The notes under the pieces: model-generated
Databases searched by the model: none
Told to the model about the DNA's origin: nothing
The model's input: only the letters and a program-made list of their open reading frames with translations
NCBI RefSeq assembly: GCF_021325795.1
Contig: NZ_JAHPZX010000003.1
Location: 744,001-808,000, forward strand
Direction: 5' to 3'
Origin: Bordetella sp. LUAb4
GTDB lineage: Bacteria > Pseudomonadota > Gammaproteobacteria > Burkholderiales > Burkholderiaceae_B
DNA length: 64,000 bases
In this document: positions 1 to 64,000 of the stretch, one piece after another
Layout: every line of letters starts with the position of its first letter
How positions within the stretch are numbered: position 1 is the first letter of the stretch
Translations under genes and position numbers: made by a program

Positions 1-1
1 C

Positions 2-238
2 GGCATCGATCCCGCGCGTTTGCGCCATGCCGTGCTGGGCGGCGGAGATGTCTACGAACTCTGTTTTACCGCCGCTCCCGAACGCGCCGATGCGGTGCGC
101 GCCGCTGCTGCTGCCGCGGGAGTGGCCGTCACCCCCATCGGGCAGATCACGTCGGCGGCGGGCCTGGCCGTGCTGGGCCCGGATGGCCAGCCGGATGTCG
201 ATCTGCCGCGCGGCTTCGACCACTTTTCCACACCATGA
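2..238 (+). CDS. thiL: Thiamine-monophosphate kinase, C-terminal part (truncated by window edge)
   Basis: The reading frame is open from the first complete codon at position 2, so only the last 78 codons are in the window. The segment GGGDVYELCF matches the conserved C-terminal GGDDYELCF element of ThiL, which phosphorylates thiamine monophosphate to thiamine diphosphate in the cytoplasm. The usual second Asp of GGDD is Val here. The stop TGA overlaps the pgpA start (ATGA at 235-238), so the two are probably translationally coupled; a thiL-pgpA order is common in proteobacteria. The family call is strong although most of the protein is unseen. Confidence 0.85.
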   Translation, partial: GIDPARLRHAVLGGGDVYELCFTAAPERADAVRAAAAAAGVAVTPIGQITSAAGLAVLGPDGQPDVDLPRGFDHFSTP

Positions 239-855
239 CCGATCTCAAATCCGGGCCCCCGCCCGCATCGCCGTCCTCGACGCCGCCCCCATCACCGTCC
301 CAATCACCCTCCCCAGCGCCGCCGGTGTCACCGTCCATGCGTGAACGCGCCCGCGTGTCCTATCCCACCCTGGGCTGGATCTGCCGCGCGCCGGGGCGCT
401 TCATCGCCTTCGGTTTCGGCAGCGGCCTGATCAGGCCGGCGTCCGGTACGTGGGGCACCGTGATGGCCTGGATATTGTGGCGCGTGGCCATGCCGCCAGC
501 CGCTGGCACGACTTCCAATACGGCCGTGGGCCTGTTTCTTGCCTTTACGTTTTTATACGGCTGCTGGGTTTGCCATCGGGTCGGCAAGGAACTTGGCGAG
601 CCGGATCACGTGGGGATGGTGTGGGACGAGGTGGTCGCCTTTTGGCTGGTGCTGTGGCTGAGTCCGGCCACATGGACGGCGCAACTGGCCGCATTCCTTT
701 TATTCCGTCTTTTCGATATCGTGAAGCCGCCCCCGATCAAGTGGTTCGATGCGCATCTCAAAGGCGGCATCGGCGTGATGTGGGACGATTTGCTGGCTGC
801 GGTTTATGCCTTGCTATGCATGGCCATATTGGTTCGATTAGGAGTCTTGCAATGA
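235..855 (+). CDS. pgpA: Phosphatidylglycerophosphatase A
   Basis: PgpA removes the phosphate from phosphatidylglycerophosphate to make phosphatidylglycerol in the inner membrane. Family signatures are GFGSGLIRP with the following GTWGT (about residue 60), GMVWDEVVAFW (about 127), FRLFDIVKPPP (about 157) and the acidic MWDDLLA (about 182); the D/E residues are the expected metal ligands. Several hydrophobic segments lie between them. The first 34 residues are a Pro/Ser-rich, low-complexity extension not typical of the family. An in-frame ATG at 337 would give a protein of normal length, so the true start is uncertain. Its stop overlaps the next start (ATGATGA at 852). Confidence 0.9.
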   Translation: MTDLKSGPPPASPSSTPPPSPSQSPSPAPPVSPSMRERARVSYPTLGWICRAPGRFIAFGFGSGLIRPASGTWGTVMAWILWRVAMPPAAGTTSNTAVGLFLAFTFLYGCWVCHRVGKELGEPDHVGMVWDEVVAFWLVLWLSPATWTAQLAAFLLFRLFDIVKPPPIKWFDAHLKGGIGVMWDDLLAAVYALLCMAILVRLGVLQ

Positions 856-1391
856 TGAATCGCGATGAAGGCGGGGATGTGATCGAACTGGTCACGCGGC
901 TGGGCAAGGAATTGACGCGCCGCGGCTGGATGCTGGGTACCGCTGAATCCTGCACCGGCGGCCTGTTGGCGGGCGCCATGACATCGGTGCCCGGGTCTAG
1001 CCGCTGGTTCGACCGTGGCTACGTGACTTACAGCAATGAAGCCAAAGTGGTGGATTTGCAGGTTCCGGTGGAGACCATCGATACCTTCGGCGCGGTCAGC
1101 GAGCCGGTGGCCTTGGAGATGGCCAACGGCGTGCTGCTGGCTTCCCTGGGGGCGCACATCGCCGTGTCGACCACGGGCATCGCCGGGCCGGAAGGCGGCA
1201 CCCCGGGCAAGCCGGTGGGCCTGGTGTGTTTCGGTTTCGCGATGCGTGCGGGGGAAGGCATCACCACGCTGGCGGCGACTCACGTATTCCAGGGTGATCG
1301 CGCCCAGATACGCCATGCTTCCGTGCTGTTCGCCTTGCGTGGGGTGTTGGAAATGATGGGTGTGCGCGAGGCGGAACTCGACGTCGTCTGA
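852..1391 (+). CDS. pncC: Nicotinamide-nucleotide amidase (CinA C-terminal domain protein)
   Basis: PncC deamidates nicotinamide mononucleotide to nicotinate mononucleotide in the pyridine nucleotide salvage cycle. The 179-residue product has the stand-alone CinA C-terminal domain size, with the signature TAESCTGG at residues 31-38 and GIAGPEGGTPG near 110. I chose ATG 852 because AGGAG lies about 8 nt upstream and because it overlaps the pgpA stop; the frame is open further upstream, but that part is antisense-like to pgpA coding. It is the third gene of an overlapping thiL-pgpA-pncC operon and converges on the MarR-GNAT gene 2 bp further on. Confidence 0.93.
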   Translation: MMNRDEGGDVIELVTRLGKELTRRGWMLGTAESCTGGLLAGAMTSVPGSSRWFDRGYVTYSNEAKVVDLQVPVETIDTFGAVSEPVALEMANGVLLASLGAHIAVSTTGIAGPEGGTPGKPVGLVCFGFAMRAGEGITTLAATHVFQGDRAQIRHASVLFALRGVLEMMGVREAELDVV

Positions 1392-1393
1392 GT

Positions 1394-2353
1394 TCATCGG
1401 GTAAAGCGCTGCTCCGTGACCGGCGCTCCCCACTGTGTGCCCGCCGCCTCCTGGGTCAGGTGAAAGCCGTATGACTCATACAGGTGGCGCGCGGCATCGA
1501 GCCCTTTGAAGGTGTATAGATAGGTTTCGTCGAAGCGCGCGTCGACGAATTGCATGGCCTGTGTCATCAGGCGCCGCCCTATGCCCGTGCCGCGCAAGCT
1601 GTCGTCCACGATGAACCAGCGCAGGTGGGCAATACGGGTGTGCGGGTCGCCATCTATCGCCAGGGATGCCAGCGTGCGGCCGTTTTCTACATACAGCCAC
1701 AGCGCTTTTCCTTCGGCGGGCAGGGCGCCGGCGAAGGCGGCCAGCCCGGTTGCCACTTTCTGTTCGAAGTAGGCGCCGAAGCCCCAATGCTTCGAATAAT
1801 AGCGGCCATGCAGGCTGGCGATATCGCCGATGCAACCGGCTTGGTAGCCTTCGACGATGCTGTCCGACGAAGGGTCCGCGCTAACGCCACTCTGATTGTC
1901 TTGCGCCAGCGCATCTGCGTACAAGGCCAGGGATCGTACCAACGCCTGCTGGTCGGCCGGCACCATGCGGCGCAAGGCATGCGAAACCTGGTCGGTGGCA
2001 TAGCGATCGATCTTGCGGCGCAACTTTTGCCCGGCGTCCGTCAGGTATAGCGCCGATGACCGCGCATCGCCATTGGCGGCGGGGGCCCGTTCCAGCAGTC
2101 CGTCGGCTTCCAACCGAGCCACTTGCCTGCTCGTATTCGACTTATCCAGTCGCAGGATATGCCCCAAGGCCTTCGCGCTGATCCCGGGTGCCGCGCCTAT
2201 CTCGATCACCGCATGCACCGCCGACGGCGCCAGATCGCTATCCGCCAGCGTGGCCCGCATGAACCCCAGTTCGCGCACCAGTTTGCGCGAGAACGCCCGC
2301 AACTCAAGAATCGTCGCGTCCCGCGAGGGGCCAGGGTAATCGGTGATGTCCAT
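1394..2353 (-). CDS. MarR family regulator fused to a GNAT acetyltransferase
   Basis: The 319-residue product has an N-terminal winged-helix MarR domain (about 1-150; DKSNTSRQVARLEADGLLER is the recognition-helix region) and a C-terminal GNAT domain (about 165-319) with the acetyl-CoA loop RGTGIGRRLM. MarR-GNAT fusions are a known architecture; the acceptor substrate is unknown. ATG 2353 is chosen because GGAGGAAA precedes it at good spacing, and a longer frame upstream would read through its own promoter. A promoter with two palindromes lies 70-100 bp upstream, so autoregulation is likely. The stop is 2 bp from the pncC stop (convergent). Confidence 0.88.
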   Translation of the reverse strand: MDITDYPGPSRDATILELRAFSRKLVRELGFMRATLADSDLAPSAVHAVIEIGAAPGISAKALGHILRLDKSNTSRQVARLEADGLLERAPAANGDARSSALYLTDAGQKLRRKIDRYATDQVSHALRRMVPADQQALVRSLALYADALAQDNQSGVSADPSSDSIVEGYQAGCIGDIASLHGRYYSKHWGFGAYFEQKVATGLAAFAGALPAEGKALWLYVENGRTLASLAIDGDPHTRIAHLRWFIVDDSLRGTGIGRRLMTQAMQFVDARFDETYLYTFKGLDAARHLYESYGFHLTQEAAGTQWGAPVTEQRFTR

Positions 2354-2406
2354 GTCTTTTCCTCCGCGGTCATGCCAGAACGTACGAGGCGGCGTACCCA
2401 TGGCAG

Positions 2407-2450
2407 TTGCGTTACGCAAGTAATATAGTTGCGCTTCGCAAGTATTACAA
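2407..2450 (-). promoter_or_regulatory. Promoter with tandem palindromic operator for the MarR-GNAT gene
   Basis: On the minus strand, -35 TTGTAA (2445-2450) and -10 TATATT (2422-2427) are separated by exactly 17 bp. A perfect palindrome TTGCGCTTCGCAA (2429-2441) fills the spacer and a second, TTGCGTTACGCAA (2407-2419), lies just past the -10 over the predicted start site. The two are 22 bp apart, two helical turns, so two dimers would bind one face. This is the layout of an autorepressed MarR gene; binding by this regulator is inference. Confidence 0.75.
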
Positions 2451-2513
2451 GGCGGGCGGCAGGTGCGGCGTATAGCGACCGGCGACCCATAAGGGCGGAC
2501 CAATAGTGGTGCA

Positions 2514-2541
2514 CACAAAACGGCGGACACAAAACGGCGGA
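2514..2541. repeat. Two-copy 14-bp direct repeat
   Basis: CACAAAACGGCGGA occurs twice head to tail (2514-2527 and 2528-2541) between the MarR-GNAT promoter and the pyrF terminator. No function is apparent; it probably reflects slippage. Confidence 0.6.
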
Positions 2542-2542
2542 C

Positions 2543-2579
2543 CAAAAAAAACGGCACGGACCTTGGCGGCCGTGCCGTT
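2543..2579 (-). terminator. Intrinsic terminator of pyrF
   Basis: Stem AACGGCACGG (2550-2559) pairs with CCGTGCCGTT (2570-2579) over a 10-nt loop. Read on the minus strand it is followed by a run of eight T, a strong Rho-independent terminator 17 bp after the pyrF stop. Confidence 0.92.
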
Positions 2580-2595
2580 CATCGAGCGCGAAAAA

Positions 2596-3414
2596 CTAGC
2601 GCACCGCGTTGATCTGGTCGCGGAAGTTGCGGGCCGATTCGGCGGCTGCTTCGCGCCAGTCTTCGCCGCCAGACGCGTACAGGATGGCGCGGGAAGAGTT
2701 GATCAACATGCCGGTACCGGCCTGGTTGCGGGCGTTGTTGACGGTCGCGGTGATGTCGCCGCCCTGGGCGCCGATACCCGGGATCAGCAATGGCACGTCT
2801 TCACCGATGCGTGCGCGCACCAGGGCCAATTCATTGGGGAAGGTGGCCCCGACCACCAGGCCGCATTGGCCCTGGCGATTCCAGATGTCGGCCACCAGGC
2901 CAGCCACGTGGAGATAAAGCGGCTGGCCGTCTGCGGTTTTCAGGAACTGCAGATCGGAGCCGCCAGGATTGGATGTGCGGCACAACACGAAGACACCGCG
3001 GTCGCTCCAACCCAGATACGGCTCCACCGAGTCCAGGCCCATATAGGGGCTGACCGTCACGGAGTCGGCCTGGTAGCGCTCGAAAGCTTCGCGGGCGTAC
3101 TGTTCGGCGGTCGAGCCGATGTCGCCGCGCTTGGCGTCAAGAATGATGGGCAAATGCGGATGCCGGGTGCGGATGTGCTGGCACAGCGCCTCCAATTGAT
3201 CCTCGGCGCGATGGGCGGCGAAGTAGGCGATCTGCGGCTTGAAGCTGCACGCGTAGGGCGCGGTGGCGTCGACGATGTCGCGGCAAAACTGGAAGATGGC
3301 GTCGGGCTTGCCGGCCAGCTCGGCGGGCAGGCGGCCCGGATCCGGGTCCAATCCCACCGTCAGCAGTGAATTGGTCGTGGTCCAGGCTTGATCCAGTTTT
3401 TGCTTGAAATTCAT
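2596..3414 (-). CDS. pyrF: Orotidine 5'-phosphate decarboxylase
   Basis: This enzyme makes UMP by decarboxylating OMP, the last step of de novo pyrimidine synthesis. The active-site segment [15 protein letters not shown] (residues 93-107, catalytic Lys96) identifies the longer, type 2 PyrF family. The length of 272 residues is normal. Other supports are [10 protein letters not shown] near the start and the phosphate-binding PGIGAQGGD region. It lies 49 bp downstream of the NADH dehydrogenase gene on the same strand and ends at a strong terminator, so it is probably the last gene of that transcript. Confidence 0.96.
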
Positions 3415-3463
3415 GGGCGATACGAGGGAAGACGGGGGCCGGGTGGCAGCCCCTGGAACGGGT

Positions 3464-4783
3464 TCAGTGCAGCTTGACCCGTGCCCGCGTGCGCCGCATC
3501 AGCATGCGGGCCAGCGCCAGGCACAGGGTGCGCCAGATGCCCAGCACCGCACGGTGATGCATCAGGTGCAGGCTCATGTACATCAGGCGTGCCAGTGTAC
3601 CGCTTACGAACAGGCCGCGTCCGGCCAGCTTGCCCATGAGGCTGCCGATGCCCGCGCCCTGGCCCAGGGAAACCAGCGACCCGCGATCGTGATATTGGAA
3701 TGCCTGGGGTGGCTCCGGCTGATGCCGGATGCGACAGCTGATCTTGCGCGCCAGATAGGTCGCCTGCTGATGCGCCGCCTGCGCGCGCGCGGGCACGTTG
3801 CCATGTCCGGGCCACGGCGCCGCGGCGCAATCACCCAGCGCTACCACGCGCGCGTCCGCGGTTTCCAACCGCTCGCTGACTTCCAGCTGGCGGATGCGAT
3901 TCAGCGGCAGGTCCAGTGTCTCCAGCACGGCCGGGCCCTGGATGCCCGCGGCCCAGATGCACAGCAAGGCAGGAAACGCGCTGCCGTCGGCCGTCTTTAC
4001 ACGATTGGCGGTGACCTCGGCGACGCGCCGGCCGGTTTCGATCTTGATACCCAGTTCAGTGAGGCGGCGATGGGCCGCCGCCGACAGCTTTTCCGGCAGG
4101 GCGGCCAGGATGCGGTCGGCGCCTTCGATCAAGGTAATCGTCAGATCGCGGTCCGGATCGAAACTGGGTAGCCCGTAAGCACTGACCACGCGCCCGGCTT
4201 CGTGCAGTTCGACCGCCAATTCCACCCCCGTGGCACCGCCACCCACGATCACCAGGTTCAGCCGCGCGGTGGGGTCATGTACCTTGGCCTGGTCCACCTG
4301 GATCATGGCCTTGAGCAGGGTGACGCGGAACTGCTCGGCGTTTTCGGTCGAATCCAGCGTCACCGCATGCTGCGCGGCGCCCGGGGTATCGAAGAAATTC
4401 GACTGGCTGCCCAGCGCCAGCACCAGGGTGTCATAGGGCAGGGCACGCTGCGGGATGACAGGCACGCCTTGCGCGTCCGTCACCGTGCCGATGGTGATGG
4501 TCTGCTGCGCGCGGTCGACACTGTCCAGGCTGCCCAGCACGAAGCGGAATCCGCACATGTGCGCGATGACCAGATAGGACAGCCCTTCCTGATGGATATC
4601 CAGGGTGCCGGCGGCAACTTCATGCAGTGACGGCTTCCAGATATGGAAGGGCCGGACATCGACCAGGGTGACGTAATCCGGCCCATGGATGCGGCCCAGT
4701 TGCGCCGCCAGTTCCAGGCCGCCCGCGCCACCTCCGACGATGACTACACGGTGAGGAGGATAGGAATAGGTGTGGGGCGGCAT
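3464..4783 (-). CDS. ndh: Type II NADH dehydrogenase (FAD-dependent NADH:quinone oxidoreductase)
   Basis: NDH-2 enzymes pass electrons from NADH to membrane quinone without pumping protons. Two Rossmann dinucleotide-binding motifs are visible: [14 protein letters not shown] at 13-26 (FAD) and [14 protein letters not shown] at 177-190 (NADH). An Ala-Ala-Gly-rich quinone/FAD segment ([14 protein letters not shown]) lies further on. The C-terminus carries basic and hydrophobic helices consistent with peripheral membrane attachment. The length of 439 residues is typical. It is oriented with dgkA upstream and pyrF downstream. Confidence 0.9.
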
Positions 4784-4875
4784 GAAGCGAGTATAGACTT
4801 TGAGACTAACTATTCGTAAGGAAAAATTTCAATTACCCCGATGTTTTGCCTTCCTGTTTGCCTTTCTTCGTGCCG

Positions 4876-5277
4876 CTACAGCACGAATCTACCAATGGCG
4901 ACGGCGACCCAGAGAACTACAGTAAAAATCAGCAACAACATTACGGCCGCGCTGCCCAAATCCTTGGCACGGCCGAGCAAAGGGTGCATCTCCACCGACA
5001 GGGCGTCGGCCAGGGCTTCCACCGCGGAATTCAGCAGTTCGGTGACCAGCACCATGACGATGGAGAAGACCAGCAGGAAGACCTCCGCCACGGAACGGCC
5101 CAGCCAGAAGGCCGCCGGGATCATGAGGATGGCCAGCGCCAGTTCCTGGCGAAAAGCGGCTTCGTAGCGCAGCGCGGCTTTCAGGCCCTGCAGGGAATAG
5201 CGCAGGGCATTGAGAATACGGCGCGCGCCGCCGGTGCTTTTGAAAGGTGAATGCTGAGGAGTTGGCGTAGGCGTCAT
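4876..5277 (-). CDS. dgkA: Diacylglycerol kinase (prokaryotic, membrane-embedded)
   Basis: DgkA phosphorylates diacylglycerol to phosphatidic acid in the inner membrane, recycling lipid released by osmoregulated glucan or lipopolysaccharide modification. The 133-residue product has three hydrophobic helices and the catalytic segment VTELLNSAVEALAD (78-91; Glu80, Asn83 and Glu88 are the family residues), followed by AKDLGSAAV (104-112). An N-terminal Thr/Pro stretch precedes an amphipathic helix. It is divergent from the fumarylacetoacetate-hydrolase gene across 204 bp. Confidence 0.93.
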   Translation of the reverse strand: MTPTPTPQHSPFKSTGGARRILNALRYSLQGLKAALRYEAAFRQELALAILMIPAAFWLGRSVAEVFLLVFSIVMVLVTELLNSAVEALADALSVEMHPLLGRAKDLGSAAVMLLLIFTVVLWVAVAIGRFVL

Positions 5278-5481
5278 GGCGGATACGTCGTGAGCACGCG
5301 GGCGGGATTCCGCGCTTGTCGAGTCGGGGGGGGCCTGGATTGCAGCCGGACCCGCATCATAACTGCCGCGAGTGGCAGCAGTGCGGTAGAGTCTGCGTCA
5401 GTGTTTGCGTTTATACCCACGGCTGGTCCTGGCTGTGTACCAGTACGCCGTCGATTTTTCTCTTTGCGGAAGGCATGAGCC

Positions 5482-6345
5482 ATGAAGTTGATGCGTTACG
5501 GCGCCAAGGGCGCTGAAAAACCCGGTCTGGTGGATAGCGAGGGGCGCGTGCGCGACCTGTCGGGCGTGGTCACGGACATTACCGCCGACCTGCTGACGCC
5601 GCAGGGCCTGGCGCCGCTGGCCAAGGTGGATCCCGCCGCGTTGCCGCTGGTGGCGCAGCCCGGCCGCATCGCGCTGCCCTGGGCCGGCATGGGCAAGTTC
5701 ATCTGTATTGGCCTGAACTATGCCGATCACGCCGCCGAAGCCGGCTTGGCCTTGCCGGCCGAGCCTATCATTTTCCTGAAGCCCATCAGCGCGGCGGTCG
5801 GCTGCAATGACGCCGTGGTGCTGCCGCGTGACTCGGTCAAGGGCGATTGGGAGGTGGAGCTGGGCGTGGTTATCGGCGCCCGCGCGCGCTACGTGTCCGA
5901 AGCCGATGCACTGAAGCATGTCGCCGGCTATTGCGTGGTCAATGACGTGTCCGAGCGCGAATACCAGATCGAGCGCGGCGGCACCTGGGACAAGGGCAAG
6001 GGTTGCGATACCTTCGGTCCCGTGGGGCCCTGGCTGGTGACGGCGGACGAGATCGGCGATCCGCAAGCGCTGGACATGTGGCTGGACGTCAACGGCGAAC
6101 GCGCGCAGACCGGTAATACCCGCACCATGATTTTCGGCGTGGCTGAATTGGTGAGCTATGTCAGCCGCTTCATGACGCTGTACCCGGGCGATCTCATCAG
6201 CACCGGCACGCCACCGGGCGTGGGCATGGGCGCCAAGCCGCCGCGCTACCTGAAGCCTGGCGACCAGATGCACTTGGGCGTGGCGGGGCTGGGCGAGCAG
6301 CGCCAGCAGGTGCATGCCTGGGATCCGGCGCTGATCGACGGCTGA
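5482..6345 (+). CDS. Fumarylacetoacetate hydrolase family protein
   Basis: This family cleaves C-C bonds in, or hydrates, 2,4-diketo acids and related compounds using a divalent metal. The metal-ligand set is visible as E124/E126 in GDWEVELGVVIG and D155 in VVNDVSERE. ICIGLNYADHAAE (about 74-86) and KGKGCDTFGPVGPWL are characteristic of the ureidoglycolate lyase/2,4-diketo-3-deoxy-sugar-acid hydrolase subgroup. GGAAGG precedes ATG 5482. It lies 39 bp upstream of an enolase-superfamily enzyme, so the pair plausibly acts in successive steps of an acid-sugar pathway; the substrate is not determinable. Confidence 0.9.
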   Translation: MKLMRYGAKGAEKPGLVDSEGRVRDLSGVVTDITADLLTPQGLAPLAKVDPAALPLVAQPGRIALPWAGMGKFICIGLNYADHAAEAGLALPAEPIIFLKPISAAVGCNDAVVLPRDSVKGDWEVELGVVIGARARYVSEADALKHVAGYCVVNDVSEREYQIERGGTWDKGKGCDTFGPVGPWLVTADEIGDPQALDMWLDVNGERAQTGNTRTMIFGVAELVSYVSRFMTLYPGDLISTGTPPGVGMGAKPPRYLKPGDQMHLGVAGLGEQRQQVHAWDPALIDG

Positions 6346-6384
6346 GCGCGTCGTCTTCACGTACACAGGACAGGAGTCCATCGC

Positions 6385-7473
6385 ATGAGCAAAGCTCCTA
6401 CCGCCGTTCGCGCATTGCGTTTCTACGAGGCCAGGGTCGCGTTGGACAAGCCCCTGACCGACGCCGCGCACTCGATCCCCGCCATCGGTTTCCTGGTGGC
6501 GGAGATCGAGCTTTACAACGGCAAGAGAGGCCAGGGGTATCTGCTGGCCTACCACTATTCCCCGCACGCCATCCGCGGCGCGCTGCGCGATATCGAGCAG
6601 TTGGCGGTAGGTATGGATTGCGCCGCGCCCGGCCTGCTGCGTACGCGCTGTACGCGCGAGCACGCTTATTTCGGCAATGAGGGGCTGCTGCATTGGGCCT
6701 TGGGCGTGGTCAACGTGGCGCTATGGGACGCGTGGGCACGCACCCTGGACGTGTCCATGCATCGTCTGTTCGGCACGCATTGCAACAGCATCCTGGTCTA
6801 TGGCTCGGGCGGCTGGCTGTCGTATTCCGACCAGGAGCTGGTGGAGCATGTCACCGACTATGCGCGCCGCGGCTATCGCGCGGTCAAGGTCAAGGTGGGT
6901 TCCTCCGACATCTCGCGCGACGTGGCGCGGTTGCGCAAGGCACGCCAGGCGGTCGGCCCCAGCGTGCGCATCATCATGGATGCCAACCAGGGACTGCAGC
7001 GTTCGGACGCCCTCGTGCTCGCGCGCGAAGGTGAGAACCTGGGGATGGTTTGGTTCCAGCAGCCCTTGAATCGCCATGATTACGATGGCTATGCCGCGCT
7101 GCGGCGCCAGACCGGACTGCCGCTGGCCATGGGCGAGGCGGAATCCAATCTTGAAGGATTGAAGCAGCTGATCGGCCGTAACGGCATCGACATGTGGCAA
7201 CCCGACCTGATCCGTCTGGGCGGCGTGGAGAACTGGCGCGCTTCGGCGGCTTACGCAGCGGCCCATCACGTGCAGATCATGCCGCATTACTACCGCGACT
7301 ACGATGTGCCCCTGCTATGCGGTACGCCCAGCGGGCTGGCGGCCGAAAGCTACGATTGGATCGATGGCCTGATCGACATGCCCATGCACATGGAAAACGG
7401 CAACGCCTTTCCGCGCGAGGGCCCGGGTTGGGGATTTCGCTTCAAGGAATCGGTGTTGACGGAGATGCGGTGA
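6385..7473 (+). CDS. Enolase superfamily (mandelate racemase/muconate lactonizing) protein with a Glu-to-Gln change at a metal ligand
   Basis: The barrel domain has the mandelate-racemase base K168-x-K170 (AVKVKVG), metal ligand D199 (IIMDANQG), E251 (AMGEAES) and the Asp-His dyad D274/H301 (WQPDLIRLGG, IMPHYY). The spacing equals that of mandelate racemase with an offset of four. The expected second ligand, normally in a W-F-E-E-P context, is Q225 in WFQQPL. The enzyme class abstracts a proton alpha to a carboxylate to dehydrate or racemise an acid sugar. It follows the fumarylacetoacetate-hydrolase gene by 39 bp. Activity is uncertain because of the missing carboxylate. Confidence 0.87.
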   Translation: MSKAPTAVRALRFYEARVALDKPLTDAAHSIPAIGFLVAEIELYNGKRGQGYLLAYHYSPHAIRGALRDIEQLAVGMDCAAPGLLRTRCTREHAYFGNEGLLHWALGVVNVALWDAWARTLDVSMHRLFGTHCNSILVYGSGGWLSYSDQELVEHVTDYARRGYRAVKVKVGSSDISRDVARLRKARQAVGPSVRIIMDANQGLQRSDALVLAREGENLGMVWFQQPLNRHDYDGYAALRRQTGLPLAMGEAESNLEGLKQLIGRNGIDMWQPDLIRLGGVENWRASAAYAAAHHVQIMPHYYRDYDVPLLCGTPSGLAAESYDWIDGLIDMPMHMENGNAFPREGPGWGFRFKESVLTEMR

Positions 7474-7530
7474 GCGGCTGGCAGTGTTGAACTGGGCCTG
7501 AGCGCCATGCGCCGCCCGGTGACCGTCGCA

Positions 7531-8445
7531 TCAGGCGGTGGGTTCGGTCGGCACGGCTTCCCGGGTCTCGCCCGATTTCGAGCCCAGATGGCGCGCGTAT
7601 TGCCGCGTGAACACGGCGCCGAAGAAAAAGATCTGCGCGGAGTAATAGATCCACAGCAACAGCGCGACCACCGACCCGGCGGCGCCATAGGCGGATGCCA
7701 CCTTGCCGCTGCCCAGGTACAAGCCGATGGCCCACTTGCCCAGGACGAACAACGCCGCCGTCACGATGGCGCCGGGCCACACGTCGCGCCAGGGGATGGC
7801 AACGGCGGGCAGCAGCTTGTAGATCACCGCGAACAGGGCGCTGACCACGGCGAAAGAGAACACCGTGGACAGTACCTCGGCCAGCGTCGCGAAGGTGGAG
7901 TTGGCCCACAGCGCGCCGTAATAGGAATGCGCCGCTGCCAGGGCCGCATTCACCGTCAGTGAGATCAGCAGGAACAGCGCCAGCACCAGCACCAGTCCGA
8001 AGGACAACAGGCGGCTGCGCACCAGCCCGTGGACGCCGGCCTTCTTCTTGCCGCGCACTTCCCACAATTCGTCCAGGCTTTCCTTCAATTCGGAAAACGC
8101 CGTGGTGGCGCTGAATATCAATACGCCCAGGGAGATGACCGTGGCGATCGCGCCGCTGCCGGACTCGTGCGCGCTGGCCAGCACGATCTGGATGACCTCC
8201 GCGCCCCGGTCGCCCATCAAGTCGCGCAACTGGCCCACCAGTTCGGATCGCACGGCGTTCTCGCCGAAGAACATGCCGGCCACCGCGATCACCAGGATCA
8301 GCATGGGGGCCAATGAAAACACCATGTACAACGCCAGCGCCGCGCCTTTGCTGGACGCCCGGTGCTCGGACCATTGGCGGGCTGACGCCATCAGCAGGCG
8401 CAGCAGGGTGGAGGGGCGGTCGCGCAGGCGGGACAAATAAGACAT
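7531..8445 (-). CDS. YihY/BrkB-family inner-membrane protein
   Basis: This is a six-helix integral membrane protein of 304 residues. Family features are KGAALALYMVFSLAPM in the first helix, FSATTAFSELKESLDELWEVR before the middle helices, PWRDVWPGAIVTA, and SVVALLLWIYYSAQIFFFGA near the end. The molecular role of the family is not settled; it was once misnamed RNase BN, and BrkB of Bordetella was linked to serum resistance. The tail after the last helix is hydrophilic. It is convergent with the enolase-superfamily gene (57 bp gap with no clear terminator). Confidence 0.9.
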   Translation of the reverse strand: MSYLSRLRDRPSTLLRLLMASARQWSEHRASSKGAALALYMVFSLAPMLILVIAVAGMFFGENAVRSELVGQLRDLMGDRGAEVIQIVLASAHESGSGAIATVISLGVLIFSATTAFSELKESLDELWEVRGKKKAGVHGLVRSRLLSFGLVLVLALFLLISLTVNAALAAAHSYYGALWANSTFATLAEVLSTVFSFAVVSALFAVIYKLLPAVAIPWRDVWPGAIVTAALFVLGKWAIGLYLGSGKVASAYGAAGSVVALLLWIYYSAQIFFFGAVFTRQYARHLGSKSGETREAVPTEPTA

Positions 8446-8769
8446 GGCGGATGCGGAGGCTGCGGAAAAGAGGCTGCTAGGGCCCGGGGCTTAATAGTAC
8501 TGAGTCATGCGGACCGGGCGCCGTACATCGTGTCGCGTACGGCAGGGCCCCATAGGACGCCAGCAGGGCGCGGCGTGGCGCTGCAAATGGCATGCCCGCG
8601 CCGTCATACAGGGGCAGGCGGCATGGCCTAGGGGATTTCCCCGCTGTCGGGTTCGAAATCATGCAGATAATATTGGCGCCAATTTGTCTCGTCCTTGATC
8701 TGCCCTTGGTTTGTCCCTTTCCCCCCGCTACACGCCAGGCCACAAAACGCCGGACCACAAGAACCCATC
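8446..8769. promoter_or_regulatory. Intergenic region with operator box 1 (TTGGCGCCAA at 8673-8682)
   Basis: This 324-bp stretch has no convincing gene. At 8673-8682 it holds the perfect palindrome TTGGCGCCAA in an AT-rich flank, directly after a -10-like GATAAT (8666-8671), 87 bp before the hydrolase start. The same 10-mer recurs at 14068 and 18704, each time upstream of a transcription unit of the same transport locus. Confidence 0.65.
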
Positions 8770-9630
8770 ATGCCGACAACTTCCCCCAATGATTCCGCCG
8801 CCGCGCACGCTCGCGCCATCTACGACCTGGGCCATGGCACCATCTTTGCCGCCCGCGGCGATCCGCGCTTCAGCTACTGCACCTACGTGCCGCCCCACAT
8901 CGCGCAGGCCAAGCGGCCCATGGAGCTGGTGGTGGTGATGCACGGCACCGGCCGCGCCTTCGTCGAATACCGCGATGCCTTCGCCGAGTTCGCGCGCTGG
9001 AACGATTGCATCGTCCTGTGCCCGCTGTTCCCGGTGGGCGTGCGCGGTGACGGCGATCGCGACGCCTTCAAGCATCTGCAGGAAGGCGACATCCGCTATG
9101 ACCAGGTCCTGCTGGACATGGTCGCCGAGCTGGAAGAGAAGTTCGACTGCGATTTCAGCCGTTTCGCTCTGTTCGGCTATTCGGGCGGCGGCCAGTTCGT
9201 CAACCGTTTCGCCTTGCTGCACCCGGAACGCCTGTGGGGCGTGTCCATCGGCGCGCCGGGCTCGGTGACGCTGCTGGATGCGGACAAGGATTGGTGGGTA
9301 GGCACGCGCGGCATGCAGGAACGCTACGGCAAGGCGCTGGACCTGGATGCGCTGCGCAAGATGGCCGTGCACATGGTGGTGGGCAAGGCCGACCTGGAAA
9401 CGTGGGAAATCACGCATCGCGAAGGTGGCAAGTACTTCATGCCGGGTTGCAATGATGCCGGCCGCACGCGTCCGGAGCGCTTGAAGACCCTGCAGCACTC
9501 CTTCGAAGCCGCGGGCGTCAAGGTGGACTTCGACCTGGTCGACAACGTGCCCCACGACGGCCAGAAATGTGTGGGTGTGGTGCAGGACTGGTTGGCGCGA
9601 ACGCTCAAAGCCAAGCGCAATGAAGCCTGA
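8770..9630 (+). CDS. Alpha/beta hydrolase (poly-3-hydroxybutyrate-depolymerase/dienelactone-hydrolase-like)
   Basis: This is a probable cytoplasmic serine hydrolase, since no signal peptide is visible. The nucleophile elbow GYSGGG (Ser138) lies in a classic strand-turn-helix. MHGTG near residue 57 supplies the oxyanion region. Asp in GKADLETW and His in NVPHDGQ complete a plausible triad. The start ATG 8770 gives MPTTSPND; the open frame extends upstream through non-coding-like sequence, so that extension is not used. It is first in a run with the dppBCDF-like genes (44 bp to the next) and probably processes the imported compound. The substrate is unknown. Confidence 0.82.
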   Translation: MPTTSPNDSAAAHARAIYDLGHGTIFAARGDPRFSYCTYVPPHIAQAKRPMELVVVMHGTGRAFVEYRDAFAEFARWNDCIVLCPLFPVGVRGDGDRDAFKHLQEGDIRYDQVLLDMVAELEEKFDCDFSRFALFGYSGGGQFVNRFALLHPERLWGVSIGAPGSVTLLDADKDWWVGTRGMQERYGKALDLDALRKMAVHMVVGKADLETWEITHREGGKYFMPGCNDAGRTRPERLKTLQHSFEAAGVKVDFDLVDNVPHDGQKCVGVVQDWLARTLKAKRNEA

Positions 9631-9674
9631 CGATGCCCCGAGCCACTGAGCGTCGAGATTATTGAGGAGCGCGC

Positions 9675-10619
9675 ATGCTGCGTTTTGCCCTGGCTCGCAT
9701 TGCAATGGCGATCCCCACGCTGCTGATCGTGGCCGTGGCGGTGTTCGTATTGATACGCCTGATCCCCGGCGATCCCGCGCAGTTGATGCTGGGCGACCTG
9801 GCCACGCCGGCCAGCCTGGCGGACTTGCGCGCGCGCCTGGGCCTGGACCAGAGCTGGACGGTGCAGTTCGGCATCTGGTTCGACAACATGCTGCATGGCG
9901 ATCTGGGCAAGTCCATCACCACGGGCCAACCGGTGCTGGGATTGGTGTGGGACCGTTTCCTGGTGAGTGCGCAGGTGGTGCTGGCGGCCGTGGTGTTCGC
10001 CAGCCTGGTCGCGGTTCCCGCCGGCATGATCGCCGCCTGGAAACAGAACGGCCTGCCCGACCTGCTGCTGGTGGGTACGGCCACGCTGCTGGTTTCCATC
10101 CCCACCTTCTGGGGCGGCCTGCTGCTGTTGCTGTTCTTCGGCCTGAAGCTGCAATGGCTGCCGGTGGTGGGTTATGTCTCGGTAAGCTCGGACTGGCAGG
10201 CCGGCATCCTGTACCTGGTCATGCCCATCCTCACCTTGTTCCTGCACGAGATCGGCGTGTTGATGCGCATGGCGCGGGCCAGCACGCTGGAAGTGCTGCG
10301 GCTGGACTACATCACGCATGCGCGCGCCAAGGGCTTGTCCGAACGCGCGGTGTTGATGCGCCATGCCTTCAAGAATGCCTTCGGTCCCACCTGGACCTTG
10401 ATCGGCCTGGTGCTGGGCAACCTGCTTGGCGGCATCGCGGTGGTGGAAACCGTGTTCACCATCCCTGGACTGGGACGTCTGCTGGTGGATGCCATCTTCG
10501 GCCGCGACTATCCGGTGATCCAAGGCTGCCTGCTGTTCGTCGCGGTGGTGTATGTGGTGGTCAATCTGATCATCGACCTGTGTTATCCCTTCTTCGATCC
10601 CAGGGTGGCGGCGGAATGA
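9675..10619 (+). CDS. ABC transporter permease, DppB/OppB type
   Basis: The 314-residue product has six predicted membrane helices. It begins with the family pattern of one helix followed by a long periplasmic segment (LIPGDPAQLMLGD...LRARLGLDQSW). The cytoplasmic EAA loop is DYITHARAKGLSERAVLMRHAFKNA (about residues 210-235). GAGG lies 7 nt upstream of ATG 9675. The stop overlaps the next start (ATGA). It imports peptides or similar solutes together with the next two genes and the binding proteins at 14216 and 15817. Confidence 0.92.
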   Translation: MLRFALARIAMAIPTLLIVAVAVFVLIRLIPGDPAQLMLGDLATPASLADLRARLGLDQSWTVQFGIWFDNMLHGDLGKSITTGQPVLGLVWDRFLVSAQVVLAAVVFASLVAVPAGMIAAWKQNGLPDLLLVGTATLLVSIPTFWGGLLLLLFFGLKLQWLPVVGYVSVSSDWQAGILYLVMPILTLFLHEIGVLMRMARASTLEVLRLDYITHARAKGLSERAVLMRHAFKNAFGPTWTLIGLVLGNLLGGIAVVETVFTIPGLGRLLVDAIFGRDYPVIQGCLLFVAVVYVVVNLIIDLCYPFFDPRVAAE

Positions 10620-11452
10620 GCGGTCCGAACAAGAGAAGACGTATCGCGGGCAATGCCCTGCTGGGCGGCCTGATCGTCGGCGTGGTGGTGATCATGGCCG
10701 TGATGGGTGCCGTCTGGACGCCGCACGATCCCTTGAAGATCAACTTCATCGCGCGCCTGAAACCGCCGGGTGGGGCCTTCATGCTGGGTACCGATGAATT
10801 CGGCCGCGATGAACTGTCGCGCCTGATGGCCGGCGCATCGGCCAGCGTGTGGATCAGCCTGCTGACTGTGTGCTTCGCGCTGGTGGCCGGTACTGCCATC
10901 GGGCTGCTGACGGGCTTCTTGCGGGGTTGGACCGACCGCATCATCATGGCGTTCAACAATGCCTTGCTGGCCTTCCCCGGCCTGTTGCTGGCCCTGGGGC
11001 TGCTGGCCGTGGTGGGTGCCAACAAATACGGCATCGTGCTGGCCCTGGGCCTGGCGTATACCCCGTCGGTCACGCGCATCGTGCGGGGCACGGTGCTGTC
11101 CTTGCGGGAAAAGGAGTTCATCGAATCCTCGCGGGTGCTGGGCAATTCCGAGCTCTACACCATGTGCCGCCACGTGCTGCCCAATTGCGTGGCGCCGCTG
11201 ACGGTGCTGGCCACTTCGATGTTCGGCTGGGTCATCCTGGCGGAAAGCGCCTTGTCCTTCCTGGGCCTGGGCGTGCCGCCGCCGGCCCCGACCTGGGGCA
11301 ATATGCTGGCGGCCGCGCGGCCTTTCATGTCGCAGGCGACGTGGTTGTCCATTCTGCCCGGACTGTGCATCGCGCTGACGTTGCTGGGCATCAACCTGTT
11401 GGGCGACGCCGTGCGCGACCGCCTGGACCCCCGGATGCGAGCGGCCGCATGA
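10616..11452 (+). CDS. ABC transporter permease, DppC/OppC type
   Basis: This is the second permease of the dipeptide-type importer, 278 residues. The first helix (LLGGLIVGVVVIMAVMGAVW) is followed by a short periplasmic part containing the family hallmark LGTDEFGRDELSRLM. The EAA loop is EKEFIESSRVLGNSELYTMCRHVLPN, and FLGLGVPPPAPTWGNML near the C-terminus is also typical. ATG 10616 overlaps the upstream stop and the own stop overlaps the ATPase start, indicating tight coupling. Confidence 0.92.
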   Translation: MSGPNKRRRIAGNALLGGLIVGVVVIMAVMGAVWTPHDPLKINFIARLKPPGGAFMLGTDEFGRDELSRLMAGASASVWISLLTVCFALVAGTAIGLLTGFLRGWTDRIIMAFNNALLAFPGLLLALGLLAVVGANKYGIVLALGLAYTPSVTRIVRGTVLSLREKEFIESSRVLGNSELYTMCRHVLPNCVAPLTVLATSMFGWVILAESALSFLGLGVPPPAPTWGNMLAAARPFMSQATWLSILPGLCIALTLLGINLLGDAVRDRLDPRMRAAA

Positions 11453-13227
11453 CGATGACTGATATTCAAACCGGCTTTCAGGCTGGCCTTGATACCGGCC
11501 TTGAGACCCGCCTTGAGACCCGCCTTGAGACCGACATGCCCGCGCGTTCCTCCTTGCTCAGCGTGACGGGCCTGACCCTGACCATCGGCCAGGGCGGGCG
11601 CGAGATCGTGCGCGATGTGTCGTTCGACGTCGCGCCTGGCGAGATGGTGGGCATCGTTGGTGAATCGGGCAGCGGCAAGACGCAGGCCGCGCGTGCCGTC
11701 ATGGGCTTGACGCCGCCACCGCTCGTGCGCGCCGCCGGCCGCATCGAGTTCGAAGGGCAAGACATTGCGCAACTCAAGCCAGCCGCCTTGCGCAAGCTGC
11801 GTGGCGCGCGCGTGGGCATGGTGTTCCAGGAACCCATGACGTCGTTGAATCCGTCCATGACCATTGGCCGGCAGTTGGACGAAGGCCTGGCCTTGCACCG
11901 GCGCGACCTTGGCGTGGCCGGGCGGCGCGAGCGCATCCTGGACATGCTGGCCCGCGTGGGCCTGCGCGATCCCCGCGCGGCGCTGGACGCCTGGCCCCAC
12001 GAGTTCTCCGGCGGCATGCGCCAGCGCATGATGCTGGCGTCGGTGATGCTGCTTGCCCCCGCGCTGCTGATCGCCGACGAGCCCACCACCGCGCTGGACG
12101 CCGTGGTGCAGCGCGACGTGCTGGAGCTGATGGTGGGCCTGACGCGCGAACATGGCACGGCCGTGCTGATGATCAGCCACGATCTGCCCATGGTGGCGCG
12201 CTACACGGATAGAGTCGTGGTGATGCGCCAGGGCGAAGTGGTCGAGCGCGGCGCCACCGCCGAACTGCTGGCCCGGCCACAACACCCCTATACCCGCAAG
12301 CTGCTGGAAGCGATGCCGCGCCGCCTGCCGGCGCGGCCGGTGCCGCGCGCAACCCCCGTGGTGCAGGTGCGCGACCTGGTCATCGACTATCCGGGCCATC
12401 GCCGGCTGTTCGCCCGCAGCCAAGCCAAGCGCGCCTTGAACGGGCTGAACCTGGAAGTCTTGCCGCGCGAGGTAGTGGCGGTGGTGGGTGGCTCGGGATC
12501 GGGCAAGACCACGCTGGGCCGCGCCATCGCGGGGCTGCTGCGGCCGACAGCGGGGCAGATCCTGTTCCAAGGCCAGCCGGTCGGCAGGCAGGATCCCGGC
12601 TGGTACGACTACCGCTTGAATTGCCAGATGGTGTTCCAGGATCCCTATTCATCGCTGGATCCGCGCATGACCGTGGGCCAGTTGGTGGGCGAGGGCTTGC
12701 GCCTGCTGCGCGACATGAGCGCGGCGGACAAGCGTCGGCGCGTGGCCGAAGTGCTGGGCGAGGTTGGCCTGGGCGATGAGTACGCGGGGCGTTATCCGCA
12801 TGAGCTGTCGGGCGGCCAACGCCAGCGCGTGGCCATCGCCCGCGCCGTCGTGCGCCGGCCTGCTTTCGTCATCGCCGATGAACCGGTCTCCGCCCTGGAT
12901 GTCACGGTGCGTGCGCAGGTGCTGGAATTGTTCGCCGATCTGCAGCGCCGCCATGGCTTCTGCTGCCTGTTCATCAGCCATGACCTGGGCGTGGTGGAGC
13001 AGGTGGCGGACCGCGTCATCGTGATGCAGGACGGCGCTATTGTCGAGCAGGGCGCGCGCGACCAGATCTTCGATGTCCCCGCCAACCCCTATACCCGCAA
13101 GCTGCTATCGGCTATCCCTGCCCTGGAATCGACTGCAAGCGGCGGCGTGCGCTTGAAATGGCGCTTCGACGAAGCGGCCGCGGTGACGGCCGGACCCACC
13201 AGCGCGGCGGTCGTGGCGCCAGCGTAA
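11449..13227 (+). CDS. Fused dipeptide-type ABC ATPase (DppD-DppF in one chain)
   Basis: Two ABC domains lie in tandem. Domain 1 has Walker A GESGSGKTQ (about 72-80), signature FSGGMRQRM and Walker B LLIADEPTTALD. Domain 2 has GGSGSGKTT (about 347-355), LSGGQRQRV and FVIADEPVSALD. Each ends with the oligopeptide-transporter tail HPYTRKLLEAMP or NPYTRKLLSAIP. The 592-residue length is normal for fused DppDF. ATG 11449 overlaps the permease stop; a second ATG at 11455 is equally possible. The first 30 residues carry tandem L-E-T-R repeats absent from relatives. It energises uptake through the two preceding permeases. Confidence 0.92.
   Translation: MTMTDIQTGFQAGLDTGLETRLETRLETDMPARSSLLSVTGLTLTIGQGGREIVRDVSFDVAPGEMVGIVGESGSGKTQAARAVMGLTPPPLVRAAGRIEFEGQDIAQLKPAALRKLRGARVGMVFQEPMTSLNPSMTIGRQLDEGLALHRRDLGVAGRRERILDMLARVGLRDPRAALDAWPHEFSGGMRQRMMLASVMLLAPALLIADEPTTALDAVVQRDVLELMVGLTREHGTAVLMISHDLPMVARYTDRVVVMRQGEVVERGATAELLARPQHPYTRKLLEAMPRRLPARPVPRATPVVQVRDLVIDYPGHRRLFARSQAKRALNGLNLEVLPREVVAVVGGSGSGKTTLGRAIAGLLRPTAGQILFQGQPVGRQDPGWYDYRLNCQMVFQDPYSSLDPRMTVGQLVGEGLRLLRDMSAADKRRRVAEVLGEVGLGDEYAGRYPHELSGGQRQRVAIARAVVRRPAFVIADEPVSALDVTVRAQVLELFADLQRRHGFCCLFISHDLGVVEQVADRVIVMQDGAIVEQGARDQIFDVPANPYTRKLLSAIPALESTASGGVRLKWRFDEAAAVTAGPTSAAVVAPA
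11480..11536 (+). repeat. 12-bp tandem repeat inside the ATPase gene
   Basis: The unit CGCCTTGAGACC (Arg-Leu-Glu-Thr) is repeated head to tail with degenerate flanking copies. It encodes a GLDT/GLET/RLET/RLET run at residues 12-29, before the first ABC domain. A multiple of 3 bp keeps the frame, so copy number could vary without inactivating the gene. Confidence 0.8.
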
Positions 13228-13322
13228 AAGCAAGGGGCGAGCTTGTGGCTGGCGTCTTGCGGCAGTCAAGGCCGCCGCGGCGATAAAATCACCGCCATTC
13301 CTAAACCACCGTCCATACACCC

Positions 13323-13946
13323 ATGCGTAAATCGAACCCCGGCGTCGAAATATCCCTGGCCGACAGACTGGCCCGGGATATTCAGTCCGGCGTCTTCGGC
13401 ACCGGCGCCTGGCTCAAACAGATAGACCTGCAGGAGCGCTATGGCGCCAAGCGGCTGGAAGTGCGGCGCGCGCTCGATCACCTGACGCAGCGCCGCGTCA
13501 TCCAGCACGTGCCCAACCGGGGCTATCACGTGCATGAGGTCGACGTGAACCAGCAGAACCACGTGCGCGACATCCGCGTGCTGCTGGAAGTGGGGGCCGC
13601 CGCTGACCTGATGCCCAATGTCACCGACGCCAAGGTGGCGCGCATGCATGCCCTGGCCGAACGTTTCGCCAGCTTGCTGTTGAGCGGCACGCTGATGGAG
13701 CAGTACGAAGTCAACCTGGAATTCCACGCCGCGCTTTATGACATGTGCAGCAATCGCGAGCTGGTGTCCTTGATCCAGGATATGCGCGGCCGCGCGGTGG
13801 CGGCGCCCGCCACGCAATGGATGACCCGCGCGCGCATTGAAAAATCCGTCGGCGAGCATTTCGAGATCGTCGCGGCGCTGCAGGCACGTGACGTCAAGCG
13901 CCTGCAGCGCATCATCGGTGACCACGTGCGCCAGATCATGCCCTGA
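13323..13946 (+). CDS. GntR family transcriptional regulator (FCD-type effector domain)
   Basis: A winged-helix GntR domain (about 10-72; LADRLARDIQSGVFGTGAWLKQ and RLEVRRALDHLTQRRVIQHV) is followed by an all-helical ligand domain (about 85-205) containing EFHAALYDMCSNRELV and GEHFEIVAALQARD, typical of FadR/FCD regulators that bind carboxylate effectors through a metal. It sits between the ABC operon and the binding-protein genes and is the only regulator within the locus. It is therefore the best candidate to bind the three TTGGCGCCAA boxes, though its own upstream region lacks that box. Confidence 0.88.
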   Translation: MRKSNPGVEISLADRLARDIQSGVFGTGAWLKQIDLQERYGAKRLEVRRALDHLTQRRVIQHVPNRGYHVHEVDVNQQNHVRDIRVLLEVGAAADLMPNVTDAKVARMHALAERFASLLLSGTLMEQYEVNLEFHAALYDMCSNRELVSLIQDMRGRAVAAPATQWMTRARIEKSVGEHFEIVAALQARDVKRLQRIIGDHVRQIMP

Positions 13947-14031
13947 GGCATAGGTGCAGGTGCAGGCATAGGCGCAGGCTCAGGCGGGAACTCGGCCGCT
14001 GGCCTTCAGGCCTTTCAGGGAAAGCCCCGGG

Positions 14032-14077
14032 GTGACGGTCCCGGCCCGGCTATTCATAATGGCAAAATTGGCGCCAA
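14032..14077 (+). promoter_or_regulatory. Promoter with operator box 2 (TTGGCGCCAA at 14068-14077)
   Basis: A weak -35 GTGACG (14032-14037) and a -10 CATAAT (14055-14060) are 17 bp apart. The perfect palindrome TTGGCGCCAA starts 8 bp after the -10, over the likely transcription start, 138 bp before the binding-protein ATG. The position fits repression. Confidence 0.6.
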
Positions 14078-14093
14078 AATCTGCGGCAATCGA

Positions 14094-14178
14094 TCCGGGT
14101 TCTGCACCCGGTTCCGCACCCCGGTTTAGCTTCCGGGTTCCGCACCCGGGTTCGCTTCCGGGTCCCGCATCCGGATAC
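14094..14178. repeat. Imperfect GC-rich repeats in the leader of the binding-protein gene
   Basis: Variants of TTCCGGGTTCCGCACCCGG recur about five times in 85 bp. Each can fold back on itself (CCGGGT/ACCCGG). Lying in the 5' untranslated region 40-120 nt before ATG 14216, they would form strong mRNA stem-loops. A looser GCAGGY repeat at 13952-13984 lies further upstream. Confidence 0.7.
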
Positions 14179-14215
14179 GCGGGGGCGTCGTCACAGGCAT
14201 CCAGGAGTTCCGTCC

Positions 14216-15772
14216 ATGAAAATCCGTCCGCCCACCTACGCCGCGCTGTTTTGCGCAGCCCTGGTGGCTAGCGCCGCCGCGCAGGCATCGTCCTTTGTCA
14301 TTTCCGAACCCGCCGATATCCGCTCCACCAATCCCGGCGTCAACCGCGACGACACCACCGATGGCGTGGTGCTGAACATGGTCGAGGGCCTCGTGGGCTA
14401 CCGCGACAACGGCAGCGTGGGGCCGTTGCTGGCGCAATCCGTCGAGGTGTCGCCCGATGGCCTGACCTACACCTTCAAGCTGCGCCAGGGCGTCAAGTTC
14501 CACAACGGCGCCCCCATGACGTCGGCCGATGTCATGTGGAGCTGGCAGCGTTATATGGATCCCAAGACCGACTGGCGTTGCCGCAGCGAATTCGACGGTC
14601 GCAACGGCTTGAAGGTGGTGGATGCCAGTGCGCCGGACGCGCAGACGGTGGTCCTCAAACTGAATCACAAGTCGGCGGTGTTCCTGGACACGCTGGCGCG
14701 CACCGATTGCGGCATGACCGCCATCCTGAACAAGGACTCGGTCAAGCCGGACGGCAGCTGGGACAAACCGATCGGCACCGGCCCCTTCATGTTTGGCGAA
14801 TGGAAGCGCGGCGAGTACGTCCTGCTCAAGGCCTTCAAGGACTACACGTCGCCGCCGGGTGACAAGGAAGACGGCTATGTCGGCAAGAAGCAGCCGCTGG
14901 CCGACGAGGTCAAGTTCCTGGTGGTGCCGGATGCTTCCACCGTGAAGACGGGCCTGCTGTCGGGTGCCATCGATGCGGGCCAGGTGCCTTACACCGACGT
15001 GGCCGACCTGAAGAACAATGCCCGCGTGGCGGTGCTGGTGGCGCGCGATTCGGCCAAGCACACGCTGCTGTTCCAGACGCGCGACCCGGTGCTAAAGAAC
15101 GTCAAGTTGCGCCAGGCCATCGCGGCTTCGCTGGACATTCCGCAGATCGTGCAGGCCGCCACCGAAAACCTGGGCGTGGTGAACAACTCCGCGGTGTCGG
15201 CCGGCTCGGCGTTCTACGACGACACCCAGAAAAAGGGCTGGAAATACGATCCGGCGCTGGCGCAGAAGCTGTTGAAGGAATCCGGCTACAAGGGCGAGAA
15301 GATCGTCATCTACGCGAATAAGCGCGCGCACGTGCCCAGCTATCAGGTGGCGGTGATGGCGCAGGCCATGATGCAGGCGGTGGGTATCAATGCGCAGATC
15401 GAAGTGCTGGAGTGGGCCACTCAGCTGGACCGCTACAACACGGGGAACTACCAGATGAGTTCCTTCAGCTATTCCTCGCGCCTGGATCCGGCCTTGAGCT
15501 ATGAACAGTTCTCCGGCGACAAGGACAAGCAGCCGCGCAAGGTGTGGGAGGATCCGGAAGCATTGAAACTGATCGATGACAGCTTTTCCGAATTGGACGA
15601 CGCCAAGCGCCAGGCGCTGTTCGACCAGTTGCACACCAGGCTGCAGGAACAGGTGCCCCTGCTCCTGCTGTCCAACGGCAACCAGCCATGGGGCGTGAGC
15701 AAGCGCCTGCAAGGCTTCGATGTGTGGGAAGGCAAGCCGCAGGCATGGGGTACCAAGGTCACGGAGCGGTAG
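14216..15772 (+). CDS. Periplasmic peptide/solute-binding protein of a Dpp/Opp-type ABC importer (SBP family 5)
   Basis: A signal peptide (about residues 1-25, ending AQAS) precedes a family 5 binding protein: VSPDGLTYTFKLRQGVKFHNGAP (about 79-101), a DKPIGTGPFMFGEWKRGEYV segment, and the C-terminal lobe with QLDRYNTGNYQMSSFSY. The 518-residue length is normal. It is closely similar along its whole length to the convergent protein at 15817-17370, and the two probably deliver different but related ligands to the single permease/ATPase set at 9675-13227. It has its own promoter with a TTGGCGCCAA box. Confidence 0.92.
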   Translation: MKIRPPTYAALFCAALVASAAAQASSFVISEPADIRSTNPGVNRDDTTDGVVLNMVEGLVGYRDNGSVGPLLAQSVEVSPDGLTYTFKLRQGVKFHNGAPMTSADVMWSWQRYMDPKTDWRCRSEFDGRNGLKVVDASAPDAQTVVLKLNHKSAVFLDTLARTDCGMTAILNKDSVKPDGSWDKPIGTGPFMFGEWKRGEYVLLKAFKDYTSPPGDKEDGYVGKKQPLADEVKFLVVPDASTVKTGLLSGAIDAGQVPYTDVADLKNNARVAVLVARDSAKHTLLFQTRDPVLKNVKLRQAIAASLDIPQIVQAATENLGVVNNSAVSAGSAFYDDTQKKGWKYDPALAQKLLKESGYKGEKIVIYANKRAHVPSYQVAVMAQAMMQAVGINAQIEVLEWATQLDRYNTGNYQMSSFSYSSRLDPALSYEQFSGDKDKQPRKVWEDPEALKLIDDSFSELDDAKRQALFDQLHTRLQEQVPLLLLSNGNQPWGVSKRLQGFDVWEGKPQAWGTKVTER

Positions 15773-15787
15773 CTCGGATGCACGCGC

Positions 15788-15803
15788 GCCGCGCTTGCGC
15801 GGC
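15788..15803. terminator. Possible hairpin between convergent binding-protein genes
   Basis: GCCGCGC and GCGCGGC form a 7-bp stem with only two loop bases in the 44-bp gap. There is no T tract on either strand, so it may act as a transcript-end stabiliser rather than a true intrinsic terminator. Confidence 0.3.
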
Positions 15804-15816
15804 CGCCCCAAGCCGC

Positions 15817-17370
15817 CTATTCGCTCTTGCTCACTTCCCAAACCCGCGCCTGCTTCACCGCCCAGGGCGTATACCCTTTGACGTTGTCGCGAAACGCGCC
15901 GATGTCCATGCTGTTGTAGAGCGGAATCGACGGCACGTCGGTGATGAACATCTTGTGCAGCGTATCGAAGGTCTGCTGGCGCTTGGCCTGGTCGGTCTCT
16001 ACCATGACACCGGCCAACAGCGTTAAGGCCTGGGCGTTATCCCACACTTTGCGCGGCTGCGTCTTCTTGTCGCCGGTCAGCATCTCGAAGTTCAGGCTGG
16101 GATCCAGCCGGGCGGAATAAGGGAAGGACATCATCTGGTACTTGCCGGCGTTGTAGCGATCCAGCTGCGAGGCCCATTCCATCACGTCCAGCCGCACATT
16201 GATGCCCACCGCCTGCAACATGGCCTGCATGATGACGGCCGCGTTGTAAGTCTGTGGATACCGCTTGTTGGTCATCATGACCAGTTCCTGGCCCTTGTAG
16301 CCCGCCTCTTTCAGCAGCTTCTGCGCCAGCGCCGGATCGTAGTTCCAGCCCTGTCGCTCGGTGGCGCCGTAATAGGCCGACACGGCGGGTACGACGGAAT
16401 TATTGGGCGCCTTCATCAGGCCTTCGCTCACGGCCTCCGTCAACTGCCCATAGTCGATGGCATGCGCGATCGCCAGACGCAGCTTGGGGTTGGACAGCAG
16501 GGGATCCTCTGTCTGGATCAACAGTGCCGTCAGGCTCATCACCGGCGCATAGGCGACCTTGACGTGGGGTGTCGATTGCATCTGCTTGACGTCCGAGTAG
16601 GACAAGTCCTGGATGATGTCGATGCTGCCGCTTTGCAGCGCGGCCTTGGCGGTCGATTCGTCAGGCACGATGACGAAGCGGGCTTCATCGACCAGGGGAC
16701 GCTTCGCGCCGGTGAAGCCGTCGAGCGCGCCGCCACGATTGGCATAGTCGGCATTCTTCAGCAGGCTGATGTACTCGCCGCGCTTCCATTCGCCCAGCTT
16801 GAAAGGACCGGTGCCGATGGGCTTGTCCCAGCTGCCATCGGCCTTCAGCGAGTCTTTGTGGATAACGCCGGTGGCGCCGCAATCGGTACGCGCCAGCGAA
16901 GCCAGGAACAGGCCATTGGGTTTGTCCAGGTGATACACCACCGTCCGCGTATCGGGCGCTTCCACCGATAGCACCTTGGCCACGCCGCGGCCGTCGTACT
17001 CGCCCAGGCAGCGCCAGCCCGTCTTGGGATTCATGTAGAAGTTCCAGCTCCACAGGACATCCTGTGCCGTCAGCGTGGCGCCATTGTGGAACTTGACGCC
17101 CTGGCGCAGCTTGAAGGTGTAGGTCTTGCCGTCCGCGCTGATGTCGACCGATTCAGCCAGCATGGGCTTGACCTCGGCGTGTTCACCGAAGGCGACCAGG
17201 CCCTCGACCATATGCGAGGTGACGATGTCGCTGTTGGCATCGCGATTGACGCCTGGCTCGGTCGAGCGGATATCGGCGGTCATGGCCACGCGCAGCGGCG
17301 TGGCGGCGTGCGCCGCGGTGCCCGCCAGTGCCAGCAGGACGAAGGAGGAAAGGTGTAGCCGTCGTTTCAT
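15817..17370 (-). CDS. Periplasmic solute-binding protein, paralogue of the 14216 gene (SBP family 5)
   Basis: The 517-residue product has a signal peptide ending ...TAAHA and the same landmarks as its neighbour: DIRSTEPGVNRD, TYTFKLRQGVKFHNGA, SWDKPIGTGPFKLGEWKRGEY and QLDRYNAGKYQMMSFPYSARLDPSL (in pieces). This points to a tandem-inverted duplication followed by divergence. The gene lies 51 bp downstream of the C45-type hydrolase on the minus strand, so the two form an operon served by the box at 18704. The ligand is unknown. Confidence 0.92.
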   Translation of the reverse strand: MKRRLHLSSFVLLALAGTAAHAATPLRVAMTADIRSTEPGVNRDANSDIVTSHMVEGLVAFGEHAEVKPMLAESVDISADGKTYTFKLRQGVKFHNGATLTAQDVLWSWNFYMNPKTGWRCLGEYDGRGVAKVLSVEAPDTRTVVYHLDKPNGLFLASLARTDCGATGVIHKDSLKADGSWDKPIGTGPFKLGEWKRGEYISLLKNADYANRGGALDGFTGAKRPLVDEARFVIVPDESTAKAALQSGSIDIIQDLSYSDVKQMQSTPHVKVAYAPVMSLTALLIQTEDPLLSNPKLRLAIAHAIDYGQLTEAVSEGLMKAPNNSVVPAVSAYYGATERQGWNYDPALAQKLLKEAGYKGQELVMMTNKRYPQTYNAAVIMQAMLQAVGINVRLDVMEWASQLDRYNAGKYQMMSFPYSARLDPSLNFEMLTGDKKTQPRKVWDNAQALTLLAGVMVETDQAKRQQTFDTLHKMFITDVPSIPLYNSMDIGAFRDNVKGYTPWAVKQARVWEVSKSE

Positions 17371-17421
17371 GGAAGAAACTCCCTTGGGGGCAGTAAGGGC
17401 CCGTTCGCCGGTTTGGCGTTT

Positions 17422-18579
17422 TTATGTGGCGTTTTTAATTGGTTTTTCGTAGGTGAATACCTCCGGTTCCGCGGTCAGGCTGTAGCGCGTGAAGGTACGG
17501 TTCAACGCTGGCAAGGGCGCGACCTCCATCTCGCCCACCGCCGGTTCCATGATGACCATGGCTACGCTGGCCGACAGGTTGTCATGGCTGCCGGGACGCG
17601 GCGGCCGGCAAACGGAATAGGGCGCGCCGAAGTCATCGAAGAAGGCGTCGCGCATGTCATCGCGCGTCAGCGTGGGCGTGGCGTTCAGGCGTCGGCGCAC
17701 GCGCCAGTCGCGGTACTGGCTTTCCGGCGTGCTGGCGCGGCCGGTGTCGCGCAGCTTCACCAGCGCGACTTCGCTGACCCAGTGGTTGGCGTGCACGATC
17801 AGGTCATCGTTGCCCGGGTAGATGGGGAAAGCCTCATCGGTAGTGCATTCGAAATCGATGCCGAAGCCCGCGGCCATGCCCAGCATGATGTTGTTGGAGC
17901 AGGACTTGGGCGTGGTCGCCACCGCCTTCAGGGCCAGGGCGAAATGCTGCTGTTCCAACACCTTGCGGCGGATCAGCGACAGCGGCACGCCCAACTGCTT
18001 GAAGTCGCGATCCGATTCCAGGTAGTTGGCGGTGATGGACACCCCCGCGCTGTTCAGGCCGCTGCGCGCCAGGCCGCCCGCCTCGACGAAGGTCAGCATG
18101 TCGGGGCCATCGTCCTGGCGGATACGCAGCACGATGGCGGTATCCGCGCATTCGGCGCGCCAATCCCAGTTCTGGCCATGGATCAGGTTGCCCGTGGCCG
18201 ACCGCGTCGGCAGGATCAATGCGCCCGTGCAGCCATCGCCCGGCTCCAGCTCGGCCGCCTTGTTCTTTTCCGCGCGTGCCTTGGCCACGACCTCCGTGCG
18301 CGCGTTGATCATGACGATGTCTTCCAGCGTCACACCGGCGCCTTCGGCGATGCCGCGCATCTCTTCCAGATAATGCGGGGCGAAATCCTCGATTTCCTTG
18401 GCGAAGGCATTGATCAGACGGGAACGCGCCGGACCGTCGTAACCGAGGCTTACCAGGGTCTGGCCATACATGGCCACGCTCAGGCGCACCCGGTCGGCCG
18501 CGATCTGCCCGTACTGCTTGCCGCGAGCTTGCGGTTTGCCGGAAACGGAAACAAAAGGAAATTGCTGTGGAGTGGTCAT
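17422..18579 (-). CDS. C45-type N-terminal-nucleophile hydrolase (acyl-CoA:6-APA acyltransferase-like)
   Basis: C45 proteins are synthesised as precursors cleaved before a Cys that then becomes the catalytic N-terminal nucleophile. Here GDGCTGALI places it at about Cys117. Other family marks are IHGQNWDW, SGLNSAGVSITANYL and the C-terminal GSHDNLSASVAMVIMEP. Relatives hydrolyse or transfer acyl groups on amides, including penicillins and acylated amino acids. ATG 18579 (MTTPQQFP) is chosen because AGGA lies about 9 nt upstream; an in-frame TTG at 18630 would add 17 residues. It is co-directional with the binding protein, suggesting it acts on the imported compound. Confidence 0.85.
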   Translation of the reverse strand: MTTPQQFPFVSVSGKPQARGKQYGQIAADRVRLSVAMYGQTLVSLGYDGPARSRLINAFAKEIEDFAPHYLEEMRGIAEGAGVTLEDIVMINARTEVVAKARAEKNKAAELEPGDGCTGALILPTRSATGNLIHGQNWDWRAECADTAIVLRIRQDDGPDMLTFVEAGGLARSGLNSAGVSITANYLESDRDFKQLGVPLSLIRRKVLEQQHFALALKAVATTPKSCSNNIMLGMAAGFGIDFECTTDEAFPIYPGNDDLIVHANHWVSEVALVKLRDTGRASTPESQYRDWRVRRRLNATPTLTRDDMRDAFFDDFGAPYSVCRPPRPGSHDNLSASVAMVIMEPAVGEMEVAPLPALNRTFTRYSLTAEPEVFTYEKPIKNAT

Positions 18580-18690
18580 CGAGCCGTCCTGCGCCTGCGC
18601 GGCAGAGGTGGAGGGAAGGGTAAAGGGCAAACGCAGGACTCGCCGCGACGCGTCATAGTCGAGCCCGTTATGTAAAAACAGCCGGAAAAA

Positions 18691-18713
18691 ATTCTAAACT
18701 AAATTGGCGCCAA
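18691..18713 (-). promoter_or_regulatory. Operator box 3 (TTGGCGCCAA at 18704-18713) and -10 of the C45-SBP operon
   Basis: On the minus strand a -10 TAGAAT (18691-18696) lies 7 bp downstream of the palindrome TTGGCGCCAA (18704-18713), which would occupy the promoter spacer. It is 125 bp from the C45 start and 239 bp from the divergent M48 gene. Its flanks are A/T tracts, as at the other two boxes. Confidence 0.65.
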
Positions 18714-18951
18714 AAAATAAAGGGTTTCCCCCACGTCTATACGACTAGGAGAAATCGGATTCCAACTCTTACACATAATGTTTCCGATTGTCGCAATGGC
18801 GCCTTGGCGTGCGCCTACGATTCGGGCGCTCCGCGTCGCGGTCAGCACGTCCACCGCCGCGGGGACCACATCCAAAAAACCCGCGCCGGCTCCAGAAGCC
18901 GGCACAAGGCTGTTTCCCCCCGGAAACGGCCCTAAATGACGGAACTTGCTC

Positions 18952-21900
18952 GTGTCTACCCTACCCGACTCGCTGCCGCCTGGCTTCCCCGCGACCTCTG
19001 CTCCCCCGCGCGCGACCAGCGCTTACCGCAACCGTGCCTGGGTCGCCGTCGGCGGCCTGCTGGTGTTCATGGTGCTTTACCTGGGGCTGGCCGGCTGGCT
19101 GGTCTTTACCGCGTATCGCATGCTGGCCGGCGCCATCGCCGCCAGCGGCGCGCTTGCCGGTCCCTCCGAATCGGCGGGCGATAGCGTCGTCGTCGGTTAT
19201 GCGGTGGGGACGTGCGCGGCCTTCCTGGCCGCGTTCATGTTGAAGGGCCTGTTCTTCGTCAAGCGCGCCAGCGACGACGATGAATACGAGATCAAGGCAG
19301 ACACGCAGCCTGAACTGTTCAACTTCCTGCACGCCATGGCCGACGCCGCCGGCGCGCCACGGCCGCATCGGGTGTTCCTGTCGTCGCGGGTGAATGCGTC
19401 GGTGTCCTACGACCTGTCCATCCTGAATCTGCTGCTGCCGTCGCGCAAGAATCTGGAGATCGGCCTGGGCCTGGTCAACGTGTTGACGCTGGCGGAGCTG
19501 CGTGCCGTGCTGGCGCACGAGTTCGGTCACTTCGCTCAGCGCTCCATGGCGGTCGGCCGCTGGGTCTATATCGCCCAGCAGATCGCCGGCCATCTGGTGG
19601 CGCGGCGCGACCGCTTCGACCGCTTTCTGCAATCCATCTCGGGTTCGGATTTCCGCATCGCCTGGATAGGCTGGCTGATCAGCCTGATCGTGTGGGCCAT
19701 CCGTGCCCTGGTTGATTCCGCCTTCCGTGTCGTCGTGTTGATGCAACGTGCCCTGTCGCGCGAAATGGAATTGAATGCCGACCTGGTAGCCGTGCATCTG
19801 ACGGGCAGCGATGCCTTGGTGCATGCGCTGCATCGCCTGCAAGCCGCCGACGATTCCTGGGACCGTGCCCTGCGCTTTGCCTTCAACGAGAAAGGCGACG
19901 GCCATCCGCCGGTCGATATCTTCGCCGTGCAGACGCGCATCCTGGGCCATATGCGCCGCATCCTCAACGATCCGACCTATGGCATCGTCGACCCCGTTCC
20001 CGCCGATAACCCGGCGGCGCATCGCGTGTTCAAGGCTGGCCTGGCCCAACCGCCCCGCATGTGGCTGACGCATCCGCTGAATCACGAGCGCGAAGCCAAC
20101 GCCAAGGCCAACTATGTGCCGTCGCCGATGGAAGAGGGCAGTGCGTGGGACCTGTTCCGCGATGCCGACGCGCTGCGCCTGCGCCTGACGGAAGTGACGC
20201 TGGGTCCCAAGGACAAGGACGCTGTCGAGGCGGAGCCGCTGGACGTCACCCTGCAGCGCCTGGATGATCAGTTCAACCGCGAGTATCTGGACAGCCGCTA
20301 TCGTGGCATCTACTTCGGCCGTTCGCCCGTGCGCCACACCGCTGATGCCAGCGCGCTGTTCGATGCGTCGGCGTCCGCCGATCCCGCTGTGCATGCCACG
20401 TTCTATCCGCCCAGCCTGACGCGGGACATGGAGGAATTGCGCGCGCTGGAGTTGGATGTCGATCAACTGCGCGGCCTGAGCGACGGCGACCTCAAGGTCG
20501 AAGGCGGCAAGATCCGCCATCGTGGCGGCGAGTCGTCGTTGTCGGAACTGCCGTCCTTGATGCAGTCGACGGAGCGCGAGTTGGAAACGGTGCGCGCCCG
20601 CCTGCGCGATCACGATTACGCCTGCCGTGGCTGGCATCTGGCCGCGGCGCGTGGCGTTGGTCCGGACTGGGCCGCTTATCTCGAAGGCGTGCTGCGCGCG
20701 CTGCATTTCGCCGATCACGCCGAAGCCAATCTGCGCGATGCCAACGCTGCCTTCAACAGCTGGATCTCGGTGGAGACCGCCGCGCGCCGCGTCAGCGGTG
20801 GCGGGCGCAAGCGCGTGCTCGCCGCGGCCAAGGATCTGTACGCGACGTTGCAGCAGACTTATGCCAAAGCCGCCGAGGTGCAGCTCAATCCGCGCCTGGC
20901 CGCGGCCACGCACATCGAGGATTTTCCCAAGGAACTGGGTGCGTTCGAGTTGACCGAGCCCACCGCCAAGAACCTGGGCAGCTGGATCGATGTGATCGAT
21001 GGCTGGGTCAATACCGCCACCGGCATGCTGGGCGCCTTGCGCAGCCGGGCCCTGGATGAACTGCTGCTCACCGAGTCGCGAGTCGCCGCGCACGCCTTGC
21101 AGCCGACCGGGCCGGATGCCGCGCGTCCGTTCGATGCCGCGCAATTGCCGCTGGACGCGGTAGGCGCGCCGCTTGGTGCCGCCGAGCCGCCGCCGCGGGT
21201 GCCGCTGGCCTACTCCACCTTGCTGCCCGGCCATGAGCGCCAGCGCCAGACCAGACTGAACTGGTGGAGCCGCTTCCTTATCGCCGACGGTGCGTTGCCG
21301 TCGCTGCTGCGCCTGGCGGTGGCGGGCTCCATCGTCGCGGTGGTGCTGGGCATCAGCACTTTCCTGGGCAATGCCAGCCTGACCATCTATAACGGACTGG
21401 GCCAGCCGGTCATCGTCAGTGTGGGCCCGGACGTGCGCCTGCAGGTCGGCGCCCACGGCTATGTCAGCCACACGATGAAGCCGGGCGCCGCTTATACGGT
21501 GGAGACCCGCACGCTCAAGGGCGATGTGATCGAGTCCTTCAACGGCGACATCGACAATCGCTTCTCCCATGTGGTGTATGACGTGGCCGGCGCCAGCCCG
21601 CTGGTGGAGTGGACCGCTGCCTACGGCAACGCCACGGAACGGCCGCCAGTGGCGCATGGCGCGCCGCGCTGGAGCACCATCAACGTCGACTACATGTTCC
21701 GTGAGCCCCCCAGCTCCGTCAAGACCAAGGGTGGCGGCGCCACGCGCACCGCGCTGGAAGGCGGCGGTGATGCCGGTCCCGAGGCACTGCTGCGCCAGGT
21801 GTCGTCCAAGGAAGAACGCGAGGCCATGCTGCTGGCACATGCGCGTTGGGATCCGCCCTCCAACCCCCATTCCATGGAGTGGCTGATGGCGGCGGCCGGT

Positions 21901-22875
21901 GTGCCGGGCTTCGATGACGTTCTGGCGCAGCGCCTGCTTGTTGCCCCCAAGGACATCCTGTTGAACCGGCTGCGTCAGGACACGGCCAGCGGTGCGCAAC
22001 GCGAGGCCATCTGCAAGGATCTGACGCAACAGGCGCAGGCGAACCCGAACGATGGCGATGCACAGTATCTGGCGGTGCGCTGCCTGCCGGAATCGCCCGC
22101 CAAGGACCAAGCCTTCATCGATGGCAGCAAGCGCTGGCCGCGGCAGGCATGGTTCGCCAACGCAGCGGGCAACATCGCCGCGGGCAAGGGCGATTGGGCG
22201 AGTGCGCAGTCGGGCCTGATGGCGGGTTACCGGCAACTGCCCATGTTGCAGGCGGGCATCGCGCCCGAACTGGCGCGGGTCATGCGAATGGGTGGCCGTC
22301 CCGATACTTTCGTCATGGATGACCTGGCCAGCCACTCGCGCGAGCTGAGCACGCTGCGCGCGTTGGAAACCGGCCAGGGCTTGCCGAAACGGCCCGAGCT
22401 GCAGGCATTCCCCGCGCTAGCCCAGGGGCGTCTGGATGCCGCCGCCGACCTGGCGCACCAGAAGCCCGCGACCGAAGCGCGCATCCTGCGCCTGGTTGGC
22501 GCCTCCGACGGCGCTTCGCCGGCAGCCGTCGATCGCGCGCTGGCGTTACCGGCTGGCGAGGGGCTGGACGAGGACACGATCTGGACCAGTATCGCGCTGG
22601 CTGCGCGCGCCAAGCGCGACTATGCCCCGTTGATGGCTAAAGTGCCGGACGAGCTGCAGCGCTACAAGCCGGCCATGACCAGGTTCCTCGACGCGATCCA
22701 GCAGAAGCGTCCTGCCGGCGCGGCCGAACAAAACCTCGATGGCCTGCCGCCGGCGATGCGTGGCCAGGCCTATGCCATGGCCACCGTTCTGCTGGGCAAG
22801 GACACGCCGGCGGCGTGGCGCCGGGGCGCGTTGGCCCTGCTGTTCGCGCCGGAGCGTCCTTACTTCAAGAGCTAG
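18952..22875 (+). CDS. Giant M48-family (HtpX/Ste24-like) membrane metallopeptidase with a long unknown C-terminal part
   Basis: Of about 1307 residues, only the first 300 or so are recognisable. Two membrane helices (about 28-50 and 80-98) flank a loop. The zinc motif HEFGH starts at about 189. The downstream ligand region EMELNAD (about 271-277) and further hydrophobic helices follow. The rest is not a family I recognise: a charged stretch, a membrane helix near 782-805, then a beta-rich segment and helical, TPR-like sequence. GTG 18952 is chosen for GGAA spacing; TTG 18946 is the alternative. Ordinary M48 peptidases are about 300-500 residues. The 3' end overlaps the convergent M81 gene by 11 bp. 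Confidence 0.8.
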   Translation: MSTLPDSLPPGFPATSAPPRATSAYRNRAWVAVGGLLVFMVLYLGLAGWLVFTAYRMLAGAIAASGALAGPSESAGDSVVVGYAVGTCAAFLAAFMLKGLFFVKRASDDDEYEIKADTQPELFNFLHAMADAAGAPRPHRVFLSSRVNASVSYDLSILNLLLPSRKNLEIGLGLVNVLTLAELRAVLAHEFGHFAQRSMAVGRWVYIAQQIAGHLVARRDRFDRFLQSISGSDFRIAWIGWLISLIVWAIRALVDSAFRVVVLMQRALSREMELNADLVAVHLTGSDALVHALHRLQAADDSWDRALRFAFNEKGDGHPPVDIFAVQTRILGHMRRILNDPTYGIVDPVPADNPAAHRVFKAGLAQPPRMWLTHPLNHEREANAKANYVPSPMEEGSAWDLFRDADALRLRLTEVTLGPKDKDAVEAEPLDVTLQRLDDQFNREYLDSRYRGIYFGRSPVRHTADASALFDASASADPAVHATFYPPSLTRDMEELRALELDVDQLRGLSDGDLKVEGGKIRHRGGESSLSELPSLMQSTERELETVRARLRDHDYACRGWHLAAARGVGPDWAAYLEGVLRALHFADHAEANLRDANAAFNSWISVETAARRVSGGGRKRVLAAAKDLYATLQQTYAKAAEVQLNPRLAAATHIEDFPKELGAFELTEPTAKNLGSWIDVIDGWVNTATGMLGALRSRALDELLLTESRVAAHALQPTGPDAARPFDAAQLPLDAVGAPLGAAEPPPRVPLAYSTLLPGHERQRQTRLNWWSRFLIADGALPSLLRLAVAGSIVAVVLGISTFLGNASLTIYNGLGQPVIVSVGPDVRLQVGAHGYVSHTMKPGAAYTVETRTLKGDVIESFNGDIDNRFSHVVYDVAGASPLVEWTAAYGNATERPPVAHGAPRWSTINVDYMFREPPSSVKTKGGGATRTALEGGGDAGPEALLRQVSSKEEREAMLLAHARWDPPSNPHSMEWLMAAAGVPGFDDVLAQRLLVAPKDILLNRLRQDTASGAQREAICKDLTQQAQANPNDGDAQYLAVRCLPESPAKDQAFIDGSKRWPRQAWFANAAGNIAAGKGDWASAQSGLMAGYRQLPMLQAGIAPELARVMRMGGRPDTFVMDDLASHSRELSTLRALETGQGLPKRPELQAFPALAQGRLDAAADLAHQKPATEARILRLVGASDGASPAAVDRALALPAGEGLDEDTIWTSIALAARAKRDYAPLMAKVPDELQRYKPAMTRFLDAIQQKRPAGAAEQNLDGLPPAMRGQAYAMATVLLGKDTPAAWRRGALALLFAPERPYFKS

Positions 22876-24463
22876 TGCTATTGCCGGCGTTGTCCAGCAC
22901 CGCGGGGTAGCCCGCGGAGACATGCGTATTGCGGAACGGCAGGCGCGACAGATCCAGGCAGGCCGGTCCGGGCGCATCGCAGTCGATGATGCGCACGCAG
23001 CGTTCGGCGAACGCGGCACGGAAATGATTCTTGGCCTTCACGCATAGCAGGCGCAAAGCTTGCAGATCGATGCCGTGCAGCGCGTAGAAGGCAGGGTCGT
23101 CGGCCGCCACCACGCGTTCGGTCACGATGATGCGTAGCGTCGGCAGATCATGCAGGGCCAGGACGGCGCTGCTGCCGCAGCGGCGCTCCACGCCGGTTTG
23201 CATGGGGCCGGTGTTGCGGTAGCGTCCGTCGGTTAGCCGTTCGACGGTGATGCGCACGGGCACGGGTGCGCCGAAGTGCTCGCCGTAGCGGCCACCCAGG
23301 GTGATGTCCAAGGTGGCGCCCACGCCCGCTTGCCGCGCCAGGGCGGCCACGTCTGGATCGGCGAAGCTCGCGAACAGCGCCGGGACGGCCGGCCGCGCGG
23401 CGCACAGCGCGGCGAACAGGCCCGGCGTGTCGCCACCGCCGCCTGACATGGCATTGTCACCGGAGTCGGTGATGGCGATCAGGCCTGGCGCCGTGATGGC
23501 CAGGGCCTCGGCCAGCGCCGCCCGAGGCGAGGGCAGCGACATGATGAAGCGCGGGAAGCATGCGTGGACGCGATCGTGCATGGCGCGCGCGGCCTGTTGC
23601 GCCTGGGTGCCAAGGGGATCCAGGGCGGCGTCGCTGATGACGAAAATCGAGGCGCCGGTGGCCGCCGTGTCCGAATACGGAAAACCGCCGAAGACCAGCA
23701 CGTCCAGCACCCCGTCCTTGATCTGTGCGAGGGCGGACTGTTCCAGGTCGTGCATGGGGCCGGCGGCCGTGCGCATATTGATGCTGGGAAGGACGATGCC
23801 CTCATTGACCAGCACCCGGCAGGTCTTCAGGCCTTCGTCGACACAACGCAGCAGACCGCGCAACACCCGGTCAGCCGCCTGATCCATGTCGACGTGCGGA
23901 TGCGTGCGATAGACCGCCGCGATGTCCAACACGTCGGCCCAGGCAGCCGGCATATTGCCGTGCAAGTCGAAGCTGGCACCCAGAGGTACGTCGGGCAGCA
24001 TGGTCCGCACCATGCGCGCGAGGTCCAGCTCCGGCGTTGCGCGCGTGGGGGTGATGGCGGCGCCATGCAGGGACAAGTAAACCGCATCCCAGCGCGGCGC
24101 CGCTCGCGGGGTATCGGCAGCGGACGCAGGATCTTCGTTGGCTCCTTCGCTTCCTTTCTTGTTCCCCTCTTCGCTCAAGCCCTCGCGCAGCGCCTGCATC
24201 AGCCGCGTGATGACATCGTCGTCGATCGGCCCCGCGGGCAAGGCCGAGGCGCAGCGCAGCACCACCACCTCCCAGTCAGGATGCGCCACCGCGAAGCGCG
24301 CCACCGCGCCGAGTTCGGTCGCCGTGCCTCGCATCGTTTCCAGGACTTGCGGACCGGACTGCCACTCGTACTGCTCGAATTGTTCGAACGTCGCCGGCAC
24401 GGGACAGAAGGCATTGCCTTCGAACCACAGCCGCGCCACGGCCAGGCGTTTGCGTCGCGCCAT
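22865..24463 (-). CDS. M81 family metallohydrolase (MlrC-like)
   Basis: MlrC-type proteins are zinc metallohydrolases first known from microcystin breakdown; many homologues act on other amides. Landmarks are VYLSLHGAAITPTRATPE, GASFDLHGNMPAAW, YRTHPHVDMDQAADR and ITDSGDNAMSGGGGDTPG, whose Asp/His residues are the expected zinc ligands. Residues about 92-127 are an unusually charged, Ser/Gly/Glu-rich insertion not typical of the family. ATG 24463 overlaps the TGA of the upstream Bug-receptor gene by one base, so translation is coupled. A longer open frame upstream is out of phase with that gene and is rejected. Confidence 0.88.
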   Translation of the reverse strand: MARRKRLAVARLWFEGNAFCPVPATFEQFEQYEWQSGPQVLETMRGTATELGAVARFAVAHPDWEVVVLRCASALPAGPIDDDVITRLMQALREGLSEEGNKKGSEGANEDPASAADTPRAAPRWDAVYLSLHGAAITPTRATPELDLARMVRTMLPDVPLGASFDLHGNMPAAWADVLDIAAVYRTHPHVDMDQAADRVLRGLLRCVDEGLKTCRVLVNEGIVLPSINMRTAAGPMHDLEQSALAQIKDGVLDVLVFGGFPYSDTAATGASIFVISDAALDPLGTQAQQAARAMHDRVHACFPRFIMSLPSPRAALAEALAITAPGLIAITDSGDNAMSGGGGDTPGLFAALCAARPAVPALFASFADPDVAALARQAGVGATLDITLGGRYGEHFGAPVPVRITVERLTDGRYRNTGPMQTGVERRCGSSAVLALHDLPTLRIIVTERVVAADDPAFYALHGIDLQALRLLCVKAKNHFRAAFAERCVRIIDCDAPGPACLDLSRLPFRNTHVSAGYPAVLDNAGNSTSS

Positions 24464-25488
24464 CAGTCCTGCTCCTTCGAATTGGGCAACAGCTTGCGGT
24501 AGCGGGCCTGTTCCGCGCTGATCTGCCGGGCCAGCTTGTCGGGCGCGCCGCCTACCGGGATGGCGCCCAGGGACTCGAATTTTTCCCGCATGGCCTGCTC
24601 GTTGACGATGGCGTTCACCTCGGTATTGAGCCGCTGCACCACGGCGTCCGGCGTGCCGGCGGGCGCGACGATGGCAAACCAGGAAAGCACGACGTACCCG
24701 GGCACCGTCGCCCCGACCGGTTGGACGCCAGGCAATACGTCCAGTGCTTTCTCGCTGGTCACGCCCAGCGCCACTTCCTTGCCCGACTTGATGTAGCCCA
24801 AGGCGGTCGGCACGTTGTCGCCGGCCAGCTCGACGTGGCCCGCGATGAGATCCGCCGATACCTGCGCCGCGCCCTTGAAGGGGACGTGCACGATGTCCAC
24901 GCCTGTCATCTGCTTGAGCACTTCCAGTTCGATGTGCGCGGTGCTGCCGACCCCGGGCGAGGCCCAGTTGAGCTTGCCGGGATGGGCTTTGGCGTAGTCG
25001 ATCAGGTCGCGCATGTTTTTCAGACCGGTGCCGGGATAGGCCAGGATCACGTTGGGCACATCGGCCACATAGGCTACTGGTGCGAAGTCCTTTTCCGGAT
25101 CGAAGTTCAGGCGCTTGTAGATGTTGGCGTTGATGGCCAGCGGGCCTGGCGTCGCCAGCAGCAGCGTATAGCCATCCGGCGCCGCGTGCGCGACCATGGC
25201 CGCGCCGATATTCGCCCCGGCACCCGGCTTGTTTTCGACGATGACGCTCTGCTTCAGGCGTTTGGTCAGTCCTTCGGCGACCAGGCGGGCCAGTACATCG
25301 GTGGTGCCGCCCGGGGCGAAGGGGACAATCAGTTGTATCGGCCTGGACGGCCACGGATCCGCCGCATGGGCGGCGGGACCCGTCACGGCGGCGGCCACCA
25401 TGGCGCACATGGCCAGGAAGCGCCGTGCGGGGGCACGCGATCGCGTGGCGCGGGGATGGGAGTGTGGATGGGGATGCTGGAAGGACAT
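24463..25488 (-). CDS. Tripartite tricarboxylate transporter substrate-binding protein (Bug family)
   Basis: Bug receptors are periplasmic proteins that bind carboxylates, amides or amino acids; they are massively amplified in Bordetella-like genomes and usually orphaned from TctAB. The 341-residue product has a His-rich N-terminus before the signal peptide core and AHA cleavage region. Family marks are PIQLIVPFAPGGTTDVLAR, VENKPGAGANIGA and DGYTLLLAT. It is translationally coupled to the MlrC-like hydrolase, suggesting the receptor senses or binds the hydrolase substrate. It is divergent from the aminotransferase gene. Confidence 0.92.
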   Translation of the reverse strand: MSFQHPHPHSHPRATRSRAPARRFLAMCAMVAAAVTGPAAHAADPWPSRPIQLIVPFAPGGTTDVLARLVAEGLTKRLKQSVIVENKPGAGANIGAAMVAHAAPDGYTLLLATPGPLAINANIYKRLNFDPEKDFAPVAYVADVPNVILAYPGTGLKNMRDLIDYAKAHPGKLNWASPGVGSTAHIELEVLKQMTGVDIVHVPFKGAAQVSADLIAGHVELAGDNVPTALGYIKSGKEVALGVTSEKALDVLPGVQPVGATVPGYVVLSWFAIVAPAGTPDAVVQRLNTEVNAIVNEQAMREKFESLGAIPVGGAPDKLARQISAEQARYRKLLPNSKEQD

Positions 25489-25535
25489 GACGAGGACTAC
25501 CCCTTGATCATTTGATTCATTTGTTTGTGTTTATG

Positions 25536-25547
25536 GATCATATGATC
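25536..25547. promoter_or_regulatory. 12-bp palindrome in the divergent Bug/aminotransferase intergenic region
   Basis: GATCATATGATC is perfectly self-complementary and is flanked by related half-sites (TTGATCATTTGATTCA at 25504-25519, TTTGATCCATGAGG at 25570-25583). It may be an operator for the RpiR regulator encoded at 27086. The regulator assignment is inference. Confidence 0.4.
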
Positions 25548-25642
25548 TATAAATGCTGCTGGTCAAGCCGTTTGATCCATGAGGCTCATTCGGTCCATTC
25601 CGCCCTTCGATTCCTGCCCGATTCCGCGGCCCGTTCAGTTTT

Positions 25643-25712
25643 TTCGATCTTTCGACTTCGACTTTTCGACCTCTCGACCTCTCGACCTTTCGACCCTTTC
25701 GATTCTTCGATC
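25643..25712. repeat. TCGACCT-type short tandem repeats directly upstream of the aminotransferase
   Basis: About eight degenerate copies of TTCGAC/CTCGACC lie in 70 bp and run up to the start codon of the aminotransferase, leaving no recognisable Shine-Dalgarno sequence there. Confidence 0.7.
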
Positions 25713-25713
25713 C

Positions 25714-27054
25714 ATGACGCACATCATTCATCGCAATCCCCGGACGCCCTTGGCCACCGCCGTCAGGGGCGTAGGCAGCTATCTGATCGATCGTGACGGC
25801 CGCCGTTACTACGACGGATCCGGCGGCGCTGCCGTGTCCTGCCTGGGACATGGGCATCCGGAGGTGGCCGATGCGGTGGTCACGCAGATCCGCACGCTCG
25901 AATACGCGCACACCAGCTTCTTCACGTCGGAGCCCGCGGAGCAGCTTGCCGATACCTTGGCGCGCCGGTCGCCGGCGGGCCTGTCGCATGTGTATTTCCT
26001 GTCCAGCGGATCGGAGACCGTGGAGACGGCGCTGAAGCTGGCGCGGCAGTATCACGTGGAGCGGGGCGAACCGGGACGCTGGCGCACTATCGCGCGCCTG
26101 CAGAGTTATCACGGCAATACGCTGGGCGCGCTTGCCGTGGGCGGGCATCAAGGCCGGCGCCGGCTGTATCAGCCCTTGCTGGCGGAGGTATGCCATGTCT
26201 CCGCCTGCTTCCCGCTGCATTACCGGCAGCCGGACGAGTCCGACGATGCGTATGGCACGCGCCTGGCGCGGGAGCTGGAGGCAACCATTCTGGAAGCAGG
26301 CCCCGAAACGGTGTCCGCCTTCATCGCCGAGACTGTCGTCGGTGCCACGGCCGGTGCCGTCTGCGCGGCTGCCGGCTACTTCCGCAAGCTGCGTGAAGTA
26401 TGCGATCGCCATGGCGTGGTCTTCATCCTGGATGAAGTGATGAGCGGCCTGGGACGCACCGGCTCTTATCACGCGTTCGAGCAGGAAGGCGTGGTGCCGG
26501 ACCTGCTGTGCCTGGCCAAGGGCTTGGGTGGCGGCTATCAGCCGATCGCGGCGTTGATGGCGAGCGATCGCATCGTCGACACCGTCAACGCGGGCAGCGG
26601 TGCCTTTCAGCACGGGCATACCTATGTGGGACATCCGGTGGCATGCGCGGGGGCGCTGGCGGTGCAGAACGTCATCGAGCGCGATGGCCTGGTGCAGCGG
26701 TCGGCCACGTTGGGCCGTTATCTGCAAGACAGCTTGCGCCAGCGCCTGGCCGATCATCCGCATGTGCTGGACGTGCGCGGCCGCGGTCTGTTCCAGGCGA
26801 TCGAACTGGTGGAGGATCGCGACGAGAAGCTGGCATTCGATCCGGGTTTGCAGCTGCATGCCCGCATCAAGCGGACGGCCCTGGCCAACGGCCTGCTTTG
26901 TTATCCCGGCGGCGGCACGATCGATGGCGTACGGGGGGATCACGTGCTGCTCGCGCCGCCCTACATTACGACGGAGGAAGAGTTGCAGGCGGCCGTGGAG
27001 ATCCTGGCGGCGAGCATCGATACGGCGATCGCCGAAGTGCGGGCTCTACAATAG
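25714..27054 (+). CDS. Class III (omega-type) pyridoxal-phosphate aminotransferase
   Basis: The fold-type I, class III enzyme has the PLP lysine in LLCLAKGLGGGYQPIAAL, the Asp that contacts the pyridine nitrogen in VFILDEVMSGLGRTG, and the phosphate-binding SGSETVETALKLARQY. It transfers an amino group from an amine or omega-amino acid to a keto acid. ATG 25714 starts where homology begins (MTHIIHRNPRTP); the in-frame upstream extension encodes repeat sequence. It lies 31 bp upstream of an RpiR regulator and is divergent from the Bug-MlrC operon, giving a small amide/amine-utilisation locus. The exact substrate is unknown. Confidence 0.9.
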   Translation: MTHIIHRNPRTPLATAVRGVGSYLIDRDGRRYYDGSGGAAVSCLGHGHPEVADAVVTQIRTLEYAHTSFFTSEPAEQLADTLARRSPAGLSHVYFLSSGSETVETALKLARQYHVERGEPGRWRTIARLQSYHGNTLGALAVGGHQGRRRLYQPLLAEVCHVSACFPLHYRQPDESDDAYGTRLARELEATILEAGPETVSAFIAETVVGATAGAVCAAAGYFRKLREVCDRHGVVFILDEVMSGLGRTGSYHAFEQEGVVPDLLCLAKGLGGGYQPIAALMASDRIVDTVNAGSGAFQHGHTYVGHPVACAGALAVQNVIERDGLVQRSATLGRYLQDSLRQRLADHPHVLDVRGRGLFQAIELVEDRDEKLAFDPGLQLHARIKRTALANGLLCYPGGGTIDGVRGDHVLLAPPYITTEEELQAAVEILAASIDTAIAEVRALQ

Positions 27055-27085
27055 CGGCCCATAGCCATCAAGTCACAGGAATCGG

Positions 27086-27952
27086 ATGGACAAGCGCGGC
27101 GTCGACCAGTTGATCGAACAGCATTTCCCCAGCCTGCCGCCCATGCTGCAACGGGCCGCGCGCTATGCCATCGACAATCCCAAGGAGATCGCCCTGAACT
27201 CCATGCGGGCGGTGGCCGGTAGTGCCGGCGTGCAGGCCAGCGCCATGCATCGCCTGGCCCGCCAATTGGGGTTCGATGGCTACGACGCCATGCGCGAGGT
27301 CTATCGAGGCTGGCTGGCCGAGGGACACGCCACCTTCGCCGATCGTGCATCGGCGTTGCAGCAGGGCGCCGGCGGCAACGATGCCGCGCTCATCGGCGAG
27401 CTGCTGCAGGCGGATACGCGCAACCTGGAAAAGATGAACGACCCCGACGTCATGCGGGCGTTGCTGGCGGCGCGCGACGTGTTGGCCAAGGCCAGGCACA
27501 TCTACATCGTCGGCCTGCGTAGCCTGTTTCCCGCGGCGTTTTATCTGAACTACGCCTGCGGCATGTTCCGCCACAACACGACCTTGCTGGGTGGCATGGG
27601 CGGGATCTTCGCCGACGAATTGCGCGGGGCCGGCAAGGATGACGCACTGGTCGTCTTCAGCTATGAACCGTATGCGCGCGATACGGTGGCCGCGGTGGAG
27701 TATGCGCGCGACCGAGGGATGCGTATCGTCAGCGTGACCGACAGCGCCGTCTCGCCCGTTGCGGCCAAGGCCGCCGCCTTGATCGTCGTGGAGAACTCGA
27801 CCAAGTCGCTGTTCCCGTCGGTGGTGCCGGCCTTGTCGGTGGCACAGACGCTGGCGGCGCTGCTGGTGGCGCACGGTGGCGCGGCCAGTGTGCGCGAAGT
27901 GCGGCAGAGCGAAACGCAACTGCGGCGGTTTTCGGTGTATCTGGCGCCGTAG
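27086..27952 (+). CDS. RpiR family regulator (HTH_6 plus SIS domain)
   Basis: The N-terminal helix-turn-helix (about 1-77; ALNSMRAVAGSAGVQASAMHRLARQLGF) is followed by a sugar-isomerase (SIS) fold (about 125-260) with RHIYIVGLRSLFPAAFYLNYA and DDALVVFSYEPYARDTV. RpiR regulators sense phosphosugars or small metabolites through the SIS domain. It is cotranscribed with the aminotransferase (31 bp gap) and is the likely controller of that divergent locus. Confidence 0.9.
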   Translation: MDKRGVDQLIEQHFPSLPPMLQRAARYAIDNPKEIALNSMRAVAGSAGVQASAMHRLARQLGFDGYDAMREVYRGWLAEGHATFADRASALQQGAGGNDAALIGELLQADTRNLEKMNDPDVMRALLAARDVLAKARHIYIVGLRSLFPAAFYLNYACGMFRHNTTLLGGMGGIFADELRGAGKDDALVVFSYEPYARDTVAAVEYARDRGMRIVSVTDSAVSPVAAKAAALIVVENSTKSLFPSVVPALSVAQTLAALLVAHGGAASVREVRQSETQLRRFSVYLAP

Positions 27953-27979
27953 CGAAAGCGCGTTTGCTGCGCGCAAATA

Positions 27980-28009
27980 AAAACCCCTGGGGTTGCCCCC
28001 AGGGGTTTT
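27980..28009. terminator. Bidirectional intrinsic terminator between rpiR-type gene and groL
   Basis: AAAACCCCTGGGG (27980-27992) pairs perfectly with CCCCAGGGGTTTT (27997-28009) over a 4-nt loop. The A and T tracts give termination in both directions, ending the RpiR transcript and the groSL operon. Confidence 0.95.
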
Positions 28010-28055
28010 GCTTGGGTAGGCAGCCGTTGCCGGCCGCCTGTTGGGCAAGGACTTC

Positions 28056-29705
<1,650 letters not shown>

Positions 29706-29731
29706 TTACTGGGAATTCTGAGGAGGAGGTA

Positions 29732-30019
29732 TTACTGGATCACGGCGAGGATTTCTTCCTCGCGGATGACGAGCAGTTCCTCGCCATCAACCTTCACGGA
29801 CTGGCCGGCGTACTTGCCGAACAGAACCTTGTCGCCCGCCTTCAGGTCGACCGGCAGAACCTTGCCGTCTTCCGTACGCTTGCCGGGGCCGACGGCGATG
29901 ACTTCGCCTTGGTCGGGCTTTTCGGCGGCGCTGTCAGGGATGACGATGCCCGAGGCAGTTTTGCGCTCGTTGTCCAGACGCTTGATGATCACGCGATCAT
30001 TCAGAGGACGCAGGGCCAT
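29732..30019 (-). CDS. groS: 10-kDa co-chaperonin GroES
   Basis: The 95-residue lid of the GroEL chamber. [18 protein letters not shown], the mobile loop [14 protein letters not shown], and [11 protein letters not shown] with LFGKYAG are all canonical. It is first in the operon; the CIRCE element and sigma-70 promoter lie 76-129 bp upstream of the start. Confidence 0.99.
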
Positions 30020-30094
30020 GAAGAACTCCTGTTTTCTAAAAACGGTAAGGGGGTGTCTCGCTAGCCCCGGCGGCCAGAAGGGCGAACAGGCTTG

Positions 30095-30148
30095 TTAGCA
30101 CTCACCGGAGGCGAGTGCTAATTATAGGGATCGTAATTAATGGTTCAA
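30095..30148 (-). promoter_or_regulatory. groSL promoter with CIRCE (HrcA operator)
   Basis: A perfect CIRCE, TTAGCACTC-N9-GAGTGCTAA, spans 30095-30121. On the minus strand -35 TTGAAC (30143-30148) and a consensus -10 TATAAT (30121-30126) are 16 bp apart, and the -10 abuts CIRCE by one shared base. HrcA bound here would block transcription initiation under non-stress conditions. Confidence 0.96.
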
Positions 30149-30453
30149 GGGGGGAGGGGGGCGCTGTTACAACTTTGGCTCAGTGTCGAAGTTCATTGAG
30201 CTTGATATTCGACCCGCTGAAGTTGGTCTGTAGCCGCGATCAGAGCCAACAGAAACGCACGGTACGTGGCTGGTTGCGTCCCTTTTAATCGTCCCCGCTC
30301 GGATGTGCGGCTACGGGAGCATTGCCTGGTCTCTCAAATTTGATTACATTGGAACCACTCGGAGCGACTGACCGGATGAGATAGAGCGCTCCCCAGCAGC
30401 GAAAGCTGTACTTGCGCAAGGCGGGTTGTAAATGGTGTCCGGATCTGCAGTAC
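30149..30453. other. Gene-poor start of an accessory island
   Basis: No convincing gene is visible. GC is visibly lower than on either side. A minus-strand open stretch ends at about 30195 (reading ...RLKGTQPATYRAFLLALIAATDQ) and could be the C-terminal scrap of a displaced gene, but I cannot assign it. Confidence 0.4.
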
Positions 30454-30454
30454 C

Positions 30455-30487
30455 AAAAAGGCATCGGCGACGGTGCCTTTTGCTTTT
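30455..30487. terminator. Intrinsic terminator of the 30488-31064 gene
   Basis: AAAAAGGCA pairs with TGCCTTTT around a GC-rich centre. Read on the minus strand it immediately follows the TAA of the unknown gene and ends in a T run; a T6 run on the plus strand makes it usable in both directions. Confidence 0.75.
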
Positions 30488-31064
30488 TTAGCGTCTGGTG
30501 CTAGTTCTTTCGCCGAGAAAGATCTTCGCGCACAACAGGTGGAACGACATGGCCCCCTTCAGCGCTGGTGCCGGGCGTTGGGGATCTTGGTGATATGCAC
30601 TTTCCACTACCAAGTTGAGATCCTGGCGTCCCATGGCTGCTTTGCCAGCTCGGCGCACCTCAAAAAAACACATAATAGGGCCCAGCCGGATCCTCGATCC
30701 GCATGGTGTAACACCAGTTGCGTTCGGCAGCCGTTTCAGACACCTTCATCCGCGGCTCGTTGAGTGACGCAATCGCTGCGGGAAGCCCGTGTGACAGTCG
30801 ATACCTGATCTCGCAAAAGATGCGAAGCCTGTTTGCATGATCAGGGACGATGACCTTGCTTTCATTGCTCTCTTGAGCCGCATCATTGGGTTTGTACTTC
30901 TCCGAGAAACAATGGTTCGTGAAGGTCACGTGAACTCGTAGATCCCTTTTCGCGCGAACACTAGCGAAGCTGAGTGAGAAAGGCTCTAGATGATCGAGAG
31001 GAAAGGTTTGCCTTGATACCGCTCCGGCGCTCAAGAAAGGGTCAACGACGATCTTTTTAGGCAT
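30488..31064 (-). pseudogene. Unknown gene interrupted at a T7 run (frameshift or slippage)
   Basis: Two adjoining frames read as one protein. The first (start at about 31064, MPKKIVVDPF...) ends ...GPYYVFF at a TGA at 30660-30662. The second continues without a gap as EVRRAGKAAMGRQDLNLVVE... to a TAA at 30488. Removing one T from the T7 run at 30662-30668 fuses them into about 191 residues, followed at once by a terminator. It is either a one-base frameshift mutation or programmed/transcriptional slippage. I do not recognise the family; no membrane segment is visible. GTG 31085, inside an inverted repeat, is an alternative start. Confidence 0.6.
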
Positions 31065-31071
31065 TTTGATT

Positions 31072-31118
31072 CGTTCATAGATCACGCTTTGACAGCCTTA
31101 ATACGTGATCTATGAACG
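31072..31118. repeat. Perfect 15-bp inverted repeat at the 5' end of the unknown gene
   Basis: CGTTCATAGATCACG (31072-31086) and CGTGATCTATGAACG (31104-31118) flank 17 bp that contain AAGG on the minus strand. It could be an operator, or an RNA hairpin that hides the ribosome site and the alternative GTG start. Confidence 0.85.
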
Positions 31119-31199
31119 ACTGCAAATAGGCTGCGAATTTTTCAACCCCGCGGCCGCAGCACCGACTGCTTGACCTAAGGCTCGTCTCGCATCGACAAG

Positions 31200-31796
31200 G
31201 TGCATCTTGTCACCCAGCAAATTGAAGCCGCGTGCAGGCATCAGTTAGGTGATCGACAGGTTCGGGCCGGCGCCCATCAGCGTGAACCCGCGCATCTGTG
31301 TGTTGCTGCCAAAGTCGATGAAATCCTCAGTACCGTCAATAAACTCATTGAACGCGCTCGGATTGCACATGTGCCGGTTATTTGGGTCCAGCACGCCGAT
31401 GAAGCCCTCAGGACAGGCAGCGAAGCCTGGCAGATCGTTGCCGAACTTTCCCCAGAGACAGGCGACCCGATTATCGAAAAGCGTTATCGCGATGCGTTTG
31501 ACGGTACCAATCTGGAGCAGGTGTTGTCGAGACTCGGCATTGGCAAGCTCGTTGTGGCCGGTGCGCAAACGGACATGTGCGTCCGGTCTACGCTCCATGG
31601 CGCCCTCGCGCGCGGCTATGACGCGACGCTGGTCAGCGACGCCCATACGACAGAGGATATGACGCAAAGAGGGGCGCCACCACCGGATGCGGTGATCAGC
31701 CACACCAATATGTACTGGAGCACTCAAAAGGCTCCCGGCCGCTTGGGTGGAATCGCCGAAAGTAAGGACGTCGATTTCGCCGGCTCTGGTTTCTGA
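31200..31796 (+). pseudogene. Isochorismatase-family hydrolase, 5'-truncated remnant
   Basis: From about residue 36 the reading frame matches cysteine hydrolases of the isochorismatase/nicotinamidase fold: IERARIAHVPVIWVQHADEA, IEKRYRDAFDGTNLEQVL (catalytic Lys) and VVAGAQTDMCVRSTLHGAL (nucleophile Cys). The region that should carry the first strand and catalytic Asp (an L-L-V-I-D-M-Q type motif) is absent and replaced by unrelated sequence, so the enzyme cannot be functional. It ends at 31796 facing the TetR remnant. Confidence 0.75.
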
Positions 31797-31968
31797 ACGT
31801 GCTGAGCACCCGGTAAAGCCCACTGCAAAATCGGCTGGTCGTATGGCCGATATTTGAAGCGGTTCCGAAATAACGGTTTTCTCCTTGCTTCCGCAATGCA
31901 GCCAGCCATGCAGCAATCGACCGCTGACCAAACGGCCGGCTACGAGCGTTACCAGTGAACGAGCGACG

Positions 31969-32553
31969 TCAGGCTTTGAGGGTCACGCGCTGGACCGCTA
32001 TCTTCACAAGTGAATCAAAGACGCGAGGATCTTGAAACCCGCGGGCAGCCATCATTGCTCCATGCACCGAGGCCATGAAGAATCTCGCCTCGATAGCCGC
32101 GCTGGCTTCCAAACGGAACTGCCCGCTGGCAACACCCCGCTCAGGATTAACGCAAGCCAACCCGTCAGATCCTCGAAGTGCCCCTGTACTTCAGCAGCAA
32201 CCTCCGCAGGGATGGCTGGAAGTTCAGCCGCAAGCATGGCGCAGATGCAGAACGAGGCCGTACCGTTCTTGATGCACGTGGACCAGTAGCTGGCATAGGC
32301 GTCCAGTTCCGCCGCTGGGTCGTCAAGCTGTCGATCGAGCATCGCCATGCCCTCTCGAGCTTCGGCGCGATATCGCGCTACAACTTCACGGACCAGGTCA
32401 GCTTTGGTGGGGGTGGTAATGAATGCTCGCCTTGCTGATCTGCACGCGTGCAGAGATATCCACGTAGCTGAACCCGTTATATCCCCCGGTTTCCAGGAGC
32501 GATCAAGTAAGCGCTGCGATCTCGGCTGCTTTCGGAGAAAGCTCTGCGTACAT
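31969..32553 (-). pseudogene. TetR family regulator with a stop codon and two frameshifts
   Basis: The start ATG at 32553 gives MYAELSPKAAEIAALT, then an in-frame TGA where relatives have Arg, then SLLETGGYNGFSYVDISARV plus SKASIHYH, which is a clear TetR helix-turn-helix. A 2-base deletion shifts to ADLVREVVARYRAEAREGMA and FCICAMLAAELP. A further shift leads to the C-terminal GAMMAARGFQDPRVFDSLVK, ending at 31969. Conceptual repair gives a regulator of about 195 residues, the usual length. A palindromic site lies 32 bp upstream of the start. Confidence 0.85.
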
Positions 32554-32584
32554 GGCGTGTTTCCCAAATTTATATACAAACCTT

Positions 32585-32594
32585 CTACCAGTAG
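32585..32594. promoter_or_regulatory. Candidate TetR operator 1
   Basis: CTACCAGTAG, extended as ACCTTCTACCAGTAGGTAGA, lies just upstream of the decayed TetR gene and shares the CTAC-N2-GTAGGT core with the site at 32784. Confidence 0.55.
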
Positions 32595-32783
32595 GTAGAT
32601 GATCGGACAAAATCGCCGGCCATCGTCGTTCATCCTGATCACTCCGCCAGGACCCTTGCACAGACCGAAACCGAGAACGCGGCCCTTATCAGCCCGACTG
32701 CCTGCTTTCATGCGGTGGCGTAGCTCGCCCGACCGCTGCCTTCAAACCCTTATCAGCCCCAACGCAAACGAACGTGTTGGCCA

Positions 32784-32803
32784 CCAACCTACTCGTAGGT
32801 TGG
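32784..32803. promoter_or_regulatory. Candidate TetR operator 2
   Basis: CCAACCTAC and GTAGGTTGG form a perfect 9-bp inverted repeat around TC. It lies between the divergent TetR and SDR remnants, where a TetR regulator of the SDR gene would bind. Confidence 0.65.
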
Positions 32804-32823
32804 TATCGCCTCAATCCAAATAG

Positions 32824-32967
32824 CAAGCGCTGGGTGGTATTCCGCTCGGGCGGCCAGCCAGGCCGCGGGAAGTCGCCGATCTGATTACGTTCCTCGCGTC
32901 ACCGCGGGCGGGCTCGATTTCGGGCTCGGAGCACCTGATCGATGGGGGCACGGTGCCGACTGTCTAG
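32824..32967 (+). pseudogene. Short-chain dehydrogenase, C-terminal remnant
   Basis: A 47-codon open stretch reads [20 protein letters not shown] then [20 protein letters not shown] and GTVPTV before TAG. This is the standard C-terminus of SDR enzymes (GRPxRPxEVAxxIxFLAS and the xxGxxxxIDGG element). The Rossmann fold and active site are missing and a TAG precedes it at 32821. It sits downstream of operator 2 and was probably the target gene of the TetR remnant. Confidence 0.8.
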
Positions 32968-32969
32968 GA

Positions 32970-33490
32970 AACTGCTCCTCGAACGCGTATCGGATCACTG
33001 GCGAGTGTTGGATGCAGACGACTGCGATCAGATTTGCGGTGGCTGAACCGAAGCCGATGCCGCAAAACACGAGCGTCGCGGTCACGGCGAGCGCGATGCC
33101 GCGGATTTGCGGCACCAGCTCGATGATGCGCCGTTGCTGCGATGGCCAGGGGATATCCGTGCCGAAGGCCCACACCAGGGGCGTGGCATACTGCCAGGCA
33201 AGGTCGGGGCTCGTCCACCAGAAAATGAAGGTGTCGATGACGAGAATAATCATGCCGGCCACCAGCATTTGCACGGCGCCCTAGCGCCGCGCTGCGCGTG
33301 TCACGAAGAGGTTGCCCGCCACGCCCGTTACGCCGAGCATGGTCAGGGCAGCGGAGATGGTGCCCGCGCTACTGTGGTACACCTCGCGGATGACCGATGA
33401 AATAAATGTGTAGGTCGCATAGACCGCCAGGCTCGACCCTAGTGCGCCCAACACGGGACCGATAAAACCAGCACGCGATGGCGGTGCCAC
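32970..33490 (-). pseudogene. MFS transporter, C-terminal half with an internal stop
   Basis: Three or four hydrophobic helices (GPVLGALGSSLAVYATYTFI; LTMLGVTGVAGNLFVTRAARR; MLVAGMIILVIDTFIFWW; IRGIALAVTATLVFCGIGFG) with the typical WPSQQRRIIELVPQ loop identify an arabinose-efflux-type MFS carrier. An in-frame TAG at about 33283-33285 (complement) follows AARR. The N-terminal six helices are missing. The end runs into the SDR remnant on the other strand. Confidence 0.75.
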
Positions 33491-33823
33491 CGTCGGGACG
33501 GGGTGATTGCCATTGTGTAGAAGAGCCGCCCAATTGGCATGCCGCCATGTGGTCGTTAGTTACGGTTCCGTTCACCCGCCAAAGTCTACTGACGCGTTTG
33601 GACGTCGGCATGTGACGTATCCCCTGTGCTACCGAGGAAAGCTTGCTTGCTGGGCACGCCCTCAAATACTGCAGTCCGAGTGTTGCTCCCTCGCGAAGGG
33701 AAAAATTCCACGTTATGTGAGCGAAATTCGGAAGGCATGAAAAAGGCGCTTGACGGCCGGGACAAATTAGCAAAGAATTTGTCCACTGTCCATGGACTGT
33801 GGACGACTGATTTCAATTGGGCG
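33491..33823. other. Intergenic stretch before the winged-helix/nucleotidyltransferase pair
   Basis: No supported gene is visible. The downstream gene frame is open back to about 33626, with an ATG at 33737, but family comparison favours a start at 33824. No clear promoter was found. Confidence 0.4.
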
Positions 33824-34477
33824 ATGAAAAGTCAAGACATTTTGCTGCTTCTCAAATTGTCCGCGCTGGAGTACCAGGCTCAAACAACGCCTACGGCACA
33901 TGGCGTGTCGGCCAACGGCGACCCGGATCAGCTCGTCGCGACTGATGAAGGCACTGATGCCCGAGATGCCGACACTGACACTTCCGTCTCGCTTCCCTTG
34001 AATCCTGAGTTCGACCCCTATAGCGTACGGGGCTTGTCGAGCTCCACTGGCATTAGTAAGTCCGAGGTGAGCAATGCGCTTGCACGCTGTTACGCCAATG
34101 GACTTGCCAAACCGCAACGGCATGGTGGTGGGCCTCTCGTCAATCGCCGAGGACTCGAAGAATTTCTGTCCTATGGAATAAGGTTCGTATTTCCCGTCCA
34201 AGCGACCGTTCTGACACGCGGCATCCCTACCGGGCTTACGGCGCCGATCTTTCACGGGTTGCTTCGTAGCGCAGGTGATCATTCTCCAGTTTGGCCTGAT
34301 CCACAGGGCAGTACCCTCGGGCTTGCCGTGGAACCACTATATAAAACAGTAACCACCGCGATCCGCAACGACGAAACGCTCTATCGATTGCTGGCAACGG
34401 TGGATTCGATCCGACTTGGACAGCCCCGCGAGCGCAAACTCGCGGTAGCGCACTTACACGATCTCTTGAGTTTTTAA
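33824..34477 (+). CDS. Winged-helix protein paired with a nucleotidyltransferase (candidate antitoxin/regulator)
   Basis: The 217-residue product opens with MKSQDILLLLKLSALE, then a helix-turn-helix (STGISKSEVSNALARCYANG, about 73-92), VNRRGLEEFLSYGIRFVFP and a helical C-terminus ending RERKLAVAHLHDLLSF. From memory this is a recurring family found directly upstream of DUF6036/AbiEii-like nucleotidyltransferases. Between the first helix and the recognition helices is an acidic, Thr/Asp-rich insertion of about 45 residues not expected in the family. The stop is one base before the next ATG, so the pair is coupled. GC is well below the flanks. Confidence 0.7.
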   Translation: MKSQDILLLLKLSALEYQAQTTPTAHGVSANGDPDQLVATDEGTDARDADTDTSVSLPLNPEFDPYSVRGLSSSTGISKSEVSNALARCYANGLAKPQRHGGGPLVNRRGLEEFLSYGIRFVFPVQATVLTRGIPTGLTAPIFHGLLRSAGDHSPVWPDPQGSTLGLAVEPLYKTVTTAIRNDETLYRLLATVDSIRLGQPRERKLAVAHLHDLLSF

Positions 34478-34478
34478 G

Positions 34479-35183
34479 ATGGCCACCATCGAAGATCACG
34501 TCACGATGATACGTACTGTCGCAAGAGCGATGGGACCGGAACTCTGTCAGAACGTAGCATTCGTTGGTGGTTGCACGACTGCTCTTTTGCTGACTGACCT
34601 ATATACGCGGCAACAAGTACGACACACCGAGGACGTGGATCTTATCGTTCACGTCTTGAGCTATGCCCACTGGGAGACCCTGAAGGAACAGCTTCGCTGG
34701 AAGGGCTTCAAGGAGAAGGTGGGCGAGGATCCGATATGTGCGATGTTCCTGGGGCCACTTCGGGTCGATTTCATGCCGGACGACGCAGAGATCCTCAAGT
34801 TCGGGAATGTTTGGTATCGGGATGCACTTGAGAGTGCTGAGCAGCGCGATGTTGGAGAGGGCACGGTGGTCAAGGTTGTGCGGCCTGTGCATTTCGTCGC
34901 TACGAAGCTCGCAGCATATCGTTCGCGAGGGAATAACGACCCATTGGAAAGCACAGACGTAGAAGACATTTTGACCCTGATAGACGGCCGCTCTGACCTG
35001 ATCGAGGAAATATTGCGAGCGGACACTGAATTGCGCGCTTATATCGGCTCTCAAATAAGTAATCTGAAAAAACACCGCGATTTTGAATATGCAGTGGCGG
35101 CTGCCAGCAATGGAGACGCGGCAAGGGAAGAAATAATTGCCAAGCGTATCGACCTTATCAGCTCGTTTGCAAAGCTCACATGA
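34479..35183 (+). CDS. Nucleotidyltransferase-fold protein (AbiEii/DUF6036-like; candidate toxin)
   Basis: The minimal nucleotidyltransferase signature is present: FVGGCTTALL (Gly30-Gly31) followed by TEDVDLIV with Asp52 and Asp54, and a third acidic residue Asp97 in GPLRVDFMP, the expected metal-binding triad. VHFVATKLAAYRSRG and DVEDILTLIDGR further match the family. Related proteins of abortive-infection and MenT-type systems transfer nucleotides to tRNA or proteins; the target here is unknown. The 234-residue length is normal. It is coupled to the winged-helix gene upstream. Confidence 0.75.
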   Translation: MATIEDHVTMIRTVARAMGPELCQNVAFVGGCTTALLLTDLYTRQQVRHTEDVDLIVHVLSYAHWETLKEQLRWKGFKEKVGEDPICAMFLGPLRVDFMPDDAEILKFGNVWYRDALESAEQRDVGEGTVVKVVRPVHFVATKLAAYRSRGNNDPLESTDVEDILTLIDGRSDLIEEILRADTELRAYIGSQISNLKKHRDFEYAVAAASNGDAAREEIIAKRIDLISSFAKLT

Positions 35184-35419
35184 ATGATTGATGTATTGCC
35201 GCAGAGCTTCATCACGCACATCGTGTTCACACACGCGATCCTTTTCTGTGCATCGAGCCCTACATCGCTACGAAATCCGCAGAATACACCCGAGCCTCAA
35301 TGCTGATCTGCGCGACGCGATTGGCCCATGTGTGTAAAGAGACTGATCTTCGTTGCGCGTTGTGATGGTGCTGCGAAAGATATAGAGACACAGCAACAAG
35401 CCGCGACAGTGGAGACATC

Positions 35420-36160
35420 ATGGGAATTTTTATTGGTCGCGTTTGGAAGAGGCTGAGAGGGGCATCGTTCGTAAAATATGGCACGCTGCTGCTCGCCCCG
35501 TTTGTCATCAGGCCTGAAGCATTTCTGCCGGGTCGTGTTGCTGATCGCCCAATCTATGCCAGAATTCCCGGATTAATGGCCTCTCCCCTGGCTGCGGCAG
35601 CCGTGTTTGGCGCCGCGGTGCGGTCTTTCGACGATTGGCTCCTTCTTCGTGAGTTGAGCACGCCGACTACATCGATTGCTCCACTGGAACTTGTCAAACT
35701 TGTGCATCAGCGCGAATTTCTGATGCACTGGGGTGGATTCATATTATTTGCGCTCGCGCTCTACATTTCTGCTCTAGTCCGGTGGTCCTATCATTCTGGA
35801 TGGGTTGGTCTATTGAAACAAACGGGACTCGCTCTCGTCCGGCCGCCGCTCAAGTACTTTATAGTTTCGACTGCAGCCAGCGGATTATGGTTTGGTCTCT
35901 TCACAATGGCTACCGTGGTGCTTCTCAAACAGAACTCCGAGTTCGTTGCCGAACTGCTTAACAGATACCAATATGGGTTTCAGCTCGGAATCGTAGGGAC
36001 TCTTCTACTCGCAGCCGTTGCACTACATGTCGCCGACAAAAATAGGCAGACAGCGATCAGATCCATCTATGCAGGCGTACCCGCCCTATACCGATTTGGA
36101 ATTGGATTGATCCCAGTGGTGTTCTTTGGGATCGTTGCATACATATTGCAACTGAAATAG
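35420..36160 (+). CDS. Unknown integral membrane protein
   Basis: 246 residues with about five hydrophobic segments (roughly 53-70, 100-122, 148-172, 188-206 and 224-245) and a basic N-terminus (GRVWKRLRG). No motif lets me name it; a Yip1-like fold is conceivable from the helix pattern only. It lies 236 bp after the nucleotidyltransferase on the same strand, in the same low-GC DNA, so it may be a third part of that module or an independent passenger. ATG 35420 has weak Shine-Dalgarno support. Confidence 0.55.
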   Translation: MGIFIGRVWKRLRGASFVKYGTLLLAPFVIRPEAFLPGRVADRPIYARIPGLMASPLAAAAVFGAAVRSFDDWLLLRELSTPTTSIAPLELVKLVHQREFLMHWGGFILFALALYISALVRWSYHSGWVGLLKQTGLALVRPPLKYFIVSTAASGLWFGLFTMATVVLLKQNSEFVAELLNRYQYGFQLGIVGTLLLAAVALHVADKNRQTAIRSIYAGVPALYRFGIGLIPVVFFGIVAYILQLK

Positions 36161-36448
36161 CAGTCGGATCGTTCACGCAAGCGTCGTCCGCGGCGCATGG
36201 CGCTTACGCTAAACCATCACACATAAGTCAGATTTGCTGTTGCTGGTATCCGCTCTGGTAACCCCCGGTGCCACGCCGGGGACACACGATCGACGCCCGC
36301 GTTCAGTTACAGATCGCTTTGGTGCATCCTACATGTCCCAATTGAACTATCCAGATCCATAACCGCGGCCTGACGTTGGTCCTGGTCAACGGGCATCCCG
36401 ACCGCGCCTGAACGTTCTTCTCTTTTTTCCTGCCACGCATCATCGACC
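36161..36448. other. Intergenic region before the beta-lactamase remnant
   Basis: No gene is visible. A CCCCGG/CCGGGG hairpin lies near 36256-36276. Base composition returns to the host level here, marking the approximate right end of the low-GC island. Confidence 0.4.
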
Positions 36449-36798
36449 ATGACCGCTCGACTTTCTTCTTGCGCCCGCGGCGCGGCGCTTTCCCTATGGA
36501 TGCTGGCCTGCATCCCGGCACAGGCTGCCGTCCTTTGCACCGTGGTGGCCGACGCCGCCGATGGCCGCATCGTGTTCCAGCAAGGCCCGCACGAGCCGGT
36601 CTGGAATTACCAATCTACTTATCCCGACTGGGCGGCGACGCCTGGCGTAAACCCACGGATCCGGCTCGCTGGATCAAGTATTCGGTGGTCTGGCATTCGC
36701 TGCAGGATGAACGGACTACCAAGCCCAATGCCGGCCTGCGTGCCCGCGACGAGCTGATGCGAGACTGGCCCGCGATGGCCACCGCAACGCGCCAATGA
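36449..36798 (+). pseudogene. Class D (OXA-114-like) beta-lactamase, internally deleted and frameshifted
   Basis: The 5' part encodes a signal peptide and AAVLCTVVADAADGRIVFQQ, the mature start of Achromobacter OXA-114-type enzymes. It jumps to GPHEPVWNYQSTYPDW, missing the segment with the active-site S-T-F-K. After a one-base loss at Trp-Gly it continues in another frame as GGDAWRKPTDPARWIKYSVV, then jumps again to LQDERTTKPNAGLRARDEL and DWPAMATATRQ with a TGA at 36796. At least two internal deletions plus the frameshift have removed most of a protein of about 270 residues. The gene is certainly inactive. Confidence 0.88.
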
Positions 36799-36825
36799 GT
36801 CGGACAGGTCCGGCCACGATCTCAA

Positions 36826-37392
36826 ATGCGTATGGAAGACATCACACTAACCGGCAGTCTGAGGCGCGCAATGCTCCGCGTGGGCTTGATGGCGGTTGTC
36901 GTTGCGGCGGCGGGCTGGGCCTGGCCGCGCGTGCCGGATGCCGTTCGCGCACCATGGCATCTGCTGCGCCTGGCGTGGCAGGAGCCGCCTGCCGCCTTGC
37001 CCATGCCGGTCAGCGGCATTACCGCCAACCGCATTGCCGACACCTGGGGCGCTGCCCGGTCCGGTGATCGCCGCCACGAAGGCATCGACATCTTCGCGCC
37101 TCGTGGTACGCCGGTCTTGGCGAGCACCGAAGGCATAGTCACCCGCATCGGCACCAACAACCTTGGCGGTAACGTCGTCTGGGTCATGGGCCCCGGCCGG
37201 ATCATGCATTACTACGCGCACCTGGACGCTTATGCCGATATCCACCGCGGTCAACTCGTCCATCCCGGCGACGTCCTGGGCTTTGTCGGGAACACAGGCA
37301 ACGCCCGCGGCACCCCTCACCACCTGCACTACGGTATCTATGGCAAGGGCGGTGCGCTGAACCCCTATCCGCTGCTGAAAGCAGCAAGTTGA
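36826..37392 (+). CDS. M23 family (LytM-type) metallopeptidase, membrane-anchored
   Basis: An N-terminal signal anchor (about 18-36) precedes a LytM domain with the zinc ligands RRHEGIDIFAPRG (H and D, about 83-95) and the HHLHYGIY motif (about 164-171). GNVVWVMGP and HYYAHLDAY complete the fold. Such enzymes cut peptidoglycan cross-bridges or activate other hydrolases in the periplasm. It lies 27 bp after the beta-lactamase remnant. ATG 36826 or 36832 may be the start. The length of 188 residues is that of a single-domain M23 protein. Confidence 0.9.
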   Translation: MRMEDITLTGSLRRAMLRVGLMAVVVAAAGWAWPRVPDAVRAPWHLLRLAWQEPPAALPMPVSGITANRIADTWGAARSGDRRHEGIDIFAPRGTPVLASTEGIVTRIGTNNLGGNVVWVMGPGRIMHYYAHLDAYADIHRGQLVHPGDVLGFVGNTGNARGTPHHLHYGIYGKGGALNPYPLLKAAS

Positions 37393-37472
37393 CGCTGGCC
37401 CTGGGCAGACCGCAACGCTTCACGGAAAGCGTGACCGCCGGCAACCCGCGATCGCCGGAAAAACGACGCTAC

Positions 37473-37922
37473 TCAGGCGTTGAACAAAATTCCCAGGCGG
37501 CTATTCCACGTGTCGCCATAGGCCTTGTTGGTGACCGGGACCCTGATCAAGGGCCTTTTGAGGTCATTCGTGGAAAGGTCGAAATGGACATTCTTCAGCT
37601 GGAACCCATTGCTGCCATTGCTCTCGGTCCACTTGAGCTGCCAGCGCCGAATGTACGAGAAGTCGAGGACTTCGCCCTGATCCTTTGGCCCCTGCACCAT
37701 GCAGAGTTTCTGGGATTGAGGATCAAATGCGATAACGAGCTTCTTGTCCTTGTCGCAGAGAATCAGTTCGCTGTCGATGCTGGTATCCGGAAACGACGTA
37801 CCGAACCTCTGATTGTGCTCACGAAACTTCGCCAACAAGGCGTTGTGCTTCTTCTTTTGAAGATGAAGGCCCCAAGCGATGAGAGCGATGATCGTTACGG
37901 CGATGGAGATGACATTAAACAT
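37473..37922 (-). CDS. Small membrane-anchored protein of unknown function
   Basis: 149 residues: one N-terminal membrane helix (MFNVISIAVTIIALIAWGLH), a basic stop-transfer KKKH, then a soluble domain rich in beta-type sequence (LVIAFDPQSQKLCMVQG, VLDFSYIRRWQLKW, PLIRVPVTNKAYGDTW). The pattern suggests a cytoplasmic PH-like fold, but that is a guess. GC is lower than neighbouring host genes. No partner gene is obvious. Confidence 0.6.
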   Translation of the reverse strand: MFNVISIAVTIIALIAWGLHLQKKKHNALLAKFREHNQRFGTSFPDTSIDSELILCDKDKKLVIAFDPQSQKLCMVQGPKDQGEVLDFSYIRRWQLKWTESNGSNGFQLKNVHFDLSTNDLKRPLIRVPVTNKAYGDTWNSRLGILFNA

Positions 37923-37960
37923 GGCTTATTTTTCCGTGGCTTACGCGAGCTGTGTTGGGA

Positions 37961-38163
37961 TTAACGGCAAGCAGGCACGAAAACTTTAATGAAGCGCCGG
38001 GATGACTCTGCAAGATTGTCGCTGGCGAGCTTACCGTCCTCGATGGTGAAGATGTCTTCACCGCGTACCAGATTGGGCTTGTCCTGCGGGCCATAGCCCC
38101 AGGTCACTCGGCCAACGCCGTGATTCGACGTGATTGGATCCGGGATAAATACTGGAAAATCTA
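37961..38163 (-). pseudogene. SnoaL-like (NTF2-fold) C-terminal remnant
   Basis: A 66-codon open stretch reads GVGRVTWGYGPQDKPNLVRG then EDIFTIEDGKLAS, typical of the last strands of SnoaL-like polyketide-cyclase-fold proteins. It diverges (ESSRRFIKVFVPACR) before TAA at 37961. A TAA upstream in frame and the absence of a start show that the N-terminal half is lost. Confidence 0.6.
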
Positions 38164-38169
38164 ATTAAT

Positions 38170-38187
38170 TATCCATGAATATGGATA
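38170..38187. promoter_or_regulatory. Inverted repeat just upstream of the AraC gene
   Basis: TATCCAT-GAAT-ATGGATA, 33 bp before the AraC start codon. It could be an autoregulatory operator; it also lies at the boundary of the SnoaL-like remnant. Confidence 0.4.
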
Positions 38188-38220
38188 GTTGGCTTGGTCC
38201 ATAATGAAGCCCGTAGGATC

Positions 38221-39153
38221 ATGAAGTTTCCGCATCTACCCATCTGCGGAACGATGAGGCCAGGTATCCCGGAGAGCCGCTTGAACGCCCATGTTGTCGA
38301 AGAATCCGGTCTCCCGGAGAACGTCCTGCGCATTGAACGGCACAGTCGCGCCTGGAATGGCGTGACAGTCGAAGACATCCACGAATATGCGGAAGGCCGG
38401 GTCCTGCATTCGCTGCTTTATGAGAACGAAACCCGGCTTACCGTGAACCTCGACGAGGTCGGGGGCCAGACGGAACCCAGGCTCAATAAGAACAAGTCCT
38501 GCGGTCTCGATCACAAGCCGAATCACATGGCTATCATCCCCAAGGGCATGCATCTGTGGGGTTACGCAAGCAGCCTGCGTTATTGCAGATATGGAATTCT
38601 GTTGTTCGACATGGAAGCGCTTAGAGAAAGATTGGGCGAGGGCATTGATACCCGGTCCTTCGAGGCGCCCCGTCTTCGTTTTACGGACGCGCGGGTTCTT
38701 GCTCTCGTCCGCATGCTGGTCGCGATCCCGCCTGACGACGCATCGTCCGGCCTGCTTGGAGATAGCTTGACGGCTGCGGTGTTCGCCTTGCTTTCTTCCG
38801 GGCAACACACGACGCCCCGCGCGGGCCAGCTGGCATCATGGCAATTGCGCCGGGTCCAGGAATACATGCGGACGCAGCTGCCACGCCAGATAGCCCTCGA
38901 AGAGCTGGCGGGCATGGTCGGCCAATCGCAATGGCATTTCTGCCGGGCGTTCAAGGCATCCACAGGCCTGTCGCCCTATCAATGGCAACTGCAGGAACGG
39001 TTGAACCTGGTGCGCGCGCATCTACTTCACTCCGATGCAACCTTGGAGATCATCGCCAAGGAAACCGGCTTCGCGGATGCCGCGCATCTCAGTCGCACCT
39101 TCAAACGCCACTCCGGGCAGAGTCCGTCGATGTGGCGCTGCTCGCGCCTGTGA
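38221..39153 (+). CDS. AraC family transcriptional regulator
   Basis: The C-terminal 100 residues contain the double helix-turn-helix: QIALEELAGMVGQSQWHFCR, AFKASTGLSPYQWQLQERL and EIIAKETGFADAAHLSRTFK, then RHSGQSPSMWR. The N-terminal 200 residues form a cupin-like effector domain of unknown ligand. ATG 38221 is preceded by TAGGA at 6 nt; a TTG at 38194 is less likely. Target genes are not obvious; the SnoaL-like remnant on the other side may once have been one. Confidence 0.88.
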   Translation: MKFPHLPICGTMRPGIPESRLNAHVVEESGLPENVLRIERHSRAWNGVTVEDIHEYAEGRVLHSLLYENETRLTVNLDEVGGQTEPRLNKNKSCGLDHKPNHMAIIPKGMHLWGYASSLRYCRYGILLFDMEALRERLGEGIDTRSFEAPRLRFTDARVLALVRMLVAIPPDDASSGLLGDSLTAAVFALLSSGQHTTPRAGQLASWQLRRVQEYMRTQLPRQIALEELAGMVGQSQWHFCRAFKASTGLSPYQWQLQERLNLVRAHLLHSDATLEIIAKETGFADAAHLSRTFKRHSGQSPSMWRCSRL

Positions 39154-39358
39154 CCTGACGCCATTTGATCAAACCTGAGCATGCCCGCCGTCAGGGCTAG
39201 CCGGATCGAACCCTTCTGACATGCTCAGCGGAATCTTTGCGCAAGAACGTACATCTTCCGCAAGAATTCCCCTGGTCGTTGCACGCCGCCGAAAATAGGA
39301 TCGCATCCGCGTCCATCCTGGTTGGCCGCTTTCGTAAACGCCTGGCGAATAAACATCG

Positions 39359-39847
39359 ATGACTCAGATCGGCAGTATCAGCTCCGCAACAGCCATCCCG
39401 CAAACAGCCGCACCGCAAACAGCCATCCCGCAAAATGCATCGGCCGAGGCACTTCCTGTCGACCAGGTACCGCCCACTGGGGAATCAGCGCCCGAAGCAG
39501 GATCCACATCCGATGCGGCGGATGTCAGTTCGTCCAGTACCAGCACGAGAAACAGCAAGGATGCTGATGACGCGGACAGTAAACGGACCGAATCGGTCGA
39601 ATCGCTGCAGAGGCAGATCGCTGAACTGCAGAAGCAGCTCGCGCAGGCTCGGGAGGAATTGGGCGATGTGCGCGGCAGCAACCTCGGCGACGAGCAGAAG
39701 GGAACGCTGGCCGGCGCGCTGCAAGTGCAGATCGCCATGTTGAACACCTCGCTGATGTCCTTGATGATGAAGCTGGCCGAAGCCATCGCGAATGAGAACG
39801 GCAAGATCCTCGATCAGACTGGCGGACGCCTTCCCCCGCAAACTTGA
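39359..39847 (+). CDS. Coiled-coil protein of unknown function (FlxA-like)
   Basis: 162 residues with no signal peptide. The N-terminal third is Ala/Pro/Gln/Ser-rich with a three-fold PQTA-type repeat, the middle is acidic (STRNSKDADDADSKRTE), and the rest is a long heptad coiled coil (ESLQRQIAELQKQLAQAREE...IAMLNTSLMSLMMKLAEAIA). The layout resembles FlxA-like flagellum-associated proteins, but there is no flagellar gene nearby. Function unknown. Confidence 0.65.
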   Translation: MTQIGSISSATAIPQTAAPQTAIPQNASAEALPVDQVPPTGESAPEAGSTSDAADVSSSSTSTRNSKDADDADSKRTESVESLQRQIAELQKQLAQAREELGDVRGSNLGDEQKGTLAGALQVQIAMLNTSLMSLMMKLAEAIANENGKILDQTGGRLPPQT

Positions 39848-39849
39848 AT

Positions 39850-39867
39850 GATCTGGGGCACCAGATC
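39850..39867. terminator. Short hairpin between convergent genes
   Basis: GATCTGG-GGCA-CCAGATC forms a 7-bp stem directly after the coiled-coil gene stop. No T run follows, so termination is only a possibility. Confidence 0.3.
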
Positions 39868-39943
39868 GAGGACGCCCGCTTGGTGTCCGGCAGCGATCCA
39901 GCGACAGGCCGTCACATCGCTTCGACAATCACGGTGTCTGCTT

Positions 39944-41200
39944 TCAGAGGCTCGCCGCCATGCCCCAGCCCGCGAGCCCGGCTAAAAGCACGACGATCGC
40001 CGGCGGCACGCGGCCTATCGTAAGTAATCCGAAACACAGCAACGCCAGCCCAAAATCCGCCTTGCCGTGGATGGCACTCGTCCATACCGGGTCGTACAAG
40101 GCCGACACCAGTATTCCGACCACCGCCGCATTGATGCCGGCCATGGCCGTCTGAATGCCAATGCGATGGCGTAACTCCTGCCAAAACGGCAGCGCACCGA
40201 CAAGCATCAGGAAGGCGGGAATGAAGATGGTGCCCAGGAGCGTCAATCCGCCGACCCAACCCTGCAGCGGCCCTTGTGCAACAGCGCCCAAATAAGCAGA
40301 AAAGGTGAACAGTGGCCCGGGCACCGCCTGCGCTGCCCCGTAACCGGCCAGGAAATCAGCGTTGCTGACCAAGCCGCTCGGAACCATGGTGGCCTGCAGC
40401 AATGGCAGCACGACGTGTCCTCCACCGAAGACGAGCGCGCCGGCACGGTAGACCCCGTCCAGCAACGCTATCGTGGATGAACCCGTGGCACTCGCCCAAA
40501 GTGGAAGCCCGACAAGAGGAGCTGCGAACAGGCACAGCGCAATCACGCCCAGCTTGCGCGAGACCGGATAACGATGGGCCTGGCCGCCCGCGGGTTGCTC
40601 GATTTTCAGTCCCCGCCAACCCAGTAAACCCGCGAGCCCAATCGCGGCGACCTGGCCCGTGGCCGCGGGCAGGACCAGTGTCAGCAGCGCAGCCAGCAGC
40701 GCCAGCGCGGCGCGCGGCCGGTCGGGACACAGCGACTTGGCCATGCCCAGGACAGCCTGGGCCACGATGGCTACCGCCACTACTTTGAGCCCGTGCACCC
40801 AGCCAGACTGGGCTAGTCCCTGATACTGGGCAATACCAAAAGCGAACAAGATCAGCGCAATCGCCGATGGCAAGGTGAACCCTGCCCAGGCTGCCAGCAA
40901 TCCGGGCCAGCCGGCACGGCCCAGGCCTAGCGCCATCCCAACTTGGCTGCTAGCTGGTCCCGGTAAAAATTGGCACAAGGCGACGAGATCGGAGTAGCCG
41001 CGGTCGTCCAGCCAGCGGCGCCGTTCGACGAACTCTGCTCGAAAATACGCCAAGTGGGCAATCGGCCCGCCGAAAGAGGTCAGCCCCAACTTGAGGAAAG
41101 CAGAGAAGACTTCGGCGCATGAGCCGCGTGCAGCGCCGGCCTCAAGCGATTCGGAATCGGTAAGGTTGGTCATTTCCTTGCTTACATGAAGCGGGCTCAC
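39944..41200 (-). CDS. chrA: Chromate transporter of the CHR family (ChrA)
   Basis: The 418-residue, two-domain CHR protein exports chromate. Each half has the family motif: GLTSFGGPIAHLAYFRAEFV with FLPGPASSQ in the first, and GGGHVVLPLL with AQAVPGPLFTFSAYLG in the second. About ten membrane helices are predicted. The start may be GTG 41200 or ATG 41173 (MTNLTDSES), the latter directly preceded by AAGGAA. No chrB regulator is adjacent. It is divergent from the VOC gene. Confidence 0.92.
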   Translation of the reverse strand: MSPLHVSKEMTNLTDSESLEAGAARGSCAEVFSAFLKLGLTSFGGPIAHLAYFRAEFVERRRWLDDRGYSDLVALCQFLPGPASSQVGMALGLGRAGWPGLLAAWAGFTLPSAIALILFAFGIAQYQGLAQSGWVHGLKVVAVAIVAQAVLGMAKSLCPDRPRAALALLAALLTLVLPAATGQVAAIGLAGLLGWRGLKIEQPAGGQAHRYPVSRKLGVIALCLFAAPLVGLPLWASATGSSTIALLDGVYRAGALVFGGGHVVLPLLQATMVPSGLVSNADFLAGYGAAQAVPGPLFTFSAYLGAVAQGPLQGWVGGLTLLGTIFIPAFLMLVGALPFWQELRHRIGIQTAMAGINAAVVGILVSALYDPVWTSAIHGKADFGLALLCFGLLTIGRVPPAIVVLLAGLAGWGMAASL

Positions 41201-41511
41201 ACCGGATAGCGGTAGCGGTATTCATTTACCTCGCCCCCGCCTCGGCCCGTCGGAGATCATGTTACCTCGTGGATGTTTCGATTTCGATTCTGACCAGGCG
41301 AGGCCGGCAGGGTGACCGCCGAGATCTTCACACCTGCGGGGCAGCGGCCGAATTAAAAACGCGCTGAATAACTAAATAGGAGTGAGTGTTTATGGCTCGG
41401 GCTGGTGATTGCCATCCCACTTGATTGCATATTGACATAAGAAAGCAGTCGTTCACACGTGGTCCTGCCCCGTGCGATCCTTGCCACTCATCAGCGAGCA
41501 AGGAGTACTTG
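41201..41511. other. Divergent intergenic region, chrA / catabolic array
   Basis: 311 bp with promoters expected for both sides. It contains a 10-codon mini-ORF, MARAGDCHPT (41392-41424), with AGGAG at 41378-41382. This could be a leader peptide, but nothing in its codons suggests attenuation. Confidence 0.35.
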
Positions 41512-42375
41512 ATGTCATTGCCCTCCGTGACCGGACTGGATCACTACATCATCCGCGTCAACGACCTGGTCGCCACGACCGAACGCTATAAAAAACTTGG
41601 TTTCTCGCTGGCGCCCCAGGGCCGCCACCACAGCGGTACGCGCAATCAGACGTTGATACTCGACTCCAATTATCTGGAGCTGCTGTATTTTCCACCGGAG
41701 CAGCGCGCGACATCGCGGTTCAAGCACTTTCCCGACGAGTACGAAGGACCGGTGGCGGTTGCGCTGCAAACCACGGACAGCGCCGCGGTGCAGCGCGAAC
41801 TCGCGACCGTCGGCATCCATGCCGAAGCGCCCTTGAGTGGCGGGCGTCCAGTCCATCTCCCGCAAGGTTCAGAAGACGCGGCGTGGCTCAACCTGAATTT
41901 TCCTGAAGGTGTATTCGGCATTCCCGATTACTTCACCTGCGGCCACTTGACGCGCCATCTGGTATTCCGTCCCGAATGGCAGGAGCACGAGAACACGGCG
42001 CGCCGTATCGAGGCGTTGGTCGCCGTGCACCCGGATCCCGCCAGCCTGCGCGAGCAGTATCAAAAGGCGTTCGGCGCCATTTCGATCGGCCGCGCCGATT
42101 CCGATGGCTGGCTGCTGCAGCGCGGCTCCCTGCGCCTGCGGTTCCTCACGCCCACCGCCTTCTCCGCGCGATACGCCGGGATTCAGCCGCCGGCCTCGCA
42201 AAGCAAGGGATGGCTGGCCGGTTCCGTCATTGGTGTGCGGGATATCGACACGACGCGCAAGGTGCTCGCGCGTAATGGCGTTCCCACGCGCGCGGGTGCG
42301 AACGGCGAGATCGTCGTCGACCCGGCCCACGCGGCAGGCACGTTGCAGGTCTTTGTTCAGGAGCTGTGGTCTTGA
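41512..42375 (+). CDS. VOC (glyoxalase-like) superfamily protein
   Basis: The N-terminal TGLDHYIIRVNDLVATTERYKKLGF segment is the beta-alpha-beta-beta opening of a glyoxalase-like domain (PF13468 type). The middle GHLTRHLVFRPEWQEHENTARRIE and C-terminal VIGVRDIDTTRKVLARNGVP indicate a second module. 287 residues. ATG 41512 is preceded by AAGGAG. The reaction is unknown; VOC enzymes use a metal for isomerisation, lyase or dioxygenase chemistry. It is the first gene of the 41.5-52.5 kb array and its stop overlaps the next start. Confidence 0.85.
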   Translation: MSLPSVTGLDHYIIRVNDLVATTERYKKLGFSLAPQGRHHSGTRNQTLILDSNYLELLYFPPEQRATSRFKHFPDEYEGPVAVALQTTDSAAVQRELATVGIHAEAPLSGGRPVHLPQGSEDAAWLNLNFPEGVFGIPDYFTCGHLTRHLVFRPEWQEHENTARRIEALVAVHPDPASLREQYQKAFGAISIGRADSDGWLLQRGSLRLRFLTPTAFSARYAGIQPPASQSKGWLAGSVIGVRDIDTTRKVLARNGVPTRAGANGEIVVDPAHAAGTLQVFVQELWS

Positions 42376-43481
42376 GCGACAAGCTTGAAAGCTGGCAAGC
42401 GTTCGCGGTCGACTACGCCGATGGTCGCGCGCGCTTCATCGCGCACGCAAAAGCCGCGGGCGCGGAACTGCGAAGCTACACGCATCCGACGCACACGGCG
42501 TCCGACGGTGGGGCGTTGAGCGTCGAGGTGGCGCGGCTTGGTCCGGCCGGCGCTTCACGCACGCTGCTGCTGTTGAGTGGCACGCATGGCCTGGAGGGCG
42601 CCGCGGGCTCGGCCGCCCAACTCGCCTGGCTGGCCACGCCCGCGGCGGCAGCGCTGCCGCCGGACACCAATGTGCTATTGGTTCATGCCATCAATCCGTA
42701 TGGATGGGCTTACCAGACGCGTACGACTGAGAACAACGTCGACTTGAACCGGAACTTTGTCGATCACGACAAGCCCTATCCGGCCAACGAAGCCTACGAT
42801 GAATTGCATCCGCATCTGATCCCCTCGGCGTGGACCGAAGCAGGGCAGGAGAGCGTCAAGCAGGCCATCGAAGCATATCGAGCCCTCCATGGCGACGATG
42901 CGGTGTTCAACGCCACGGCCAGCGGGCAGTATCGGCATGCGCAAGGATTGGTTTATGGCGGGCAACAGCGCGAGTGGTCCAACCTCACGTTGGAACGCAT
43001 TCTGCATGACCATCTAAGCCAGACCAGGAAAGTTGCATTCATCGACTGGCATACCGGCATCGGTGAGTACGGCGAGCCTTTCTTCCTGTGCTTCAACGCT
43101 GACGGCAGCGAGGAGCAGGAGCAGGCAGCGCGGTGGTGGGGCCGCGACCGCGTGCTGGGCCAGCGCCCGCACGGTCTGGCGCGGCCCAATTATCAAGGGT
43201 TGGTATTCCGCGGCGTCGAAGCTTTTCTGCCAGGCCGCGAAGTGGCGGGCGCGGTGGTCGAGTTTGGCACCCGCGGACTGCATATGCGCGAGGCCTTGCG
43301 GCTCGACCAATGGCTGCGGTTCCACGCCCCGCGCGAACCGGATGCCGCGCGCGATCAGCAGTTGCGCGCCGATCTGATAGATGCCTTCGTCCCCTACTCG
43401 GGAATCTGGCGTCGTGCCGTGATCCGTCATGGCATCGCGATAACCGATCAGGCCCTGCAAGGTCTGGCCGCCTGGAATTGA
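42372..43481 (+). CDS. DUF2817 / M14-like zinc metallohydrolase
   Basis: The carboxypeptidase-type zinc site is visible: SGTHGLEGAAG (His and Glu about residues 73-77), NVDLNRNFVDHD (substrate-carboxylate Arg) and FIDWHTGIGEYGE (third zinc His); VVEFGTRG probably holds the catalytic Glu. Such proteins hydrolyse amide bonds, including non-peptide ones. The start TTG 42372 overlaps the VOC stop and has AGGAG at 8 nt; GTG 42366 is the alternative. There is no signal peptide, so it acts on imported material in the cytoplasm. Confidence 0.85.
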   Translation: MSDKLESWQAFAVDYADGRARFIAHAKAAGAELRSYTHPTHTASDGGALSVEVARLGPAGASRTLLLLSGTHGLEGAAGSAAQLAWLATPAAAALPPDTNVLLVHAINPYGWAYQTRTTENNVDLNRNFVDHDKPYPANEAYDELHPHLIPSAWTEAGQESVKQAIEAYRALHGDDAVFNATASGQYRHAQGLVYGGQQREWSNLTLERILHDHLSQTRKVAFIDWHTGIGEYGEPFFLCFNADGSEEQEQAARWWGRDRVLGQRPHGLARPNYQGLVFRGVEAFLPGREVAGAVVEFGTRGLHMREALRLDQWLRFHAPREPDAARDQQLRADLIDAFVPYSGIWRRAVIRHGIAITDQALQGLAAWN

Positions 43482-43499
43482 CTCATAAAGACCTGAACC

Positions 43500-44516
43500 A
43501 TGAAAGCCATCGTTTTGAACGAACACGGCGACAACGACAAGTTGACGCTGGATTCCAACTTCCCTGACCCCAAGCCTGGCCCCGAGGACGTCGTGGTCCG
43601 GGTACGCGCCTCCTCACTGAACTATCACGATGTATTCACCCGGCGCGGCATGCCGGGGATACGCCTGAACTTTCCCGTCATCATCGGCCTGGATGTCGCC
43701 GGCGAAGTCGCCGAAGTGGGTTCGGCCGTCAAGGATTGGAAGCCGGGCGACCGTGTCCTGGTCGACCCGATCGATCGCGTCAATGGCGGTTTGGTGGGCG
43801 AGACCACGCATGGTGGCCTGGCGGAATTGTGCCGCGTTGGCGCGCATCAACTGATCAAGTTGCCGGATGAAGTCAGCTTTGCCGAGGCCGCCGCATTGCC
43901 GGTCGCGTATGGCACCGCCTTGCGCATGATGGAGAATGTCGGCCGCATCCAGCCTGGCGAGAAGGTGCTGATCCTCGGTGCCAGCGGTGGCGTGGGCGTT
44001 TGCGCGGTCCAGCTCGCCAAGCTTGCCGGCGCAACGGTCATCGCCGCCGCCGGGTCGCAGGAGAAGGCGGATCGCTTGCGTGAATTGGGCGCTGACGACA
44101 TCATCCTTTATACCGAGGAGGATTTCGTCAAGGCGGTCCACACGCGCTACGGCAAACCCGCGCGCCGGCGCAGCGCCACTGATGGCGGTGGCGTCGATGT
44201 CGTGGTGAATTTCACGGGCGGCGAAACCTGGGTGAAGTCGCTGCGTTGCCTGCGTCTGGGCGGCCGCATTCTCACTTGCGGCGCCACCGCGGGCTTCGAT
44301 CCCAAAGAGGATCTGCGCTTCATCTGGACCTTCGAATTGAAGATCTTCGGCTCCAATGGCTGGGAGCGGGAGGATCTGTATCGGCTCCTCGAATTGGTGC
44401 GCAGCAAGCAACTGAAAGTCCTGATACACAAGCAGTGGCCGCTTGAGGAAGGCGCCCAGGCCCTGGCATCGCTGGAAGACCGCAAGGTGTTCGGCAAGGT
44501 ATTGGTGGGTGCATGA
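43500..44516 (+). CDS. Medium-chain dehydrogenase/reductase, quinone-oxidoreductase-like
   Basis: The MDR fold has a GroES-like N-terminal half (SSLNYHDVFTRRGMPGI, FPVIIGLDVAGEVAEVG) and a Rossmann half with VLILGASGGVGVCAVQLAKL, the NADPH-binding AxxGxG-type motif. The Cys ligands of structural zinc are absent. It reduces or oxidises an enone or alcohol using NADPH. 338 residues. It lies 18 bp after the metallohydrolase and its stop overlaps the thioesterase start. Confidence 0.9.
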   Translation: MKAIVLNEHGDNDKLTLDSNFPDPKPGPEDVVVRVRASSLNYHDVFTRRGMPGIRLNFPVIIGLDVAGEVAEVGSAVKDWKPGDRVLVDPIDRVNGGLVGETTHGGLAELCRVGAHQLIKLPDEVSFAEAAALPVAYGTALRMMENVGRIQPGEKVLILGASGGVGVCAVQLAKLAGATVIAAAGSQEKADRLRELGADDIILYTEEDFVKAVHTRYGKPARRRSATDGGGVDVVVNFTGGETWVKSLRCLRLGGRILTCGATAGFDPKEDLRFIWTFELKIFGSNGWEREDLYRLLELVRSKQLKVLIHKQWPLEEGAQALASLEDRKVFGKVLVGA

Positions 44517-44941
44517 GCACGCCGTCGCAAGACAAGCTCGACGCCGCCGGCATACAGGGCTTTTTCGACCGCTCGCCTTTCATCGCGCTGCTGCGTCTTG
44601 AAGTGCAGGAGGTCGACCACGAGCAGGGCACGTTGCAGGTGAGGGCTCCCTTCCGTCCTGAGTTCGAGCGCGGTGCGAACAGCAAGCAGTGGCATGGCGG
44701 TCCATTGGCCGCGATCATCGACACCGTAGGCGACTTCGCCGTCGGCATGCAACTAGGCCGCGGGCTGCCCACCATCAATTTTCGCGTCGACTATTTGCGT
44801 CCCGCCATCGATACCGATCTGCTCGCGGTGGCACAGGTACGTCGTGCCGGTAAATCGGTCGGCGTCGCGGATGTCGACCTCTTCAACGATAAAGGCGTTC
44901 TGGTGGCCATTGGACGCGCCAGTTACTCCACATTGGCCTGA
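44513..44941 (+). CDS. PaaI-type hotdog-fold thioesterase
   Basis: The 142-residue single hotdog domain carries HGGPLAAIIDTVGDFAVGMQL, the PaaI-family signature (HGG with the catalytic Asp one turn later), and TINFRVDYLRPA. It hydrolyses acyl-CoA thioesters in the cytoplasm. It overlaps the upstream gene by 4 bp. In this array it would release a product or clear dead-end CoA esters made by the ligase at 48490. Confidence 0.88.
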   Translation: MSTPSQDKLDAAGIQGFFDRSPFIALLRLEVQEVDHEQGTLQVRAPFRPEFERGANSKQWHGGPLAAIIDTVGDFAVGMQLGRGLPTINFRVDYLRPAIDTDLLAVAQVRRAGKSVGVADVDLFNDKGVLVAIGRASYSTLA

Positions 44942-44965
44942 TACCGCAACGCCATGGGAATCATC

Positions 44966-46585
44966 ATGAACAACAAAGGTTTGTCGCGCCGCGAGTTTTT
45001 GATCCGCGGCAGCGCCGTTGCGGCCCTTGCGGCCAGCTATAGCTGGTCGCCCTCGGCGTTCGCGCAAACGGCTGAGCCGCGCCGCGGCGGCACCCTCGTC
45101 GCCACCTGGGGCGGACTGGAGCCGCAGGCGCTCTTCGTGCCCGGCGGCGGTGGTTCCAGCCCCTTCCAGACGTCCACCAAGATCCTGGAACGCTTGCTCA
45201 AACTGGACGAAAAACTGGCGTTCCAGCCCGTACTCGCCGAGAGCGTCACGCCCTCGGCCGACTTCAGGAAATACACGATCGTCCTGCGCAAGGGCGTGAA
45301 GTGGCATGACGGCGCGGATTTCGATGCGCGCGACGTCGTGTTCAATTTCCAGCAGCACTGGAAGCCCATCTCCGCCGGGATCGCGCTCAAGGCCTTGAAC
45401 AAGGTCGAAGCCACCGACAGCCATACGGTGCTGCTGACATTCGACCAGCCGACGCCGGAGTTCTTCCTGAAGTCCACGCTCGCGGGGCAGTATCAACTCG
45501 TCCTGCCTCGCCACCTTTACGAAGGCAAAGACGTCATCACCAATCCGCTGAACAATACGCCGGTGGGTACGGGGCCATGGAAATATGGGCAGTGGGTGCG
45601 CGGCAGCCACGTCCAGTATGCACGCAACGAAGCTTACTGGCGCGCAGGCCGTCCGTATGTCGACAAGCTGATCATCCGTTGGTGGGCCGACCCCGCCTCG
45701 CGCGGCGCGGCGCTGGAAACCGGTGAACTGGGGCTGGCCTATTCCAACCCGGTGCCGGCGCGCGATATCGACCGTCTGGTAAAGACGGGCAAGGTAACGG
45801 TGGACACGCGTGGCTATGAGAATTCGGCGTGGACGGTCACCGTCGAGTTCAACCAGCGGCGCGACATCGTGAAGCGCAAGGAAGTGCGGCAGGCCATCCT
45901 GCACGCCATCGACCGCCAGTTCATCGTCGACACCATCTATTTCGGTCGCGGCAAGCCCGCGATCGCGCCGGTGTTCAGCAGCAATACGCTGTTCTACACG
46001 GAAGATGTCCCCCGTTATGCCTTCGATCCGAAGAAGGCAGCCGCGCTACTGGACGCAGCGGGTCTGCCGGTGAAGGACGGTAAGCGCTTCACCGTGAATC
46101 TGCTGGCGGCCGCGTGGTTCGAAGAGAACGCCAAGCTGGGCCAGTACCTCAAGCAGGCGCTGGAAGACGTCGGCATTGCCGTCAAGCTGGATTCCGCTGA
46201 TCGCGCCACGGCGCTCAAGCGTATCTACGGGGATTACGACTACGACCTCGCAATCTCCAACTTCACCGCACCGCTGGAACTGGTGCCTACCGTGACGCAA
46301 TTCTTCACCACCGACGGCATCGTCAAGGGTGCGGCTTTCCGCAATGCGACGGGGTATTCGAGCAAGGAGATGGACGAGCTGGTCGGCCGTCTCACTACCG
46401 AGACCGATCCCACCGCGCGCAAGAAGCTGGCAGCCGATTTCGCCAAGCTGGCGTCGACCGATGTCCCCATCGTTCCTCTGGTGGAGATGCAGTCTTTCAC
46501 GCTGGCGGGGAAGAAAGTGCGCAACTTCACGACGGGCGCCAACGTGCAGGGGGAATCCCTGGACGACGTCTGGCTGGACGCTTGA
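44966..46585 (+). CDS. Tat-exported solute-binding protein (SBP family 5)
   Basis: The N-terminus has a twin-arginine motif, SRREFL at residues 7-12, then a hydrophobic Ala-rich core and AFAQ cleavage region. This is unlike the Sec signals of the other two family 5 binding proteins in the window. The mature protein shows DFRKYTIVLRKGVKWHDGAD, GTGPWKYGQWVRGSHVQYAR and a normal C-terminal lobe. ATG 44966 has GGGAA close upstream; ATG 44954 would add four residues. Followed within 10 bp by its permease. Confidence 0.9.
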   Translation: MNNKGLSRREFLIRGSAVAALAASYSWSPSAFAQTAEPRRGGTLVATWGGLEPQALFVPGGGGSSPFQTSTKILERLLKLDEKLAFQPVLAESVTPSADFRKYTIVLRKGVKWHDGADFDARDVVFNFQQHWKPISAGIALKALNKVEATDSHTVLLTFDQPTPEFFLKSTLAGQYQLVLPRHLYEGKDVITNPLNNTPVGTGPWKYGQWVRGSHVQYARNEAYWRAGRPYVDKLIIRWWADPASRGAALETGELGLAYSNPVPARDIDRLVKTGKVTVDTRGYENSAWTVTVEFNQRRDIVKRKEVRQAILHAIDRQFIVDTIYFGRGKPAIAPVFSSNTLFYTEDVPRYAFDPKKAAALLDAAGLPVKDGKRFTVNLLAAAWFEENAKLGQYLKQALEDVGIAVKLDSADRATALKRIYGDYDYDLAISNFTAPLELVPTVTQFFTTDGIVKGAAFRNATGYSSKEMDELVGRLTTETDPTARKKLAADFAKLASTDVPIVPLVEMQSFTLAGKKVRNFTTGANVQGESLDDVWLDA

Positions 46586-46594
46586 GGACAACGC

Positions 46595-47566
46595 ATGATC
46601 GTCGGTCTTATCCTGCGCCGCCTCGTTCAGGCCATCCCCTTGCTGCTGGGCGTCGTGGTCCTGAATTTCACCTTGATCCAGATGGTGCCGGGCACGTTTC
46701 TTGACGTGATGACCGCCGAGCAGCAGGTGACCGATCCGGCGCTGATAGACCGCTTGCGAGTGACGTACGGCCTTGATCAGCCGCCGTCCATGCAGTTGGT
46801 CAAGTACGTGGCGTCGGTCGCACGGCTGGACTTGGGCTATTCATATCGCCACAACCTGCCTGTGCTCGATGTCATCATGGCGCATCTGCCCGCCACCTTG
46901 CTCCTGATGTTGGCCGCGCTGGCGGTGGCCGTGGTGGTGGGTACCGCCGCGGGCATCGTCTCGGCCATGAAGGTGAACACCTGGTGGGATACCGCGGTTT
47001 CGATATTCGCGGTGCTCTGTTTTGCCGCGCCCAGCTTCTGGTTGGGCATCATGTTGATCATTCTGTTCTCGGTGAAGCTGGGCTGGTTTCCCGTCGGCGG
47101 CATGGTCACCATCGGGCTGGACGGCGGCTTCTGGACGCAGACGCTGGATATCCTGCACCATCTGACACTGCCTGCGTTGACGTTGGGGCTGTTCTACAGC
47201 GCCAACTATGCGCGCGTCATGCGTGCCTCGATGTTGGAAGTCAGCCGCATGGACCACGTGCGCACCGCCTATGCCAAGGGACTAGGACGGGGGACGGTCG
47301 TGCTGAGGCACGTCGCCCGCAATGCCCTGCTTCCCGTCGTTACTTTGTTCGGCCTGCAACTGGGCGCCGTGCTGGGCGGCAGCATCGTGGTCGAGGCGGT
47401 TTTCAGTTGGCCCGGCATCGGCGGCGTGCTGTTTGACAGCGTCATGAGCCGCAACTACCCGGTAGTGCTGGGCATCCTGGTGATGAGTTCGGCGGTAGTG
47501 ATCCTGGCGAACGTTTTCGTGGACATTCTGTACGCGCGGCTTGATCCGCGTATCAAGGCGCATTGA
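46595..47566 (+). CDS. ABC transporter permease, DppB/OppB type
   Basis: 323 residues, six helices. The long periplasmic segment after helix 1 contains TAEQQVTDPALIDRLRVTYG. The EAA loop is MDHVRTAYAKGLGRGTVVLR with HVARNALLPVV. It ends ...DILYARLDPRIKAH as usual. It lies between the Tat-type binding protein and the second permease. Confidence 0.93.
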   Translation: MIVGLILRRLVQAIPLLLGVVVLNFTLIQMVPGTFLDVMTAEQQVTDPALIDRLRVTYGLDQPPSMQLVKYVASVARLDLGYSYRHNLPVLDVIMAHLPATLLLMLAALAVAVVVGTAAGIVSAMKVNTWWDTAVSIFAVLCFAAPSFWLGIMLIILFSVKLGWFPVGGMVTIGLDGGFWTQTLDILHHLTLPALTLGLFYSANYARVMRASMLEVSRMDHVRTAYAKGLGRGTVVLRHVARNALLPVVTLFGLQLGAVLGGSIVVEAVFSWPGIGGVLFDSVMSRNYPVVLGILVMSSAVVILANVFVDILYARLDPRIKAH

Positions 47567-47567
47567 C

Positions 47568-48452
47568 ATGGATCGTTCAGCAACCTTGCCGTTGGCACCC
47601 GTCGCCAGCCGGCGCCGCAAAGATCATTTTCTCACCCGCTTCGCCCGCAACCGCGGGGCGCTGGTGGGCGCCGTCGTGCTACTGGCGGTCATCCTGCTGG
47701 CGCTTGCAGCCGACTTGCTGTACCCGGGCAATGCCTTGCGCATCGTGGCGGCACCGGAGATCTGGCCTTTCTCATCGTGGCGCTATCCGCTGGGCACCGA
47801 TTCGCTGGGACGGGACATCACGGCCATGATCGTGCATGGCGCGCGCGCAACGCTTTTGATTGGCCTCGTCGCGGCGTTCACCGCTACTGTCATAGGCGTG
47901 ACCGTGGGCGCGGCGGCCGCGTGGATGGGCGGCTGGACGGAGGAGGTGTTGATGCGGCTGACCGAACTGTTCCAGATCATCCCCAACGTGGTCTTCGTTT
48001 TGACCATCGTGTCTGTGCTGGGTCCGCATATCGGCAACATCACGCTGGCGGTGGGCCTGGTGTCGTGGCCGCCCATCGCCAGGCTGACGCGTGCCGAGTT
48101 TCTGTCGTTCAAGGAACGCGAGTTCGTGCAGGCTTGCCGGGCGGTGGCGTTGAACCCCCTGCGCATTGTCTTCGGGGAGATTCTGCCGAATGCGTTGCCG
48201 CCCGTCATCGTGATGGCGTCGCTGGTAGTGGCCGGCGCCATTCTCTACGAATCCGTCGTGTCTTTTCTCGGCCTGGGCGACCCCAACGTGGCCAGTTGGG
48301 GGCGTATGGTCGGCGAAGGGCGCAGCCTGATCCGGTCTTCCTGGTACCTGTGCGCCGTGCCCGGCGTGGCCATCATGCTCATTGTCCTGGCTTTGAACCT
48401 GGTCGGCGATGGCCTCAACGACGCCTTGAATCCCAAACTACGCAAGCGTTGA
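47568..48452 (+). CDS. ABC transporter permease, DppC/OppC type
   Basis: 294 residues with the family landmarks PLGTDSLGRDITAMIVHGAR, EREFVQACRAVALNPLRIVF (EAA loop) and FLGLGDPNVASWGRMV. A basic stretch SRRRKDHFLTRFARNRG precedes helix 1. ATG 47568 begins one base after the upstream stop. The matching ATPase is not adjacent but 2.4 kb downstream at 50844. Confidence 0.93.
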   Translation: MDRSATLPLAPVASRRRKDHFLTRFARNRGALVGAVVLLAVILLALAADLLYPGNALRIVAAPEIWPFSSWRYPLGTDSLGRDITAMIVHGARATLLIGLVAAFTATVIGVTVGAAAAWMGGWTEEVLMRLTELFQIIPNVVFVLTIVSVLGPHIGNITLAVGLVSWPPIARLTRAEFLSFKEREFVQACRAVALNPLRIVFGEILPNALPPVIVMASLVVAGAILYESVVSFLGLGDPNVASWGRMVGEGRSLIRSSWYLCAVPGVAIMLIVLALNLVGDGLNDALNPKLRKR

Positions 48453-48489
48453 AGGCCTCGGCGTTTATCTGCTTCCTCATTTTCCGCGC

Positions 48490-50034
48490 ATGCTCATGTC
48501 TGATTCCCTCTATAACCTTGGCGACCTCAACAACAGTACGCTGTCGCTCGACCTACCAGCGATTGTTGACCTGCGCGATGCCGCGGCCCCGCGCCAGTAC
48601 AGCCACGCCGACGTACGTGCCCTGGCCGGCGGCGTGGCGCGCTGGTTGCAGGCTCAGGGCCTGCCGCGCGGCGCCAGGGTCGCCATCGCATCACTGAACC
48701 GGGCGGAATACCTGGTCAGCTACTTCGGCATCATGCGGGCTGGCTATGTCGCCGTTCCCATCAATATCAAGCAGCCGCAGGAAACCCTTGACTACGTCCT
48801 GCACGACGCCAACATAGCCCTGGCCTTTACGGATGGACCCCGCCGCGGGGCTTTCGCCGGCCGCGTGCCGGTGGTCGACTTCGACGATGCCGGCCCGGAC
48901 GGATTCGCGGCGCGTATCCAACCGGCTGATTTCGAGAGCGTGCGGCCCGCGGCGGACGAAGCCGGCCAGATGCTGTACACGTCGGGGTCGACGGGAAAAC
49001 CTAAAGGCGTGCCACTGACGCACGCGGGGCAACTATGGGCGCTGCGGGTGACGGCTCTGCCGCATCGGCCGGAACAGGAACGCTTTCTCCTCGCCCAGCC
49101 CCTGTTTCACATGAACGGCCTGTTCATGGCGAAACGTGCCTTCGCCATTCACGCGCAAGTCGTGATCCTTCCGGGCTTCGACGTGGATACCTATGTGGAC
49201 GCGCTGGAGCGGTATCGCGTTAGCATCCTGACCGCGGTACCGACCATGTTCGCCCGCATCGTCAAGGATCCGGAGCGTCTGCGGGGACGGAATTTTTCAT
49301 CCCTGCGGCGCGTCATGTTGGGCTCGGCACCCATGACGGAGGACTTGCTTCAGCGCATCCGCGACGCCTTCCCCGACACGCAGTTCAGCCACGGTTACGG
49401 CACGACCGAAGCCGGCCCGGCCGTCTTCGGCCCGCACCCGGACGGCATTGCCACGCCGGGTCTGGCACTGGGCTACCCCTTGCGGTTGGACCAGGTGCGC
49501 CTGGTCGACGGCCCCAATGAGAATGAGGGCGTGCTGTTGATGCGCAACCCCGCGGTGCTCGCCGGGTACCACAACCTGCCGGAGAAGAGTGCGCAGGTGC
49601 TTAACGATGGCTGGTACTACAGCGGCGACGTGATGCGTCGTGACGCGCAGGGTTTTTTCCACTTCGTCGGCCGCGCCGACGACATGTTCGTGTGCGCCGG
49701 CGAAAACATCTATCCGGTGGAAGTGGAAAAGCTGCTGGAGCGCCATCCGGACGTCAGCCAAGCCAGCGTGGTACCGCTGCCGGATGAGGAGCGTGCCCAC
49801 GTCCCGGTCGCTTTTGTCGTGCCGCGCGCGGGCAGCGCCTTGGATGCCGCCATGCTCAAGCGCTTCGCCCTTGAGCATGGCCCGGCGTATCAGCATCCCC
49901 GCCGCGTACGCTTCCTGCCCGAGCTGCCTTGGGCGGGCACCAATAAAGTCGATCGCAACGCCCTGATTCGCCTGGCGCGGGAACTGGAAGCCGGCCAAGC
50001 CTGGAACCGTATTGAAAAGGAAGTCTCAGCATGA
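48490..50034 (+). CDS. AMP-forming acyl-CoA synthetase/ligase
   Basis: ANL-superfamily enzyme that activates a carboxylate to its CoA thioester via an acyl-adenylate. The P-loop-like A3 motif is YTSGSTGKPKG (about 161-171). Further motifs are SHGYGTTEAGPAV (A5), YYSGDVMRRDAQGFFHFVGR (A7/A8) and the final catalytic Lys in GTNKVDRNAL. 514 residues. Start at 48490 or 48496 (MSDS), with no clear Shine-Dalgarno. It sits between transporter genes, so the imported compound or a product of it is probably CoA-activated here. Confidence 0.92.
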   Translation: MLMSDSLYNLGDLNNSTLSLDLPAIVDLRDAAAPRQYSHADVRALAGGVARWLQAQGLPRGARVAIASLNRAEYLVSYFGIMRAGYVAVPINIKQPQETLDYVLHDANIALAFTDGPRRGAFAGRVPVVDFDDAGPDGFAARIQPADFESVRPAADEAGQMLYTSGSTGKPKGVPLTHAGQLWALRVTALPHRPEQERFLLAQPLFHMNGLFMAKRAFAIHAQVVILPGFDVDTYVDALERYRVSILTAVPTMFARIVKDPERLRGRNFSSLRRVMLGSAPMTEDLLQRIRDAFPDTQFSHGYGTTEAGPAVFGPHPDGIATPGLALGYPLRLDQVRLVDGPNENEGVLLMRNPAVLAGYHNLPEKSAQVLNDGWYYSGDVMRRDAQGFFHFVGRADDMFVCAGENIYPVEVEKLLERHPDVSQASVVPLPDEERAHVPVAFVVPRAGSALDAAMLKRFALEHGPAYQHPRRVRFLPELPWAGTNKVDRNALIRLARELEAGQAWNRIEKEVSA

Positions 50035-50795
50035 GTCGTTTTGACCTGACCGGAAAGATCGCCCTGGTAACGGGCGCCAGCCGCGGCATTGGCCGCGCGA
50101 TAGCATGGGCGCTGGCGGAGCAGGGCGCCCGGGTCATCATCCATTACAAGCAGGCGGAGGACGCCGCGGCGTCATTGGCCGGGCGAATCCGCGAGCAGGG
50201 TGGACAGGCTTGGACCGTCGCGGCCGACCTCGCCGCGCCTGACGGACACATCGTGCTGGCCACGGGCGTGGCGGCGATCTTGCGGGAGGCCGGGGCGGAC
50301 GCGCTGGATGTTCTCGTGAACAACGCCGGCGTCGGCCTGCGGGCCCGCATCGCCGACGTGCGCCCGGAAGATTTCGATCGGGTCCTGCAGGTGAATCTGA
50401 AGACGCCCTTCTTCCTCATTCAAAAGCTGTTGCCCGTGCTTCGCGACGGCGGGCGCATCATCAACGTGTCTTCCATGGGTACCCGGGCGGCGTACCCGGA
50501 AATGAGCGTATACGCGCCCGCCAAAGCCGGCCTGGAAGCCTTGACACTGTTGCTCGCGGCGGAACTGGGCGAGCGCGGTATCACGGTCAATGCCGTGCTG
50601 CCTGGCGCGACGGCGACGGACTTGAACGAGCGTGCCCGCGATCCGGAAAAGGCCAAGGTCATCGCACAGACCGTTGCCCTTGGGCGGGTAGGGCAGCCTG
50701 ACGACATCGCCGACATCGTGGCGTTTCTCGCCAGCGATGCGGGACGTTGGGTAACCGGTCAACGCATAGACGCTACCGGCGGTCAACGCCTATGA
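50031..50795 (+). CDS. Short-chain dehydrogenase/reductase (FabG-like)
   Basis: 254 residues. NADP-binding TGASRGIGRA (residues 15-24), NNAGVG, catalytic Ser in INVSSMGTRA and Tyr-x-x-x-Lys in YAPAKAG, with the usual C-terminal DDIADIVAFLASDAGRWVTG and DATGG. It oxidises or reduces a 3-hydroxyacyl or similar group. It overlaps the ligase by 4 bp. Confidence 0.92.
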   Translation: MSRFDLTGKIALVTGASRGIGRAIAWALAEQGARVIIHYKQAEDAAASLAGRIREQGGQAWTVAADLAAPDGHIVLATGVAAILREAGADALDVLVNNAGVGLRARIADVRPEDFDRVLQVNLKTPFFLIQKLLPVLRDGGRIINVSSMGTRAAYPEMSVYAPAKAGLEALTLLLAAELGERGITVNAVLPGATATDLNERARDPEKAKVIAQTVALGRVGQPDDIADIVAFLASDAGRWVTGQRIDATGGQRL

Positions 50796-50843
50796 GCGCC
50801 CGCTCCCTCGTAACTTTGCTTTCCGCCTGAACCGCTCATCGTA

Positions 50844-52466
50844 ATGACTGCCTTGCTTTCCATCCAGAACCTCACCGTCGCACTGCCCTCCGGTGGTGAC
50901 CGTCCTTACGCCCTGGCGGACGTCGACCTGGACGTGCGCGCGGGCGAAATCCTCTGCGTGGTGGGCGAGAGCGGATCCGGCAAGTCCATGACCGCCGGCG
51001 CGGTGCTTGGACTGCTGCCGGATGGGGTGAGCGCCACCGGCGGGCGCATCCTGTGGGATGGCGAAGACCTGCTTGCCGCCAGTCCAGACCGGCTGCGCCG
51101 CCTGCGCGGCAGGGAAGTCGGCATGATCTTCCAGGAGCCGATGACCGCGCTCAATCCGCTGCGCACCATCGGTGACCAGATCGCCGAGGTCTTCCGCGCG
51201 CACACCCGGCTGGGCCGCCGGGAAATCAGGCTGCGTACGCTGGCGCTGTTGGATTCGGTGCGTATCCCCGACCCCACGGCGGCCTTGCGTGCGTATCCGC
51301 ATGAACTGTCCGGTGGCCAGCGCCAGCGTGCCATGATCGCCATGGCCCTGGCATTGGAACCCAAGCTGCTGATCGCCGACGAGCCAACCACGGCCCTGGA
51401 TGTGACGACGCAGGCGCAGATCCTGCACTTGATCCACGATCTGCAGCGGCGCAAAGGGACGGCGGTGCTGTTCATCACTCATGACTTCGGCGTTGTCGCG
51501 GAGATTGCCGACCGTGTGGCTGTCATGCAGCAGGGCAGGCTGGTGGAGAGCGGCCCCGCCGAGGCCGTATTGAACGATCCGGGCGACACGTACACGCGTG
51601 CGCTGATCGCCGCGGTGCCGCCGCTACAACCGGTGGTCCGCCAACGCCGCGGCAATGCGGCGGCGGCCCTGACGATTACCGGCTTGTCCAAGACGTATGG
51701 GAAGCGGCACTGGCTGAAGCGCCATGCGCGTGTGACGCACGCAGTGAATAACGTGTCTCTGGTCGTGCCGGCGGGAAGCACCGTTGGCATCGTGGGCGAG
51801 AGCGGCTCCGGCAAGTCGACCCTGGCGCGCAATGTACTTGGCCTGCTGCGGCCGGAATCGGGCGAAATGCGCGTGTACGGCGAAAGCGTCAGCTTGAATC
51901 ATGCGGCGGATCGCCGGCGCCACGCGGCGCGGGTGCAGATGGTTTTCCAGGATCCCTACGGCTCGCTCAACCCCCGGCACCGGGTCGGCGATATCGTCAC
52001 GCAGGGCCCGATCACACACGGCGTGCCTCGGCGACAGGCCTGGGACAAGGCCCGTGAGTTATTCGAACTCGTGGGACTGGGCGGGGATGCCCTCGACCGC
52101 TACCCGCATGAGTTCTCCGGTGGGCAGCGCCAGCGTGTGGGATTGGCACGGGCACTGGCGATGGAGCCTGAAATACTGGTGGCCGACGAACCGGTATCGG
52201 CACTTGACGTGTCGGTGCAGGCGCAGGTATTGGATCTGCTCGCCCGCTTACAGGAGCAGTTGAATCTGTCCATCCTGTTCATCACCCACGATCTTCGGGT
52301 AGCGGCGCAGGTGTGCGACCGGATCGCGGTGATGAAGTCCGGCGAGATCGTCGAACAGGGGGATAGCGCGCAGATCTTCCGCGCGCCGGCCCACCCTTAT
52401 ACCCAGGCCTTGCTGGCGGCGGTGCCCGGCCGTCTTTGGACGCCCCAGGCCGGCCAGCAGCTTTGA
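50844..52466 (+). CDS. Fused dipeptide-type ABC ATPase (DppD-DppF in one chain)
   Basis: 540 residues with two ABC domains: Walker A GESGSGKSM and GESGSGKST, signatures LSGGQRQRA and FSGGQRQRV, Walker B LLIADEPTTALD and ILVADEPVSALD, and C-terminal tails DTYTRALIAAVPP and HPYTQALLAAVPG. It energises the permeases at 46595-48452 although separated from them by the ligase and SDR genes. It ends the array; the next gene is 237 bp away. Confidence 0.93.
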   Translation: MTALLSIQNLTVALPSGGDRPYALADVDLDVRAGEILCVVGESGSGKSMTAGAVLGLLPDGVSATGGRILWDGEDLLAASPDRLRRLRGREVGMIFQEPMTALNPLRTIGDQIAEVFRAHTRLGRREIRLRTLALLDSVRIPDPTAALRAYPHELSGGQRQRAMIAMALALEPKLLIADEPTTALDVTTQAQILHLIHDLQRRKGTAVLFITHDFGVVAEIADRVAVMQQGRLVESGPAEAVLNDPGDTYTRALIAAVPPLQPVVRQRRGNAAAALTITGLSKTYGKRHWLKRHARVTHAVNNVSLVVPAGSTVGIVGESGSGKSTLARNVLGLLRPESGEMRVYGESVSLNHAADRRRHAARVQMVFQDPYGSLNPRHRVGDIVTQGPITHGVPRRQAWDKARELFELVGLGGDALDRYPHEFSGGQRQRVGLARALAMEPEILVADEPVSALDVSVQAQVLDLLARLQEQLNLSILFITHDLRVAAQVCDRIAVMKSGEIVEQGDSAQIFRAPAHPYTQALLAAVPGRLWTPQAGQQL

Positions 52467-52703
52467 CCGCGAGGTCATACCCGAGCGGCGGATGCACGCC
52501 AAGGGGCGGGCGCGTTCGGTACCTGACCACGGACGCTGAACGCGACCTCCGCGGGTTCGCGTTGTAGTTCTACACCGAAGCGGGCAACTGCGCGATGGCT
52601 GCCTAGGCCTTCGAATTTGTCGAACACCCCTTTGCGAACTGGCTATTCCGCGCCCTGGCCGTAGTCCCTAGCATTCATGCTCCCACATGATCAGGGTCTT
52701 TCC

Positions 52704-53891
52704 ATGGCGCTTCCGCTCGAAGGCATCACTGTCGTTTCCCTGGAACACGCGATCGCCGCGCCGTTCTGTACTCGGCAACTGGCCGATTTGGGGGCGCGCG
52801 TCATCAAGGTGGAGCGCCCCGGCAATGGCGACTTCGCGCGTGCCTACGATCAGCGCGTCCTGGGTCAGTCTTCGCATTTCGTGTGGGTCAATCGCTCGAA
52901 AGAAAGCCTTGCCCTGGACCTGAAGCATCCCGCCGCGGCCGAGGTCGTGGCCCGGCTCATCGAGCAGGCCGATGTGTTGGTGCAGAACCTGGCGCCCGGC
53001 GCGGCCGCGCGTATGGGACTCGGCGCCGCGCAACTCATGGAAAAGCATCCGAAACTGATCGTCTGCGACATCTCCGGCTACGGGGACGACGGGCCGTACC
53101 GGGACAAGAAGGCGTATGACCTTCTGATTCAGAGCGAGGCGGGCTTCCTGTCCGTCACCGGGACGGAAGAAACGCCAGCCAAATCCGGCAACTCCATCGC
53201 GGACATCGCCGCCGGGATGTATGCCTATACCAACATCCTTGCCGCACTGATGCAGCGAGAGCGCACCGGCAAGGGATCGCACATCGACATCTCGATGCTG
53301 GAGTCCCTGGCCGAGTGGATGGGCTTCCCCATGTACTACGCGTTCGACGGCGCCGTTGCACCGCAACGCAACGGCGCATCCCACGCCACCATTTTCCCCT
53401 ATGGTCCTTTCGCGGTCGGTGATGGCGGCGCGGTCATGCTTGGCATTCAGAACGAGCGGGAATGGCAGGCCTTCTGCGAGATCGTGCTGCAAGCCCCTGA
53501 TGTCTACGAAGACAAGCGCTTCCAGGGTAATGCGCAAAGACATGCCAATCGCACGGTCTTGCAAGGCCGGATCGACGATATCTTCAGCACGCTCACCACG
53601 GACGAACTGATCCGGCGGCTGGACGAAGCGCGCATCGCCAACGCGCGCGTCAACGACATGGCCGGATTGTGGGCGCACCCCCAACTACAAGCGCGCGACC
53701 GCTGGCGCGACGTCGACACACCGGCAGGCGTTATCCCGGCGCTTTTGCCTCCGGGCAGACAGAGTGCATTTTCACCGAGAATGGGCCCCATCCCGGCGGT
53801 CGGCCAGCACACCCAAGCCATTCTGGCGGAACTCGGTTTTGATCACGAAGTGTTCATGCGCGATTTGCCGCAGCCGGCGGACACGGCATAG
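52704..53891 (+). CDS. Class III CoA-transferase (CaiB/BaiF family)
   Basis: Family III CoA-transferases move CoA between carboxylic acids through an enzyme-Asp anhydride. The catalytic Asp is in KAYDLLIQSEAGFLSVTG (about residue 138). Other marks are ARVIKVERPGNGDFAR near the start, NRSKESLALDLKHP and HIDISMLESLAEW. 395 residues, normal. ATG 52704 is where homology begins. It heads an operon with a Bug receptor, a two-subunit class I hydratase and a CitE-like lyase, so citramalate or a related C4/C5 dicarboxylate is the likely acceptor (inference). Confidence 0.92.
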   Translation: MALPLEGITVVSLEHAIAAPFCTRQLADLGARVIKVERPGNGDFARAYDQRVLGQSSHFVWVNRSKESLALDLKHPAAAEVVARLIEQADVLVQNLAPGAAARMGLGAAQLMEKHPKLIVCDISGYGDDGPYRDKKAYDLLIQSEAGFLSVTGTEETPAKSGNSIADIAAGMYAYTNILAALMQRERTGKGSHIDISMLESLAEWMGFPMYYAFDGAVAPQRNGASHATIFPYGPFAVGDGGAVMLGIQNEREWQAFCEIVLQAPDVYEDKRFQGNAQRHANRTVLQGRIDDIFSTLTTDELIRRLDEARIANARVNDMAGLWAHPQLQARDRWRDVDTPAGVIPALLPPGRQSAFSPRMGPIPAVGQHTQAILAELGFDHEVFMRDLPQPADTA

Positions 53892-53928
53892 AAACAAAAG
53901 AAACCATCCAACGACAGGAGACAACATC

Positions 53929-54897
53929 ATGATAATTAGAAGATTTGCATTGGCGATCGGCTGTGTATTCGCATTGGGCGCCGGCACGGCACACGCGGAT
54001 TGGCCTGAACATCCGGTCACCATCGTCGTGCCGTTCGCGGCCGGCCAGACAGGCGACATGATTGCGCGCATGGTGGGCAAGGAACTGGAGGCCAAGTTCG
54101 GCAAGGCCTTTATCGTCGAGAATCGGCCCGGCAGCGGCGGAAGGATAGGCACCACTTACGCGGCGCGTGCCAAGCCCGACGGCTACACCTTGCTGATGAC
54201 CAGCACGGGCCCCTTCGCGATTACGCCGGCCCTCTATCCCCATGACACCAAGTACAACCCCATCACGGACTTTGTCGGCATCGCGGAAACGGCCTCGACG
54301 CCGCAAGTGATTGCCGCCTCGAATGGCTCCGGTATCACCAGCTTCGCCGACCTGGTCAAGCGCGCCAAGGCCAAGGACCTGTCTTACGGTTCCGCCGGCA
54401 ATGGCTCCTTGCAGCATCTGACCATGGAGCTGCTGAAGAAAGAGATCGGTTTCCCCATGGTGCATGTGCCCTATAAGGGCAGCGCTGAATCGAAGACGGC
54501 GCTCATCGGTAATACCCTGGAAGTGACGTCCGATTCCTTGCCGCCGCTGCTCACGAGTATCAAGGCCAACCAGATCAAGGCCCTCGCCGTGGTTGACGCG
54601 AAGCGCTCGCCTTATATTCCGGACGTGCCGACGCTAGGCGAGCTTGGTTTCCCCAAACTCAGCGCGGTCGCATTCTTCGGCCTCGTCGCTCCTCAGGGTA
54701 CGCCCAAGGAGGTGGTACAGGCGATCAATAAGGAAGTGATTGCGATGTTCAAGACGCCGGCGTTCCAGGAGCAGATGCGCGCCCAGGCGCTGACGCCGCC
54801 GACGGAACGTACGCCAGAGCAATTCTCGGCTTATCTCGCGGAAGAAGTGGGACGTTGGAAAAAGGTTGTCGAACAAGCTAACGTCGTGGTTGATTAA
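53929..54897 (+). CDS. Tripartite tricarboxylate transporter substrate-binding protein (Bug family)
   Basis: 322 residues with a signal peptide (LALAIG core cleaved near AHA) and the Bug landmarks VTIVVPFAAGQTGDMIARMV, VENRPGSGGRIG, DGYTLLMTSTG and VPYKGSAES. AGGAG lies 10 nt upstream of ATG 53929. Bug proteins use a conserved loop to hold a carboxylate. Position between the CoA-transferase and hydratase genes suggests the ligand is the dicarboxylate that the operon degrades. Confidence 0.93.
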   Translation: MIIRRFALAIGCVFALGAGTAHADWPEHPVTIVVPFAAGQTGDMIARMVGKELEAKFGKAFIVENRPGSGGRIGTTYAARAKPDGYTLLMTSTGPFAITPALYPHDTKYNPITDFVGIAETASTPQVIAASNGSGITSFADLVKRAKAKDLSYGSAGNGSLQHLTMELLKKEIGFPMVHVPYKGSAESKTALIGNTLEVTSDSLPPLLTSIKANQIKALAVVDAKRSPYIPDVPTLGELGFPKLSAVAFFGLVAPQGTPKEVVQAINKEVIAMFKTPAFQEQMRAQALTPPTERTPEQFSAYLAEEVGRWKKVVEQANVVVD

Positions 54898-54908
54898 AGG
54901 AGCGCCCC

Positions 54909-55754
54909 ATGGTGAGAGAAGTCCTCGCAAGCCAAATTACAGATACCATCGCGAAATTATGCATAGATGCCTGTCATCTGCTTCCTGACAACCTGGTTCA
55001 AGGGTTTCACGATGCGGCGGAAAAGGAAGTGTCGCCGCTCGGCAAGTCCGTTTTGCTGAAGTTGATCGACAACGACAAGATCGCCCGGGAAAACAAGGTT
55101 TCCTACTGCCACGACACCGGCCTGACCATCGTGTTCATCGAACTGGGCCAGGACGTGCATGTGAGCGGCGGTGACTTCGAGGCTGCCGTGCAGGCCGGCG
55201 TCCGCAAGGGCTACGCCGAAGGCTTCATGCGCAAGTCCGTCGTGTCCGATCCTTTGCTGCGGGTCAACAGCAATGACAATACGCCGGCGGTGGTGCATAC
55301 CGATATCGTCCCCGGCAGCGAGATTCATATCACCGTGCTGCCCAAGGGCGGCGGCAGCGAGAACTGGAGCACCATGAAGTTCCTGCTCCCCGGCGAAGGT
55401 GCCGAGGGGATCAAGAAATTCGTCCTAGCCGCGATCGAGGCGGCCGGCGGTGCGGCCTGTCCGCCGTTGACGGTGGGCGTGGGCATCGGCGGCAGTTTCG
55501 ACAAGGTCACCGGTATCGCGAAAAAAGCCATCCTGAGAGACATCGGTGACCATCATCCTGCTCCGCATATCGCCGAGCTCGAACGCGAGTTGCTGGCGTT
55601 GATCAACAAGACGGGTATCGGGCCGCAAGGATACGGCGGTTCGACCACCGCGCTGTGGGTCGCGGTCGAGACCTATGCCTGCCACATCACCGCACTGCCG
55701 GTGGCCGTCAACATCCAGTGCCACGCCAGCCGGCGTGCCAGTGCCACTATCTGA
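54909..55754 (+). CDS. Class I fumarase-type hydratase, alpha subunit
   Basis: The 281-residue product matches the N-terminal domain of Fe-S class I fumarases and two-subunit tartrate dehydratases. Cys in SYCHDTGLTIVFIE and Cys in ACPPLTVGVGIGG are cluster ligands, with KGGGSENWSTMKFLLPGEG between. The [4Fe-4S] cluster removes or adds water at a hydroxy-dicarboxylate. It pairs with the beta subunit 14 bp on. Fumarate, tartrate and mesaconate/citramalate are all possible; the neighbours favour the last. Confidence 0.92.
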   Translation: MVREVLASQITDTIAKLCIDACHLLPDNLVQGFHDAAEKEVSPLGKSVLLKLIDNDKIARENKVSYCHDTGLTIVFIELGQDVHVSGGDFEAAVQAGVRKGYAEGFMRKSVVSDPLLRVNSNDNTPAVVHTDIVPGSEIHITVLPKGGGSENWSTMKFLLPGEGAEGIKKFVLAAIEAAGGAACPPLTVGVGIGGSFDKVTGIAKKAILRDIGDHHPAPHIAELERELLALINKTGIGPQGYGGSTTALWVAVETYACHITALPVAVNIQCHASRRASATI

Positions 55755-55768
55755 GTCGAGGTATCGCG

Positions 55769-56335
55769 ATGGCAGTTCACTATCTGCAAACCCTTCTGGA
55801 TGACGATGCCGTACTGGGCCTGAATGTGGGGGACGAGGTTTACCTGTCCGGCGTCATTCTCATGGCGCGCGACGCGGCGCACAAGCGCTTCGTCGATACG
55901 CTGGCCGCGGGCCAGCCGCTGCCGGTGGACCTGCGGGATCAGGTGCTCTTTTATGGTGGCCCCGGGCCGACCAAGCCTGGCCACGCGATCGGCGTGGTCG
56001 CTCCCACGTCCGCTTACCGTATGGATCCCTACGCGACCGTGCTGTTCGATCATGGCGCCCGGGGGGCGATAGGGAAGGGGCCGCGGGGCGAGGCGATCCG
56101 TGCTTCCTGCAAGAAAAATCGAGCCGTCTGTTTTTCCGCGATCGGCGGCATTTCAGCGACGCTGTTTTCCTGCATCCGCTCGGCGGAAGTGATTGCTTAT
56201 GAAGATCTGAAGACAGAAGCGGTTCAACGGCTCGTGATTGAAAACTTCCCTTTGCTGGTCACGAACGATGCCTACGGTCGTGACATGTACGCGGAAGAGG
56301 TCGAGAAGTACCGCGCCGCGTTGCGAGAGGCCTGA
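55769..56335 (+). CDS. Class I fumarase-type hydratase, beta subunit
   Basis: 188 residues matching the C-terminal domain of class I fumarases: GDEVYLSGVILMARDAAHKR (Arg of the substrate site), FYGGPGPTKPGHAIGVVAPT, TSAYRMDPYA and GGISATLFSCI. It forms the heterodimer with the preceding subunit. ATG 55769 is preceded by CGAGG. One base separates its stop from the lyase start. Confidence 0.92.
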   Translation: MAVHYLQTLLDDDAVLGLNVGDEVYLSGVILMARDAAHKRFVDTLAAGQPLPVDLRDQVLFYGGPGPTKPGHAIGVVAPTSAYRMDPYATVLFDHGARGAIGKGPRGEAIRASCKKNRAVCFSAIGGISATLFSCIRSAEVIAYEDLKTEAVQRLVIENFPLLVTNDAYGRDMYAEEVEKYRAALREA

Positions 56336-56337
56336 CC

Positions 56338-57138
56338 ATGTCGCATCCCTCATCCTATCTATTCGTGCCGGGCAATCGGCCGGAGCGTTTCGACAAGGCG
56401 CTATCCGCGGGCGCTGACGCCGTCATCGTCGATCTCGAGGATGCCGTGCCGCCCGATGCCAAGGAAGCGGCACGTCGCGCGCTCCAAGGCTGGCTCCCGC
56501 ATGCATCGTCGCAGGTGATCGTGCGGGTGAATGCCGCGGACACGCCCTGGTTCGCGGACGACCTGGCGGCGTGCGTCAGCCCTAATGTGGCGGCCATCAT
56601 GTTGCCCAAGGCGGACAACCCGAGCGACTTGGCCGCGTGTACGCGGGCGGCACCGAACGCGCGGCTGCTGCCGCTGGTCGAGACGGCAGCGGGATTCGAT
56701 GCGCTGCGATCGCTGACCGGGGCGCCGGGGGTCGAGCGTATCGTCTTCGGTTCGATCGACTTTCAGCTCGACCTGGGTATATCGGGAGAGGACGAGGCCC
56801 TGTTGTTCTTCCGGTCCCAGCTCGTCCTGGCTTCCCGGCTAGGTGGATTGGCCGCGCCGGTCGATGGGGTCACCACGGAAATTCACGATGCGGCGTTCGT
56901 GCAGGCGGAAGCCGCGAAGGCAAGGCGGCTGGGGTTTGGTGCCAAGCTGTGTATTCATCCCTTGCAGGTGGCGCCCGTAAATGCGGCTTTCCGGCCCACG
57001 CCGCAGGAACTGGATTGGGCCAGGCGCGTGTTGGCAGCATCGGATCAGGCGAAGGGCGCCGCCGCGGTCGTCGACGGAAAAATGATCGATCGGCCGGTGG
57101 TCTTGCGGGCGCATGCAATACTCGCACGGGATAAGTGA
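56338..57138 (+). CDS. HpcH/HpaI aldolase/citrate-lyase-beta (CitE-like) family protein
   Basis: 266 residues. SYLFVPGNRPERFDKAL, AVIVDLEDAVPPDAKEAAR, MLPKADNP, LVETAAGF (metal-ligand Glu) and VFGSIDFQLDLGI (metal-ligand Asp) are the CitE-like landmarks. Stand-alone members cleave citramalyl-CoA or malyl-CoA to acetyl-CoA plus pyruvate or glyoxylate. With a CoA-transferase and a class I hydratase in the same operon, citramalyl-CoA cleavage is the simplest reading; it has not been shown here. Confidence 0.9.
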   Translation: MSHPSSYLFVPGNRPERFDKALSAGADAVIVDLEDAVPPDAKEAARRALQGWLPHASSQVIVRVNAADTPWFADDLAACVSPNVAAIMLPKADNPSDLAACTRAAPNARLLPLVETAAGFDALRSLTGAPGVERIVFGSIDFQLDLGISGEDEALLFFRSQLVLASRLGGLAAPVDGVTTEIHDAAFVQAEAAKARRLGFGAKLCIHPLQVAPVNAAFRPTPQELDWARRVLAASDQAKGAAAVVDGKMIDRPVVLRAHAILARDK

Positions 57139-57167
57139 ATCATCATGATCCCTGCCATCGATAAACC

Positions 57168-58067
57168 ATGCTTCCCGACCTTGATTCCATTGCGCTTTTC
57201 GTCAAAGCGGCTGAGCTGCGCAGCCTGACGCGCGCGGCCGCTGCGTCTTCCATGGGCCTGGCGGCGGCCAGTCGCCGCATCTCATTGCTGGAACACCGCC
57301 TGAAGTGCTCGCTGTTCGACCGTTCGCACAAGGGGGTCGAGCTGACACCCGCTGGGTTGACGCTGCTGCACCACGCCAAGCAGTTGCTCATACAAGTCAA
57401 TCAGATGCAGGCGGACCTCGATGAACATGGATCGGGGCGCCGCAGCGCGTTGAGGGTGCAGGCAAACACGTCGGCCATGGCACAGTATCTTCCAGCGGAC
57501 CTGGCAAGCTTCAATACCGAGCACCCGGATGTGAACCTGACGGTCAAGGAACGTTGGAGCGACCAGATCGTGCAGGCCTTGTTATTGGGCGAAGCGGATG
57601 TCGGCATCATCAATTCGGGTGGATCGCTCGAAGGCCTGGAGTGCCAGCCCTATCGTAAAGACCATCTTTGCGCGGTGGTGCCGCAGGATCATCCGCTGAC
57701 CAGGCATGGCGAAGTCTGGTTCGAACAGGTGCTCGACTATCCCCTGGTTGGCCTGGAGTACGGCGCGTCGCTGATGGACTTGTTGGCGGCGCAGGCCGGC
57801 CTTGCCCAGAAAGCGCTCAAGCTGCGCGTCCAGATGCAAGGTTTCGAGGCCGTCTGCCGCATGGTCGAAGCGGGCATGGGTATCGGTGTCCTGCCCAAAC
57901 ATGCCGCCGAGGCCTATCTGCAAGGCATGCACCTTGAGATACGCCCTCTGAGGGATGAATGGGCGAGCCGGCAGATGCTGGTCTGCACCGCCCGCGGCCG
58001 GGAAAAATCGGATGCCTTGGTCAAGCTCGTACGGGCGCTTTCGCACGCGTTGCGCGACGCGGGCTGA
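57168..58067 (+). CDS. LysR family transcriptional regulator
   Basis: 299 residues: winged-helix domain (ALFVKAAELRSLTRAAAASS, AAASRRISLLEHRLKCSLFD) and a type 2 periplasmic-binding-fold effector domain. It follows the lyase gene by 29 bp on the same strand rather than being divergent, so it may be cotranscribed with, and control, the CoA-transferase operon. RSHKGVELTPAG is the typical end of the DNA-binding part. Confidence 0.92.
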   Translation: MLPDLDSIALFVKAAELRSLTRAAAASSMGLAAASRRISLLEHRLKCSLFDRSHKGVELTPAGLTLLHHAKQLLIQVNQMQADLDEHGSGRRSALRVQANTSAMAQYLPADLASFNTEHPDVNLTVKERWSDQIVQALLLGEADVGIINSGGSLEGLECQPYRKDHLCAVVPQDHPLTRHGEVWFEQVLDYPLVGLEYGASLMDLLAAQAGLAQKALKLRVQMQGFEAVCRMVEAGMGIGVLPKHAAEAYLQGMHLEIRPLRDEWASRQMLVCTARGREKSDALVKLVRALSHALRDAG

Positions 58068-58184
58068 GGCCGCTGCCAGGGCTGCTCCCAACAGCGTGTG
58101 CCGCAGCGCATCTGCCAGGGTCGGGATTCGTTGCTGTTGCCCCGACCAAAATCGGGCATCCATGGAATTGCGCCAGATCACGCT

Positions 58185-58961
58185 TTAAACGGCCTTGACC
58201 TCGCCGCCATCCATGCGCAAGGTCGAGCCTGTCATCCAGCGCGCGCCCGGCGAGACCAGGAAAGCCAGCAGATTCGCGATCTCTTCCGGCTCGCCATACC
58301 GCGCGATGCCCGCGTCTTGCGGAAACTTCACCAGGGCCTCCTCGACCGTCGTGCCATGGATCGAGGCCCAGTGTTCAAGGTAGGAGCGGCGGCGGCCTGT
58401 CATGACAGGCCCCGGCAACACGCTGTTCACTTGCACGCCGTCGGTAATGCCCCGGTCGGAAAACGCTTTTGCCAGCGCAACGATCGCTGCGTTGACCGTT
58501 CCTACCGCCGCATACGGCGCCTTGGGTTGCAATGCGGAATTGCCCGACATCAAAACCACCGAGCCTTGCGCCGCCTTCAACGCCGGCCACGCCGCGATGG
58601 TCAAGCGCCGAGCGCCGTGCAGCTTCAATGCGAAACCGTCATCCCACTGCTCGTCGGTCATGTCGAACAGGTCGATCTGCGCCACCGCCCCTGCGATGTT
58701 CAACAGGACATCGATACGCCCGTACGCCTGCAATGCCCGGTCGACGACGGCCTTCGCGGCCTGGGGCTGCGCCAGGTCTACCGCCAGGATTTCAGCGTGC
58801 CCTCCGGCGGCTTGCACCAACGCCGCGGTTTCTTCCAGATTGGCGCGGTTGCGCGCGACCAGCACAAGGCCGTCGAAGTCCTTGGCCAGCCGGATGGCGG
58901 CGGCGCGGCCGATACCTTGGCTGGCGCCTGTCACGACAGCTACTGAATTCGTCATTTTCAT
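58185..58961 (-). CDS. SDR family protein with altered catalytic residues
   Basis: 258 residues with the NAD(P)-binding TGASQGIGRA (11-20), NIAGAV and DGGEVKAV C-terminus. The catalytic Tyr150 is in APYAAVGTVN, but the Lys expected four residues on is Gly154. The Asn of the usual tetrad position (VNLxG) appears as Lys113 in ALKLHGA. It may therefore belong to a divergent subfamily with a displaced lysine. It lies 10 bp downstream of the dehydrogenase gene at 58972 in the same operon. Confidence 0.88.
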   Translation of the reverse strand: MKMTNSVAVVTGASQGIGRAAAIRLAKDFDGLVLVARNRANLEETAALVQAAGGHAEILAVDLAQPQAAKAVVDRALQAYGRIDVLLNIAGAVAQIDLFDMTDEQWDDGFALKLHGARRLTIAAWPALKAAQGSVVLMSGNSALQPKAPYAAVGTVNAAIVALAKAFSDRGITDGVQVNSVLPGPVMTGRRRSYLEHWASIHGTTVEEALVKFPQDAGIARYGEPEEIANLLAFLVSPGARWMTGSTLRMDGGEVKAV

Positions 58962-58971
58962 TCTCCCTGGT

Positions 58972-59946
58972 TCAACCGTGCACCACGACCATTTTTCCGC
59001 CCGCTTCGTTTGCTTCCATCACGCGATGCGCTTCGTGGATTTCATCGAAACGGAAAACGCGTGAGGGCTTGGCCTTCAATCGGCCTGCCGCCACATCCTT
59101 GGCGATCTGTTGCAGCGGTACGTCCGAAACTGGAAAACCGGGTGTGCCGAACACGAAGCTGCCGAAAAAAGTCAGATACACCCCGCTCGACATTTGCAGC
59201 AGCGGATTGAAATCGGCGATGGGCGCCAGGCCACCCAACCAGCCGGCCAGGCAGGCCTTGCCACCCCGGCGCAGCATTGCCAGTGAATCCAGGATGACGC
59301 TGTTGCCGACCAGGTCCAATACGGCATCCAGCTTGCCTGACTCAGCCAGGCGCTTGGACAGATCGGGTCCTTCCAGCTCGGCGCGCACCGCGCCCAGTTC
59401 TTCCAGCATGGAAAAACGCTTGGCGCTACGCGTGGTCGCGATGACCCGGGCGCCCGCATTCACCGCCATGTTCACCGCGGCCTGGCCGAACGACGACGTG
59501 GCGCCGCGGATCACGAGGGTCTGGCCGGCTTGCAGGTCCAGGTTGCGGAACAGGCAAGTCCACGCCGTTGCATAGGTTTCCGGGATCGCCGCCAGCTCGG
59601 CCCAGGATAGGTCCGATTCGATCAGCGCAACGTTGGCGACGGGCACCCGGGTGAATTCCGCATAGCTACCGTTGATCGTGCGTCCCATGCCGCCCATCAA
59701 GGCGGCCACCTTGGTCCCCACCGGGAATTCTCCGCCGGGGCAGGACTTCACCCTACCGACGCATTCGATACCGCTAACGGGCGCCGCCTCGGCCCACTCG
59801 CCTCGCCGCATATGCATTTCCGCGTGGTTCAGGCCGAAAGCCTTGATTTCGATGACCACATGGCCTTCCATGGGTTCGGGTTCCGGCAGGTCCCGATAGA
59901 CAAGGCTGTCGATAGGGCCGAATTTCTCCAGCACGATTGCTCGCAT
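58972..59946 (-). CDS. Medium-chain dehydrogenase/reductase, quinone-oxidoreductase-like
   Basis: 324 residues. GroES-like half with GLNHAEMHMRRGEW and GIECVGRV, then the cofactor motif VIRGATSSFGQAAVNMAV. No zinc ligands are visible. It is probably an NADPH-dependent reductase of a quinone or enone. It is transcribed divergently from the CGNR regulator across a 177-bp region full of GGTTAC half-sites, and precedes the SDR gene. Confidence 0.9.
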   Translation of the reverse strand: MRAIVLEKFGPIDSLVYRDLPEPEPMEGHVVIEIKAFGLNHAEMHMRRGEWAEAAPVSGIECVGRVKSCPGGEFPVGTKVAALMGGMGRTINGSYAEFTRVPVANVALIESDLSWAELAAIPETYATAWTCLFRNLDLQAGQTLVIRGATSSFGQAAVNMAVNAGARVIATTRSAKRFSMLEELGAVRAELEGPDLSKRLAESGKLDAVLDLVGNSVILDSLAMLRRGGKACLAGWLGGLAPIADFNPLLQMSSGVYLTFFGSFVFGTPGFPVSDVPLQQIAKDVAAGRLKAKPSRVFRFDEIHEAHRVMEANEAGGKMVVVHG

Positions 59947-60034
59947 GATGACGCTCCAATATCAATCTCTGAATAGAACAAAGGGATTCGAATGTGCGGC
60001 CGCGGGTCTATCGGCGCATGGGTCTGTTGGTGGT

Positions 60035-60119
60035 GTAACCTTGTTAACCGTATTAAATAGGTTACTTATAAAAATGCTAACCTGTCAACAATCAATATTG
60101 AGGTTACAAAAAAGGTTGC
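60035..60119. promoter_or_regulatory. Cluster of GTTACC-type half-sites in a divergent promoter
   Basis: GTAACC (60035), TTAACC (60044), GGTTAC (60060), TAACCT (60078), GGTTAC (60102) and GGTTGC (60114) form several inverted pairs within 85 bp. A weak promoter TTAACC-N17-TATAAA (60044-60072) for the regulator gene overlaps them. This is a plausible operator array for the adjacent CGNR protein. Confidence 0.5.
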
Positions 60120-60123
60120 TGCC

Positions 60124-60792
60124 ATGGCTCACACGCATCCCCCCGCCATCTTCATCGCCGACGCGATGGGGCTGGATTTCCTGAATTCGATTGCCACGCC
60201 TGTGAACACGCCGATCGATTGGATAGATACCGGCGCAGGCCTGTTGGCCTGGATGGAGCAGGCGGGCCTGGTCCCGGCGCACGAAGTGGCTGCGATACGC
60301 AAGCAGGCCTTGCCCGGTGAACTGGATAGCGTGGCAGCCCAGGCGCGCAGTCTGCGGGAATGGTTCAGGGCTTACGTGCGGGAACGCATGGGGCGCCCCT
60401 TGGGTAGGGCCGACGTTGCTGGGCTGGAGCCATTGAATACGTTACTTGAGAGAGACGAGGGCTATAGCCGGGTGGTCTCGGCCGACTCAGGAGAAGCGGG
60501 CGGCGAAGGGGACGGTTTGGAGCGGAGGCTGTTGCGCAGGTGGCGCAGCCCGGAGTCGCTGTTGCTGCCCATCGGCGCCGCGCTGGCCGATTTCGTCTGC
60601 GACGAGGATTTCACGTACGTGAAGGCATGCGAAGGCGAAAGCTGCACGCTGATGTTCGCCGACCACACGCGCGGGCATCGCCGCAGGTGGTGCAGCACGG
60701 CTGTGTGCGGCAATCGCGCGAAGGTGGCGGCTCACCGTCAGCGGCAGAAGTCGAAGGTCGCGCCCAGTGCCATCCGTCCGGGTCGTCGCTAG
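60124..60792 (+). CDS. CGNR zinc-finger (ABATE-domain) transcriptional regulator
   Basis: 222 residues. The N-terminal ABATE-type domain (LDFLNSIATPVNTPIDWI...) precedes the C-terminal zinc finger with CEGESCTLMF, then RRRWCSTAVCGNRAKVAAHR, which contains the namesake CGNR motif; four Cys bind zinc. These proteins are small-molecule-responsive DNA-binding regulators. It is divergent from the dehydrogenase-SDR operon and the likely regulator of it. Confidence 0.92.
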   Translation: MAHTHPPAIFIADAMGLDFLNSIATPVNTPIDWIDTGAGLLAWMEQAGLVPAHEVAAIRKQALPGELDSVAAQARSLREWFRAYVRERMGRPLGRADVAGLEPLNTLLERDEGYSRVVSADSGEAGGEGDGLERRLLRRWRSPESLLLPIGAALADFVCDEDFTYVKACEGESCTLMFADHTRGHRRRWCSTAVCGNRAKVAAHRQRQKSKVAPSAIRPGRR

Positions 60793-60908
60793 ACGGCGGT
60801 GCGCCTGACCAACCGGCCTTCATGAGCGCCGGTCGCCAAGACTGACCTCGCAGGGTGGAAGTCGACTGGGTCAAGGCAGGGAGCACGCCCGGGCATCGAG
60901 GCCAGCGT

Positions 60909-61796
60909 CTACCCAGCCTGGTCCAGCAACTCGACGAACCTGTCTGCCAGCGTGCTTTTACCGGATGCGCGCCATACGACGCTGGTCACGGAGCGCGGCA
61001 GGCTATCGGCGTCGCGGATTTCCAGGTAACGCACGTCGCGGAAGCGGATGTTGCTGACCTGTACCGGCAGCAGCGCAATCCCCGCACCGGCGGACACGCA
61101 AGACAGGGCAGTCATCGTGTGACCGACCTCCTGGCCGATGCGCAATGGGAAGCCGGCGGCACGATAGGCTGCCCGCAGGTCGGCACGCAGGCCGGGCATC
61201 AGATCTTCCCGGAACGTGATCAGATCGTACGAACAGAGATTACGGAAATTTATCTTGCTGGCGCGCGGTGCTGGAAAATCACGCGGAACCACCGCCATCA
61301 GTTTGTCTTCACGTAGCACTTTCTCCTTCAGCCAAGGCGACGATGGAAAGGGCGGATGCATGAATCCTACGTCTATCGTGTTGGCGCGCAACGCTTCCGC
61401 CTGCTCCAGATTTCCCATTTCCTTGATCACGATCTGTATGCGAGGAAAATGTTGGCGCATCAGCGTCATGGCTTGCGGAAGCAGTACGTAGAGGCCCCCC
61501 GTCACCGTGCCGACGGTCAAGCGGCCGGCCTTGCCTTTGGCCCGCTCGCGCGCCCGTTCGATGGCCCCTTCCAGCAGGCCGACGCCGTCGATGACGTCTT
61601 CCCGGAAGGCGATGCCGGCCGGCGTCAATTGGGCGCCGCGGCGCGTTCGCTCGAACAGGCGCGCGCCGACCTCGGCTTCCAGTCGCGATATGGACTGGCT
61701 GACCGCTGGCTGGGCCACACCTAGATGGGTGGCGGCCGCAGTCAATGTGCCGTATTCCGCCACCGCTAAAAAATGCCTTAGCCGGCGCATTTCCAT
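60909..61796 (-). CDS. LysR family transcriptional regulator
   Basis: 295 residues. MRRLRHFLAVAEYGTLTAAA and QPAVSQSISRLEAEVGARLF form the winged helix; the effector domain follows (RLTVGTVTGGLYVLLPQAM). It is divergent from the isocitrate-lyase-family gene across 213 bp, the usual LysR arrangement, and probably regulates it and the Bug receptor. Confidence 0.92.
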   Translation of the reverse strand: MEMRRLRHFLAVAEYGTLTAAATHLGVAQPAVSQSISRLEAEVGARLFERTRRGAQLTPAGIAFREDVIDGVGLLEGAIERARERAKGKAGRLTVGTVTGGLYVLLPQAMTLMRQHFPRIQIVIKEMGNLEQAEALRANTIDVGFMHPPFPSSPWLKEKVLREDKLMAVVPRDFPAPRASKINFRNLCSYDLITFREDLMPGLRADLRAAYRAAGFPLRIGQEVGHTMTALSCVSAGAGIALLPVQVSNIRFRDVRYLEIRDADSLPRSVTSVVWRASGKSTLADRFVELLDQAG

Positions 61797-62009
61797 AACA
61801 ATTCCTTATGCAAATAGAACCGCCGGCCGCGTTGGATAACGCTGGCCGCGTCCATAGAATTCGTCATGCGGGGCGATTCCGACATCAATCAGACTGCGCC
61901 GTATCCATCATTTCTTATTCTAATTGGCATCCCCGCCGGTCCCGGTGGCGCGTCCTGGGCGCGCCTCGATAACCGTGCCGGCCGGCTGCCGCATCCGCAA
62001 GGAGACCTC

Positions 62010-62903
62010 ATGGCCAGCAAAGGCAAACAGCTGCGCGCGCTGATCGACGCGCCGCAAATCCTCATCGCTCCAGGCGTCTACGACGGTTTCACCGCGCGGT
62101 TGATAAGCACGCTGGGTTTCAAGACGGCATCCGTTTCCGGCGCGGGGGTCTCCGAAAGCCGCCTGGGCTATCCGGATCGGGGCATCATGGGCTATTCCGT
62201 GAACGTGGAAACCTGCCGCAGTCTCGCGGCTGCCTGTCCAGATCTGTTGTTGCAGGGCGATGCCGATACGGGGTACGGCAACGAAATGAACGTGCACTTC
62301 ACCGTACAAGGGTTCGAGGACGCGGGTATGGCGGCGGTCATGATCGAAGATCAGGCCTGGCCCAAACGCTGTGGGCACATGGCTGGCAAGAGCGTCATCG
62401 ACGCCGACGAAATGGTCAGAAAAATCAGGGCGGCCGTCGCGGCGCGCCGTGACCCGGACTTCGTCATCAAGGCGCGCACGGACGCCGCGGGGCCGCTCGG
62501 GCTGGAAGAGGCCATCCGCCGCCTGAATCTCTACGCCGAGGCGGGTGCCGACCTTTTGTTCGCCGATGCCTTGCTCACGCCCGCGGCCATCGAGCGAGTG
62601 GCGCGCAATGTACCCAAGCCTCTGACCGTGAACATGGGGCTGGGTATACGCTCGCGGCCGACCACGCCTTTGCTGACGCCGCGGCAATTGCAGGACATGG
62701 GCGTCGCGCAGGTCAGTTATCCCCGTATGTTGAGCACCGCGGCACTGATGGGGATGACCAAGGCCATGAACGTCTTCATGACGGAGGTCCTGGAGAAAAA
62801 TAATGTGGTGGATCGGCCCGATCTGCTGATCAGCTTCGACGAGCTGAACCGAATCATGGGTGTAGAAGAACTGGATAGCCTGGAACAGGCCTATTCAAAA
62901 TAA
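62010..62903 (+). CDS. Isocitrate lyase / PEP mutase superfamily enzyme
   Basis: 297 residues. Metal-binding Asp residues lie in LLLQGDADTGYGN, and the loop with the lyase signature K-R-C-G-H lies in IEDQAWPKRCGHMAGK. The class includes methylisocitrate lyase, oxaloacetate decarboxylase and carboxyphosphonoenolpyruvate mutase; KRCGH favours a C-C lyase of the 2-methylisocitrate or dimethylmalate type. ATG 62010 has AAGGAG at 5 nt. It lies 29 bp upstream of a Bug receptor and is divergent from LysR. Confidence 0.9.
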   Translation: MASKGKQLRALIDAPQILIAPGVYDGFTARLISTLGFKTASVSGAGVSESRLGYPDRGIMGYSVNVETCRSLAAACPDLLLQGDADTGYGNEMNVHFTVQGFEDAGMAAVMIEDQAWPKRCGHMAGKSVIDADEMVRKIRAAVAARRDPDFVIKARTDAAGPLGLEEAIRRLNLYAEAGADLLFADALLTPAAIERVARNVPKPLTVNMGLGIRSRPTTPLLTPRQLQDMGVAQVSYPRMLSTAALMGMTKAMNVFMTEVLEKNNVVDRPDLLISFDELNRIMGVEELDSLEQAYSK

Positions 62904-62932
62904 ATACGCGGTCGCGGGTAAGGAGACAAAGC

Positions 62933-63934
62933 ATGTTGAATAACAATACGGATGTGGCAAGGCGAGGCTTCGGCTGCCGCCTGCTGGCAGTATTCGGCGC
63001 GGCAGCCGGCTTGATACTGGCGCAACCCTCGGCGTGGGCGGACTATCCCGATAAGCCGATCCGGCTCATCGTGGGCTCCAACACGGGGGGCGGCGGCGAC
63101 ACGACAGCCCGCGTGGTTGCGGAAGCACTATCCAAGAAGCTGGGCACGTCTATCATCGTCGACAACAGGCCCGGCGCATCCGGCAATATCGGCGCCGCCT
63201 TCGTTGCGCGGGCGGAGCCGGACGGCTACACCCTGCTGTTCGCCTATACGGGCCATGTCATCAATCCCGCCCTGTTCTCCAATATGCCCTTCGACACGGT
63301 GAAGGACTTCCGCGCGGTCGGCAAGATCGGCGACAACCAGTCGATGCTGGTGGTCAATGAAAAGATACCCGCTCAGACCTTGGCAGAGTTCATCGGGCTG
63401 GCCAGGAAACAACCCGACCATTATTCCTTCGCGTCCCTGTTCGGTACGGATCAATACATGACGGCCAGGCTGTTGGCCCAGTCGCAGGACGTCAAATTCC
63501 TGTTCGTCCCTTACAAGGGGAACGCTGCTGCATTGAACGACGTGCTGAGCGGGCAAGTGGATGCCATGGTCAACACGGTAGGCGTGACGGCGCCGTTTGT
63601 GCGGGCGGGCAAGCTGCGCGCGCTGGCGGTCATGAGCAAAACCCGCAGTAGCTTGCTGCCGGAAGTGCCCACGCTGCAGGAAGCCGGCGTTCAGGGCGTG
63701 GCCAGCGGCGGTTGGTATGGCCTGATGGCGCCGGCCGGTGTGTCGGATGCGGTGATCGCCAAACTGGGAGCCGCCTTGGCGGCTGTGCTGACTGAAAAGA
63801 AAGTCGGCGAGGACATGCGCAAGCTGGGGGTCGAGCCCAGTTACGTGCCAGCCCAGGCGTTCGATGCCTTCATCAAGGCCGAAGTCCCACGCTGGCAGAA
63901 ATTCACAGCCGACGCGGGCATCAGGCCTGAATAA
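62933..63934 (+). CDS. Tripartite tricarboxylate transporter substrate-binding protein (Bug family)
   Basis: 333 residues with a signal peptide (VFGAAAGLILAQ core, cleavage near AWA). Bug landmarks are PIRLIVGSNTGGGGDTTARV, VDNRPGASGNIGA, DGYTLLFAYTG and VPYKGNAAAL. The usual Pro-Phe-Ala of the first loop is replaced by Gly-Ser-Asn, so ligand contacts may differ. AAGGAGA precedes the start. It lies in the same operon as the lyase. Confidence 0.92.
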   Translation: MLNNNTDVARRGFGCRLLAVFGAAAGLILAQPSAWADYPDKPIRLIVGSNTGGGGDTTARVVAEALSKKLGTSIIVDNRPGASGNIGAAFVARAEPDGYTLLFAYTGHVINPALFSNMPFDTVKDFRAVGKIGDNQSMLVVNEKIPAQTLAEFIGLARKQPDHYSFASLFGTDQYMTARLLAQSQDVKFLFVPYKGNAAALNDVLSGQVDAMVNTVGVTAPFVRAGKLRALAVMSKTRSSLLPEVPTLQEAGVQGVASGGWYGLMAPAGVSDAVIAKLGAALAAVLTEKKVGEDMRKLGVEPSYVPAQAFDAFIKAEVPRWQKFTADAGIRPE

Positions 63935-63957
63935 GCCGTCACAGCCGGAGAAACCCC

Positions 63958-64000
63958 ATGGTTCGTCCCACTCTGAATTTTTCCACATACTACCCGCAGA
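63958..64000 (+). CDS. Start of a gene cut by the window edge
   Basis: ATG 63958 is preceded by CGGAGAAA and opens MVRPTLNFSTYYPQ, still open at the last base. It lies 23 bp after the Bug gene and is probably the next gene of that operon. Fourteen codons are too few to name it. Confidence 0.6.
   Translation, partial: MVRPTLNFSTYYPQ

Follow-up and report, generated by a model that had tools for sequence, protein, structure and literature searches.

A deletion-ruined OXA-114/OXA-364-like beta-lactamase gene near groESL in Bordetella sp. LUAb4

Introduction

Bordetella sp. LUAb4 carries, at positions 36449–36798 of the window (the whole stretch of 64,000 nucleotides that was analysed), what sequence comparison confirms to be an OXA-114/OXA-364-like class D beta-lactamase gene ruined by deletions. 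Very probably, this is the dead remnant of the OXA-114/364-type gene of a blaI - blaR1-like - blaOXA operon near groESL. The gene is confirmed as a pseudogene made by deletion, an ordinary case in a known enzyme family, and it probably encodes no beta-lactamase and does nothing now.

PMC10893412 describes OXA-258, OXA-243 and OXA-364 as ubiquitous and species-specific in several Achromobacter species, and OXA-114 as constitutive. In PMC12381979, OXA types follow clades, and one A. denitrificans isolate stands in a table without a class D entry. One A. xylosoxidans lineage without blaOXA-114 is reported in PMC8477396. The A. xylosoxidans and A. denitrificans cases thus give precedent for the absence of an OXA gene from a lineage. 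The A. xylosoxidans case is alike in that an Achromobacter lineage is missing its usual OXA gene. It differs in that the passage cited does not state the route of the absence, whereas in LUAb4 a remnant and its junctions are visible. Among the open-licence papers listed for blaOXA, Achromobacter, and pseudogenes, BlaR1 or groEL, no title or abstract opening describes the present finding.

Identity and extent of the remnant

The remnant consists of colinear pieces of one gene that are gapped relative to intact relatives and lie at one site only, as in a pseudogene made by deletion. Piece 1 (36449–36586, plus strand) holds the signal peptide and the mature N-terminus and corresponds to positions 1–46 of the NCBIfam profiles NF033815 (OXA-364-like) and NF033818 (OXA-114-like). 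Piece 2 (36580–36699, plus strand) corresponds to profile positions of about 76–115, and piece 3 (36700–36798, plus strand) to the C-terminus (profile 244–275), with a stop codon at the same end as in intact relatives. All three were delimited by profile searches and blastn, piece 3 by alignment as well. In place of an uninterrupted frame of ~275 codons there are two that overlap, of 102 and 109 codons. The first frame (36449–36754) matches positions 1–46 of both profiles, with E 4.7e-20 for NF033815 and 2.4e-19 for NF033818, and the second (36469–36795) matches NF033815 at 244–275 (E 2e-22) and NF033818 at 244–274 (E 3.1e-22). The OXA-114/364 family profiles match in pieces only, the best scoring 79.6 bits against cut-offs of 620–625, and no Pfam family was found for either frame. 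When the whole genome was searched in six frames with NF033818, four colinear pieces were returned at this single site (profile 1–46, 76–95, 91–115 and 244–274).

At the DNA level, blastn aligns the remnant with Achromobacter insuavis over 36349–36591 (79.9%, E 2e-55), 36576–36703 (86.0%) and 36699–36794 (80.2%). The remnant begins at ~36349, about 100 bp upstream of the start given in an earlier note on this DNA. In the LUAb4 genome (20 contigs) the remnant DNA is single-copy. Signal peptide, mature N-terminus, middle and C-terminus are recognisably those of the OXA-114/OXA-364/OXA-258 family of Achromobacter (NCBIfam NF033818, NF033815, NF045795), and the remnant is preceded by the end of the same kind of gene (blaR1-like). 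In contrast to the family, its frame is broken and all three catalytic motifs are gone.

Two shorter matches were seen outside these genera. Window 36703–36756, in the C-terminal piece, is 87% identical over 54 bp to OXA-926 of Klebsiella plasmids (five records, four from human samples and one from activated sludge). Window 36630–36704 matches two Caballeronia replicons at 80%, and no gene is annotated there at the matching place.

Deletions, junctions and catalytic motifs

Aligned with the A. insuavis gene by MAFFT, the remnant has three gaps, of 93, 1 and 384 bp, so that 478 of 828 bases (stop included) are absent. Alignment with OXA-114-family genes placed each deletion, and similarity extends past the signal peptide into the middle and the C-terminus. 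Together with the colinear profile pieces, these gaps bear out the earlier note, which had read the stretch as an OXA-114-like fossil made by internal deletions.

The 93-bp deletion is in frame. Its junction (36580–36586, plus strand; located by alignment and motif position) is the sequence GCAAGGC, which is present in A. insuavis at both ends of the deleted stretch, and a deletion between short direct repeats is therefore likely. The origin of this deletion between CAAGGC repeats, as first proposed, is accordingly plausible, CAAGGC being part of the longer repeat. In B. genomosp. 1, the two ends corresponding to the gap are less alike than in A. insuavis. STFK (A. insuavis residues 59–62), the active-site Ser-x-x-Lys, lies inside the deleted stretch and is absent from the remnant, just as had been reported from the sequence. 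Likewise, the base said to be missing at Trp-Gly is indeed missing: the G run at 36630–36632 (plus strand) is one base short and shifts the frame, the run being longer in each of the nine intact relatives compared.

The 384-bp deletion is also in frame. Its junction lies at 36699–36700 (plus strand), with an exact overlap of 1–2 bp by eye, a position that is ambiguous by a few bases. MAFFT places a gap of identical length ~16 bp further right; such placements were dropped because local DNA matches and the profile borders give 36699–36700. This deletion has removed YGN (A. insuavis 136–138) and KTG (206–208), both of which have a role in class D enzymes. With none of the three motifs left, hydrolysis of beta-lactams by the remnant would not be expected.

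Both large deletions are multiples of three. Chance alone would give this in one case out of nine, and it was not taken as a sign of selection. A domesticated short secreted protein, encoded by the 102-codon frame, was also considered and rejected; the intact start and the signal peptide are all that speaks for such a reading.

The blaR1-like tail and the operon of intact relatives

Homology to intact loci (blastn) begins at 36349 when the comparison is with A. insuavis or A. dolens, and at 36361–36364 with five others, and continues into the OXA remnant. The beginning of this block (36349–36411, plus strand; blastn, tblastn) is the 3' end of a blaR1-like sensor gene, ~20 codons and the stop, cut off upstream. 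The protein match between A. insuavis BlaR1-like residues 258–277 and window 36349–36408 (65% identity, tblastn E 0.02) is weak by itself. The tail is followed by the blaR1-OXA intergenic stretch that is kept in intact relatives (36412–36448, plus strand), inside the continuous alignment 36349–36591. The ~20 codons of the tail are all that is present of regulator genes upstream of the remnant; no leftover of blaI or of upstream blaR1 was found in the window between groES and 36349, and the operon is thus deduced from the blaR1-like tail alone.

Both blaI-like and blaR1-like genes were detected upstream of OXA in 10 of 80 OXA loci (tblastn, E 1e-8), a count that includes short and distant loci, in which a miss does not mean absence. 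The 10 loci are those of A. ruhlandii, A. deleyi, UMC71, A. dolens, B. genomosp. 1, ASV32, A. aloeverae, HZ34 and two Ralstonia (L071, L126). The A. insuavis locus, cut by a contig end, has blaR1 only, and neither gene was detected at the same threshold in the other 69 loci, some of them short or distant, B. ansorpii included. An acyltransferase-like gene lies 3' of OXA in nine of the 10 loci and in A. insuavis, and was undetected in HZ34. The window shows no convincing trace of an acyltransferase remnant. In its place, directly 3' of the OXA remnant, is an M23 peptidase gene (36826–37392, plus strand; PF01551 E 3.5e-24). Among the five genus mates compared (see below), G002 has a near full-length homologue of the M23 gene (87%) and G004 a 31-residue piece (77%). 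Synteny was also considered for a stretch at window 45.6–48.4 kb, which we take to be ABC transporter-like. A. deleyi, UMC71, A. dolens and ASV32 have its counterpart (65–73% identical DNA) upstream of OXA. It was rejected as too weak, with order and distance differing. A tblastx comparison of the window with twelve loci yielded for the most part linked chance matches and was set aside.

In B. genomosp. 1, the gene upstream of OXA (L063:8238–9980) encodes a fusion of an M56 domain of BlaR1 type with an S11 D-Ala-D-Ala peptidase domain (Pfam, this locus only), and a Penicillinase_R (BlaI-type) gene precedes it. Homologues of the M56+S11 sensor gene were found by tblastn in L060, L066 and other relatives. 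The staphylococcal BlaR1 has a class D-like sensor, not an S11 domain. OXA-114 is called constitutive in PMC10893412, yet a blaI-like repressor gene and a sensor gene directly precede its relatives.

A variable site beside groESL

The remnant starts 6.3 kb from groES. groEL and groES (28056–30019, minus strand; Pfam Cpn10 1.1e-35, Cpn60 4.9e-76) form the conserved left edge of the site. The genus mates compared were A. aloeverae AVA-1 (G001), G002, G003, G004 and HZ34 (G005). The DNA at 28.0–30.2 kb is 95.5–97.0% identical to A. aloeverae, G002 and HZ34, and 89.4–89.5% identical to G003 and G004. Just past groES, at 30178–30204, homology with the window stops in all five. Two short exceptions lie beyond, one in HZ34 (69% over 189 bp) and one in G004 (67% over 281 bp). 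Compared with each other past groES, the mates have, besides groESL DNA and a second groEL copy in A. aloeverae, one 182-bp match between HZ34 and G002. It is this near-absence of common DNA, between the window and the mates and among the mates, that marks the site as variable.

In the window, the site holds several other genes between groES and the remnant. At 31200–33490 are an isochorismatase frame (domain match from profile position 21) and TetR-like and MFS-like remnants (Pfam, below cut-off), a cluster that probably consists of decayed genes. A tentative AbiEi/AbiEii-like gene pair follows (33626–35183, plus strand; Pfam MarR_2 and AbiEii, both below cut-off, and no NCBIfam match at E 0.01), and there is also a membrane protein gene. 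The second AbiE-like gene accounts for the 281-bp match to the DNA adjoining groES in G004, which lies inside two similar frames for which no Pfam family was found. G003 seems to have a methylase and DUF262-like cluster at this site, judged from translations alone.

OXA phylogeny and the site of the genus mates' operon

LUAb4 is placed beside HZ34 with 100% ultrafast bootstrap when groEL/ES is combined with a second locus, and with 77% on groEL/ES alone. In the OXA tree, built on 350 aligned columns of which some relatives cover just 242–293, the genes of A. aloeverae, HZ34 and G002 form a clade of their own (99% ultrafast bootstrap). The remnant groups with Achromobacter proper, B. genomosp. 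1, G135 and two records labelled Pseudomonas (93–96%), its exact place within this clade being poorly supported (41–47%). The two records (L061, labelled Pseudomonas nicosulfuronedens, and L062, labelled P. bharatica) have their OXA genes inside the Achromobacter-type clade, with blaI and blaR1 undetected; transfer between families or contamination is possible.

In HZ34 and A. aloeverae, homologous flanks enclose a blaI-blaR1-OXA operon, plus some additional DNA in each. At the counterpart site of LUAb4 (C14, about 929.4–930.5 kb), the flanks are kept and the operon is absent; the interval holds an 891-bp stretch common to A. aloeverae, and a sensitive search found no remnant of the operon there (best E 0.37). 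Parsimony suggests that the native operon was cleanly lost from LUAb4, the alternative being that it could have been inserted independently in HZ34 and A. aloeverae. The OXA gene of G002 is at yet another place, its similarity to HZ34 and A. aloeverae being limited to the gene alone; a full-length blaR1-like gene was looked for in G002 and not found.

The OXA genes of A. aloeverae and HZ34 are preceded by blaI and a blaR1-like gene, of which the remnant has a blaR1-like tail, and they are unlike the remnant in clade and in chromosomal site. The remnant had been described as a species-marker resistance gene lost by deletion. This part of the earlier note is not supported, because the remnant falls outside the OXA clade of the genus mates and the operon of HZ34 and A. 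aloeverae belongs to another site, from which it is absent in LUAb4. An extra or foreign operon is more likely than the lineage's species marker.

Changes found in the remnant only, counted over the mature part at codon positions 1, 2 and 3, number 5/72, 3/76 and 10/56 (18 changes, small counts). The same count for intact genes gives 5/77, 3/79 and 7/63 in B. genomosp. 1, 5/77, 3/79 and 5/61 in A. ruhlandii, 2/74, 0/76 and 6/62 in A. dolens, and 0/72, 0/76 and 2/58 in A. insuavis. The remnant has the most changes, yet mainly at third positions, a pattern suggesting that the gene was working and under selection while much of its divergence built up.

Beta-lactamases elsewhere and other broken OXA genes

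Three profile searches found no other class D gene in the 20 contigs of LUAb4, between which a gap could hide one. The general class D model, which scores 137.6 bits with the intact gene of B. genomosp. 1, has no match, and NF033818 returns the pieces of the remnant only. Five transpeptidase matches lie exclusively in long frames of 600–1030 codons, the size of penicillin-binding proteins. An intact second copy, which the earlier note had named as a possible source of the feature, was thus looked for and not found. LUAb4 does have, at C10:448309–449103 (L166), a class A beta-lactamase frame that appears complete. The general class A model (cut-off 200) gives it 315 bits, split over two stretches; among the named families shown (the best 25 of 95), it falls short of every cut-off, PEN-type models being the closest. 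Judged by this frame, LUAb4 need not be susceptible to beta-lactams.

The NF033818 search gave a match in 20 of 151 genomes, and one of at least 90 bits in nine besides LUAb4. Two of the nine genes, both from members of the same family as LUAb4, are broken. The gene of G135 (L048:5390–6230) has a frameshift near residue 172, which may be a sequencing error, and that of G040 (L016) has the C-terminal part only and an in-frame stop. The remaining seven (G001, G002, G005, G008, G013, G052, G071), only some of which were checked further, have no stop within the match.

Proposed history of the remnant

We suggest that an operon of the OXA-114/364 type once lay near groESL, where gene content turns over. 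Its blaI, most of its blaR1 and the operon promoter would have been lost or replaced by unrelated genes. Recombination or slippage at the short direct repeats would have removed 93 bp of the OXA gene, an illegitimate deletion would account for the missing 384 bp, and the G run would have lost one base, in an order that we leave unspecified. The operon may have been the second in the lineage, either acquired or retained from an older duplication. We lean towards such a second operon, rather than the lineage's own, because the remnant belongs to another clade and to another site.

The main competitor is vertical descent, in which the common ancestor with B. genomosp. 1 already had a groESL-linked operon that every sampled genus mate then lost, the window keeping its last trace. 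B. genomosp. 1 (L063) has blaI, blaR1 and OXA directly beside groES, its OXA belongs to the clade of the remnant, and neighbour and orientation are the same in both; shared descent could explain this instead of two arrivals. The two differ in that the three frames of B. genomosp. 1 are open and adjoin groES, whereas other genes fill the interval in the window. Moreover, none of the five genus mates has a class D match at the groESL site, so that several losses would be needed, and the variability of the site makes independent arrivals easy to suppose as well. Each species was sampled by one genome. We regard vertical descent as unlikely, though worth keeping in view. It is more doubtful still that the gene arrived already broken together with neighbouring DNA and never worked in this lineage. 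The patchwork of neighbours (the isochorismatase frame, the TetR-like and MFS-like remnants, the tentative AbiE-like pair) and the different place of the M23 homologue in G002 would fit such an arrival. Against it, a plasmid search gave only short partial matches and no carrier, Pfam showed no transposase among the neighbouring frames examined, and no direct repeat brackets the remnant; the one inverted pair has an arm inside the remnant (36745–36761) and the other at 33924–33940.

An artefact of sequencing or assembly is very improbable. The 1-bp loss in a G run is at a typical place for errors and the genome is in 20 contigs, but losses of 93 and 384 bp and a missing blaR1 and blaI would be unlike the products of read errors. 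Least credible of all, to the point of being negligible, is the idea that the remnant is a partial copy of an intact OXA gene lying at another place in LUAb4, given that no intact class D gene came up in the profile searches and the remnant DNA occurs once.

Returning to the second-operon reading, a wider one can be offered tentatively, at somewhat less than even confidence. The LUAb4 lineage may have lost two regulated OXA operons, its own one cleanly from the site occupied in HZ34 and A. aloeverae, and an Achromobacter-type one by decay near groESL. Class D genes of these bacteria would then be acquired at variable sites and dropped again, time after time, instead of being stable species markers, a reading that draws also on the broken OXA genes of G135 and G040. 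The remnant is a case in which the deletion junctions are still readable. LUAb4 lacks the operon of its relatives at their site and holds a dead OXA gene of another clade, and near this genus the presence, absence and type of an OXA gene can thus mislead as a marker of lineage.
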